In this document: positions 1 through 64,000 of the stretch, piece by piece
How the letters are laid out: every line of letters begins with the position of its first letter
Numbering within the stretch: position 1 is the first letter of the stretch
Assembly (NCBI GenBank): GCA_037043015.1
Contig: CM073325.1
Span: 2,358,501-2,422,500 of the forward strand
Direction of reading: 5' to 3'
DNA: 64,000 nt
Origin: Bryum argenteum
Lineage: Eukaryota > Streptophyta > Bryopsida > Bryales > Bryaceae
Notes under the pieces: model-generated
The model's database searches: none
What the model was told of the DNA's origin: nothing
What the model saw: only the letters and a program-made list of their open reading frames with translations
Position numbers and translations under genes: made by a program

Positions 1-1278
1 TTGTATATCTAATGTGTTGAAGAGGTCGGACATCGACTCATTGAAAGAAATGCTTAGTCTAATAGAACAAGGTACATCCATAACAGAGGCGTTTGTTAGC
101 GCCAGACTCTTAGAAAATGTGTGGGACTGGAAGTCCTTCATAACCCCTCACTTATCGACGGTGGGGGGACTCTTTGGTTGGCATAACCTTTCCGCACCAC
201 ATGCGATTCTATATGGACAATCGAGAGGGGGTCGGTAAGGTTCGAGTACAACACAAACATTATAGCAAGGATAAATGGGGACCTGAGTTAGGGACAAAGA
301 CGTTGCAGTCGCTACCAAATAAAGAAGAACGACCATCGTTTGCAAAGGTGTTTGCAGCTGATGAAAGGGAGTTGAAGGCATTGGATGACTTTATTGCATA
401 CAAAGAAAGGTGCATTCAAAGATTCCAACATCCGGAAAAAATGGTGAAGCGAAAAGAGAGGCCGAACATTTGAAACTATACCTAGCCGAATTTCCAAGCA
501 AAGATCGTAGCAACGAGCATAGTTCTTCACAGCTTTGGCCTTCAGAGGTATTAGAGACATCACCTACTATAGATGCATCAATAGATGTTATTGACAATCG
601 AAATGAATCAAACCACGAGATTACTATTGTGGACCAAATAGTGGCGATGCTTCCAAATTCTGAGGCTAGAGGATACTTTGGTCATCGAAGAGAGAGGCCA
701 CCTAACCAAGCAGTGCGTAGGGCACAAAGAACGGCTCGCAGTCACATCTTTGATGGAACCGAAGAAAGAGCGGTATCAGAAGGTACTGACGATCCTTTTC
801 CCCAATTTGATCCTCAATCCGATATCCTTTCGGACAATTTGTAGCCCTCGGTGTTGATCGTGCGAGTAGTAGACGAGGTGTTCCATTTTATTTAGGGAAG
901 GTGATTGAAGACGGAAAAGGCCGGAATAAAATCAAGATGAAAGTTTGTTGGTATTGGCCAATCATACGAGGGTTGTTGTTGATGACCGAGATCCTCTTTA
1001 CAACGGTATCTGTTGTTTGGATTCATTGTGGGAGCCATCCGGGAGAATCACGATTGGATAGAGAAAGAGGCATGTATTTTTTTTCATGGGCGGACGAACC
1101 GAAAAGAATCATGTCCGGCCATAGACAGGAGAAAACCGCAATGTCTTTGGAGTCAGGGTTCCAAGCAACATTTGCATTATCCAATCTGCGAAGGCCCACA
1201 TATTAGAATATATCGCAATGCAAACCCAAGCTATCGACGATGACCGGTTGCAAGCCGCATTAGATATTAGTACGTAGT
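1..1278 (+). pseudogene. decayed unrecognised plant gene, possibly transposon-associated
   Basis: Protein-like sequence runs through several frames on the plus strand. Residues such as VWDWKSFITPHL (about 118-155) give way to TFPHHMRFYMDNREGVGKV in another frame (about 188-240), then return near 440-470 to a stretch ending at 844. A further frame holds PFYLGKVIEDGKGRNKIKM and a WYWP motif (about 880-960). The last coding-like stretch, ending ILEYIAMQTQAIDDDRLQ, stops near 1278. At least three frameshifts and internal stops separate these pieces, so I read it as one broken gene entering from the left edge. The GKV...WYWP part resembles small chromatin-reader-like folds only in pattern. No function is claimed. 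It could also be several exons with unseen introns. Confidence 0.45.
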
Positions 1279-2423
1279 CCATGTGTTTTGTGTACACATG
1301 GTGTTTCTAAGTGTATATACGTACTAGATAGTACAAGATTGCAAGGATTATTTTCGGGACGTGTTGTTGCGATGGACATATGGGTTGAATTTAGTTGTAT
1401 TATCAGTTATATACATAACTTGGTATACGTTTAGAATCTGTGTATTTAGATACTTTTCTACCACATATATACAAAGCACAATATAGAGTATATTTTTATT
1501 AAATGTCCATTGGAACAATTTGGTGCCTACTTTTATTAACAGTTTGGTGCTCGCGTCATTTTGCTCACCAAAAATATATTAACTATAATCTACACAATTT
1601 GTAGCATATACTAAGCATTTCAAATATCCCTGGACAAAAATATTTGTATTATTCACATGGATTTATACCAAAAATATGTTCACAATGCCATTAGAAGTCT
1701 TTTTATATTACCACTTCTGACAATACACAATATTCTTTGCAAAACACCTTTTTTTCCAGAAAAAATCAAGTTTAAAAATAAAAAATTCCATTTTTGCAAG
1801 CAATAGCCATCGTAGTACCGAAGTGCACTTTTAAATAGCCGGGTGCATAATTGCTTAATTGCGTGTTAAAGGAAAGAGTGAGATTTGAAAGCAATGCCAG
1901 TGGGCTTATATTTGTGGTCATACAAACGTTATTCTCCATCGCTGAGAGGCCGACAAAGTGACGAACTCCTCCGCGCTATTCTCCGTCGCTGACAACCTCT
2001 GTAGCTCTGCTCACAAACTCTTGCAAACTTCCAATCCGGTAACACATGCACAAGCGAAATGGCTGCATTGTCATGGGTTCTACTGGCGACTTGCTAAATG
2101 CAGCTGCCCTAACGCTGGCGATTCGCGAAGACTGCGGGAGCGCCATGTTGCGGCGAGCGGAAACTCAGGAATGCGAGCTTGGCGACACAACAAAATCTGA
2201 GCCTCAGACATGGCAAATGAAACCTCAAAAAAGTGGTGGGAAAAAGGCGATTGCAAGCAACCATCATTCACGCGAGTGGCGCAGCCACGACGAACTCACA
2301 TCAGCAGCCGGCGACCCGCCTTGTAAAATCAATTATTTTTTTGCTTTTGAAATTCGCCACGTGTAAATCCACGTAAGACAATGGCGATAATTCGCCAATA
2401 AAGAAATGGCTGGTGGCGATCCC
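1279..2423. other. intergenic, no supported gene
   Basis: AT-rich to 1900, then a more GC-balanced part (1950-2330) with overlapping short ORFs on both strands that resemble nothing I know and show no splice context. No gene is supported. Confidence 0.6.
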
Positions 2424-2528
2424 CACGAAGCTTATTTCCTTTTTCACGAAGCTTATTTCCTTCTTCACGAAGCTTATTTCCTTCTTCACGAAGCTTATTT
2501 CCTTTTTCACGAAGCTTATTTCCTTTTC
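2424..2528. repeat. 21-bp tandem repeat, five units
   Basis: Five head-to-tail 21-bp units start at 2424, 2445, 2466, 2487 and 2508, each beginning cacgaagcttatttcctt. They differ by one or two bases. On the minus strand one frame would read a repeated KKEISFV heptapeptide, but there is no other sign of coding. Confidence 0.95.
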
Positions 2529-2780
2529 CCATAAGATACAGCAGAAGGACATACACCAGATGCTGTGAATTACCTCGGCTTGCCCAAATAGGTACAATTA
2601 CTGTAGATCCCAAGTCTTTAACCCCTAAAGTTGAAATCGACCTCATTGTAGTCCATTTGCTCAAAATACATATATTGTGTTTGTAAAAATTAAACTTTGG
2701 TTGAATATGTTTATTGGAAACGTTGTCTACGTTACTTGATTAATTCGGTGGAATTCAATAAAATTGGTGCCTAGACTAAT

Positions 2781-3047
2781 TAACCCCTAAACGCCAAAGG
2801 GGGGGGGGGTGGGTAAAGCTCCAAAAAGCTTGTAAAAACGCTGATTTTTTCAAAACAGCGTAAAAGAAAAAATAAAATGAAAATGGATAATCCAACCGTA
2901 GGATCTTCTTTGAAGCATGGCAGTTAGTATGCCTACCGATTTACATGCCATTTGGAGCTATGGATTCCAAGATCCATGCAAAAAAGGGATGAAAAACGCC
3001 CCCAAAAAAGGAGGGGCAGCAAGCATCACTCCACTTTAGGGGTGTAA
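2781..3047. mobile_element. TTAA-bounded non-autonomous element, piggyBac-like MITE (copy 1)
   Basis: The left end reads TTAACCCCTAAACGCC and the right end CTTTAGGGGTGTAA, an inverted repeat in which the right TTAA has decayed to GTAA. Inside is a ccaaccgtaggatctt motif shared with the copies at 5138, 44733, 58359 and 62523. Length is 267 bp, almost equal to the 268-269 bp of the copies at 5138 and 44733. A further isolated TTAACCCCTAAAG end lies at 2618. TTAA target duplication followed by CCC ends is the known signature of the piggyBac superfamily. Assigning this family to piggyBac is inference from those ends. Confidence 0.7.
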
Positions 3048-3463
3048 TACTTTTTTTGGGAGCCTCGGATAGAAATAATTCTTTCTAAAGAAAGGAAGAT
3101 AAGAGAGCATAGAAGAAGAATCCGAAAACGGAATGTGATTTTTTTATTTTTTTTTAAAATAGCGGCAATCCACCTTGCAAGGCAAGGTGGTGAAATTGTG
3201 GCCAAAAGGAGGGCAGTCCTATAGAAGGAAAAGAAATTAAACTCCCAAAGATTATTGTTTTTGCTCAAAGAAGTGTTGGCCTGTAACAAATGACATGATT
3301 TAGCCCAAATATCTCAAAATCTACCAAACGAATGTCGCTAAAACTTGGCAGGTTGACTAATTGGACGGCTACATATTCAAATTACTACTATTAGATTTCA
3401 GAAATTGGACTCCCAAATATTTTTTACATTGAATTCAAGCTAGAGGGTTTGAGAGTGACGCAC
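3048..3463. other. spacer between MITE copy 1 and transposase
   Basis: AT-rich DNA with homopolymer runs (T and A tracts around 3140-3160). Short minus-strand ORFs show no recognisable product. It could be the 3' part of the piggyBac element, but no TTAA end was identified that closes the autonomous copy. Confidence 0.5.
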
Positions 3464-4378
3464 CTACTTGGCGCGTGCATAATGGGCCTTGCGATAGCAT
3501 TCGCCCAAGTGAAACCACGCATTGTCACAATCTCGGCACATGAGATTAGTACAAGGCGTCTTGGCCTTGCACTGGCGACAGATGTGTGGGTTCCCGGGAA
3601 CTTCTCCAACGAATGCACGCCCGGTTTGGCGTTGTAAACCGACACCACTCCACCACGACGTATCTCCCAATTCTCCATGAGGGAGAACCCGAGTTTGGTG
3701 ACAAAGTCCAAATGGGACTTAGGCCTCACCCCAAACTTCCTGCTCAAATCACGATGCACGATGGAGGAGTTCGTCATCGACAGGTCCATCAAAAACTTGA
3801 AGACCCGGTGCCACCACTTATGGCTCTTGGTCAACACGCTATAAACACCTCGGAGTTGATCATTCACATGAACTCCACGCATCTGATGCGTATACTCCAA
3901 ATGAATGGGTGAAGTAGGTACGTGAACTGTCTGGCCATTCGTGTACCGTGGCAGCGTGAGGGGGGACTCCGGGTCCGGCGAGAGCGGCTCTAAATGGGTA
4001 GATAGCAAAAGAACGGGTTTTTTATCAACCGAGACCAATGTACACAACTCACCGGTGGAGTGCATACACCAGTCCATCGCGCCTTGCGGCTCCTTCGCCC
4101 ACCGTCGCTTGTCGATCAAAGTCGACAGAAATCCGATACGATTGGCACGCACCGTACCCGTGCCGTACGTCCCCAACTCCAATATGTCCACCAAAAGCCG
4201 CGGCGAGGTGAAGAAGTTGTCGGTGACCGCGACGTGGCCTCGCCCATGTAGCTCCTCCATCAAATCCATGACAATCTCATAACTTGTCCTCGCCTCCCCC
4301 GGATTTGTCCGCGCCAAGTTCTTCTTCAAGTTGGCACGACCGCACCGGTGTACATCTGGAATTTGTACAAATACAATA

Positions 4379-4573
4379 AACCTCTTAGAACAATTGGATT
4401 TCACGTAGAACAACTTCTAACAAACTCAGAACAACATGGCTAACCTATTAGAACAATTTGGATTTCACTTAGAACAACTTGTAAGAAACTTAGAACAACT
4501 TGGCTACCCACTTAGAACAATTTGGATTTCACTTAGAACAAATTGTAATAAACTTAGAACAATTTGAATAACA
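4379..4573. repeat. approximately 65-bp tandem repeat inside transposase intron
   Basis: Three units of roughly 64-66 bp begin near 4381, 4447 and 4511. Each has the sub-motif ttagaacaa three times. They fill most of the 257-bp intron that joins the two halves of the catalytic domain. Splicing at 4612/4356 keeps the frame, giving YFSVQFSDVHRCG across the junction. Confidence 0.85.
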
Positions 4574-5137
4574 ATCTAAATAGAACTTTGCCCAAGTTCT
4601 AGCAACAATTACCTGAAAATTGTACACTAAAGTACTTCGACGCCGCGTCCGCCGCCGCCCACACCTTGAAACCAAACTTCAGAGGCATATTTGGCATATA
4701 TTGTTTCATGCCATGGCCGTATATCCCCTTGTACCTCACCATCATTTTGTCTGTGGTAACGAATTGATCTAAATTCCAATCTGCCATGCAACGGTCCCGA
4801 AGCTCATCTAACAACCACCGGAGTTTGACTAATTTGTCAAACTTGGGATGGTCACGTTCCGTCGGTGCCTCCGAATCATTCACGATATGCAAACACTTGC
4901 TAATGGCCTCAAATCTATTCCTGAACATGCAACCCGCAATTTTGCTACAATAAAAAAACGGCTCTCTCTTCCAATAAGCCCTTCTATGAGGCAAAACCTT
5001 CAACCCCATCAATTTGCAAATCTCGAGCCACGCTTCTAACTCAACCCTCCCTGACCTCCACCATGCACTTGGTCCCCTCGGGCGGTTCATGGAGGGGTCA
5101 ATCGAGGCGGCATACCTATTAGTCTCCCTACAAATTT

Positions 5138-5406
5138 TTAACCCCTAAAGGCCCATGATGTTTTGGAAGCTTGAAATCCCAACACTGACCACTATGTACT
5201 AATGCGGGTACGTCCAATATTTTTGGAAATTTTTGATAACTTCAACCGTAGGATTTTGAAGTAGACTACCATAGGTAGTAGTGTGAAAATTTTCAACCGT
5301 TGGATCATCACTGGATGTGAGATCATAACATTTGAAGTTGACTGTAAATTTTTTTTGGCCTTGACCGTAAAAGCCGAATCGGCGGCCGTGGGCCTTTAGG
5401 GGTTAA
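5138..5406. mobile_element. TTAA-bounded non-autonomous element inserted in transposase (copy 2)
   Basis: The ends are TTAACCCCTAAAGGCCCA at the left and its near-perfect inverse at the right, about 18 bp of inverted repeat including the TTAA on each side. The interior has tcaaccgtaggattttgaag, the family motif. It is 269 bp with both TTAA copies. It lies inside the transposase coding frame. Deleting the element plus one TTAA leaves TKQTLLKICRETNRYAA as an open junction, so the insertion is precise and post-dates the coding sequence. Confidence 0.9.
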
Positions 5407-5645
5407 TAGAGTCTGTTTGGTGAAAAACAAGTGGAAAACATCTTTCACACTAGGAAGATCCTTTGGCACATGTGTCGGGCCTGGCATCGGCCCATCGAAA
5501 GTACCGTGACCATGGTTATACTTGGGCCTTCCTTTCAACCAAAAGGCATCATTGTAACACTCTTTCAATGTAGGGGGCTTGTCCCAATTTCAGAGCCCCC
5601 TCACCCGCTGGAACTTACGCTCTTCCATTCGGCGTAAATTTTCCA

Positions 5646-6774
5646 CTAAAGGGCTGTTGTGGGGCTGTGGAGCTGCTGGAGTTGGTTGATGTTGACGCTG
5701 GCTGTCACCGCTATCTTCGTATTGGCCACACTGTACACCTTCTGCTGAGCCTGACCTGCCGTTGAGAAGATCCATTGGGTGGTCTCTGTGGCTCCTCTTG
5801 CCAGCCTTTCCAGTGCTTTCGTGCCATCCAGCTGCGCACAGAGCCATGGGCTCCCGCCCTTCTCCCATGTTCCGATCCGCTCTGTCGCTTGTCCGATCGT
5901 GGACGCCCCGCGATGGCGGGTGGAGCTCTTGGCTTCCGGTCTTGCCGAGTCCGCCGCTCTCCCGCCATAGCGACGGACCAGTCGCAGCTGCGCAGCTGCC
6001 AAAGCGATAAGGCGCCTGCGCCTCTCCGGCAAGACAACCTTTCCGCCTACGCCTCTCTCGGAGTCGTGCAGCAGCATCGTCCATCGCTGGCTGAGAACAT
6101 GGATCGCCGAAGGCGCTTCGATCGCGAGCCTCTTTGCTTCTGTACAAGCCGGTTCAGTAGCAATCCCGATTCTCCCAACATCGTCCTTTAGCAAGAAGAG
6201 ATCTAATTCTTTCTTGCTTTCTCTTTCAGATCCGGAGGAGTTAGAAATCAAGTCAAACTCAAAGGGCCAGATAGTATTCACTTCCTCCTCTTCTGTTTCG
6301 CAATGTGCGTCGATGGTATGAATCTCTCCAAATGGTACATTTAGCATTTCTCCCAATACATCAATTGAATACATTAATCTGTAAGTGTTATCACATACAA
6401 AACTCCGGACGGCTGTGCCACAAATCCACTCATCAGCATCTAAATCAGTATTGTTTGTCGTTTCTTCTCCTACTTGTCGCAAGAATCTTACTTCCACAGG
6501 GTCCGTGATGACGGTGGGCAGTAACTTCTCTAACTTCAAAGTTTTGTTGATGATTCCGGCATTAGGGGCCCTGTCTGTGGCCTGCAGCCTCGATGAAGGT
6601 ACCCGATGTGCTCTTCGTGCCTCCCCTGGAGGACCTCCACCCCGTATCCTCATCGGCAGTCTCTCTCCCCACGGTGGACGATGCTGATGTACGACTCTCC
6701 ACGGTGGACGCTGCAGTTGTTGGACTCCCTTGCTTACTAATCTGATCTCCCATGACCTGCAGCACATCATTCAA
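5646..6774 (-). CDS. unrecognised long ORF upstream of the transposase
   Basis: A 374-codon open frame (6770-5646, minus strand) encodes an acidic middle part (around DLDADEWICGTAVRSFVCD and HCETEEEEVNTIWPFEFDL) and a basic Arg-rich C-terminal part. The first 70 residues look less protein-like than an alternative frame starting at ATG 6774 (MNDVLQVMGDQISKQGSP...), which would need a frameshift near 6570 to join. At the 3' end the frame stops at 5646 while another frame runs on into ENLRRMEERKFQRVRGL and the transposase. It may be an N-terminal or accessory part of the same mobile element, or an unrelated gene. I recognise no domain. Overlapping plus-strand ORFs (5775-6191) look like shadows in this GC-rich stretch. 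Confidence 0.4.
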
Positions 6775-7566
6775 TATCGAAGATCACAAATTTAATTTGT
6801 TGAAACTTGGGTGTTTTTTACAGAGAAGATTCCCAACGCTCCGGGAGCATTCAGTTCTTCTTCAAGTCAGCGGGGTTTGAACCTACACACTAGCAACCAG
6901 AAGATCAAAATTGGAGCAATCCTCTCCCTCTGTCGGTGGCGGATCAATAAGAACGCCACGTCGTCTTCACGAACACGACGACATGACAAGAGCTACTATT
7001 CAATATGATCTCTATTATTGCGCACACAGCTTAAAAATGGATCAACTCGAAAGAAATCTAATCATTTGAAGAAAATCATAATCCCAGCCTTGCACAAAAT
7101 GTTTGTCTGATTCATGGGAGGCCAAAACTGACATGAAAGTTTCGCTAACAACATCTCATTCACTGTATGTCATTTGATAGTAACTTCTCAGACATGGCCT
7201 CGATTCTCATCTTTTTGTTTTCTGTGCAGGTTTATGTGTCCTGGGCACTTGGTTCGCTTCCGAAATGGAAGAAGGGAATCGGAGGCTTCGTGGTATCTCC
7301 AGAGAAGGATTTGTTAGGTGGCCACAGGTCACGAAAAGGAGTAGTGAAGCCCTCAGTATTGGCTGCTGCAACTGCTGTTGCGGCGGCGAAAGCAAACGCT
7401 GTCCTGGCCTCCATGGATCCGAATCCAGCAATAGAGCTCATGAACAATTACAGAGGGCGAGCTATTGTTGCCTAAGACGATCTCTTGGAATAGCAGGGGC
7501 GGTGGCGGATCGCATGCAAGGTTTCAATGTGAGGACGAATTGACCGTGAGAGTATAAATTAATGTA
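6775..7566. other. unresolved stretch with a possible terminal exon
   Basis: A tttctgtgcag acceptor at 7219-7229 precedes a plus-strand open frame to a TAA at 7473-7475 (starting VYVSWALGSLPKWKKG and including an Ala-rich middle). No upstream exon was found. The opposite strand is also open here. No product is recognised. Confidence 0.25.
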
Positions 7567-8590
7567 CCTTTTGGAAGTTGACACGGTTGCCGTCGTCACT
7601 CTTAAAGGCTGCTTCCGGCAAGTCGACCCGATTACCTTCGTCGGAGGAGGTACTGGACTTCGGGGCTCCAGTCAGAAGGTGGAGTTGACCACCTGCTTCC
7701 TCCGATCCGGTGCCAACCGTGTAGCGTGCTCCCAACTCGATTCCTCTTGGCCGCCAAGAGAGGAGCTGGATCCCAGCGACGGAGTTACTGATATCATGGG
7801 TTGGCTCCTTGTCCGGCTCAACGCTGACTTCTGGCTTAGTATTGGTGAATCTGACAAAAATTGTACAGGTAACATAATATTTTTATGACATTGCCTCCAT
7901 TACATGATCAGAAAATGCATGCACTCCATCCAAATCCCACCGTTACATCACTCTTAGTGTCTGATTAGAAATGAAAGTAACCAGTGCAAAGGAGAAACTT
8001 GAATTGTGAAAATTGGAATGTGAAAATTGCAAGATTGTTTTGTGTAAACTTACATGGCATTGCTTGTTGTGTTCTTGACAGTGATTGGTGTGATCTTGCC
8101 TTCTCCATCCTCCTCAGATGATGCTGAAGAGCATCTTGGCTTCTTCCTTTTCCCACCTTGAACTCTAAGCCGCTTCTTGTGCCCATGGCTAGAGGGCCAG
8201 ATTTGCCTAATTAGGGAATAGCTAGAGAAGGGGTGAAATCCCACCCTTGTCACCCTCTTCCACTCTCTCCCTCCACCCACTAAGGTGGTGGTAAAAGAGG
8301 TGTTTTAAACCCTCATGTGTGTCCCTCTTCTCAACTTTGTTAGAGCATGGCAAAGCAAGAAGTATGTTTCTATCTAAGAGGTTCTTGAGGAGTTGGATGT
8401 CTCCTTCACTCAAGCCCTTCTCCTCTCTCCCCCATCTCTCTATCTCCCTCCTAGCATTCTCCAATAACTCAATGTTTGGTGCCATTGTGGGTGGCAATTG
8501 TTCTAATTTATGCAAGAAATATTGGCCCAATGAAATGCCAAAGTTGGTGGAAATGGTAGAAAGGGCTGTTGGATTAGGTGTAAGGTGCAA
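7567..8590 (-). CDS. putative two-exon fragment of an unrecognised gene
   Basis: A minus-strand open frame ending in a GTAAGT donor near 8055 (with a basic stretch HKKRLRVQGGKRKKPR then CSSASSEEDGEG) can be joined in phase to an open 100-codon stretch after a ttttgtcag acceptor near 7866. That stretch ends in AAG followed by a GTACAT donor at 7566. A second minus-strand frame, 8590-8222 (with MAPNIELLENARREIERWG), lies upstream in another frame and could be an earlier exon or a decayed piece. The exact start is unclear. Long plus-strand ORFs at 7562-7888 and 8319-8618 overlap these, so the coding strand is not settled. Confidence 0.25.
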
Positions 8591-9420
8591 TTCAAATGTT
8601 CAAATTGAGGCCATGTAAGTAGTGGCCTCTAATTGCAATTAGGGTGGTTGATATAGTGGCTGGGCCACCAAAGAGGTGGCTGCCCTCATTATGGCCACTG
8701 AGCCCAACACTTTGCCACTTTCTTTTGCTCAAGTAACCTCCCTCTCAAAATTCTTTACCATTGTTTCTTTTGGGCTCTCTTCCCTGCTTGCCCAATCTCC
8801 AAGCAAAATTTTAGATCCCAATGCAAAAACTTTCAAGCAAAAAGTCTACTCCTCCCTCTCACAACTTGAAAATGCGATTTCTACTGTTTACCCAACTGCC
8901 CAGCAGAGTAAACCCGACGAGGAGGCGGGTAAAAAAAACCCCGGATGAAAAAATGATCGGATGAAAACAAGGCAGCAGTGGAAAGATGACGGTGTACATC
9001 CAGAATGTCGAAAAACGACACTCTGGGCGCTTAAGGGCTAGGCTAGAAACTAGCGTAGTTTCAGTGTCCACCCTCGAGAGGGGAAGTAGTATTGGTCCAA
9101 TTTCCCCTTGTCCGATGGCCATCAGGATATTAACATTACGAACAGACACCTCATTCACGCCAGCCCCTTTGAAAGGGACCGTAGTTTCTATCTATCTATC
9201 TATCTATTCATTCACGGTGTACATTTTACACTGAATGACTTTTAATGCCCCCAAGTCTTCCACTTCCAAAATTCATCACTAAAACAAGATGAATTCAAAG
9301 TTCATGATTCCAACTGGTTCAAATCCCTGCAGACTCTGCACATGTAGTGAATTTGATATCCTTTGATTGCCCCCAATGAGCTTGCCAATCTGAAATTTGA
9401 ACACAAGATCCAGAGTGTGG
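8591..9420. other. intergenic with short ORFs and a (tcta)n microsatellite
   Basis: Plus-strand ORFs at 8676-8948 and 8986-9234 encode nothing recognisable. A tcta microsatellite of about five units lies at 9187-9207. The remainder up to 9420 is probably the 3' flank of the kinase gene on the minus strand. Confidence 0.4.
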
Positions 9421-10941
9421 TTATGAACAATTTTGAATGCTCACTTTAGTCAAAATAGGAAAGAAAGCAGTGTGGAATAACGACCTTAAGTAGTACCACA
9501 TATTCATGTAAAGAGACAGCCATTTCAACACAATGATTGCAATTTGAAAATGTAAGAAACAGCACCATATAAAATAGTGAAAACATGAGACTCCAAAATG
9601 CTCAATCAAACAAAGGAAAATTAGTTCCACACGAATGCGAAGGCGAGTTTTGATGAAGCTGCAATTTATATAGAAACAATAATGTACAAGAAAAGATTTC
9701 AAACGACTGAAACCTCCAGAGCACAACAACCAGTCAATCGAAACCAAACATGAATCAGATTTTTCATGCTTCCATTTCTCACAAATTGAACCTAATTCTC
9801 CAACAGAGCTGGCAATATAGACATCCTCGACATGAGAAGATTCGTCAATATCAAGGTAAGTTGAATCTGCCTCCGAGATGGGTGAACCGCAGCCACCTTC
9901 TTCAACATCAGGAATTGAAGCTTCCAGGCATGTCGAAGGAGGGAGGGAGAGCGTGTCGGTGTCAAGAGTACTCGGGGGCGGAGAAACGGCTTTCGGTGAT
10001 CGAACAACGATCCAGGGGCCGTCAGGCATGCTCCAGGAATTGTCCTTTGACAGAGGGCTGATCAACCCGCGCTTGAGTAATGAAGGCGTGGAGGATGAGT
10101 CCGAGAATTCGGAGTCGTCCACGGTGATGGTGATGAGCTGCTTCGATGGGGGAGCACTGGCGAATCGACTCGTAAGAAATGGGTGGTGCAGGAGCTGGGC
10201 GCTAGTCCATCGCTTGGACGGCTCCCGCTGGAAGCAGCGGCTCAGAAAATCCTTCGCCTCCGCGGAGAGCGACGCCGGCACTTCGGGAATCTCCTCCGTG
10301 CACGCGATGTGATAAAGCGCCGCGAATTGGTTCGTCATCTGGCTCCACGGCGCCCGTCCCGTGGCCATCTCCAGCACAGTGCACCCCAGTGACCATATAT
10401 CACTCGCAGGCCCCTGGTCCTCCTGCAAGATCACCTCCGGCGCCATCCAGAGCGGTGTGCCCGCCATCGCGCGCTCCTCCCCCACTCGCTTCGACGATCC
10501 GAAGTCCGTCAGCTTCACCGCGCCTCCGCTCCCTACTAGAACATTCTTCCCCTTGATATCACAGTGCACAATTCCCTGACTATGCAAATACTCGATCCCC
10601 TGCACAATTCCCCGCGTGTACGTCCTGAGAAACTGCTCATCGAAGCTCGCGAATTGCTTGACGAACTCCGTCAGGTTCCCACCCGGCATGTGCTCCAGGA
10701 AAGCGTTTCGCAGAGTGATCCCGTCTTCGACTGTCCAATCGCTCCCGTAGCATCGCACGATGTGCTCCGAATTTAGCCCCTGGAGGATTTCAATCTCGTT
10801 CTCAATTGCCTGGAGCGCGCCCGGAGCGCTCGCTTGCACGCTCTTGACTGCGAAAACTTCCCCACAGTCCCTCTTCACCGCCAAATTCACGCTTCCGAAC
10901 GAACCTGCCCCGAGCAACTTCCCCCGAATCCAAGCTGCCAT
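9421..10941 (-). CDS. MAPKKK17/18-like protein kinase (tandem copy 1)
   Basis: A single-exon kinase gene. The N-terminal kinase domain (about residues 4-258) has the Gly loop GAGSFG (11-16), the ATP-binding Lys33 in FAVKSV, the catalytic HCDIKGKN with Asp128, DFG at 146-148, and GTPLWMAPEV (161-170), typical of MEKK-type MAPKKKs. These phosphorylate MAPKKs; in Arabidopsis the intronless MAPKKK17/18 type acts in ABA and stress signalling. The C-terminal tail is Ser/Pro-rich and regulatory-looking. The ORF is 506 codons against 438 in copy 2. The two tails stop aligning shortly after a shared WLLCSGG, so the last 80 or so hydrophobic residues here may be read-through into former 3' UTR. ATG 10941 is chosen because both copies share it and it lies about 65 bp below a TATA box. 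Confidence 0.85.
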   Translation of the reverse strand: MAAWIRGKLLGAGSFGSVNLAVKRDCGEVFAVKSVQASAPGALQAIENEIEILQGLNSEHIVRCYGSDWTVEDGITLRNAFLEHMPGGNLTEFVKQFASFDEQFLRTYTRGIVQGIEYLHSQGIVHCDIKGKNVLVGSGGAVKLTDFGSSKRVGEERAMAGTPLWMAPEVILQEDQGPASDIWSLGCTVLEMATGRAPWSQMTNQFAALYHIACTEEIPEVPASLSAEAKDFLSRCFQREPSKRWTSAQLLHHPFLTSRFASAPPSKQLITITVDDSEFSDSSSTPSLLKRGLISPLSKDNSWSMPDGPWIVVRSPKAVSPPPSTLDTDTLSLPPSTCLEASIPDVEEGGCGSPISEADSTYLDIDESSHVEDVYIASSVGELGSICEKWKHEKSDSCLVSIDWLLCSGGFSRLKSFLVHYCFYINCSFIKTRLRIRVELIFLCLIEHFGVSCFHYFIWCCFLHFQIAIIVLKWLSLYMNMWYYLRSLFHTAFFPILTKVSIQNCS

Positions 10942-11004
10942 AGCTAGCTAAACTCACTTCAAGTTTTCAAGTTCAAGATCAAACATCCGACAAGCTCCGC
11001 ATGG

Positions 11005-11053
11005 TTATATACTCTGGCTCAGGAAGGTGAGGGCCGAGTGGTGGCAAAACGTG
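11005..11053 (-). promoter_or_regulatory. core promoter of MAPKKK copy 1: TATA box and ACGTG core
   Basis: On the minus strand a TATATAA box (11005-11011) lies about 65 bp above the ATG. An ACGTG core (11049-11053 on the plus strand) lies about 108 bp above it. Both are kept in copy 2. ACGTG is the core of ABRE and G-box sites, known in ABA-responsive promoters; the link here is inference. Confidence 0.5.
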
Positions 11054-11678
11054 CTCAGTTGATATTGTCATATGTCAAATTTTGCTACAGTAACACTAGG
11101 GACCTCTTTTGTGTCGGCATTTTGAGTTGCACGCCACCTCCCACCACTCTTGATCCTCCGTGGCGTCAGCTCTGGTACAAAAAGTAACTTTCAACCAGAA
11201 TCCTAAGCTCAGAGTGGTGTTTTTATACAGTATTTTGAATGGGGGGTGACGCATGGTCGTTTGAATGAGGTCAAAAAGCTTCGACAGCGGTACCGAGAAT
11301 TGAGCAGCCTCCCTTGCAGCTTCGTGACGATGAGCAAGGATCTTTCATCAGGTGCCTTGGAAATAGATATATTATATTATCTGTCTGCGAACGTGGTGAA
11401 TGAGATTCTCGTGGCGACGTACGATGTTCGTTGTTTTCTTTTCAAATTTTTTTGGAATATCCAAAGCGGGGCATTGGGATTGGCGGACCAAGCGCAGTTA
11501 TGAGAGAAAGGTGTGATCATGGGCGACTTTGATTGCTACCTCAAATCAAAATTGGGGGAAAGCAGTGGAATGACTGACTTTACTAGCAGCAGTTATTCAT
11601 GTCAAGAGAAACAACTATCCCAACACAACGTCAGAAAACGCACTAGATAAAGGTGCAAGCATGAGACTCAAAAATGTG

Positions 11679-12995
11679 TCAGTCAAACAAAGATGGTTGA
11701 AAAGAGCAATTATCAAAGGAAACACACGAGATTTGGTGAAGCTGCAATTTATTATTTTTATGCAGTAATATACAAGACCTCCAACAACGGAGACCTCCAG
11801 AGCACAACAACCAGCAAAGCGGAATCAAACATGAATCATGTTTCCACTTCTCCAAAATGGAATCTAATTTTCTGGCAATACAATCATCCTCGACATGATA
11901 ATAACATTCGTGAGTCCCAAGGTAACTTGAATCCGCCTCAGAAATCTTGAAGCCGTCATCACCGCCATCAGCAACATCATCAGAGATCGCAACTTTCAGA
12001 AACGTCGAAGGAGCAAGGGTGTCGGTGTGGAGAGGCGGAGAAACGGATTTCGGTGATCGAACAACAATCCAGGGACTATCAGACATGCTCCAGTCCGAAT
12101 TGTCCTTGACTTGCACCGGACTGATCAAACCACGCTTCAGCAACGAAGGCGTGGAGGAGTCCGAGGAGTCCGAGAATTCAACATCGCAGTCCGTGGTGAT
12201 GGTGAGGGGAGTGGCGAATCGACTCGTAAGAAACGGGTGGTGCAGGAGCTGGACGCTCGTCCATCGCTTGGACGGCTCCCGCTGGAAGCAGTGGCTCAGA
12301 AAATCCTTCGCCTCAACAGAAAGCGACGCCGGGACTTCAGGAATCTCCTCCGTGCACGCGATGTGATAAAGCGCCGCGAATTGATTCGTAATCTGACTCC
12401 ACGGCGCCCGTCCCGTGGCCATCTCCAGCACAGTGCACCCCAGTGACCAAATATCAGACGCCGGACCCTGCTCTTCCTGCCAGATAACCTCCGGCGCCAT
12501 CCACAACGGCGTGCCCGCCATCGCGCGCTCCTCCCCCACTCGCTTCGACGATCCGAAGTCCGTCAGCTTCACCGCGCCTCCGCTCCCTACTAGAACATTC
12601 TTCCCCTTGATATCACAGTGCACAATTCCCTGACTATGCAAATACTCGATCCCCTGCACAATTCCCCGCGTGTACGTCCGGAGCAATTGCTCATCGAAGC
12701 TCGCGAATTGCTTGACGAACTCCGTCAGGTTCCCACCCGGCATGTACTCCAGGAAAGCATTTCGCAGAGTGATCCCGTCTTCGACTGTCCAATCGCTCCC
12801 GTAGCATCCAACTACGTAGTCCGAATTTAGCGATTGAAGGATTTCAATCTCGTTTTCAAGTGCATGGAGCGCGCCCGGAGCGCTCGCTGGCACGCTCTTG
12901 ACTGCGAAAACTTCCCCACAGTCCCTCTTCACCGCCAAATTCACGCTTCCGAACGAACCTGCCCCGAGCAACTTCCCCCGAATCCAAGCTGCCAT
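11679..12995 (-). CDS. MAPKKK17/18-like protein kinase (tandem copy 2)
   Basis: Second copy of the kinase, 438 residues, single exon. The kinase domain is nearly identical to copy 1, with Lys33, HCDIKGKN, DFG and GTPLWMAPEV all present. Differences are scattered (for example SDYVVGCYGSDW for SEHIVRCYGSDW). The linker after residue 260 is less conserved, with insertions such as SDSSDSSTPS. The C-terminus ends soon after the shared WLLCSGG region, so it is probably closer to the ancestral length than copy 1. Both copies appear intact and expressible. Confidence 0.85.
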   Translation of the reverse strand: MAAWIRGKLLGAGSFGSVNLAVKRDCGEVFAVKSVPASAPGALHALENEIEILQSLNSDYVVGCYGSDWTVEDGITLRNAFLEYMPGGNLTEFVKQFASFDEQLLRTYTRGIVQGIEYLHSQGIVHCDIKGKNVLVGSGGAVKLTDFGSSKRVGEERAMAGTPLWMAPEVIWQEEQGPASDIWSLGCTVLEMATGRAPWSQITNQFAALYHIACTEEIPEVPASLSVEAKDFLSHCFQREPSKRWTSVQLLHHPFLTSRFATPLTITTDCDVEFSDSSDSSTPSLLKRGLISPVQVKDNSDWSMSDSPWIVVRSPKSVSPPLHTDTLAPSTFLKVAISDDVADGGDDGFKISEADSSYLGTHECYYHVEDDCIARKLDSILEKWKHDSCLIPLCWLLCSGGLRCWRSCILLHKNNKLQLHQISCVSFDNCSFQPSLFD

Positions 12996-13058
12996 AGCTA
13001 GCTAAACCCAGTTCAATTCTTCAAGTTCAAGCTCAAATTTCCGACAAGTTCCGCATGG

Positions 13059-13108
13059 TTATATACTCTGGCTCAGAAAAGGTGAGGGCCGAGTGGTGGC
13101 AAAACGTG
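13059..13108 (-). promoter_or_regulatory. core promoter of MAPKKK copy 2: TATA box and ACGTG core
   Basis: TATATAA (minus strand, 13059-13065) and ACGTG (13104-13108) sit at the same distances from the ATG (about 65 and 109 bp) as in copy 1. The upstream block with catatgtcaaattttgctac is also shared. Confidence 0.5.
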
Positions 13109-14117
13109 CTCTGCTGAAATCGTCATATGTCAAATTTTGCTACAGGAACAGTAGCTATCTTTTATGTCGGCATTTTCAGCTCCCACGTCACCTTTCCCCA
13201 CTCTTGATCCTCCATAGCGTCAGCTCTGGTACAAAAAGTAACTTCCAACCAGAATCCGAACGTTAAAGTTGTGTTTTTATACAGTATTTCGAATGGGGGA
13301 TGACGCATGGAATGGGGGGGGAGGGTCGTTTAACTGCCACAGGTCAAAAAGCTTCGACAGGGGTACCGAAAACTTGAGCAGCCTCGCTTGCAGCTTCGTG
13401 ACGATGAGCAAGGATCCCCCACCAGGTGGTTCGGAAATGGAAATCTGATGTCATCTGTCTGCAAACGTGGGTGAATGGGATTCTCCTGGCGACGTAACCA
13501 TGTTCGGTCTTCTTCTTTTATTAATATTCAAATTGGGGCATTGGGAGTGTCGGAGCAAGCGCAGTTTGCTCCGCCACCACTTTTGAAGCTGCTCATTCGA
13601 CTTTATCCGTGTCTGTGGGTCCCCAGGAGGGGCAGATATGTTTATCCTCCAATTTGGAGGCGTTGTGGCTCTCTTGAGGTTCAGACAGATTTTTCGCATA
13701 TACTGTCCCCATTGACTTTCTGACTCGTATGTTCACACTTCCATTTGTTTTGAAGTTAGTCTCCTTTTATTTGCTTATTGGGTGATTGGGTTTGGCGTAT
13801 GGTAGGTGGTTGAAAACCCCAAATCGCTCATAGGCCAATTCGAGTTAGGAGGTACATTGTAGCTGTAAACTTCTAGTTGTAAACTTTGATGTACTCATAG
13901 TGTATATTCAAAGTTGAGTGGTTTTGGGTACACTTACATGTTTCACTTTCAAAAGTTATTACTTTTTCAATTTTAATTAAAAATTAAGGATTCCCCTTCA
14001 TCCAGTCTCTTACATACTTTGTTCATTCACTAAAACTAATTCACTTGACCACTTGCCAATGTGCTTGTCAATCTAAAAATCCACCCGTTTCTGAGCCACT
14101 TATTATAGTATTGTTTG

Positions 14118-14201
14118 TACTATTTAAAAGAACTTAAGAACATTAATGGAAGATACGCATACTATCTAAAAGAACTGAAGAACATTGATGGAAGATACGC
14201 A
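14118..14201. repeat. 42-bp tandem repeat, two units
   Basis: Units 14118-14159 and 14160-14201 differ at only a few positions. The common part includes aagaacattratggaagat. It lies in otherwise AT-rich intergenic DNA (13566-14372) with no supported gene. Confidence 0.9.
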
Positions 14202-14372
14202 TCTATAGTTTCTCGAAAACCAGAAACCAAATTGCAGATGTTGTCCAACAGGGTGGATGAGTTTGTTCCTTGGAGCTTCGGGCAGCTATTTATTTGTAAA
14301 ATATCTATTGGTACGTTACAATCTCCCCCTTCATTAAAAATCATCGTCCTCAGTGGTGAAGTTTAAATAAGT

Positions 14373-14800
14373 TTGAAGTACCCATAACCACCAACATAAG
14401 AAAATTCGCCCATTTGTAAATGGTCTATTTATAGTGGGTAATTTTTTTTGGGTGGCAAGATAGTTTTTAGGAAGGTTCGTAATTTTTTTATATTTTTTTG
14501 TAAAACACATGAATTAATACAAATTTTCAAACAGTAAAGTACTGCAGGACCCGTAATCAACCTATAGGGTATGCAAAAACCACCTTAGGTGGTACAAATT
14601 TCCATTCATGATTCTACCCAAAACCACCAGCTTTTTGATTGTTTTGATTGGTCAGTTTGAATTGAGTGTTCTGACAATGCTAGTTCTGGCTAGGTGCGGT
14701 TATTGGGAGACCTACATGTTGATAGTGGGGGTGGCTAGGTGCGGTTATTGGGAGACCTACATGTTGATAGTGGGGGTGCTGGTGGTTATGGGTACTTCAA
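14373..14800. mobile_element. small inverted-repeat-bounded element, possible MITE
   Basis: Perfect 19-bp inverted repeats gaagtacccataaccacca (14375-14393) and its complement (14780-14798), extended by a base or two, bound a 428-bp segment without coding. I see no clear target duplication. Just inside the right end is a 45-bp tandem duplication (14688-14732 and 14733-14777). The family is unknown and the ends differ from the TTAA elements. Confidence 0.55.
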
Positions 14801-15604
14801 CCATAGTTTGTTCTGACCAAACTTATGAAATACTAGAGTTGAACACTTTGATTGTATGAAATACTGTGATTGAAGAACCAAGTGGGATTGGCATGGGGTT
14901 GAAAGTGGGTCCATTACGCACAAGCCTAGTGTTGTTGGGTTCACCTACGTTACAAAATTTTGTTAGGAAAGCTTGCCAATCGGAAAGCTTGCTCCTCCTT
15001 TATGAATGATTTGTATCATGTCATCCTTTTCTTCTTTTCAAGATCTGGTTATCGAAATTTTCACAAATCTTCACCCCCAAGAATTGAGCGACTCCAACAA
15101 AATCTATGTCCTTCACTCGTGTACTGTTGACAATTTCCTGAACTATTCGAAGAAACCCACTACCTTAACAATCTTCTCGAGCATGTTACATTTCAGTTTT
15201 CTGATACCACCTCAATTCGCTAGGCAGGATGTCACACCTTCAATCTCGATGCATCGTGCCCCATTAGAGTCCCAACAGGATAATCAAACGCACGGGAAAA
15301 ACTCAGACAGAAAACAATATAAACGAGTACAAGTTTCCATTACGGTTCAATTGCAACAAAGTCAAGATTATTCCAAGTTCAAGCGGCGTGCTAACGTACT
15401 GTCATAAAACAAAAAGGTGTCTCCTGTTCAGATGGTTCCATTTCAACTAACCAACACAATTGAGACTACAAAAGAGAAGTAAAGCAAAGTTTGCAGCCAG
15501 CCATAACAGCTTCAGTCTCGAGACTGATATCTCCCATAGAAAAGCATCACCTCCTCCCGAAACGAAAGTGCAATAGAACACGATTTCTCCCCCACTTGTA
15601 CTTA
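14801..15604. other. intergenic and 3' flank of the zinc-knuckle gene
   Basis: A 133-codon plus-strand ORF (15006-15407) has no recognisable feature. The part from 15420 to 15604 is likely 3' UTR of the minus-strand zinc-knuckle gene. Confidence 0.4.
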
Positions 15605-17439
15605 TCACCGGCGACGAGGTCCTCGAGTAACCATAGGCGTTGATGGACATTCCACAGCCAAGTGTCCACGGCCACCGCAGTTGTTGCAAATAACGGCCTG
15701 AGAAAACAAAGCAACGTCGAGGTAAAGCACCTCATAAAAGAAAACGATCCAATATACACTAACACTTGCAGTGCTAGCTACACAACCAAGACGTGTAATT
15801 CTACCACCAGGACGGAGGAAATATACCTGCATGCAGTCTTTGCTTTTGTGGCCGCGTTGGTGACAGTTATGGCAAATCATATCACTGGCATTGAAGGTAG
15901 AAGCAGGTCCTCTAAGAGGAGGAGGGGCGGTGCCCGCAAGCGGACATTCCCGTGCAATGTGACCAGGTTGGCTGCAGCTATTGCAGACGGGACTATTCGG
16001 GCAGTCCCGGGCCAGATGACCGGGCTGGCGACAGTTGTTGCAAGCCTTCTCGTTAGGGCAGTCGACAGCAAGATGCCCTGGTCGGTAACAGTTGTTGCAG
16101 AGCCACGCTTTGGGAATCCCTTGCTCCTGCGCAGCACACCCCTTCGCAAGATGTCCAGGTTTTCCGCAGTTGTTGCAGATTGGTTCACTGCGGCACTCGC
16201 TTGCGATATGTCCTGGCTTCTTGCAGTTCCGGCATAGTGGCTCCACGGGACACGACGCGGCAATGTGCCTGAAAAACAGTGCAGCTCAATTATCAACATT
16301 TTGTAACGCTTCCAGAAAATGTGAGTCTAAAACGACAGAAACAGAACGCCGAGGACGTACCCAGAGCCTCCGCAATTGTTACAGACTGCTGCGTTAGGGC
16401 AATCACGAGCGAAATGACCGGTTCGCCTGCAATTGTTACATAGCTCGGGAGCTACATTCCTGTAAACAAGTCGAGCATTAAAACGCAAGTACGACATGAG
16501 CACACTCATCAAATAACTGACAGTATGCTTGCACGGAAGGTATAGTGATTCAGCGGACTTTACACAGACAGTTGCAGAAGATGGAACTTTCTCACTCTAA
16601 TATCCACCAAAAGAATGCATAATACAAGTGAGAAAGATGGTTATAAGCTGAACCACATTCACTCCTAATGATGTTCCCCAGTGTAGCCTGTGGCACTCGC
16701 CATGTTCAAACTGGGAGGCATGGCTCGCAATCCTCAAACTGTCCACCGAAGCAAATAGACATGGGACGTCTGCACAGATTCCGTGCTGGGAAGATCTTGG
16801 AGGAATTACTTAAGCCACTACCCATCAAATCACCACCACCACCACCACCACCACCAACTACTTTCCCCAAAACCATTCACAAACTTCAGTCATACCAGAG
16901 CACACTCCACTTCCACAGACTCCCGCCTCAACCACTTCCTACATCTCATCATACAAAACTCCCTCCAGATTCTCTAGTGGGCCCTTCACATCCTTCACCT
17001 ACATTGCTTCCCCCACTCCCCACAGTCCAACCCTCCACTTCTCCAGACATGCCATACCCAGAACTTCTCTCTTCACCCTGCACTCCAACCCCATGTAACA
17101 ACAACCCTCCATTCTTTCCACCCAGCAACCTCCAGTCTTCAACGATCCGTATCAAACACATTTTTTTCCCACAACGATTTGCATCCTCGAAAAGGCCCAT
17201 GCCTTTGGCTTTGCACAAGAAGACGGAGTTGAGGCAGCTCAAAAGTGGATGCATCACCTGGAAGGCCCCGATCGCGGGCCATACCCGTTGCTCTCTCGCG
17301 GGTTATACACCTTGTAAGGACTGTTTCGACGAAACGTACGCTTCCCTACAATCCCACTCTGAATCCGCCGACCCCCGCCCCGCGCGGTAAGATCATCTAA
17401 ACTCATCCCTAACTTCGTCTGGGTATCAAGGGCAGACAT
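15605..17439 (-). CDS. nine-knuckle CCHC zinc finger protein with N-terminal UAP56-binding-like motif
   Basis: Four exons on the minus strand: 17439-17258, 16459-16361, 16268-15827 and 15697-15605, all with GT-AG borders in phase, giving 271 residues. The N-terminal exon carries [17 protein letters not shown], which fits the UAP56-binding motif pattern (LDMSLDDII) of ALY/UIF mRNA-export adaptors, followed by an Arg/Ser/Gly-rich stretch. Nine CX2CX4HX4C knuckles follow from residue 68, for example [28 protein letters not shown] and [14 protein letters not shown]. The knuckle order matches the plant GIS2/HEXBP-like family, which binds single-stranded nucleic acid. The C-terminus is short and basic. 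The 798-bp first intron is GT-rich on the sense strand. Export adaptor function is inference. Confidence 0.8.
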
Positions 17440-20400
17440 TCAATCTCCTTCTATATCCCCTCCAAAATGCTCCTTGCGAATCTTGTCCTGCTTCTGTGCC
17501 CTTCACTTCCTTCAAAGCTCCCTTCCTTCTGCGAGGACAAGGATAACGTTAAAAAAAAAAAAAAAAAAAAAAGCGAAACAAAACGTTCTGAAGACTATGC
17601 ATACAACTGTTCTGAAAGTGAATACTAGCGACATTTTCACGTGCACATAGATTAAGTGTTCATCTATGACCACGGGACCGGGAAAAATTCAAACACACAC
17701 TGCTCGAATTGCTTTCCGAGACAATGGAGGTTGTAACGAAATAAAAAACCCACCCTAAAAAGTTTCGCATCAAGCACCACTGTCCTTTAAAACCTACATT
17801 ACTACCTCCACCAACGAGTCTTGTAATGCATATCTCTGCTACCGATTTCACGCGTTCTACGTAAAGATCCTCAAAGCACACACAAATCACGACGCCTGCT
17901 TTCATTGAAGACCAGATTATTGTCATTCTCAGCCCGATCAATTCGACCACAAAGCACCAGATGAACTTCTACCACAAAACTACCTCAGCAAACAGAAACG
18001 TCGATTCCCAACTCCAGCTTGCGCTTCCAACCCGTCACCTCACAATCCACCAAAGCTAACACTTCAATGTATGACTTTCTTCCTTGAGTGAAACCCTAAT
18101 ACACCAAAAGACCTTAGGATACAATTCCGTTACACGAGCATTAAGCTACGCTGATTCTTAATAAACAAAGACTAAAAAGAAGAGAGAATTTAAGGTAACG
18201 AACCGAGTGTCAAGAAGCCGGATTTGCGAGAACGGTGGAAGAAACGAATACTTCAAGAGCGAGCGGCAAAGAAAAATAAAGTAGAGGGCGTAAGAGAGAC
18301 AGGAAATAGTTCCGAATTGCGCGTAAACTTGAAGGATTGCTGCAAGAAAGAGAAACTGCGAAGACTCAGGAGAGTCCGCGATGGAGCGCGAGAGAAAGGA
18401 TAGTAGAAAGCAAACACCAAGCGAGGCAAAGATGGTTAGGGTTTAGGGAGGAGCAGTTGCGAATGAAAACGACGCGATTTATCATCCTCTTTCTCGTTTG
18501 CTACATTCATCCGGAGCCTCCCTTTCTCAAAAGAACTACACTAAATTTGATAATTAGTATTAGATACACTAATTTACATAAACATGTTATAATTTTTACT
18601 GTTGTTCAATAATTTTACCCACTATATTGGCCAAGATGGGGTTCCTTATATAGTATCAGATACAATGCTTTTGTTAATTTTTTTAAAATAAAAGCAAAAA
18701 CTTAATCTTCATTTTCAAATCTTATAATAATCTAACACTAATTATCAAATTTATTGTACTGTACATTGGCAATTCTTTTTCCTACTTCTTTCTTCTACCC
18801 TCCCTCATCCTTCCTCTCCAATTGGTAATGAGATAACGGCCTCTTCCCCTACGGAGGTGAAGTAACTCTTTTATTTTTTCCTATGTCGGTGAATTAGGGG
18901 TGAATTTAGGGTGAAATTGGCGCTTCACTTACGTTGGTCTTCTAAGGCTTCTATTCTTCTTCTTTTCTGTTCATGTAACTAATATTGATATCTATGCCAG
19001 TACCAAGGTGGATATGTGGTAAAAAAATGATACACTTCTTAGGGCTGATATGGATTGATATCTCCGATGTTTGAAAAGAATTTCTTGAACCTATAAATAA
19101 ATAAATCTAAATACTGCATATGTTTTTGACAGTGAATGTTCTAAAGTATATCAGATACTATTTGTGGTGTGTCGCTAGGTCACTTTGAAGTCTTGATCTT
19201 GAGATTAGTCATGACGAATTATATTGTGGATGTGGAAAGTATAAGGAGTGTGTTCCAACAAAAATATAGCACAACAATCGCATACAATGTATAATATTTT
19301 TCTAGATGAAAAGGAAGGCTTCTAAAGACGCACTGAATTACTCATACAATCTAGGTTGATAGAAAAGTGACATTATTAGTACTAGGGTTTAGGCACAATA
19401 GGGAATGGTCAAATATAAGGTTTGGGACATGGTTGGAGTTTGAAATAAGGTTGAAGTTTAGAAGGGAAGAAGAACAAGGTCCTAGACAGGAAAATGTACA
19501 AGGTTGAGGATGGGACATATATAGGAATTGCTAGTTTCCATTTTCCAAGTATAGATTTTGGTGCAGCAAGGGACAGGGTTGGGGTTTGAAACAAGGTTGG
19601 AGTTTAGAAGGGAAGAAGAACAAGGTTCCAGATAGGAACATGTACAAGGTTGAGGATAGGACATATATAGGAATTGCGAGTTTCTAAGTATTTATTTTTG
19701 TGTGGCAATGCCACATGAACATGCTAGTAAAACAATTAAGACAATGTTGCATAAAATATTGTATATGGTGACCATGGCATTGGATGGGGAGATGGAAAAC
19801 TTTCATTAGTTCTGCGAAAAGGGTAATGTGAGGTTGGGTATATAGGATTGGTAGTTGGTTATCGTGTGATCAACATGCAATTTCTTTGGATACTATAGAT
19901 GTTTTTGTATTCGTTACTTCTGATGCAACACACATACATTGTGAATCTTAATGCTCTTTCTACTCATAATAAACCCTAATTCTTGTAGGTGTGCTACCAA
20001 AGCTTTAATAAGTTGTGCCAAGAAAATTTAGTCCATTGTCATTAATGTTGGCACTAATAAAAGTTGTTCGCAATAAATTAATACATTCAAGCAACTTATA
20101 ATCGAGTAGCATTTATCACAAATATCAAATAAAATAAGCTAGAATACACGGGGGGAAATATTAAGTTCATATATGTTTGAGACCATTATCACTAAAAAAC
20201 TTACAGCTTAAAAATTGATTGTCTTAAAAATTTATGTTGTGAAGAATTTTTTTTAACTGAATAGTTTTTTGAAGATTGTACAAATGAAATGGAAGCAGAA
20301 GAAATGCTATATACATAACAAGTCATTCAAAATGTTATGATGTTATATACACATATGTTATGTCATAATGTTATACACGTATGGATACTATAACCACAAG

Positions 20401-22256
20401 TATTAGTTAGTAATCAATAAACTAGTAACCAAATATTTTATTATAGTAGTCATCATTTGTTTGCTGGTAATGCACAAATAATCTGCAAATTGGTATAAAT
20501 ATATGTTATTCGTTTGTTTGGTCATGAGATTGTTGACTTTACCGGGTTGTTTGGTATAGGTAGAGGTATGTTGTAATGGTGGTCCGAGTACGAATTGCTA
20601 TGGTCTTGTTTGAGCATCCTTTCGTGCACATCGTTGCTATTTTTTGAGCTAAACTCCACTATGGGAGGGGTTAGTAGTCCTACGTCATTGTTCTTATGTC
20701 CCGTGGGCATATCATGAAGGGTAGGTTGAACAAGCCTTTTATTCACGCCAACCCATGAGGGTTTGGTGCTCTTATTTATAAGATACATTATTTGGTTTTA
20801 ATTTCTACTATCAAACTCTAGGATCATGCAAGGCAACAATAATGCCATTTTAACATCTTATATGAATGATTAAGAGAAATTTTCTAAATTTTTTAATTAT
20901 ATATATTTGCTAATAAGCTAAAAGTTACTGAGAAAACTTGTTCAATGCTTTACTTATTTTACAAAGAATAGTATTAATGATCATAAATCTACATGTTTGT
21001 TTGTTTGTTTGTTTGAAACATTTTGACAATAAGAGAGACATTTACCACTTTTCTTGTAATCTTTAAAAATTAACGTAGCAAAAAAATTATAGATTGTAAA
21101 TACCGTCACTTGAGATTGAACCATATTTTTGACAAAAATTCATTTGACATTATAGTTACTTGTTGTATATAAGAAAAAGTCCGACAGAATCATTGGTTGT
21201 CAACATCATGCTTTGAATAACTCATCATTTTGAGGTAGTAAAAGAAAAGAAAATTCTAATAAATTGATAATGCACAATGAACTCTTTTATCTGAAATCTT
21301 TACATACACATGCAAAGTGCAACCTAACATCTCAAATTATACATGGAAGTGAATACTTCACACTCCAAGAGGTTGTAGAGGAGCTAAAAAGGCAAGTAAG
21401 AAGGTAAATTCATATGGGAAGGAATCATGTGCAACAACAACTTTTAATCACTTTACATGAAAAAGTAAGGAGGTTGAAAGGTATTTACAAAGGAAATTTA
21501 TTCTTCTATGCAGAATCCTGCATGCTTTGGTTTATATCATCTTCTATCCTAATTATGGTGATGTCGACGATCTCAAAACAAAAATACCGTATTCAAATGT
21601 CTTACCAAACTATACAATATGGGTCGATGGTGTTTCTACCAAAACTCCACCTATCAACACATCACAATCAAACATTTACTTTCATTAGAATCATCATTCT
21701 ATTGTATAGTATCACAAGTTATACATCCAAATTAATTCTACAAAATAGTATCTTGATTAGTTATGTTGCCTTATTTTCATTTGGTTTTATGTTGATTTTT
21801 GATAATCCTATATGTTTTATAAAACCAAGGTAAACTAGTGTAAGATCTTGGAGATATAAATCAAATGAAAGATGTCATTGGTTTTGTAATTGTTGTAAGT
21901 ATAAACCACGTAAATTCAGCAAACTTGGTTGCTACTTGATTTAGATGGGAGTTGAAATAAGCCACAAGAACTATGACATTTGTGATTTAATATTCTCTAC
22001 TTGGTGTTATGAATTTTTTTTTGCCTTAATTGTACCATCTCTAGATGGTTCTTACAAAAGTAAAGATAACAATCTTAAATACCTTTGACTCAAAAAGCTT
22101 TGAAAGGAAAATCCCAAAAAGTAAAATAAATAAATAAATAAACACACATTTATATATAAACAAAATAAGAAAGTCTATGATATGCATGTCCTAATTGCAT
22201 ATATACTTATAATTGAGTATATGATATATATTGTTTTATAGCAACCCATATTAGTG
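17440..22256. other. long AT-rich intergenic region
   Basis: Contains an A tract at 17550-17572, the probable 5' region of the zinc-knuckle gene to about 18480, then AT-rich DNA. A direct duplication of about 146 bp lies at 19425-19690 (shared tttagaagggaagaagaaca). Isolated ORFs at 20522-20788 (minus) and 21414-21833 (plus) have no recognisable product or clear splice partners. Confidence 0.5.
18436..18445 (-). promoter_or_regulatory. telo-box-like site above the zinc-knuckle gene
   Basis: The minus strand reads taaaccctaa, the plant telo-box, about 1 kb above the ATG. The stretch below it (18430-18200) is CT-rich on the minus strand, like a 5' UTR exon, and could be spliced to the ATG exon. 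Telo-boxes are known near start sites of translation and cell-cycle genes. Confidence 0.35.
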
Positions 22257-23618
22257 CTATAACCCACCTTTACAAGAGAAACCATGGCATATGGAAAGCC
22301 AAATGATAATGATGACTACAATGATAATAAGAACGACAATGAGCTTCACTTTCATATTTTGAAACCATATTTTACGCCGTAGTTGCCTTCCTTGCCTTTG
22401 AAAATTGTCCGCCTACCACACATAAGTATTCTTATATAAAAACTATTACTAGTTTATGTAGGAGAAAGAAAAAGTTACAAATTTTAATATACATATATGA
22501 CATACTGGAAATACATTTTTGAATGTTATTTTGATAGTGAGTCTTATAAAGTCGGTACTCAAAGTTTACAAGTAAAGCTCAATCAAATTTTTCAATTTGT
22601 AATATAAAATATGCATGGACTCAAAAGAGCATGAATGAAGGGAATTTAAATGTACTTGAAATCTTAAATTCTCGGTCTTGTCAACAAGAAGTTCAATCTT
22701 CTCTCCACGATCAAGCACCTATATAAGAGGAAATAAAAATATAATTCTATCAATTTATTTATTTTTTGAAAAGGAGTTCTTAAAGTGATTATGTAGTGTA
22801 TTTAATAAAAAACCAACAAAATTCTATATAGTCTTCATCACAACCTAGCTAACATATCCAACTTGATAATATGTTAGTGAACTCATTTAAAAAGATATAC
22901 ATTGTTGATATTTTATGCACTTGAGGAACCTTTTCAATGTTGTCCATCATAATCCCCTTCACTTCTGCAACTTGAGACTTGATTTTTGTGATTTTGTTCA
23001 TCTCATCAGGGTGTTCAACACAATATAGCATGTGGTCCTTGAGCTTCAAACTGTAAAACTATGTATTCAAACTGAGTTTAATGATGAAATTATTCCTATA
23101 AATTAGAAATTAAAACAATGCCTAAAATTCTCACCCAAATTCTTTGTCTAAACTATGTGCAACAGCGGCATCAGTCTTTCCTCCTCCATAGCGTCGCTTA
23201 AAGTCTTCCTTGACTCGTTCCAAAAAGGCGAAAGGAATTTGTCTTCCAAATTCTTCATCAGCTACAACTAAATATGCTGTAGATTTATAAAAGAGAGACT
23301 ATTATCAATGCACAAAGTATAATATGGTTATTCCAACTAGAAAGAAGGATACACGAAATACAACATAAAATATTACTTCACTCAAACACTTCAATAATTT
23401 GGCATTTGCAATAATAATAAAAACTTACTATAGCCTTCTTCAATGAGATAATTGAATGTGTGTCGATCACAAGTGTAAGTGAACTTGTTGTTGTTGGGTG
23501 GAAGTTTTTGCAAACACTGCACTGCAATTGTGCTAAAGTTTCCCGAGAAAGCTGTATATTCAGCCAATACTGTAGTACCTCGAGCTACAAAGCTATAAAT
23601 TAACGATTGGGTTCCCAT
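22257..23618 (-). CDS. VAMP72-type R-SNARE (longin), five exons
   Basis: Exons on the minus strand are 23618-23429, 23276-23135, 23050-22930, 22718-22656 and 22412-22257, with matching phases, giving 223 residues. The longin domain begins [20 protein letters not shown] and continues [20 protein letters not shown] and [17 protein letters not shown]. The SNARE helix has the zero-layer Arg155 in [18 protein letters not shown]. The C-terminal anchor is a run of Val/Ile (about 195-214) followed by CHGFSC. VAMP72 proteins drive fusion of secretory vesicles with the plasma membrane in land plants. The exons sit in AT-rich DNA and most are too short to show as long ORFs. No stop or frameshift was seen, so the gene looks intact. 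Confidence 0.92.
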
Positions 23619-25200
23619 TTTGGTCTTTCAATCCCTCCAAACAAGAGAAGATTTGTTGTTATGAATGTTGTAACTCCTACATGTGGCAGCCCTAGTTGGA
23701 GTCAATCTTCTTCTTTCTTCAAAGTCTTTGATGACATATATCAAGCCCAACTGGACACCTCAAAGACGTCAATAAATAACCTCGCCACCTTTATCTTCAA
23801 GGTAAATCATAATAAAAGCTTGTTCTTTAGAGATCTTCATATAAACCCCACAATTTAGATCTTGGTTGTATTGTGATCCTATTCTTACTACATACTATTG
23901 CACGATGAAAATCTTCATTTGTCTAATTTAAATCTTGAAGAAGAATGGAGTTCACCAAATTTTTAAAGTTAGTTGAAATTCCTTAACTACAACTAAGTTG
24001 ATTATTGTTGTCATTCCACAAACATGAAACACGAAAGAATGTAATTGTTTGACACAAACCATAATACTTCTACATTCAAAAGCTCTCACACTCAAATTTG
24101 TACTTTGAGTTTCTTCAACAATGTTTGAGTATCAAGAATATATGTAGACTTTTGCATAGTAGCAAGTTCATTAACTTCTTAAGTACATTAGGTTACAATA
24201 ACCGCAATGAAGAAATAGATTTCTTGATACAATGCATTTAAAACCAAGATTGGTGAATGAAATTTAGGTACGGTTTGTAAATATTTGGTTTCATGGTTCA
24301 ATCCGAATCACCCACTATTTTAGGTTTTTTAAAAACAATTAGACTCCTAATATAGGTAATGACTATAGCTGGACATGAGAGTTTAAGATGATTTTGTAAT
24401 GTAACAAGAAATTATACAACTTGAACTTTGATATCCTTGGTATCCTTGGTGGAATATACTTAAAGTTATATATCATACTTGTATTTATATGTGTCCTCCG
24501 AACACGTAAAAAATAAAAAAGTAAAAAAAATAATTAAAATAATTGAATAAATTGTCGGTATGGTCCAGTTTGTCCTAATGAAGAGCTATTTAGTTGGTGT
24601 TTTCCAAAAATTATCACCTGTCCAGTTGTCCCCGGTTTCCTCGTTCACGACCCCCCCTACTTTTCAGTTTTATAGGATGTTATCCGTTCCCATGTTCCCG
24701 ATTTTCCTATCTTCTATCATTGGTTCTTCTTCCTTTCTTTCTTTCTTTACGGCTCGCCATATCCAAACTCCAGATTTCCATTTTTTTATCAGTTCCCCTC
24801 CTTTGTTCACGATTCCCCATCCCCAAACTCCCCGTCTTCATTTCCATCATTTGTTCTTAGCTCTCACCATCCATTCCTAGTTCTTATCCCTTGTTCCGGG
24901 TTCCCAATTCCTAATTTTGTGTTATCATGTTTCTGGTTTCCTATTCTATGTTCCATTGTTTCCCGTTCCGCGTCCTCTTGCCCCCTCATTTCTTGCCCCC
25001 TCATTCCCGGTTCTAGATCCTTTGTTTCCTTGTTTTTGGTTCCAAGTTTCCAATTTAAGTATTTTGTTCCCTATTCTCGGTTTTCTACTCCATGTTCACT
25101 CAATATTCATTTCTATTTTCATGTTTATCATACCTTGTCATGTCGCCTCTTTGTTATATTACATTGATTTAATCGACTTCAAATAACAACCAAATACCAC
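23619..25200. other. intergenic with pyrimidine-rich low-complexity block
   Basis: AT-rich to 24540, then to about 25150 a C/T-rich block made of loosely repeated ttcccngttccc-like words. Open frames there (24560-24880, 24917-25186) follow the composition bias and are not taken as genes. Confidence 0.55.
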
Positions 25201-25259
25201 TTATGGAAACTCTTCAAACTCTTTAGAGCCGTCAACATCGTGCATACATGACCAGATGA

Positions 25260-25920
25260 TGATATCAAAAGGTTAGATATCAAAGTCTTATCATTATCGT
25301 GAATACAAACTCTTATCGTCGCCAAAGGTCTTGTCATTGACCAGATACATGAACTCTTTTTATCGTTGCTAAGAAAGTTGTCATTGTTTGGATCCTTAAA
25401 CTCTTCTCATCGTGGCCAGAAAGTCTTGTCATTGCCCGGATCTTTCAACAGTTTTCTTCATCATCACCAGAAAGTCTTGTCATTGTTTGGATCCTTGAAG
25501 CGTTGTCCTCCATGTCGCCACAAAATTTTGTCATAATCATTGATTTGATATTCTCATCTCCGCCACAATCTTGTCATGGACCCTTGAATTCTTTGCATTA
25601 AGAACTCTTGTCAGAGAGTGTCTTGTCATTGTCCACATACTCAAAGTCCTCTTATTGTCGCGAGAAGGTTGTGTCATTCTCCGGTTCATTAAACACTTCC
25701 CATCCTCGTAAGAATGTCTTATTACCATCTTATCATTGTCGAAATGCAGAATCCTTTATTAGTCTTGTCATTGTCCGAATCCTCAAATTCTTTGTGTCGT
25801 TGCGAGAATCTCTTAATATTATATTTCTATTGTCCAAATCTAGAATCCTTTTTACCGTCGAAATCCGGAATTTCTCTTTATCGTCAAAATCCCAAAAGTC
25901 TTGTCATTGTGAACAACATT
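25260..25920. repeat. degenerate minisatellite, period about 45-60 bp
   Basis: The core aagtcttgtcattgtccggatcctt recurs with variation near 25377, 25421, 25471, 25620, 25760 and 25900, with weaker copies between (25530, 25570, 25668). Units are divergent and spacing varies. ORFs inside it follow from the repeat. Confidence 0.7.
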
Positions 25921-27344
25921 AAGTCTTTTTTTGTTCTCACTGAGTGTTTTAGGACGCTTGGCAAGGAAGTCAAGGCAAGCATGGGGCCGAAGGAGGGCAA
26001 AAATTATGTCAATGTGACTCGTCCATTACTTGTAGTTCTAAAAATAAGCAATCGCGTGGAGAGGATTTTGCTCTCCATCGGCCCCATTTACGGCTTGACT
26101 AAGCTTCCCTTAATCATTATGAAGATTCTTATGGTAATTAACAAAAGTGTCAATTAATTCCTAAAGATCCAAAAAAGCTATGATGGCTTTTTGGAGTTCT
26201 CGCATGAGCATTATCCAACCAATTTTAATGGTTATGATCTAACAAATTACAAAAAATCATCAATTCAAATTTCATATGTCGGAAGAAAGTCAAGTAAGCT
26301 TTAAGATCCTACTGTTATATCTTCCAAATAATCCTTAATTGAGTTTTTTCAAGCATGTCGTGGACAGAGGTGATTTTTTGTAATTTGGAAAATTTTGCAT
26401 CAAGGATCTTCAAGGGGTTAAACAATTTCTATTTAACAAGATTACCAAATGTCATCATGTAACATATTTATGAAAAAGTCATATCAACAACATCCATACT
26501 TATGAAAGAATTTAATAGGGTGCCTTGTAATGTGAAAATTGAGCTTATTAATATCTTGTCCAGAAAAGGGTATTTGGATTATGAGCTTGCTTATTTCAAA
26601 ACCATTGTTTTGACTTTACTCTAAATTGTAATATATTCACAAGTAATTATTTGGATGTTGTAACGCCACAATCACAAACATCACCAAACTTAGGGAAATC
26701 ATCTCTTGTTTAAATATGGTAGGCAACATAATCAGCTGATGGCCAACACAATCCTTCAAAGGTGCTCTTGAAGGCCGGACACTAAATCCAATCCATGTTC
26801 CCTCTTGGAATTTCCAAATACGGAGGGAGGCTAATAAAAGGCTGCCCAGTATTTTTTTGTGTTTAAGGCCTTAAAATTCCAAGAAGAGGCTCTCTAGGAT
26901 AAAATGGGGGTGCAGACCCCAAGTTTCAAAAAAAAAAAAAAAAAAAAAAAACCTTGAGGGGGTCAAAAATGGAAAAACAAAAAACTCGGGCCCTACCTAA
27001 GTGGTGAACCCGGTTTGGATTCAGTGAGCGGCCTCTTGAAGGACCTATTCCACTTTTAAACCCCAACAATATTTTATGCAGGAAGTATCCTTACCCTTTT
27101 TCATAAAAATATCATACAATACATGGTAGACTCTTGGGCAACCAAAAACAAAACTGTCGAGGTGAAAGGACACCTAAAAGCTTGGTCGACCAAAGGTCAT
27201 ATTGATGTTTGAGAAAGTGCTGAAGAGTCCAAAACAACATGATTTTTCGAGCATCCCCAAATCCAATCAGCACTCATAGTTTGCTATTTACAGCATATGA
27301 AATTACTATTGTTCCATATGATAGTACACTAAATGAGATATATT
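25921..27344. other. intergenic, no supported gene
   Basis: AT-rich DNA with an A tract at 26928-26950. The part around 26760-27060 has moderate GC content and may be a decayed repeat. An ORF at 25714-26157 crosses the minisatellite and is not supported. Confidence 0.5.
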
Positions 27345-27348
27345 TTCG

Positions 27349-27440
27349 AAAAAAAAAAAGAAAAAAAAAAGAAAAAAAAAAGAAAAAAAAGAAAAAAAAA
27401 GAAAAAAAAAGAAAAAAAAAAAGAAAAAAAAAAAGAAAAA
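27349..27440. repeat. purine tract of A8-12G units
   Basis: Nine or so runs of 8-12 A separated by single G. It forces a poly-Lys frame on one strand and poly-Phe on the other, neither real. Confidence 0.95.
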
Positions 27441-28303
27441 CACGAACTTGTCGAGTGATGCCGGTTCAAGTCCTAAATTAACACATGGACGTTCATGGGT
27501 TGATAATTTAAAATGTGGAACCCTTCTATATACAAAAGCATCTTCATACACATTACATAAAAAACAAAACTAATTAAATACCCACACTAATTTCATACAC
27601 AATATTGTCAGGCTCATAAACAGATAAGAAATAGACACCCATGAACAAAAACAGAAAAGCATATTCCACTTTAAGCAGAATCAACTAATGAAAATGAATA
27701 GTTCTTGGCCAAAATAGACAAAAAAAATATTCTTCATAAAAAAAGGGAGGTAAAAGCCCAAAGGAAAGTGAGATGAGCTAAGATTGGCATAACAACGACG
27801 ACCCTGCCAAGGAAGCAGAAAACTCAAAGTACTTGCAATGGCAGAACGAGCTCCGTATTCATTTCAAGCTTCGAAGTGATCTAGGGTTTTGCAGCTTCTT
27901 CCCCACTCTCCTCTCGTCCTCTCGCCCTCTTGCCTCTCTCGCCCCTTTCCTTCCTGCGCTGATCGATCGCATTACGACCTTACTGCTTTTTACGGCATTC
28001 TTTTTCGATGTTTCTGGAGATTGCTGGACTTCAATGAAGTGCTCTGCCTTGTTGAAGGATTCCTGCTCATTCCTGTGCTTCCGGAGAGACGTGCTCTGTT
28101 CTTGAATCGGACTTTTGTGAGGTAGTGGCTCTCTTTTGACGTTTCTTGCTTTGTTCGGGTTTTGATGACCTAATGTATTGATTGAGCTGGATAAGGATGA
28201 GTAATGTCCGAATCGGTTGTCATGGAAGAAGAGAGGTGATGAGTTTGCGAGTTTTTGGTGCAGGAGAGCGATCGGGAAGCCGCTTGCTTGGTGGATTATC
28301 ACG

Positions 28304-30872
28304 ATGGTGAGCAATGGTGTGGACGCACGGCTGCCTCAACTTGATGATCCTGATTCTCCAGATGCTGAGGTCGTCGGGTGAGTGTCGCTTTCGTACTTCG
28401 ATATGGAGTTTTTGGTGGCCTAGGTCTTTTTCATGTATTGGTCAAAAGCTGAATACGTACGCTTACAGTGATTTCAGCTGCATTGCAAGTATGAGAGTAT
28501 GTATTACAGCGAAAGTGGTCTCTCTTGCTCTCACGATTGATCACTTGGTTACAAACTCATACTTATGGTACATGATCGACGTTCTGATCAGCATAGTTCA
28601 ATAGAGGTTTGGAATGTGGTGAACAGCTTGCATTGACTGAAGCTCTCGAAAGGTATGATGTAGTCGTGGCCTACATTAGGTTTTGTGGCAGAGTTTATGG
28701 ATGTATAGATGCCCAAGCTTGATACTCGCACTCTTATCTTACCCTTTCCACCGTTGTTTTAATTAGAGGGAAGAAGAAACGAGGTGGAAGAGCTCCTGGA
28801 GGCGAGAAGGGTGGGAAAGGTCTTCGTCACTTCAGTATGAAAGGTAAGTTCACATTCTCTACCTTTTCAGCTCGCAAATCATGTTGTTCAGAGATATCAC
28901 GTACTCAACGTCACGTTGATGGCTTTTTTATACTCTTGTATTGTAGTGTCTGAATTGCAGTAACAGTCTGCATTTGATTCGTGCTTCTCATAAGCAGTGA
29001 ATATGTAAGTATGTACAAATTGATGGAATGCGGAATGATGATTGGGTCTTACTTTGTTATTTGCTGATCTTGCATCTCTCTTTGTCCATTACGAGCCAGT
29101 TTGCGAAAAAGTGGAAAGCAAGGGACGAACTACATACAATGAGGTGAGTTTGTGTCTCAATCTCCCGATAGTTTTAAACCCGTTGAGGCTAAAGACGATT
29201 GTTGAGTATTAACGAAATGCATTCTGGAGTCGTTAGTTTGAATCTACACTGAAAGTGCTCATTGCGTACTACAGGTGGCAGATGAGTTAGTTGCCGAATT
29301 TACTAATCCAGACAGTCCACACGTCTCTCCTGATCAGGTTCGTCCTCACTTCACAGAGCTCTTATTTGGAAATGTCTGAATCCTCATGCTGATTGCTTGT
29401 TGTCGTTTCTGATCATTTCACTTTTCTCTTCAGGGAGCTAACAGTGTTGGTCTCCGTGCTGGGCAGCAACAATATGATGAGAAAAATATTCGGCGGCGTG
29501 TTTATGACGCCCTTAATGTGCTCATGGCCATGAATATCATTTTTAAGGACAAAAAGGACATACAATGGAAGGGGCTTCCATCTGCCAGTCTTGACGATGG
29601 AGCTGATCTCAAGGTGTCCGTGGCTCTATCTATTCCCTTTGTAGCTCACATCTCTACTCCTTCACTTTTATGTTGTCCACCATTTAATATATTTTTTTTG
29701 GGATACTTTCTTAGAGGGGGGCAATCATTTAGAATCTAACGGTAACGACTGCAGGCCGAAGGCATGCAAATAAGAGGAAGTATTGAGAGAAAGGCTGCTT
29801 ATCTACACGAGCTGCAGTCTCAGGTATTCCATTGTGGTTTGAGCCAATTCTATCGGCAGATATCTACGTGCTTAGTTTGAAGCATTTCTTGTGATGAAAA
29901 TGTTATTCTGATATATGGCGATCTCTTGGGCTTGTTGCAGATGATAGGCCTGCGTAATTTGGTGTCTCGCAATGAACGGCTTTCGCAGGGAAATAACTCA
30001 CTTCCAAACGGGGGTGTCGCGCTTCCATTCATTCTTGTGCAAGTGCGTTGCTAATCCCTACCTTGATGAACTCATTTGGTTCTCGCCTTTGTATTGTTTT
30101 ATCTTTCTGAAAAGCCACAACACTGGCCTCTAAAGTTGTCAGATGAAACCTGCTGCCTGTTAATGTACAAAGTGATCTGGATCATTCTCTCGCCATGTTT
30201 TAGCATTACTCGTTGGTTCCCAATCTCTTCGTAGACCTTTGGCTATCGAGCTGGTAATTGTTCAAGTTCCTGTATCAATGTCGATTCAATCGTATTATAT
30301 GGGCAAAGCATTGAAGTGAGGTAGTCAGAAGATGCTTTTTCGACGACGTCATTCGCCGCTAAGTTGAGATTCATTTGTCTCTTTCCTGCTGACATTCTTT
30401 TGGGATTGCTTGATAGACTCGGCCGCAGGCTACAGTGGAAGTCGAGATTTCGGAGGACATGCAAGTGGTGCACTTTGATTTTAATAGGTAATTTGACTGC
30501 TGATTTCTTTGCAAGCTTCCTGGTTTTTAACTTTGCACATTATGAGCGCTGTACTGATAACGAGTATTGGATGAACGCAGTACACCTTTTGAGCTGCACG
30601 ACGATGCATATGTTCTGAAAGCAATGAGCTTGCAAGAGCAGCAAGGTGGCGAGGGGCCGGAGGTTCTGGGTCACACTGATCATATCGATGAAGGTCTTGG
30701 GAACTTCGAGGACGATTCTCCGACGTTCTCGAATATTTTCCAGCGCTCAGGCTATCCTGCTCATCCAAGCTCTCCTTATTATGCTTCGATGCCTAATGCG
30801 GGTAAAAACTCATCTTGGCCTCCGGTTCCAAGTATTTTAAAAGCTAGAGTTAAGCATGAGAACATCTCGTAG
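28304..30872 (+). CDS. DP: E2F dimerisation partner (DP) transcription factor, nine exons
   Basis: Exons: 28304-28377, 28767-28843, 29100-29143, 29275-29337, 29434-29613, 29755-29823, 29941-30042, 30417-30487 and 30581-30872, all phase-matched, encoding 323 residues. The winged-helix DNA-binding part spans about residues 43-136, with the DEF-box sequence [15 protein letters not shown] (104-118) and DIQWKGLP. A coiled dimerisation helix follows ([20 protein letters not shown]). The C-terminal half has [19 protein letters not shown] and [16 protein letters not shown], as in plant DPs. DP pairs with E2F to bind cell-cycle promoters with RBR. The 5' UTR probably starts near 27840. The last about 70 residues are lineage-specific. 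The gene looks intact. Confidence 0.93.
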
Positions 30873-33103
30873 TGGATGCCTTCCCCCCTCTCTCTCTCTG
30901 TGGATCATGTGAGAAATGAATAATTTAGGCATGTACAAAATGGACCTCCTCCGTAGCATTCGATTAGATTAGTACCACTTTGGACACAAGTCCTGACTTC
31001 TTCGCATTCTAATGTATTGCCACCACTGATCATTGGTATTTATTGGAGAATTTAGAGTAGAATTTACCACCTGCAAAGGAGTTGTACTATATGTTTAGAT
31101 TAATATAAAGATTTTTCTTCACTTCTATCCTGCTATCATTTGCGTCGTTAGTTTTTTCGTAGTTTTATCTGCATAGATACTCTGGGTTTTGCCTTAATTG
31201 TTTAGGATTCTCGAGCACCTTAACGTGGAGTATAATAACAAGATTGAAAGCTTTTAAAGAAATGATAGTTTTCAATATTAACATGTTGTTGGCCATCTAT
31301 GAGAGCTCGAGTCTTTTACATTGCTTCTGCGAGCAAACAATGTGTTCAAAAGTACTTCGTAATTTTGAACTCGTAAGATTGTGCCTTGGACCCTCTTCAG
31401 ATCTGTGCCTTATCCATACTGCAAGTTCCCATTTTCACAACTCTGTGAAGCCATTATGGCCAGATATTTCATGTCAAGCTTTCGAGCAAATGTGCAGCAT
31501 ACACCAAAGACCCATATGGTTAACAGTTTACACTTGTAATGAGCTATATGCTGTTTCATCTTTTTTAACAACATTGATCAACTCTTTTGTAGATTGCAAG
31601 ATACGGTATTATTATATCTCCAAAAATTGCAATGAAGTGTCATACCTTTTGCACCTTGTTGGATTTGAGTGAAATTTGGACTCTCAGAGAGCATTCATAA
31701 ACTCTCTCCTTGCTAAAACAGTTTCATGCAAACGTTTGAGATTGTATGCAGTTGTCCAAGGTCTCATTGTCTCCTGGGTTTAGTGATTGTAACAACAAAA
31801 TGGAGATGTGTAGTGATTGAACAACTTGGGTTATGTAAAATGCAATGTGTTTTTTTTTTGGAATATCCCTCCATAGGATCTCTTGTTAATAAATGTCTAC
31901 ATAATCTACCCACAGATGAAATTTCATCAAATTTCACGTACAGTCAAAGTTTCAGTTTTTGTAAAAAACGTCTAATTAATTAATTAGAGCAAATGGACCT
32001 AATTCGGGCTTCTCTCCTTTAGTGGTTAACTCAAATCATGATAAATGTATGAGCCAAACTTATCAAGATCTTTCAAGAAGTACTAAATCAAAATGTGTAA
32101 GGAAATAATTGTGCTTGAGGAAGTGATGATGTAATTTCTCCTGCATGTTTTCATCCAAAAGTGAGAGTTCATCCCCCAATTCTCATCCATAGGTTCTCAA
32201 CTGCAACTTGAATCAAATACCTAACACTAATTCATCAAAACAAACCGATTTCTCTTCCAATCAAAGAGACCATAGCTATATCTTCCGGATACTTAATAAA
32301 ATTCAACCCATTTATTTATTTAATCTGCAAAAATTGAAAAAACAGAGGATTGGAATTAATTAATTAGTTGTGTTGTATTATTAAGGTTATCAAGGTATTG
32401 CTTCCACTTTTATAATAATTATTATTTTACTAAGAAGTTTCTTGAGTTGGTCGATAGGGAAGTCGAGAATTTGGAGTGATGACAAGTTGTAAGAGATCAC
32501 ATTTTGCATGTGATTGTAGGTTTTCATTGACATGTGACTATTGAATCACATTTATTTGGTTGCTCTTTCAATCAAAAAATGGGAGATTTAAGTTTGTTAT
32601 TGTGTAAGTAGACTTGTATAGTACATGAAAGTTATCATACGATAGAATGGGACAATCACAATCTTTTTGGAGTATATACCTTCCAAATGTTGTTGTTGTC
32701 ATTTTTTAGTTTTGAGTTGAGTGCATGTGATCAATGTTGTCTTATTAAACAAAATTCCTGTTCATTTTGTCATACAAGATGTACATTTGATACGTCGAAG
32801 ACGTTTTAGATGTACATCTCATCTTAATTGTGTCTGACAAATGAATATGAATTTTGTCTGATAAGACAACTCTGAGTGCGAATATGTGGAGGTTGTGTAA
32901 CGAGGTGAACGAGGAAGGTAGTTAAAAATGTCAATTTTTTCGATTGAAGCACTTGGACTTGCTAATCAATTGCACCTACCCAGAAGTTTATTTTATTATT
33001 TTATTATTTGTTTATTAATCATGAACTCTTTCTCATAGTTGTGAACAAATTGTTGTAGGTTGTCCAAAATAGACTCTTGTAGCAAGAGTTTCCGAACTTT
33101 CTC
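30873..33103. other. intergenic, DP 3' flank and upstream of coiled-coil gene
   Basis: DP 3' UTR probably ends around 31120. ORFs at 31244-31672 and 31726-31983 lack similarity and splice context. The remainder is AT-rich with no repeat that I can define. Confidence 0.5.
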
Positions 33104-36100
33104 ATGGCTCTTGAATCAATTGCAAAAAGACTTGCTGAAATAGGAGACTCTTCCTTGAAGCCACAAAATCCTCCTCTCACTCAGGTATTGTTCTTTACTT
33201 CCTTGCTGGATTGATTCCTTTGATGGAAGTTAATCTTTAAAAGTCCCTTGGGGATAGTATGTACGCTGTCATATAATTAGGACTTGCTATCAACAAGAAA
33301 CTCTAAACTGGAATCGTAATAGCTCACTAGAACCGCATTAATTCAAATGTCAACTTCTTCTTTGAACTCAAACCCATTAAAGGTGTGCATTCACTCCAAA
33401 TACAACCAAAATACACCGTATTCTACTCGTCGCCACGGCACTCTCAGACCTTTAAGGGTTAAGGCAGTGAAACTTTTAATGATTAGTAGAGCATATATCA
33501 TAATTAGTATATCATATCAATTAGTATGAGTTAACCAAAATTCCCTTCAAATTGAAAAAAAAAAAAATTGCCTTTGTGAATGACCAGGAGGAAAACTCAG
33601 GAAAGCAAGAAATGATGGAAGAAGAAGACGACTCAGATGAGGAGGTTTATGCGGTTGCTAATTTCCAACAAATTCTTCAACACAATCTTGCACTCCGTAA
33701 TAATTTCGAGGAAGTATGTTTTAACCAACCTTACTTTAGATTGGTAGTGAGCTCTACTTTCTTCAAAGAGAATCATAGAGTTGACGATTAAAATGATCAT
33801 AAGTTGGATCTTCCCTCGTCTATAGAAGTGCAATAGGAAAGTAGCAAAGTTCACTCCTTTGTGAACATTTTGATATGGATAATCATTTGGTCTTAGGTTA
33901 AAATCAAACGCTGTGATGTTGACCTCTTTGTGGCATTGGCTTGCTAAAGTGTGACAAATGCTTCTGTTCAAAAACTTTGTGTTTGTTTCTTTTTTCAGTT
34001 AAAGCAACTGCATTTACAGTTAACGGAATCCAATATACAACTTCACCAAGCTTGCATTCGAATACACCAAGAGAAAGTGAGAGCACCAATCTTTGTTTTT
34101 GGTTAATATACAACTATTTTCAGACCTACAAAGTTGAGTCTATGAGGTATCTATACTTGAAAGTAAGTGCTTTTGTATTAAAGTTACGACTGTGCAAAGT
34201 TGGTGGAGAAGGAGATATGACCAAGTTTGTTTATCATTTGAGTTCACACAGTTTTTAATCTATAATCTTGAATCAAATTTCCAAGTTGGTACCCATTTTA
34301 TTTACCAATCTTCATGTTGCTTTTAGTGAATTCTAAGTTCCTTGCATTTGTTGTTTAGGAAAGTATGGAGAAAGCATCAAGTGAATCCAAAATAGAAATT
34401 GAAGTCATGAGAAAAGCATTAGACGAAACCAGAGTACAAAAGGAAGCTATAGAGAAAGCATTTAATGATACCAAAATGCAGAAAAAGCTTCTACAATCAA
34501 CCATAGAAAATTTGGTACTCCCATCTTCTATTGCCTCAATTTGACGTGTTTAACATATGTGACAGTTGAAGATTTCTGAATGTCCTCTGGTATTCAGGGT
34601 CTATCATGTCATGTTGATTGTAGGCTTTCTGCTTCCCCTTCACGAGGGCGTTTGAGATGGAAAATTCTCGCACCTGCAGAATTTGAAGCAGGAGAGGGAA
34701 AAAAGTCAGTTAATCTTTGAACGTGATGAATTAACTGGTAACCTATCATGAATTTTTTTTCAATAAAAATTTATTGTGCATTGATTTGTCTCTCACATTA
34801 TCTGTACCAACACTTTGTGAGATGTAGTTTATATACCAACCTACTACTAGTTTCTAAATTACAACTATGCACTCTTATTCCATGTTATATGTTTAGTTAA
34901 ATACATATTAATGATATCCAAGAAACGTTATGTCTATAATATTTCATACCTAGTTAATACTTATTATTCATCAATATAAGCTCTGGATCACCATCTTTGC
35001 TAAAGAATTGGAGTGTCATACAGCAAAAACGCAAACTTTGGAGCATTGTGTTCAAAACCTTGAAAACAAAGTATCTGCATATAGAGTCAAGAATGATGAT
35101 CTTGTTCAACAATTGGAGAAAACTCGGTGATTTTCTTATATCATCTATATTTTTACAAGAAGATGATTATTAGCTTGCTGTTCTTTAAATAATGCTTATG
35201 ATAATTTAAGTAGAGTCAACTTCAACTTCTATATTAAATGGATACTCGACTTATTCTAGAAATTTGTGATTTTTCTATGGAGTTTCAAATATACATCAAT
35301 CTTAGAATGCATAGCTCTCTTATATTGAGTTGGTGCTTAAAACAACATTTATGTCAAAAACATCAATGCTCTCAAGTGACCATATATGTATATGAAAATT
35401 ATATTCTTGCTAAAAATGAGAATTACGTTCGCACTAATTTTTTTCCTTTATATCACTCTTAGTGATCTTCCCAAGTGAATCTCGCAGGATTACTTGTCAG
35501 GCATGTTGTATATGATGGTCATCCTATGCGTAGTTTTAATATTAGGTGATATAGAAGTTAGTTTTTTCCATGTGAAATGAGTATTATTGTTATGGCATTG
35601 AATATAGATTGGAGATGGATCAAGTAATGGCTGATAAAAAAAGCATAGAGTTGGTGCACTCAAGGCACTTAATGACTTTGAGGGTTGAGGAAGAAACATC
35701 TACGCAACAAGTTCTTGACTTGGTTCAAAAGGTTATTCTCTAATGTACTTTTGATTAATAAAAGTTCCTAAATTAAAATTAGTACAAGTGTAATCAGATA
35801 AGTTTAGAATGTACTTACAATATATACCAATTGATAATAAAAAAGGTGTTTAAGTAGATGGAGTAAACAATTTCAATTGTAGATTCCATCATTTACTTGA
35901 CCTCAACCTTCACTCCAAGGTGTTTTATATATTGTGTATATCAAAAAGCAAAAAGCAAAAACTAAAACCGTATGTTGTTCACCCTTTCATTCTAATGTAA
36001 CAAGACTCAAATAAATCTAACACAAACTCAGTATCAAGTATTAAAAATAGAACACCCACTTTCATGCAAATTCTAATAATCGAGACAAACTAAGATTGAC

Positions 36101-39100
36101 AAACCTTGAAACTTATTCCCAAACTTTTGAAAGGTGAACAATTGAAATTTTTGAACTCAAGTGAACTTTGTGTGGGTTGGTATAATTAGTGCAAGCATTT
36201 GGAGATGGACTTGGAGAAATCCAAAGTTACCATCGAAGCTGCTCAACAAAAATTGTTTGGAGTTGCACATGAGAAAGATTCTATCATTACAAATTTGAAA
36301 GATTCTCTACAAAGAATGGAGTAAGCCCCATATGTTGATCATGTTGATGTCGAATAAACAAACAAACCTTGTATATTCTGCAATAGAAGGAAAATGATTA
36401 AAGCACCATAACACATATTAAGAACAAGTAAAATGATTTGTAAAGACTATCGAATACGTACCAAGCTCTTTGTAAGCTTGTGCATTATCACCACTTCCAA
36501 TGAAGGTAGGAATCAAAAGTGTCCCTTTTCTAAGACGCAATCTCTAAATAATTCAATAATTGATTTTGAACTTCAGAAAGACTTAACAGAACCTGATGAT
36601 ATAATAATATTAGTAATATCGTATTTCATTTGTAGGGAGGATATGTTTGCCATGCAAGAGCATAGGAAGAAGATAGAGCAGGAGTGGAACTGTGAACGAA
36701 AGAGATTGTTACATACCATTGAGAGCAAAGAGTGGTATGTCATCATTCTTTCTCCCTTTCGTTCTCGAAGCTCAAAATTAACCCTTAAACGCCCATGGGG
36801 CTGACACGAGTAGCCCAAAATTGGATGACAACATCTTTTGGACTTGGGCATCATGAATAGTGCACTTTTTGAACTTGGGCATCATGAATGAACTAATCAA
36901 TGATGAGCTTGCAACCTCCTACAAGGTTATGTACAGTCCCCTCCAAATGATTTACGAATTCAGCATTAAGGACAATTTTCCTATCAACTTTGACCATTGC
37001 TTGTGCACTCGAAAATGATCCGATTTCAAAACCATGAAGTGCGGTGCAATCACAATGAAGACTACTACATCTTTGACATGATTGCACACATTCGACAATG
37101 AAAGGAATATAAACGATTAGAAATACTTCATACACTATCGACAAAAAAGTGATACCATTCTTTGCTTCAATTTGTATGTTCATACAAGCTTGCAAATTTG
37201 AAATGAGCTTGCAAGTTTGTTCTTTAGATAGTGTTGCTCATTCGTAATGCATGATTTGTATCTCTTCCTCTCGTGTTGTGGAGTGGAGCAATTTTTGTGA
37301 AGGTATTACATAGTATTTATAGTAGATTGATAAGTAATTCCTTAAAATCAGCAAGAATAACAAACATATCTGAGCTTAGTAATCAATTTATGAGAGATAT
37401 CACTCAATGTCTCATGCACCACCCTTTACTTTCTAGTGCAACATTGTTGAGGAGTGGGAAGGGCTTTTACAAGCTTTGACAAAAATTCTTTAAATATCAA
37501 GAATATTTAAGACTCCGCTCCAGATTTTAGCATGAAGTAGAAGTGATACAAATCATGCATTAGAATGATCTACAATATTTAAAGAACAAAATTGCAAGCT
37601 CATTTCAAATTTGCAAGCTTGTATGAACATTCAAATTGAAGCAAAGAATGGTATCACTTTTTTGTCGATAGTGTATAAAGTATTTCTAATCGTTTATATT
37701 CCTTTCATTGTCGAATGTGTGCAATCATGCCAAAGATGTAGTAGTCTTCATTGTGGTTGCAACGCACTTCACGATTTTAAAATCGGATCATTTTTGAGTG
37801 CACAAGCAATGTTCAAAATTGATAGGAACATTGTCCTTGAATGCTGAATTCGTAAATCATCTCGAGGGGACTGTACAACCCCAACCTACCCACCACAATT
37901 CTTTCAAAGCACAAAATCACTCATACAAATTGTGAGTTGCATTGTAAAATTTCACTTTTTGAATGCATCACAAGAAGGTAATTAGTTTGACATCAAAATA
38001 TAAGTAAAAAGTTGAGTACGATGAGAGCTACAAAGCAAATTCTGTTGGAAAGAAGCCCCTCGGGCTTCCTTGGGCGTTTAACTACTGCTAAGGAGGTGAT
38101 TGTATGAAGCTCTTAAATCTGGATTTCAGTCATCTAAGTTAATGGAACCTCCGAGTACTCGACAATCACCTCCTTTCCAGATGAGATCACGCACGAGATT
38201 GAAGTATAAGCTCCAAACACATGTTTGTCATGAAAGTTTAACAGTGTAAATGACATCCATTTCAGATTCCTCAACCTTTTAGTATATTTACTACGGTGCA
38301 AGGCATGGGGTATTTTAAACTCAGATGAGCATCTGGGACAGGCAGGATCAGCAGATGCTGAGGTCGAACGAAGAGACAGAGATGAGGCTCAAGGACGACA
38401 TGGAGATGCGCTTCACACTCTTGCAACGAGAAAAGGAGGAAAGCGAGCGGCTCTACAGAGAAGAAGCCGACTTGTGCATCAAGGAAGCTCTCATGGATGT
38501 CCGCTACGAAGAAGACAGACAACGGGAGCTTCGGAGAACTTTAGAAGGGGAAGTGGCTGACCTCCGCGCTATGCTCTCTGCCATGGAGCAAGCCAGCACT
38601 GATGCCGAAACTCGTCACTCCAAATCCATGAAAGAGCTCACCAAGGTTCGCATCGGTACCTCTTCTTTTGGTCCATAGTCATTGTTTCTCTGTGATCTGA
38701 CATGAATGTGTCTTCAGGAATGCATGTCGCTCCGAAAGGAAGTAGCTGAATATAAAGAGAAGGAAAAGGAGAATACTGAAGCTCTGAAAAGTCTCCAAAG
38801 AGAAAACTCCCAACTGCTCTCAGAAATTGAAGGACTCCGAGCCCAACTTGATGACGCTCTTTCGAAGAACCATGAATCTTACTCAACAATCGTTGATTAC
38901 AGGTACCCGTTTTCTACTGTATGTACAGACTGACTTCTATGTTATCATAGCCGTGATCCTTCATGCCAAAACCTGTATGAAACAGGAGAGCGATCGAAGA
39001 GTACGAGCGACAGACGGAGCACCTGAAAATCGACCTTCATGACCTAGAAAAATGTCGGGAGCGAGACCAGCAGGACCACATTCGTAACTTAGAAAATGCT

Positions 39101-39954
39101 AAGGTGCCTGTTCCATCCTTGGTTCTAGAAGCCTCCAATTTCTTTACTGCATGTGTAATCAATCAAGTTCATGGGAATCTTTAGTACTGCAAGGTCATAG
39201 ATTCTGCTGAGTTCCATTCTGTACCAGCTTGATTGCAGAACACAATGTTGGTATTAACAAGGAAGACATGCTGTCCAATGTGGAGTGACAGAGAATCTGG
39301 GCAACTGAAAAAATCGCTGTCATTCTGAAAGAAAATAAGCTGGCAGAGGAGCGACAACGGGCTATCACCGAAAAGAACCAGTCCTTAAAAAAGGTCAGAA
39401 CCTGCCATCTCTCCATCTCGTATGTTTGAGCTCTCCTACAAGAATGACGTTTACTGTTACCGCATTTTGCAGAAACTTAAGGAAACCAACAAGTTGCTAG
39501 CGACTATGACCGCAGATCACAATCAGCTTATGATCCGCACCAGAGAGATCGAGACTCAATTGGCATATGCTCATCCCTCCAGAATGGTATGACATCCAAA
39601 ACTCTTCATCCTGTAAGAGAGCGCTGTTTATAAGTCTATTATGCTGAAGCTTGAGCTTCGTGTTTGTATCAGATGTGTGCATCACATCTGTCAGATCCAT
39701 ATATGGCAAGATCAGGGCGGAGCAGCGGCAATGCTGCGTGGTTGAGGGCGGAGATGGCTCAGCTAGAAAAGCGACAATCTCAGTTCCTTATGAGGGGAGA
39801 GCACGGGGAAAAGAATCAGATACCCCAACGATATCACGACTCCAAGCCTAACAGGGACTTTCCGGAGCAAGAAATGGAGGAAGGGAGAAGCAGGGACGGA
39901 ATCGCAAGCCTTATGAAAGCAGCTGACCGAAGCAGATTCCGCGGAGAAGAATGA
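33104..39954 (+). CDS. large coiled-coil protein, 15 exons, function unknown
   Basis: Exons: 33104-33184, 33588-33713, 33999-34076, 34359-34514, 34680-34737, 35006-35126, 35608-35731, 36196-36320, 36636-36734, 38330-38645, 38718-38902, 38986-39103, 39292-39393, 39473-39586 and 39673-39954. Phases match throughout, giving 694 residues. After an acidic patch (EEEDDSDEEVYAVANF) the protein is almost wholly heptad-like charged helix, with pieces such as NLKQEREKSQLIFERDEL and RRAIEEYERQTEHLKIDL. The C-terminal 90 residues are less helical (MCASHLSDPYMARSGRSSG then LRAEMAQLEKRQSQFLM). It could be a centrosomal or cytoskeletal protein, but I recognise no family. Exon 10 uses an acceptor at 38329; the earlier AG at 38324 would create a stop. 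Because the ninth intron is long and holds an element, two adjacent genes remain possible. Confidence 0.7.
36778..38081. mobile_element. 1.3-kb TTAA-type element in intron 9 of the coiled-coil gene
   Basis: The left end reads TTAACCCTTAAACGCCCATGG (36778 on), matching the end of the TTAA element at 2781. The right end reads ccttgggcgtttaa (38068-38081), its inverse with the terminal part decayed. Inside lies a long inverted repeat. No transposase is present. Family assignment rests on the left end and is inference. Confidence 0.45.
36930..37877. repeat. long inverted repeat, arms about 335 bp
   Basis: The segment from 36930 (tgtacagtcccct) to about 37266 is repeated in inverse orientation from about 37541 to 37877. 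Arms are nearly identical over most of their length and leave a spacer of about 270 bp. Mirror ORFs (both starting MQACMNIQIEAKNGITF) come from the two arms. In a transcript of the host gene the arms would pair into a long hairpin. Confidence 0.9.
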
Positions 39955-40429
39955 TGAGGATTCCGCAACATAGCATACACACTACTAGTATTCGATTTTC
40001 CGTTTAGGCTCTCATCTGCACTCTATCTGCTCAGCGTACCACCATCAGGGGGTCAGAACCCTCATGGATTCACAGCACAAACTGGCTATACCTCGACCAA
40101 GCAAACCACTGATCAAGCAGCTATGAATAACAATTTTCGATTTGAAAGTAGCGCGCAATATTCGAAGCTGTATTGGTCAGATTATTGATTATACCTCGGG
40201 AGGATTCAATGCCAAATATAAGAACAATAATCGCTTAAGATCCTAAAAAATTCGAGACAGTCAACAACTTGGTTGGCCTGATGACGAGAATCTCAATATC
40301 TTAGCAGATGAATGATGCAGGAACGTGGATATAGCTCTGAAGTGGTAAGAGCGGTCCAGCCTGACTACCATCCCATTCTGCATCGAAGAGTTGCTCGCAA
40401 ATAGAATTAATGGATGGACAGTGCTCTTG
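39955..40429. other. convergent 3' flanks
   Basis: Space between the ends of the plus-strand coiled-coil gene and the minus-strand gene at 40430. Probably the two 3' UTRs. Nothing else seen. Confidence 0.5.
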
Positions 40430-41880
40430 TCATTGCCCAGGCGCTGTTCTCAAAAAATCAGGGTCTACCTCCTGAGCTTTTTTCAAGGCATCCAGACTCT
40501 CTTTCTCCATCTCAGCAAGCAAAACGCAAAACCCCTCTGCATCTTTGACTTCTCTCGAAAAGCCAAACCGAAATTCCCTCCAGAGCTTCTTAGGGTCAGT
40601 GATCGCATCAGTTTCCTCAGTAGGCATAGCTTTTGCAAGCACATTGAAACCCCATCGGTCGGCAGAAAAAATGTACGCATCTTGAACTCGCACTTGCAAG
40701 TACACTGCAGAAGAAAGCAAATGTGCAACACTATTAAAAAAACGTCGTGTCCACTAGATCCCACTTTTTAAAACATGCACAAATGAAACATGATCCCAGC
40801 CCACAAGATAGAAGGCAGAATTGCAGATGCCGGAACAAAGCGTACTCACATACTCGAGAAGCTAGAAGCGTCCAAAACACTTAATCAAGTAAATTGAACG
40901 AGATCACATGATTGCAACATGATCGCTGAAAGTACGAACCTGCACAGAAAACTATAAGCGCAAATCTTCGAGTTTCACTCTGATTAATGCCATCGATGAG
41001 CGCTAGCAATACTCTGCAAAGGGGGTCCACTGCAGCACCTGCAATTTCACCTACATCAACCTCGTGACGCCCACCGAGTACGTCCACAAAATGGCAAGAC
41101 CTGCAAACAAAGAACGCAATTCCTGCATATAAGAATTCTCGTCCCAGAAGAAACACGTTTTCATAATATTCATAATCTAAGTCAATCAATCGACCATGCA
41201 GTGAAAACAAATATCACCAGAATCAATACGAGGTTTAAAAAGGAGAGGTCAGAGCTTTACTTCGGAGTAAGGCAATAAATTGAGTAATCTCCTTCAGTTG
41301 ATTTCACAATCGATTCAAGGGCCTGCATTCGGGAGTTGATCAGATTCCCAGACTCCTTCAAAACACTTTGCAGGGCAGTTCCAGCTTCCTTGACAGCGTC
41401 ATTAATGGCACCTCGCACTTTGGTCACTCTCCGCTTCACGTAGTCCAATTCGTGTCGCTGTAAAAGCGTAACAGAGCCAAGCAGAATGGCTCGAGGAGGC
41501 ACACGGTCCAATTCTCGCCACGCGCGTACCAAGGGCGGGGGATCCGTGTGGCCAACTACCATGGAGCCTCGCTCATCCAACACCAGATTGAGCTCATGTG
41601 CGTCGTTTTTCGGAATCCAAATGAGCGGACTACTTCCTAAGAGAATGTAATTGACTATCGAGCCGTGCACTTTTGGCGCATCGGGACCGTCATCGGTGGC
41701 ATTGATGGTGGTCAGTTGCGCCCTCCAATTCGCCGCAAGCAAGTTTTTGGATCGCTGTACTAGCGGCAGAGTCGATTCCTCTCGAATTTCTCCAGCTCCT
41801 GCAGCCTCGCCGCTCGCTCGTCGCACGGCCACATAGCGGTATTCAATGCGCGGCCACAGCGACCGCCATATCCGACTCAT
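40430..41880 (-). CDS. possible FMN-binding split-barrel (PNPOx-like) protein, three exons
   Basis: Exons on the minus strand: 41880-41261, 41100-40940 and 40704-40430, phases matched, 351 residues. The N-terminus (MSRIWRSLWPRIEYRYVAVR) is basic and could target an organelle. The middle has LLGSSPLIWIPKNDAHELNL, DERGSMVVGHTDPPPLVRAW and PPRAILLGSVTLLQRHEL, a pattern like pyridoxamine-phosphate-oxidase-like barrels (strand, small-residue turn, then PPRxxLxGxV). The C-terminal part has VQDAYIFSADRWGFNVLAK and KKLWREFRFGFSREVKDAEG. The family call is tentative. The gene is intact and compact, tail to tail with the coiled-coil gene. Confidence 0.6.
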
Positions 41881-43393
41881 TTCTCAACTGTTTTTCGCGA
41901 TTTTTGAAACACTACATAGATGCGCGTCGTAGGAAGCTCCACATGAGATTTGAGCATCAAAATATTATGGAGAGAATGATCGGGGAGGGTTCTAAATTCG
42001 GGAGCGGAGGAACAGAGTAGTGCATGATAAACCCTGTACCCTAATTATTTCGAAATGGAAGAGGTGATGTATGGCCGCTGCTTGACCCATGACCGCGGAT
42101 ACTAATGTTTGTATCATGCTTTTAACGTCCAGGTAGCTACCAGGGAGGCACCCTAGAATCCGTGGAGACCCCCCAAGGCCATTTTTGATGATTTTGAATT
42201 CAGAAGTGGGGTATGCAGCTCCAAATTACTCCAGAGTATAGTCTTTGGCAATTTAAATGGATACAGTAAAAATTAGGGGGTTTCTTTACCCCACCCCATC
42301 CTCCTTGGTAGCTCCTACGAACGCTTACCCGTTTCTATGAGAGCAAAGCATGAGTCTCATCACATCTAGGTAAGTGGGGTTCACTAAAAATCGGGGTTTA
42401 GTGTAATTTGGGTCTTTGTTCTTAAGTAAAATATTCTTATGAGAAAATAGTTTACCCTCCCAAATGAGCACTCTGTGTTTTTATTCGTCCTACTTACTTG
42501 ATGTAAATGACACCCTAGCGGTTGTGAAAAGGTCACTTAGAATTGGATACATCCGAGGTGTAGATTCTTTAAAGTACAAGAATAATCAAACTTGCATTTG
42601 ACCCCTGAATGTACTTGATGTTGTATTTTTAACATTTTGGACGAAGTGCTAAAACTTGGAGGAGTCATATTTTTAGCAACCAATGTAATACCTCGACGCC
42701 TAGGCCAATTAATTTTCACTACCTTTTCCACCTAGCTTTTCCACTACCTTTAGCTTTTTATTACCTTTTCTTTATGCTTTTTTGAAATATTTCGGGTTTC
42801 AGGGGGCTACTGCCTCTCTCATTAACCCATCGAGATTGAAAATATTCCCGCAATAGACTCTATGATTGACATATTTGAAAAAGACATTATCCTTAAAAAG
42901 TTGAATTTCCTTCGTCCACCTCATGGTGCTCTATCTCCTTCATTCACCTTATGGAGCTCTATCTTCTTCATCCACCTTATGAAGTATTTTCTTCATCTAG
43001 TGTTAGATCTTAAAAGTTATGAGTTGGTATGTATTCCCATTCAAGTTTTATCCAGCTAGTGATATTATCAAACCTTCTAATTGATTTTAGATTTATACCC
43101 CTAAAATTAGACTGAATCTAGTATCCAGATTGACAACCTTCATCAAAATAATAAGCTACGGCACCTCACATTTTCACTATTATGAGTTGAATATCTCCTT
43201 GGTCTTCCAACTACCATCGACTCGCCTACCGATGCCCACTCTTCCTTCCAACGATCGAGTCTCCATAGCCACATCCATTTAAGCACGATAAATTGATCAT
43301 TTATGTTGGCAATCGAAGCATTAGCTTCATTTAGATAGGAGTCCTTCCGTGATAGTACATATCGCATCATTAATAAAGAAGATCAGTTGAGAC
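41881..43393. other. intergenic, no supported gene
   Basis: Upstream region of the gene on the minus strand to about 42050, then AT-rich DNA with short unsupported ORFs. No clear repeat or element ends were found. Confidence 0.5.
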
Positions 43394-44098
43394 ATGGAGA
43401 GGCTCAAATCAGTTAAGAAAAAAGACGAGTCCACAGTACGGGCTCCCGGGATAACCCACCGAAGGTACTCACCGAAGGTAGCTTTGAGATCCAAGCGTAC
43501 TATTGTCAAGGCAACTCCCATCAAGGCAACTCCTCCCAAGGCAACTCCTACCAAGCCAATTGTTACCAAGCCAACTCCTACCGAGCCGATTGTTACCAAA
43601 CCAATTGTTATCAAGCCAACTCCCACTAGACCAACTCTTACCAGGCCAACTCCTTCCAAGCCAACTCCTTCCAAGCCAACTCCTTCCGAGCCAACTCCTA
43701 CCGAGACAACCCCGAACCGAGAGCTCCGTGAATCCTCTAAGCAGCCTATTGATCATCACGAGCCTGTTGAATCGCCGGATCAAAAGCCAGGGACGAGCAA
43801 GGGAGACAAGGCGGCCACACTGGTGGACATGATCACCAAAGCAAGCCTTCGGAATTCGAATGCTATCAAGCAGGTATGGATACTCAAAGACACGGCGTAC
43901 ATGGAGCTGGAGAATCTGAGAAACCAACAGCAGCGCATGAACCAATCTTTCGACAAAATGCTCGAAGAAATGGATGCTTCCATTTTGATAGTCGAAGAAA
44001 ACTTGAAGAATGGTAACGCCGAGCTACTCCAATTGTACCGCCATGAATCGAATCATCAGGAGAATCGAAACGAGCTCCACACCCACAAGTCGATATAA
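43394..44098 (+). CDS. orphan protein with Thr/Pro/Lys pentapeptide repeats (paralogue A)
   Basis: A 234-residue single ORF from ATG 43394. It opens with MERLKSVKKKDESTV, then about 14 repeats of a five-residue unit (K/E-P/A-T-P-x, 15 bp each, 43508-43715), such as KPTPSKPTPS. The C-terminal 110 residues form a likely coiled coil (MELENLRNQQQRMNQSFDKM and MDASILIVEENLKNGNAEL). No domain is recognised. A relative lies at 47636, sharing the opening RLKxVKxxDES and a 3' flank (near 44150 and 48460). No introns, signal peptide or membrane segment are visible. Confidence 0.6.
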   Translation: MERLKSVKKKDESTVRAPGITHRRYSPKVALRSKRTIVKATPIKATPPKATPTKPIVTKPTPTEPIVTKPIVIKPTPTRPTLTRPTPSKPTPSKPTPSEPTPTETTPNRELRESSKQPIDHHEPVESPDQKPGTSKGDKAATLVDMITKASLRNSNAIKQVWILKDTAYMELENLRNQQQRMNQSFDKMLEEMDASILIVEENLKNGNAELLQLYRHESNHQENRNELHTHKSI

Positions 44099-44732
44099 AA
44101 ATTAGTTAGTTTCAACTCTTGCACTTTCAGGATGGAAATCCTCGGCTTAGACACCCACCGCTTCTTCGATAAGGACATATGAAGTCCTTCTGCTGGTGGG
44201 ATATAACGGGAGTAAGAGTGTACCCTAGAATATTCACTATTAGTACATGAGAACTTGATTGCAGAAAATTATTATGTACCTCTATGCAAATATGCCTTTA
44301 TTGGTATTGCTCCCTTTTTAGCACTCTTTCTATATATGTCCAAAAACACCTCATATGCTGAATTTGAACAAAATTTGAGTAAAACATGTATGGCCATTTA
44401 AAAATGTCGACCACTAGTTGTTTTGTCGAGTTTCAGTGTAATACCAAATTTGTGGATATATTTAACAGTACCAAAATAATCTGTGGGTGCATTTAGCTCA
44501 TACTCGAACTAAACTATATTTTCCCAAAATCATCTAATATTCCCATTACAAAGAAATACGTGTTCAACCTGTTCCTTTTGTTACTTAATTTATGATGCAA
44601 GCAATCTCCTACTCACACTAATCATTAAACTCCATCCAATTCAAGCGGTTAGTATTCTACATATAGTTGATTGGAAGCCTATAAAGCTGAGACCCATATC
44701 CAGTGTTGATTCACTTGTATACATTCTTCAGC

Positions 44733-45000
44733 TTAACCCCTAGAGGTCCTTGATACAAAATTGTTTAAATTATCAAAAAGAACCTTCTTCTACTTCAGGT
44801 GCAAAGAAACTCAATCTAAGCATTGATTAGAAGATCCAACCGTAGGATCTTGAAGTTAACTTGACCCTTTTCTTGAATGTCAAATTTGAACCGTTAATTT
44901 TTCTCCAATTTTGAGATTATAATGGTCAAAGTTGGCTGAATTTTCTCCCTGCGGAAATTCCAAAAAGCGATTTCCGCTTTCTTGGACCTTTCGGGGTTAA
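44733..45000. mobile_element. TTAA-bounded non-autonomous element (copy 3)
   Basis: Ends TTAACCCCTAGAGGTCC and GGACCTTTCGGGGTTAA form a 17-bp inverted repeat with intact TTAA at both ends. The family motif ccaaccgtaggatcttgaag lies inside. It is 268 bp long, about 0.5 kb upstream of the dirigent-like gene. Confidence 0.9.
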
Positions 45001-45459
45001 GGTTGATTTGGTAAAGAGTTCAATTTTGTGACCTCTTCCAAGGAAATATACCAATTACATTTTCCTTGTGACATATCATAGACTTTATCCTGAATCCCTA
45101 ACTCTCCTTGTTACCGGCAATTATTTAGAACATAGCCACGTCACCAATTATTTAGAACACCATATTCGATATATTCGGAGACTTCCAAGCTCTCAATTAG
45201 CTCTCAATTTAATGACAGTTTAGCTCGAGTCGAGATAAATTGTACTCAAAATAGTTATCAATAGCAGTTACATTGTGTTTCATATCATGAGAAGATGATG
45301 TACAGTACAGTACATAGTCACAAAAAGCTCCAAAGTTGACCATTTTGGGGCCTCTCGTCCTCTTGTACAATGAGATTGACTTGACTACGGTACTAGTGGT
45401 CAATCCAATCTGGTGGCTACCGTACCTGGTCAATTTAGTAGTCAAACAGATCATTCTGC

Positions 45460-45466
45460 TATAAAA
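45460..45466 (+). promoter_or_regulatory. TATA box of the dirigent-like gene
   Basis: tataaaa lies 67 bp above ATG 45527. Confidence 0.55.
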
Positions 45467-45526
45467 CTGAAACCTCCCACTATTTCCATATCATTTTTGC
45501 TTCAGTGGTTTCATTGATTGATCACC

Positions 45527-46697
45527 ATGGCATCCAAAGAGTTGTTAGTTATGGTGATGGCAGCAGCAGCAGCCATGGTGCTATGTGTGCATGTAACGGA
45601 GGCCGAGATGGTGGAGTACAATGAGAAGCTGGGGCCGTACTACCAGCATGACATAGTGTCCCGGCCAAATTTCACGGACCTCGTTGTGTCGCGCGGGTAC
45701 CAACGATTGGAAGGCTTTGGCATGATGTCTGTCTTTGATGATCCCGTCACCGCAACTGCAAATCTCAGCTCCCAGCTTGTTGGTCGCGCACAAGGAGTTC
45801 AAACCATGGTATGTACCACCTTCCCCTTTTCATATTCAAAGCCAAACATCTTCTTGACTTTTAGCACCTAAAGTTAGCGAGTGTTGTTGTTGGTAAAAAC
45901 AATATTTCTAATTTCAGGCATAGCAACCCCTAAAGCTCAAATCGGAATTGCTCTCTTCTCCTGAAATTAGAAATCAGTTGTTTTTACTACAATGGACAAC
46001 TTTGACTAAATATATCTCAAGATCCGTATAGTCAAATTTGATCAAGCTTGGATGGTAGATCGATTGAATGGCTCTGAACAAGATCTTGCAGCTGTAGACT
46101 ACTCTGACTCCTTTAAGGGTTCACCTATGTATTGTAGTATCAATGCACAATTGCTCTATTCATCATGCATGCTGGGTTTTGTCCTCTATGAATCTTTAAA
46201 GCCCAAATGAGGCTTGGGATGTTTTTGATAGTATGTGCATCACTTTTGAACGTTATAATTTCACAAATGGTATACATCCAACGGTTAAAGTATAGCATGT
46301 CACTTACAATAGTAGTTAGCTTCAAGATCCTACAAATTTTACATACTGTCATGTGCATAAAAGATATTGCTATTCTTTATATTTTTGAACTCCAACTGAC
46401 ACAAAGATTTTTAGGAGTCAAGATTCTTTTCGCATTGTGACCTTTCTTTTGGATGTTTTTTTGTAGGTTTCTTTAGACGAAACAAATGCTCTCATTACGC
46501 AAAGTGTGCATTTGCCTGGAGGCACTCTTACGTTTATGGGTCAATTTTCGGTTTCAACTGAGAGCAGTAGACTTCATTGTATTGGAGGAACTGGTGATTA
46601 CGAAGCAGTTACTCAAGGGTACTTAGAGATACGCGTTCATAGCTTCAACCCTATTAGTCTTGATGTTTTGATCATCACAATTTATTATTCTAAATAG
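45527..46697 (+). CDS. dirigent-like protein, secreted, two exons
   Basis: Exons 45527-45808 and 46467-46697 join in phase to 170 residues. A signal peptide (MASKELLVMVMAAAAAMVLC, with cleavage near TEA) precedes a dirigent fold: GFGMMSVFDDPVTATANLSS, then the conserved GRAQGVQTM, PGGTLTFMGQFSV and IGGTGDYEAVTQGYLEIRV. Dirigent proteins steer phenoxy-radical coupling in lignan and related pathways in the apoplast. ATG 45527 has a good context (accATGG) and a TATA box 67 bp above. The 658-bp intron holds a degenerate TTAA-family element. The N-terminal half before the barrel is short relative to canonical dirigents, so the call is to the family, not to a substrate. Confidence 0.8.
45923..46123. 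mobile_element. degenerate TTAA-family element in the dirigent intron
   Basis: Ends gcaacccctaaagc and ctttaagggttca are decayed forms of the family ends, both TTAA sites mutated. The interior has the family motif in inverse orientation (ctcaagatccgta). About 201 bp. Confidence 0.4.
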
Positions 46698-47635
46698 GAA
46701 GTCCATAGACAATACCTTATGTTTATGATATGTTGCTCCCATTTTGTTTTAATCCAATACAAATATATGTGATAGTTTTACCTTGACTCAATTTTGTTTG
46801 CTTGAGTTAAAGGAAATATTTTGTATTTTGCCTGTCTCCTCTTGACACACAAAAAAAATGTGGGTTTAGAATTGAATTAATTTGAAAAATTATTGACTAT
46901 TCTCTGATTATGGATCTTTTTATATATATATGCATACAAAGCATGAAGATGAACATATTGGAAGCCAATAGGCCTCAATTGATTGGAAGCCCAAAAGTCT
47001 CTTGAAACTTCTTGTCCATTGGACGTCCTTTCTGGCTTCTTGTTTGCTAAACATTCTATCGATTATGAAGAATCGCCATTGTAATCTATTAGTAGTTTTA
47101 GAATTCTTTGATGCATTTGATTCATTAGTATAAGGTGAAATCATAAGAACTCATACATTATATTTGAATACCTTTTCTATGTAAGTTGAAATTACTAAAA
47201 AGACATGTCATAAAACCATATCATCTTGAATGTATCTGCAATTAGTACCTTAGAAACTGCACTTAACAATAATTTCAACCCAACAAACTTCGTCGATAAT
47301 GAACTAACGATGGAGAATGTATGACTCAACAAGGACGTCTAAGAAACGTACAATTTAAGAAGAGAATATTCACCAGAATGCTCCTAGAACTTTGGTTTGG
47401 CCTTTTGCTGCCACTATTCCTTCTAACGTTCCAGTTACCGAGTACCTTCTGTTTCTTCGTCTAGTGCCGCTGAACATTCCGACGTTCCAGTTTCCAGAGT
47501 CACCTTCATTTAAAGCACGATACTTGGTCATGTTTTCAGAGACATGCTAACGAAACAAGTGCACAGAAGCGAAGAACTTCCGTTACAGATCCTACAGGTT
47601 CAGTTCACATTCTAAACTCGATCAATTGTGTAGAC
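46698..47635. other. intergenic, no supported gene
   Basis: AT-rich 3' flank of the dirigent gene, then a stretch near 47380-47560 with slightly higher GC upstream of the orphan gene. Nothing recognisable. Confidence 0.5.
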
Positions 47636-48376
47636 ATGAAAAAGCGCAGTGTATACTCGGTCCCTAGTGTAGACATAAAAAATCCTAAATCAGTTAAAAA
47701 AGAAGACGAGTCTGCAGGGCAGGATGCCCGTGCAGGAATAATTCAGCATACTTCCGGGCAAAGTCGGCACTTGATCGATAGTGTAGACATGACAAGGCTC
47801 AAATTAGTTAAGAACGAAGACGAGTCTGCAGGACAGGCTGCCCCTGCAAGGATGATTCAGCAAAGTCCCTGGCCAACTCGGCAACCTCCTCAGCCAACTC
47901 CCTTGCGAGCTCAGCAACCTCCTCAGCCAACTCCCTGGCCAACTCGGCAACCTCCTCAGCCAACTCCCTGGCCAACTCGGCAACCTCCTCAGCCAACTCC
48001 CTGGCCAACTCGGCAACATCCTCGGCCAACACCCTTGAGAGCTCAGCAACCTCCTCGGTAAACTCCTTACACCCGACCAGCGCCTCGACCTCACAATCGG
48101 CCCATGGGCGAGGTAGTAAGAGCTGAAACTCCGGCATTAGTAGCCACTATTGACAGCTCAAGCTACACGGTTGCGATATCATCCGATCACTACCAGTTAG
48201 GAGAGTCCATTAGGTGCGAGTTAAATTTCATAAAGAAGCGACATCAGCAAGAGAATGTGACCGATTTGGACCAGATACACGAAGAAATGCGTTCATTCTG
48301 TTTAACAATCGAAAAGAACTTTCCCAATGACACCATCAACGACCTACTGACACTGAACCGCACTGATGACGCATAA
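47636..48376 (+). pseudogene. orphan Pro-rich repeat protein (paralogue B) split by one in-frame stop
   Basis: ATG 47636 opens a frame with two related modules (PKSVKKEDESAGQDARAG and LKLVKNEDESAGQAAPAR), then 33-bp Pro-rich repeats encoding PQPTPWPTRQP (47868-48055). It stops at TAA 48059-48061. The same frame resumes at once and runs to 48376, with MGEVVRAETPALVATIDSS and a helical C-terminus (VTDLDQIHEEMRSFCLTIEK). The stop sits where other units have CCA, so a degenerated repeat unit created it. It may be a pseudogene, or a shorter protein, or two start sites may be used. Relationship to 43394 is by the opening motif and the 3' flank; the central repeats differ. Confidence 0.6.
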
Positions 48377-48727
48377 TCGATTCAGAAGTGAAACGGACAC
48401 CACACCAAAAAGACAACACAGACAGTAAAAATTTCAAATCTTGCAACTTCATGATAGAATTCTCGGCCTAGACAGCCAGATCTTCAATAAGGATATATAA
48501 TCACCGCTGGTGGGATGTACAACATCGTGAACATGTTCAGTAATAAAATTACAATCTCCACCACTATCAGTTCCCAAGCCAAATTCCATAGGTATCCCTG
48601 TACTGCCAGATTTTACCAGAATGTCATGATGGGCTTTAAGCAAAACTGTTGTTGCAGGTGGTATGCACTGCACTCAGAACCACCAGCCGTACCCTAATCT
48701 CATCATAGAAAAGAAACCTCTTGACGT

Positions 48728-51909
<3,182 letters not shown>

Positions 51910-54150
51910 TGCAACTGAATTTTCTTTCGAGCACCGCTCTCGCTCGCTCTTAAACCCCCGAATAGCAGATGGAAGAGCAAAATAGAGGGCGATGCCGGTG
52001 CCGATGCAGCAATGCAATGGAGATTCTTCGGGAGAAGGAGGAGGTGAAGGAAGGGATTGTAGCACGCGGTTGACTGCCTTATCCAGGCCATGTAGGATGA
52101 TGCTTATTGGTTGTTGATGTCTCCTTGTCATCCACGGTCATTAGATGACTTCCTCTCTGTGAGCTGCCTTTTATTGACTAACGTAGAACCACCTATTTCC
52201 GGGCATTTAAGTCAATCACTCGAAATGTGAAATAAGATACTTATTAATTTCATTAATTAAAAATAAGTTATATATATGTGGCAATTGTAAGCTATTGCAA
52301 AATTAAATAAATTATTTAGGAGTAATTCATCATAAGCAAATATATAACCTGTCACTTTACTCCGCACTTTCATCATAAGAGCATCACTCTCATCATAAGA
52401 GCATGCCCAACCTTGTGCTTCACGTCAGGCCGCTTGGCTACTCAGTACATGAAAAGCTTGCACGTGCCGCTTGGCTGGGTGTGGCAACCCCACCCCAAGC
52501 TACGAGAGAGAAGAAAGGAAAAGGTCGCTCACCAACCACATTTGCTGACAAGCTGGTTGTAATAGAAATTATTTTTTACCAATAAAGTTTTTGCCATGTG
52601 GCACTATTCCATTGGACATGGTGACGCTAAGATGTAAATGAAAGCACGCAATAACTCGGACTTATGATGTCCTAGAATTTAGGAGACCTCAACCCTCTTA
52701 ACCGGGTTAGAGAAATAGTGTGGGGATTGGGGTTCCTCGCACTTCAAACAAGGCTCCACTCTCCGGCCCTCAGTGCGGGTTGGGCATGCTCTAAGCAGAT
52801 ATATAACTTGTCACTCTACTCCATATTTGGAAGAGGTACATTTAATGGGTGCCCAAGTGCTTTGTCATTAAAACAACTAGGCCAATAGGTGATTAAGAAG
52901 TTTGTGAATTTGTATTCAAAGAGCATTTCCACGATAAGGTAAACTATGCTAAATCTGTGCATCTCCTTAAACCGCCCACTCTAAATTCTTGCCTCCTTTA
53001 TAGATTTCATGTAGAAGGATGTACCTCATGTGCACATTGAGAATGTGCACGGTTTTAGGTTGTGTTGACATAATTTAGTTTTTAAATTATTAATTTATTT
53101 TTATAAGCGCTTAAAATATTACAAAAATATGGAAACTTCTTCATTTCTTCATATCTACAATTGAAAAACATTGATTCAAATATTCCAAGTTTACATGCAC
53201 AGATTTGGCATTGTCTACCTTAGTCAATTTCCCTCCAAAATAGGCAGGCAGCTTTTTAGATGATCATGAGATCGACAAATTGACAATGGCTGGCAGATAT
53301 AACACCTAAAACTATGCTCTGCCTGCAAATATATTCATCTCGGAAGGAAGTTTGCAAGAAGCTCTTCGTAAGAAACTCTTTACTAATCGTTTGCAAGAAG
53401 CTCTTGGTAAGAAACTCTTTGCTGGCATTTTGCACAAATAAAGAAGCGGTGCAGTCATTGAGCTGAAAAATGATAGTTTAACCAACTTGCAACGATGCCT
53501 GCTAAATGAGGTGTTCATCATAATCAAGAGCAGCTCAATCATACCCACGATTCCCATAAGCTCTACTACAATATGTTGTGTTTACACGTTCAAATATACA
53601 ATGAGCCGGAAACTCAACCAACTCTTGGCAGATGTCATACACAATGCACAATTTTGTTAGAAATCCAATTCTGTACTTGCGCGTACACTGGTAAGAGTTG
53701 TATCTCTACAACTTCATCGACACAAACATAAGAAGCACTTTTTCACCGATTCTAATAAGATCATCTGACATATGTATCCAGTTGCATTGGTCCTCAAATT
53801 TTTTGTTCATTACAGTCAGAAAAGCGGCCGATTAGGCTGGAAAAATGCCTCGGAGCTTACAAATCACTCATAGAAGCGAAAGAGAGTGATGGCAACCAGT
53901 ACACGGAAACTATTACAATACACTGCTCAGGGCTGGTTAATGAGAGTTGCTTACACACTAATAATATACAAAAGGGACAGCGCCGCCTACAAATTCTTAC
54001 ATTGTGGCCTAATACCCTCGGCAGCGAGCTGCGCTGAATAGCTGCTGCAATCAAACTAGGCAATAACAAGATAATACGTGGGTCCAAACCTGTATAAATT
54101 CATTGTTCTGGAGGCCCACTGATAAGTCGTGAATGGTCGTCGAATGAAGT
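51910..54150. other. intergenic between ALA dehydratase and zeaxanthin epoxidase
   Basis: ALA dehydratase promoter to about 52150, AT-rich DNA, and a 42-bp direct repeat near 53353-53425 (tttgcaagaagctctt, gtaagaaactcttt). The stretch 53800-54150 is likely 3' UTR of the epoxidase gene. No gene is supported. Confidence 0.5.
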
Positions 54151-56231
54151 TTATGATTCAGCAGCCGCTTTCGCTTCCTGCGGCCTCCGCAGCTTCACCT
54201 TGAACTGAGCCTCCTTCGAAGGCCCGAATTCAATGATATCCTCGGGACGAACTCTGGCTGGCATCTTCGGTGACAGCTTGTACCTCCCACCTGAGACGCT
54301 CGTAATCCATGTCCCTGTTTTGCTCTCAAGGTCCGTAAGGTACAGAGCACCATCCACGAATGTGAGCTTGGCGTGCTGCTCGGCAACGTGAGGAAGCTTG
54401 ATTGCGTGGTGGATAGCTCCATTTTCACATGGCTCGCATCCTACGAAGGTGGGTGTGCCATTGTCTCGACATATACGTAGCAATGGCTTGCCGCTTTCTG
54501 TGACCTCCCCATCGATGGGGAGCCGCTCGGGTGCGGGGACGAGGTACCACTCTGCGTTGGTAGCTCGCTCGAGAGCGTCATCGTTCCAGAACCACTTCTT
54601 CAAGTTGGAATCTGCTTTGTCTTCCAAGCTGCAGTAAGGCGCACGACCTTCCAATGCGAAGGAGTTCCCACCCAGAATCCAGCTGAGCATAGTCGGCATT
54701 CCGATCGTGATGAAGAATCGCCCTCCCACGCGGCCCGGATGCGGGATCTTGAGATCTTTAATGAATGAAAGAGGACCCAGTCCTTCTCCGAGGTATGGTT
54801 TGTATGTGCTTGCCATTATGGCCGCCATTCGGGCTAACCCGTGGATCACCCCGACGCGAATTCGTCTCTTGCCCTCGTACTCCTTTAGGACACGTCCGAG
54901 GTCGGCAGATGGTTGCTGTGCAGCTTTGGAGAGATCGAGCGCGAGTTGGAATCCGTCCTCGATCGCCATGCATCCGCCTTGGCCGAGGTTAGGTTGCATC
55001 GCGTGCGCGGAGTCGCCGAGTAGCGTGACGCGCCCCTTGCTCCATGTCATGATGGGGATGCGATCGTAGATGTCCCGTCTGAGGATCTGCTCCTCGGGGG
55101 TGGCGTCCAGGAGGTCGACCACTTTGTCGCACCAGCTGCCGAAGAGCTCCATCAGCCTTGCTTTTCGACCGCCTGGGGCGTCAACGCCTCCGGCTGGCTC
55201 GTTGTAAAACGCGTACCATTGCATTTTTCCCTGACCTACGTCGGAGGAGACGAAGTACTGCTTGTGACCGAGAAAGACTCTGTATCCGACTGTGTCGATG
55301 TCGGCGGGTACAAAGTCAGCGATACCTGTGTAACAAGTGTAGTCGGAGTACACTGTGGCGGTTTCACCGAGCAGTTTCGTTCGCACTTTCGATCGGATGC
55401 CGTCGGCGCCCACTAGCACATCACCCTCGAACGTCCGTCCATCCTCGAGCATCACCTGCAAAAATGCAATGCTTTTGATCAGCTGATTGCTCATCCCAAT
55501 TGGTGAAGAACTCTATTGCAAGTGTGAAGGAGAACGGAGAATCTATTACTGACCTTGACCTTGCGCCCATCGTCCACGAAGTCGACCACGTTGCAGCCGT
55601 TCTGGATGTACTCGTGCCCTAGGGCACCTGAAAGAATCTCCTGGAGCTTCATCCGGCTGATGACGCGCGTGACGGGGAGGCCACGCTCGGCAGCGGGAGT
55701 GAAGGTGTCGAACTTGCAGTACCATTCACCGGAGATGCCATCGACCAAGCCGTTGATGCGATCGCCTGTGACGCAGCCATTCGACAATATTTCCTCGGCG
55801 GCTTTTCGGTCCACTGCCTCGAGGGCTGCGAGCGCGTTGCTCTGAATCTGGATGGGGCCTCGGTACTGGCCTTCACCTCGGATGGCGCTCAAGTCGCGCT
55901 CGAACACCACCACGTCTAAGCCCTTGTTCTTGGCTGCCAGAGCGAGCACGAGCCCGCCGATTCCACCGCCGGCTATGAGCACTCGCAACGGCCGCGTCTT
56001 CGGAGCTAGCGCTTCATTCGCCTCGGGTGTGCTTGTACGCGTGCCCTCTTCCACCGTCTGCGTCCTTGCAACGCAGATTGCTCTTCTCCTACTGGGTTCC
56101 GCGGTAGTTGCGGTACTCAAAGTTGCCCTCCTCCATGACACGTCCAAAAAATCCGAAGCTCGAGTTCCCTTTTGCAACACTGAGGACGAAGCTAGCCCCG
56201 CAACCGCAGGGATAGCACACGTAATCACCAT
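54151..56231 (-). CDS. ZEP: zeaxanthin epoxidase, chloroplast, two exons
   Basis: Exons 56231-55554 and 55455-54151 (minus strand) join in phase to 660 residues. The enzyme converts zeaxanthin to violaxanthin through antheraxanthin in thylakoids, feeding the xanthophyll cycle and ABA synthesis. A Ser/Arg-rich transit peptide covers about 1-60. FAD-binding motifs are GGGIGG (88-93), ending in FERD, VLVGADGIRSKVR, and GDSAHAMQPNLGQGG (about 373-387). A C-terminal FHA domain (about 548-640) includes VGCEPCENGAIHHAI, HVAEQHAKLTF and SKTGTWIT. Length and order are typical for plant ZEP. The two-exon structure is unusually simple for a family that is intron-rich in angiosperms. No damage seen. Confidence 0.96.
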
Positions 56232-58358
56232 GCTTCCTTACAACTTCTCGAAAAAAAAATAGCGCTCTGCGAGCTGCACAAACACCAGAGATTGCTTTTC
56301 AAACTCTCCATCTCAATCCACTCTACCCACTTCAAAATCCAACACACGCCATAGCCAAAAAAATTATTTTCTTAAACGCAAAAAAGTAAAACAATCGTAC
56401 ATCACTTGCCAATTCCGAAACACTGCCCTATTGAACAAACCTCAGTCCTAGCCCCAGAATACGAAATTCAAGCAGATTACTGCAATTCCCTCCTCACTAA
56501 TGAGGTCGCGAACAAGAAAACAACCAAGAACGTCGCTTTCTAAAGTAAACGAGTGCATACACCACCGCCAAAAACGAAAATACTCGATTCTCTTTCAGAA
56601 CAAAAACCCAAAACGCAAAAAGCTGTCAAATAGATTCGCAATTGTCAAAAGGTATCACGTACCAAATTGCTTCACTCGCAGGCTCCGCGCTCAGCTGCTG
56701 GTAACAGACACACACACACACACACACAGACTAATGAAACGCTGTGATTGAAGCGGAATGCGACCCAGCAATGCGGTGAGGGTCCGGTAACCACAAATAC
56801 GAGATCGCAAGTGCGCGATTGCAGATGATAGAGGCTCCCCAAGTGTCAATCGCGGTTTCGGAAGGGGATTCCAGGGAAGTTGGAGAAGAGGAAGAGAAAA
56901 TTGATGGCAGATATTTTGGGAGTTGTGAGGTCCCGGTTGATCTGCGAAGGGGAAGAGAGCAAAGGATTGTGGCACGATTCGATTTTGGCAACATCTGTGC
57001 TTCCACGACGCCGGATAGGCGTTTGAGGACTCCATTGGTTTGCCTTTCCTATCCAATTGTGCGGCTCCCTAGCCCCATCGCCCCCATTGGGTAGCGTGAA
57101 TGTAGTTGCCCACTTACCTTGGCGCCACGTCCGTCGCCAGAGTTAGTGACTCACGCTTACTTCTACTCATGGAAACTTTGCAAACCTTTCAAATTGTTTC
57201 AAATATCTCACTCCGTCCTGGTCTTGGAAAGGGGGTTGGGTTCTAAGATTTTTGTTGTTGATGTTTTGAGTGGTAAAGCTTCGTCAAGTGACTCAAAAGT
57301 CTATGTGATATTGCTCTGTAAAGTTAAAGAAATCTTTAACCCCCAAATGGTTTGATTCATTTGTAATAAAAAAGAAACCTATTTTCATGAAATCTATTCT
57401 AAATGGAAACAAAGTTTAGTTTTTCAGATCTCAAGCGTACATATTTTTTAGTGAACATATTCTGCATTATTTGGGTCAAATTTTGAGTCATGAAGTCTAA
57501 TAGATTGTGGGATTGTAATGTTTAAGTACTGAAAAAAAACATCGCAAAATTTCAACATTTTCACTTTGAAGTGAAAAATGCTACCAAAAGACTTTTTGCA
57601 ATGAAAAAATCACCACCTACAAAGATGTATACTTTCATCCAAATAACACCTTTGTCTAAAAAGATTACATCAAAAAATACATATGCAATAGTGAAAACTA
57701 AGTCAAAATTTACAAAAGAAAAAAAAGCCCAAAACTAAACCCCCTCGCACTAAAATTTATGCCATGTCTTCCTCACACTTTTGATGAAATTAAGGTTTAT
57801 ACTACTGTAATTAAACTCATATTAGAGTCCAACCTAACATACAAAATTGCAATCCAACTATGGATGAAGGAAAAACAACTCTTTGAAAACTATGTTTTAT
57901 GATTTTTTATGGTTGAAATATTGAAACATCATTGCAAATCAAATATCTAAATAATCCAATTCAATATTCTTACAACTAAAAAGTTGTTGGATTTCATCTT
58001 GAGATCATACTTAATTATGCAAAATAAATTCATAATAGACTAACTTGGATTTAATATAATTGGCTTGCAATGGTAAAAGATCCTCATGTTTTTAAACCCA
58101 AAAACAAGAGTTGCCTTCACTACAATGCATGCCATAAATTTCATACTCTATTCTATGAGTCTTCAATTTTTACCACACAATTTCATACTCTATTCTATGA
58201 CCCAGTCCGCTAAATTAAGTAAAATAGGATGAATTAACTAAAACCCGATGACTGAACTAGAACTGGATGAATGAACTAAAATCGGATGAAGGAGTCCAGC
58301 TTGATGTCCCACACCTCTGGTAAAGCACACACCTCTCATTGCTCCAATGTCATTTTTT
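56232..58358. other. intergenic with CA repeat and a solitary TTAA-element end
   Basis: ZEP upstream DNA, a CA microsatellite (56708-56728), an open plus-strand frame at 56819-57094 without similarity, and a TTAACCCCCAAATGG end at 57336 that may be the left end of a longer relative of the TTAA family. The rest is AT-rich. Confidence 0.5.
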
Positions 58359-58569
58359 TCTACTTCAGGCTCAAAAGTACTCGATTTAAGCATAATTTAG
58401 AGGATTCAACCGTACGATCTCAATGTTAACTTAATCTTTGAGTTCCATGTCAAATTTGAACCATAGACTCTCTTCATTTGTAAAATTATTTGGGTCAAAG
58501 TTGGCCACTTTCTACTCAAAGGGGAACTCCAAAAAACCATTTTGGCATTTTGAGATCTTTAGGGGTTAA
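58359..58569. mobile_element. TTAA-family element, left end lost (copy 4)
   Basis: The right end is ctttaggggttaa (to 58569) and the interior has tcaaccgtacgatctc. The left end is not recognisable. Copy 4 heads the large duplication described below and is paired with copy 5 at 62523. Confidence 0.65.
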
Positions 58570-60869
58570 GAAAAATAGGCATTCACTTTTGGAAAAGCTT
58601 GTAAGAGGAAAATACACCAATCCTCAAAATAATAGAAGAATATGAAGTTTTGCTTTAATTTGCTTTGTATTCCGTCACTTTGAAATGTTACAAAGTTGGT
58701 TATTCCTTCTCAAATCGTTTAAAAAGTATCATAATATCATAGTATCTGTAGTGCAGATATGTAACTATGAATGAATTATAGTAAAATTCCTATAGGGCTA
58801 TAGTTAGAGTTCAAACACAAGGAGGGCAATTATTTAGGTGATTCTATTGAGAAGTGGAGCTGATCTCACTTTTTCTGCACAATTGAGGGAATAAAGTGAA
58901 AAGGATTTCCCCACATTCAACCTATGGGTGAACACTTCTCATCTATTTTGCTTAAATGAATAGGGATCATACTTTCCAATTCCAATACAATCGAGACTTT
59001 TCGCTATCGCTACTTCTGCCCCAATCAAAAAACTCCATCGCAGCCGGGACTATCGCTTCTTCTGCCCCAATCGAGAACGCCCATCGCAGTCAAACTATCG
59101 CTTGTACTGCCACCGCTCCTCAGCTATTGCACTTCCATCCATTCATCACTCCCAGTCAATTCAAATGATATTGCACTTCCATCCATTCATCACTCCTAGT
59201 CAATTCTACTGGTACAGTAACATTGAAGTCTTTATTCCATCATTACAAACACCCATTGATTGGCTACTTCTGTAACTTCTCCTTCATTGATTTCTGATTG
59301 AACCCCAAAGGATTTTCAATATTCTTTTCATTTGAGATTCACTAGATAATTTTCCTATTGCAGGCACAAATATAGAATTTGCAATTATTCTTGATAAATG
59401 GAGTCTTCCTCTCGGTTCCGTTTATGTCACTAGATTTCTCTATTGTTGTACGACTTCCTAATACTACAACACTCAAAGTCTCGATACTGTGATTCACTCA
59501 ATCGAATGCTCTCATTACATCCATAGAGAACTTACAATACATTCCTAGAGAACTTACGACATCTCTATCCACTTCGCATTCCTCCCAATTGATTTTCTCA
59601 CTCTTCACTTTTCCCATTCACATAATCTCGAGTGTTCCCATACAATGTTACACAACCCATTTCCATGTATAATTGTTACATCATACATAATAAGCCCATA
59701 CGCTCAAGAAACCATCTATTATAAAATACCACGAGCAAATATATATATATATATATCAATGATTTCAATTTGCACATTTAGCACACAAGTTCGATTGATT
59801 CTTACTCTCAACATGCAAACTCAATCACCATTGATAAAAACGATAAAGGTATAACCAACAAATCATGTACACACATCCATCAATTATCATAGCCATTTAT
59901 CACTCGACACTCAAACAATTATTCATTGACTCGTTCTCCATTGGTCCACATTTCATAAATTTCACTTTCAAAACCACATTCACAAATCCACAACCAATTA
60001 TCACTCTTGAATTGTCAATCACAACCATCTCACAATGGTAAAACTCACAATTGCATTCCACATACAACAACAAACACCACACAATTCACAAACGACAATT
60101 GCAATTGATTTCTTCTATCAATTGAGCACATAGAAGATACAAAACTATTGATTCCACAATTTGCCCGCCTCCCTGCCGCAAGAGTTCTGGCTTCCTTCTA
60201 GACTGTTCATTCCATTGATTTCCTACCCTCTGTACTCTAAATACTATGGCTAAGCGCCCACCCCTTCTACTCTGAATACTATGGCTCAGCGCCCAACTTC
60301 CCAACTATTGAATTTTACAATCTTTCATATATAGATTCTCATTCATCTATTGACTATCCCATAAAACCGGCTAAATTATAGTAACTATAACTAATCACAC
60401 TACTCAATGAAGGATTCAATTGCAATTTGTTACTTCAACTTCAAACACTATGATTCCACTAGTGGGGAGGAAAAAGAACCTAAGAGTTGATTCACATGGA
60501 TATGTTAAAAGGCGCACAGATTGAAAAATTCATTGGAAAATCAAATTTGGAAAATGGACAAAGTCTGTAGGAGATTGGACCAATTAGAATCATATTGAAT
60601 GAAATGTGAAGTTTGGAAAAGGAATCAACAAACAATCAACTTCCATATATACACCATAAGTACATTGAGACGTGGAATTTGAACTTGGAAGCTATAATGT
60701 ACCTCCTACTTGAAGACCCTAAGTGAGCAATTTTTGGTGTTGTGTGGTTCATAAGCCTCCTACCTTTGGTACAAGATCTCAAGGTTATTTACATAAAAAT
60801 GCATCACAATATGAAAATCTTCTCCCAAAAAAGGAAAACACAAGAATAAGGCCAATTTTATTTTAGGGG

Positions 60870-60990
60870 TTAACCCTTTTCCGCCGGTGGGGCTCTAACG
60901 GCCTTGAAATGCTCTCAAATGTTCAACAACTGAAAATTTTGTGGCATTGTCAAAACTCTATTAGGGGCTTTCCCGGCAGTAAAGGGTTAA
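60870..60990. mobile_element. short TTAA-ended segment
   Basis: TTAACCCTTTTCCGCC at the left and GGCAGTAAAGGGTTAA at the right bound 121 bp with TTAA at both ends. The right half recurs at 61885-61925. It is a relative of, or deleted member of, the TTAA family. Confidence 0.5.
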
Positions 60991-62340
60991 GTGGATTAGT
61001 TGAATATTTAATCTTTGAAAAGCTACTGACTGAAAAAATGTTATGAGTCACCTCATCTTCCAAGTTTCTGTATCATGCACGTGGTCAATGTCAAAGCTCC
61101 CATAACTTACCTGAAAAACATCCATGATTGTTTTAACTCACCAAATTGCCGGTTGTCACATATATCTTTGTCATAGTTCATGGAGTTTGGTTCAACTTTT
61201 ATCATCTGCAAGTGTTGCAAAAGTTGGGTTGTTGCATCCAAAGGTACAATATTAAGGCAAACTTTGCTTTGATATTTTTGGACTTCTTCAAGCAATACAT
61301 ATTTCAAACATGGTGGAAATTATTGGATAGTGCAAGGTGTGCAATGATGTCCCGCACAGCCACACCTTCTATTATTTATTGGATGAGTTTCCAAGTCCTT
61401 TTCTTGTAAAACTTACACGGCAATCATCATCCAAGGTTTAAAAAAAACAAAATAAAAAAGAAAAAGGAACTAAAATCACTGACTGGCAGGTTACAGAGAG
61501 GTTTGAAAAAAAGAAAATAAAAAAGAAAAAGGAACCAAAATCCCTGACTGGCAGACTGGTTACAAAGAGGTTTGAAGAAAACAAAATAAAAAAGAAAAAG
61601 AAACTAAAATCCCTGACTGGCAGACTGGTTACAAAGAGGTTTGAAGAAAACAAAATAAAAAAGAAAAAGAAACTAAAATCCCTGACTGGCAGACTAGTTA
61701 CAAAGAGATTTGATGTTATTTAGGAAAATTGAAGACGAAACAAGGACATCACTATTGAGTAACTGTCGTGGGATTACTTCTATTTTACAAAAACTATAAT
61801 TTCTTGTTTTAGGTGGTATTGGTAGTCATTGCAAAATTGTCTCTACACAGACTTCTATCATAATGCTCTGTAATGTCTAGACACTTGTCAAAACTCTATT
61901 AGGGGCTTTTGTGGTGGTTAAAGGTTAAGTGGATTAAATGATTATTTGATTTTGTAAAATGCTTAAAAAAAATATTCCAAGTCACCCCATCTTCCAAGTT
62001 TTTGTATCATGCTAGTGGTCGGTGTCAAAGCTCCTACAACTTACTTGAAAGACATCCATAATTTTTTCAATTCACCAAGATGTTGGTGGTCACATATATC
62101 TTTGTCATGGTTCATGGAGTTTGGTTCAACTTCTATCACATGCAAGTGTTGCATAGGTTGGGGTGATGCATTTAGAGGTATAGTATGAAGGCAAAGTTTG
62201 TTTTGAACTTTTTGGACTTCTTCAAACAATGCAAAACTATGGTGGAATCTATTGGATAGTGCAAGGCATGCAATCATGTATACCATGTTCTATAATTGAT
62301 TGGATGAGTCAAGTCCTTTTGTTGTTCAAAGACTTACACT
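60955..62340. repeat. direct repeat of about 450 bp inside the 4.2-kb unit
   Basis: 60955-61420 and 61892-62340 share the landmarks ctattaggggctt, tcatcttccaagttt and ttcatggagtttggttcaac. Minus-strand ORFs in both copies (61107-61307 and 62041-62286) encode related peptides with KVEPNSMN(Y/H)DKDICD, which may be an old coding fragment, unidentified. Confidence 0.75.
61435..61706. repeat. tandem repeat of 65-69 bp, four units
   Basis: Units start at 61435, 61500, 61569 and 61638, each an A-rich part followed by ccctgactggcagactggtt. Confidence 0.95.
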
Positions 62341-62522
62341 TAAATCATCCTTCAAGGGTTTAGGAAATAAAAAATGATAATAACGATAAAAATTAGAATC
62401 TTGCTAAGGCACAAAGAGTTTTTATGGTATTCAAGAAAATTGAGGAGGAAAGGTTGAAGAGACAAGCCTCATTTTTAAATTCATGGGCTCATGCAATCAT
62501 AAAACTGAAAATGCCAAAAATC

Positions 62523-62771
62523 TCAATCCCTAAAGGTCATTGATGCAAATTTGCCTAAATTTGTACAAATTGACCTTTGTCTACTTCATGCTCAAAAGTA
62601 CCCAATTTGAGCTTAAATTAGGGATTCCAACTGTAGGATCTTATTGTTAACTTAATCTTTAAGTCACACTTGGAATTTTAATTCTTGATCAAAATGGCCA
62701 AAGTTGGCCAATTTTTCCTCATAGCGTACCCCAAACAACTATTTTGGCTTTTTTGGATCTTTAGGGGTTAA
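62523..62771. mobile_element. TTAA-family element (copy 5)
   Basis: Left end tcaatccctaaaggtc (TTAA decayed to TCAA), right end gatctttaggggttaa, interior ccaactgtaggatctt. 249 bp. It is the duplicate of copy 4 in the 4.2-kb tandem duplication. Confidence 0.8.
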
Positions 62772-64000
62772 AGAAAACAAGACATTGACTTTTAAAAAAG
62801 CTTGTGAGAGCAAAAGACAACAATCCTCAAAATATTAGAAGGATATGAAGTTTTGCTTTTGCTTAGTATTTGGTCACTTTGGAATGTTACAAAATTAGTT
62901 ATTCCTTCTCAAATTGTCCAAAAAGTACCATTATATCATAGTATTTGTTATACAGAAATGTTACTCTAGATAATTCATAGTAAAATTCCTATAGTTAGAG
63001 TTTGAACACAAGAAGGGCAATTGTTTAGATAATTCTATTGAAATTTGAAGTTGATTTCACTTTTTTGTGCAATTGAGGGAATAAAGTGGAAGTGATTTCC
63101 GCAAACTCAATCTATGGCTATACACTACTCATTTATTATGCTTAAATCAACAGGGATAATACTTTTCAATTTGAATACAATCAAGACTTTCTGATATCGC
63201 TTCTTCTGCCCCAACCGAGAACCTCCATCGCAAACAAACTATCCTTGTACTGCCACCGCTCCTCAGCTATTGCACTTTCAGCCATTGATCACTCCCAGTC
63301 AATTCTACTCGTACAATAACCTTGATGACTTTCTTCCATAAGTACAAACATCCATTGATTGACTACTTTTGTAACTTCTCCTCCATTGATTTCTGATTGA
63401 ATCCCATAGGATTTTCAATATTCTTTTTCTTTTGAGATTTACACATAAATTTCCTATTGCTGACACAATTATAGAATCTACATCTCTTAATGGTGTATGT
63501 TGGTGTATATTGGTGTATAATCGGTGAGTTACTCTCCAGTACGTTTATGTCAATTGGTTTCTCTATTGTTATACAACTTCTTACTACTACAACAATCAAT
63601 AGTCTGATTCACTCAATTGCACGCTTTCATTACATCATGGAGAACTTACGTTGAACAAGACATCTGAATCTACTTCGTATTCCTTCCAATTGATTTTCTC
63701 ACTCTTCACTTTTCCCATTCACATAATCTCGAGTGTTCCCATACAATGTTACACAACCCATTTCCATGTATAATTGTTACATCATACATAATAAGCCCAT
63801 ACGCTCAAGAAACCATCTATTATAAAATACCACGAGCAAATATATATATATCAATGATTTCAATTTGCACATCTAGCACACAAGTTCGATTGATTCTTAC
63901 TCTCAACATGCAAACTCAATCACCATTGATAAAAACGATAAAGGTATAACCAACAAATCATGTACACACATCCATCAATTATCATAGCCATTTATCACTC

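Follow-up and report, generated by a model that had tools for sequence, protein, structure and literature searches.

A piggyBac-type MITE in a piggyBac transposase gene of the moss Bryum argenteum, and a piggyBac family with matching ends

The interrupted transposase gene and its host element

The window, by which we mean the whole 64,000-nucleotide stretch of Bryum argenteum contig CM073325.1 analysed here, carries a transposase gene that is encoded on the minus strand and interrupted by a short element. The gene, which a preliminary description had taken for a piggyBac transposase, is indeed matched by the PF13843 (DDE_Tnp_1_7) profile in two minus-strand pieces, at 4599-5144 (E 4.7e-26) and 3424-4416 (E 1.1e-22), of which the first also matches both of the solved transposases piggyBac (6x67) and piggyBat (9c0f), and the second piggyBat only. 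Along the gene strand, the frame upstream of the insert lies at 5407..5589 (minus strand) and is in frame in nine of the ten readable paralogs. The frame downstream of it, at 4602..5137 (minus strand), holds the N-terminal half of PF13843 with the ETNRYA segment (E 4.7e-26; 6x67 E 1.5e-07), and the C-terminal half of the domain, with its piggyBat match, follows at 3427..4355 (minus strand); the two profile pieces are parted by a candidate intron with GT-AG borders, at about 4356-4612. We note that this candidate intron is built of about 64-bp repeats and that the number of tandem units varies among the paralogs.

The gene lies in a piggyBac element (family A) that spans about 2780-9037 and has at least 11 close paralogs, 92.0-93.7% identical to the window copy. 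Its left end (2780..2795, plus strand) reads TTAACCCCTAAACGCC, and TTAACCCCTAAACGCCC is present at the same boundary in 8 of the 11 paralog loci L010-L020, the exact TTAACCCCTAAACGCCC being absent from the left boundary in L014, L015 and L020. The right end, which starts CCCT in this family, lies at 9025..9041 (minus strand) in the window copy and reads GGGCGCTTAAGGG over 9025-9037, followed there by CTAG, whereas TTAA follows GGG in all five paralog right ends read (L061-L065). The paralog loci give family A terminal inverted repeats with TTAA at both ends, and a DDE_Tnp_1_7 domain with three catalytic aspartates, the third of which is a histidine in the window copy itself. The three aspartate motifs are matched exactly in four of the six family-A paralog loci searched; in that motif search L013 has no match to TDNFF and L018 no exact third motif.

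The insert, its empty sites and its copies

The interrupting element occupies 5138-5406, is 269 bp long and has TTAA at each end, with the exact boundaries given in the preliminary description; the net insert is 265 bp, composed of one TTAA and 261 bp. Positions 5138-5155 and 5389-5406 form perfect 18-nt inverted repeats, TTAACCCCTAAAGGCCCA. Without the TTAA, the terminal inverted repeats (TIRs) are perfect over 14 bp, the left one (5142..5155, plus strand) reading CCCCTAAAGGCCCA, identical in two copies of a second piggyBac family described below (family E, L083 and L084), and the right one (5389..5402, minus strand) being its inverted-repeat match. In its account of piggyBac/TTAA miniature inverted-repeat transposable elements (MITEs), a coral study gives TIRs of 12-19 bp with a CC[C/T]T terminal motif (PMC2872659). 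The repeat here starts CCCCT, so that its first four bases are CCCC as against the CC[C/T]T typical in that account (PMC2872659), and the motif is shifted by one base. The element is short, non-coding and present in many copies, and its TTAA target is duplicated, as seen in all 40 copies read and in the empty sites.

The empty sites come from a survey of 11 family-A paralogs and one more distant copy, L082. Ten of the 11 paralogs are readable at the insertion point and the insert is absent from all ten; the eleventh (C2:7.05 Mb) has a deletion adjoining the site. A single TTAA is present in nine of the ten and TAA in the remaining one (C6:16.1 Mb), and L082 (C6:19.18 Mb), also without the insert, reads TTAG. 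When the flanks of the window copy are joined through one TTAA the minus strand reads ...FFTKQTLLKICRETNRYAA..., and nine of the ten readable paralogs give TLLKICRETNRYA across the site, the TAA copy being out of frame, so that natural sequences, and not only the joined flanks, have the predicted frame. The preliminary description had held that removal of the element restores the frame cleanly, that it entered an exact TTAA target and left the flanks unchanged, and had proposed a search for the same locus without it; the paralogs agree with these statements and supply such empty sites, with the one TAA copy as the exception to the single TTAA.

These empty sites also bear on whether the segment is simply an intron, since the frame is open on both of its sides and a candidate GT-AG intron is present elsewhere in the gene, at about 4356-4612. 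The borders of the segment, TTAACCCC...GGGGTTAA, are not GT-AG, it is missing from all ten readable paralogs and it recurs at many unrelated sites in the genome. An ordinary intron would be expected to have GT-AG borders and to be present in relatives, and as neither is found we reject this reading as extremely improbable.

Forty full-length matches to the element, the window copy included, were read with their flanks in the genome (258.8 Mb in 25 contigs). They come from 1108 first-look candidates, 40 of which were scored, and as the best-scoring matches they are a set biased to near-identical copies; one 67% partial match was omitted. TTAA lies on both sides of all 40, and the bases beyond it vary. 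The 39 copies other than that in the window have one and the same 269-bp sequence, from which the window copy departs at two positions. A 36-mer of the left end, with up to three mismatches allowed, is found at 362 places in the genome, as against none for the reversed control; with this difference and the 40 TTAA-flanked copies, chance flanking by TTAA is excluded on these counts. The palindromic TTAA does hide the exact position of the cut, and it could be asked whether the element is a MITE of another superfamily, such as PIF/Harbinger (with a TAA or TTA duplication) or mariner (TA), at which TTAA is incidental. In the 40 copies each of the four letters is invariant on both sides while the next bases vary, and the partner family with the same ends encodes PF13843, which together leave such an origin a vanishingly small probability. 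With its 18-nt inverted ends, TTAA-flanked copies and empty paralogs, the segment at 5138-5406 is confirmed, on sequence evidence, as a piggyBac-type MITE inserted in a piggyBac transposase gene.

An older and diverged relative of the MITE, 268 bp long, lies in the same window at 44733..45000, where 170 of 251 aligned letters are identical (score 95, against a best of 36 in 200 shuffles). Given the near-identical copies and this diverged relative, the burst of MITE copies looks recent and the lineage old.

Several other TTAA-associated arrangements were seen. At L018:604-836 (C2:17.7 Mb) a family-A piggyBac lies at a TTAA within a 94% relative of the MITE, of which one junction side was read; at the nesting point the window MITE reads GTAA. 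Back-to-back neighbours have one TTAA in common at L006:1501-2033 (C4:17.6 Mb), at L011:3261-3280 (a family-A copy) and in a pair of family-E elements at C2:1907221-1918618 (C2:1.91 Mb), as if the second element had used the duplicated target of the first. Within the window, further single ends of the TTAACCC[C/T]TAAA type, whose partner ends were not located, are present at 2618, 36778, 58569, 60873 and 62771, and are probably those of other TTAA elements. At 1,343 places in the genome a piggyBac-like end has next to it a TGTCG...CGACATT palindrome, which is also seen sub-terminally at the 5' ends of families A and D and of a further family, B; these places are candidate element ends.

A probable partner family for the MITE and the decay of its host

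A search with the 18-letter MITE end and either A or G as the next letter, by which the canonical MITE is excluded, gives 227 places. Among the first 100 listed there are 31 neighbouring facing pairs under 12 kb, of which 30 are 5,700-5,716 bp and one is 11,156 bp. Two copies of this family E, L083 and L084, were read; each is 5,704 bp between the outer TTAAs, and they are 99.6% identical in their main alignment. L083 has a 714-aa stop-to-stop frame with a PF13843 match (E 1.1e-58) that covers profile positions 3-249 of 349, and a match to piggyBac (6x67; E 2.2e-18), whereas in L084 the PF13843 domain is split over shorter frames. The three aspartate motifs are present in both copies, the third being in a different frame in L083, and a complete open transposase gene was not found in either of the two. 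The host and family-E transposases are 42% identical over 169 aa.

The terminal letters of family E and the MITE are identical at 18 of 18 positions at both ends in L083 and L084, and the likeness extends inwards. Positions 1-233 of the MITE align to the right end of E with 163 of 228 aligned letters identical, an alignment that scores 119 when the inverted repeat is removed, the best of 500 shuffles being 39. At its other end the MITE aligns over 38-44 bp to the left end of E, where the match without the inverted repeat is marginal (23, best shuffle 22). About 29% of the inner aligned letters differ between the MITE and the E copy read, so that E as read is not the direct parent, and the MITE appears to have arisen from an E-like ancestor by an internal deletion. 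The kinship of the insert with piggyBac, and the comparison of its ends with those of complete piggyBac copies, both put forward in the preliminary description, are thus borne out by family E, in which the same ends and sub-terminal sequence accompany PF13843.

Related ends are also seen in other families. Those read from families A to D begin CCC[C/T]TAA, as does the MITE, and the left end of family A and the 5' end of family B each have 13 of the 14 letters of the MITE repeat, one letter off. Further in, these two ends resemble the MITE weakly or not at all. Twelve comparisons that set the MITE against the sub-terminal sequence of families A, B, C and D are mostly at chance level; the exceptions are the A 3' end (31) and the C 5' end (29), which score above all 200 shuffles (best 26), and the B 3' and D 5' ends with 24 each, a score reached by 7 and 10 of the 200 shuffles. 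A genome search for the 5' end of the MITE followed by GATGTCG found none with the G and five family-B ends with C instead. Other piggyBac families with the same ends as the MITE may be present in the genome, and family A or B may cross-mobilise it. We note that the family-B copies L066-L068 contain, close to the 3' side, a long tandem array with units of about 40 bp.

The window copy of the host is the most diverged of its family and has lesions of its own. An in-frame TGA at 5590..5592 (minus strand) is private to it, being present in none of 16 other rows (11 copies). A private 1-nt deletion near 3585 (3580..3590, minus strand) shifts the frame of a C-terminal cysteine-rich stretch and is absent from the nine other copies aligned, L018 having different changes near 3580-3590. 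At 3856..3882 (minus strand) the third catalytic motif reads GVHVNDQ, as compared with GVDVND in relatives, the D being present in all ten paralogs examined and in the outgroup L082; the H aligns with a D of piggyBat, and we take the D of GVDVND to be the third catalytic aspartate of the piggyBac transposase.

Substitutions polarised with L082 allow the host and the MITE to be compared. The branch of the window copy itself has changes at 45 of 1664 usable sites, as against 2 of 261 in the MITE; of the same 1664 sites, 24 are derived in the paralog ancestor and 4 are ambiguous. The host rate predicts 7.1 changes in the MITE, where two are observed (Poisson P 0.028 for two or fewer, Fisher P 0.08). 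An unpolarised count for the host (177 private changes among 3873 columns, P 0.0006) was dropped because it is inflated, the window copy being the outlier of its family. The larger number of changes per site on the host branch than in the MITE makes insertion into an already decaying gene the more likely order, and weakly suggests that the MITE landed late.

In the scenario that we favour, an E-like ancestor underwent an internal deletion that would have left some 230 bp from one end joined to some 40 bp from the other, giving the MITE. A family-E transposase, the product of a younger 5.7-kb family, would then probably have acted in trans and inserted the MITE by cut and paste at a TTAA within the host transposase gene, with duplication of that TTAA. 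The host element, which belongs to family A, would probably have been decaying already when the MITE arrived, and the MITE may still be mobile at present. We consider it highly probable that the MITE derives from an E-like ancestor, was mobilised in trans by the younger E-type transposase and entered a host already in decay.

A different scenario, in which family A moved the MITE into its own gene, would make this a true self-inactivation of an active element, as the preliminary description had proposed. The family-A left end, CCCCTAAACGCCCA in eight paralog loci, has 13 of the 14 repeat letters, the A 3' sub-terminal stretch has a ACCGTAGGAT-like motif in common with the MITE (score 31, best of 200 shuffles 26), and the family-A copy inside a MITE relative at C2:17.7 Mb implies that A was mobile after that MITE lineage existed. 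The right end of A, CCCTTAAGCGCCCA, however, has only 11 of the 14 letters, whereas E matches 18 of 18 at both ends and has a far better sub-terminal match, which makes it the best partner of the MITE. The window copy also has its own stop codon, frameshift and lost catalytic aspartate, and more changes per site are found on its branch than in the MITE. With these independent host lesions and the larger number of host changes per site, self-inactivation is unsupported, and we think it unlikely that family A moved the MITE; mobilisation by an E-type transposase is preferred.

Known TTAA elements and other features of the window

The closest described parallels are the coral CMITEs, piggyBac/TTAA MITEs with TTAA duplications and empty sites (PMC2872659). 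In what that paper gives of them, they resemble the element here in being small, in having TIRs, a TTAA duplication and an empty-site allele, and in the presence of piggyBac-like sequences in the same genomes; they differ in that the host here is a plant and the element is about 269 bp rather than about 100 bp (PMC2872659). Relative to that description, there is here also a family that has the same 18-bp ends as the MITE and sub-terminal sequence in common with it. The host pieces and family E are like piggyBac (6x67) and piggyBat (9c0f) in having PF13843 and matching them by sequence; the likeness is remote, and the host gene has an apparent intron. A further TTAA MITE, Wuneng, is presumably a plant element, and we know of no partner transposase for it. 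It is mentioned in the coral paper (PMC2872659), and is similar by description to the MITE here, as a MITE with a TTAA duplication. The elements here are about 6 kb, as compared with 2-3.5 kb in the figures given for beetles in PMC12732532.

In plants, piggyBac has a slight presence in the literature. Six TIR superfamilies are distinguished in a review of land-plant elements whose main text makes no reference to piggyBac (PMC9033089). In a MITE survey that covers 207 plant genomes, five superfamilies and one special group are used, and the words 'piggyBac' and 'TTAA' are absent from the main text (PMC12550479). A statement in the beetle paper describes piggyBac as occasional in plant genomes such as red algae (PMC12732532), and a ciliate paper says in passing that PiggyBac transposons produce MITEs (PMC9942856). 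A plant review includes PiggyBac among its superfamilies (PMC10794571) and a fern repeat table has 1,230 PiggyBac entries (PMC6890710), so that on these two entries piggyBac is already on record in plants. Among the matches listed from the open-licence literature there was no study with a plant piggyBac as its main subject, and in the moss genome paper PMC10619864 the matched text has no piggyBac, only the word 'piggybacking'.

Nested MITEs and the mechanism of insertion are ordinary, and the mechanism is well supported as far as sequence alone can take it. It is less ordinary for a plant genome to combine several piggyBac families, including a young one, with a recently amplified and matching piggyBac MITE. 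We lean slightly towards a plant piggyBac system that was active very recently and perhaps still is, consisting of the 5.7-kb family E and the MITE with its hundreds of copies. This would then provide a natural example from plants of piggyBac amplification in which both partners are available, within a group for which piggyBac is hardly listed in surveys and reviews, and the occurrence of a MITE and a transposase family with identical ends makes the driver of plant TTAA MITEs testable.

Among the other features of the window, a frame at 54154-55512 combines FAD_binding_3 and FHA domains, which we take to be the layout of zeaxanthin epoxidase, and is in line with a plant source, as are 28 tblastn pieces of the NAC domain in the genome. 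Two adjacent and similar protein kinase-like frames lie at 9424-10947 (the one scanned against Pfam) and 11682-13001, and are probably a tandem duplicate.
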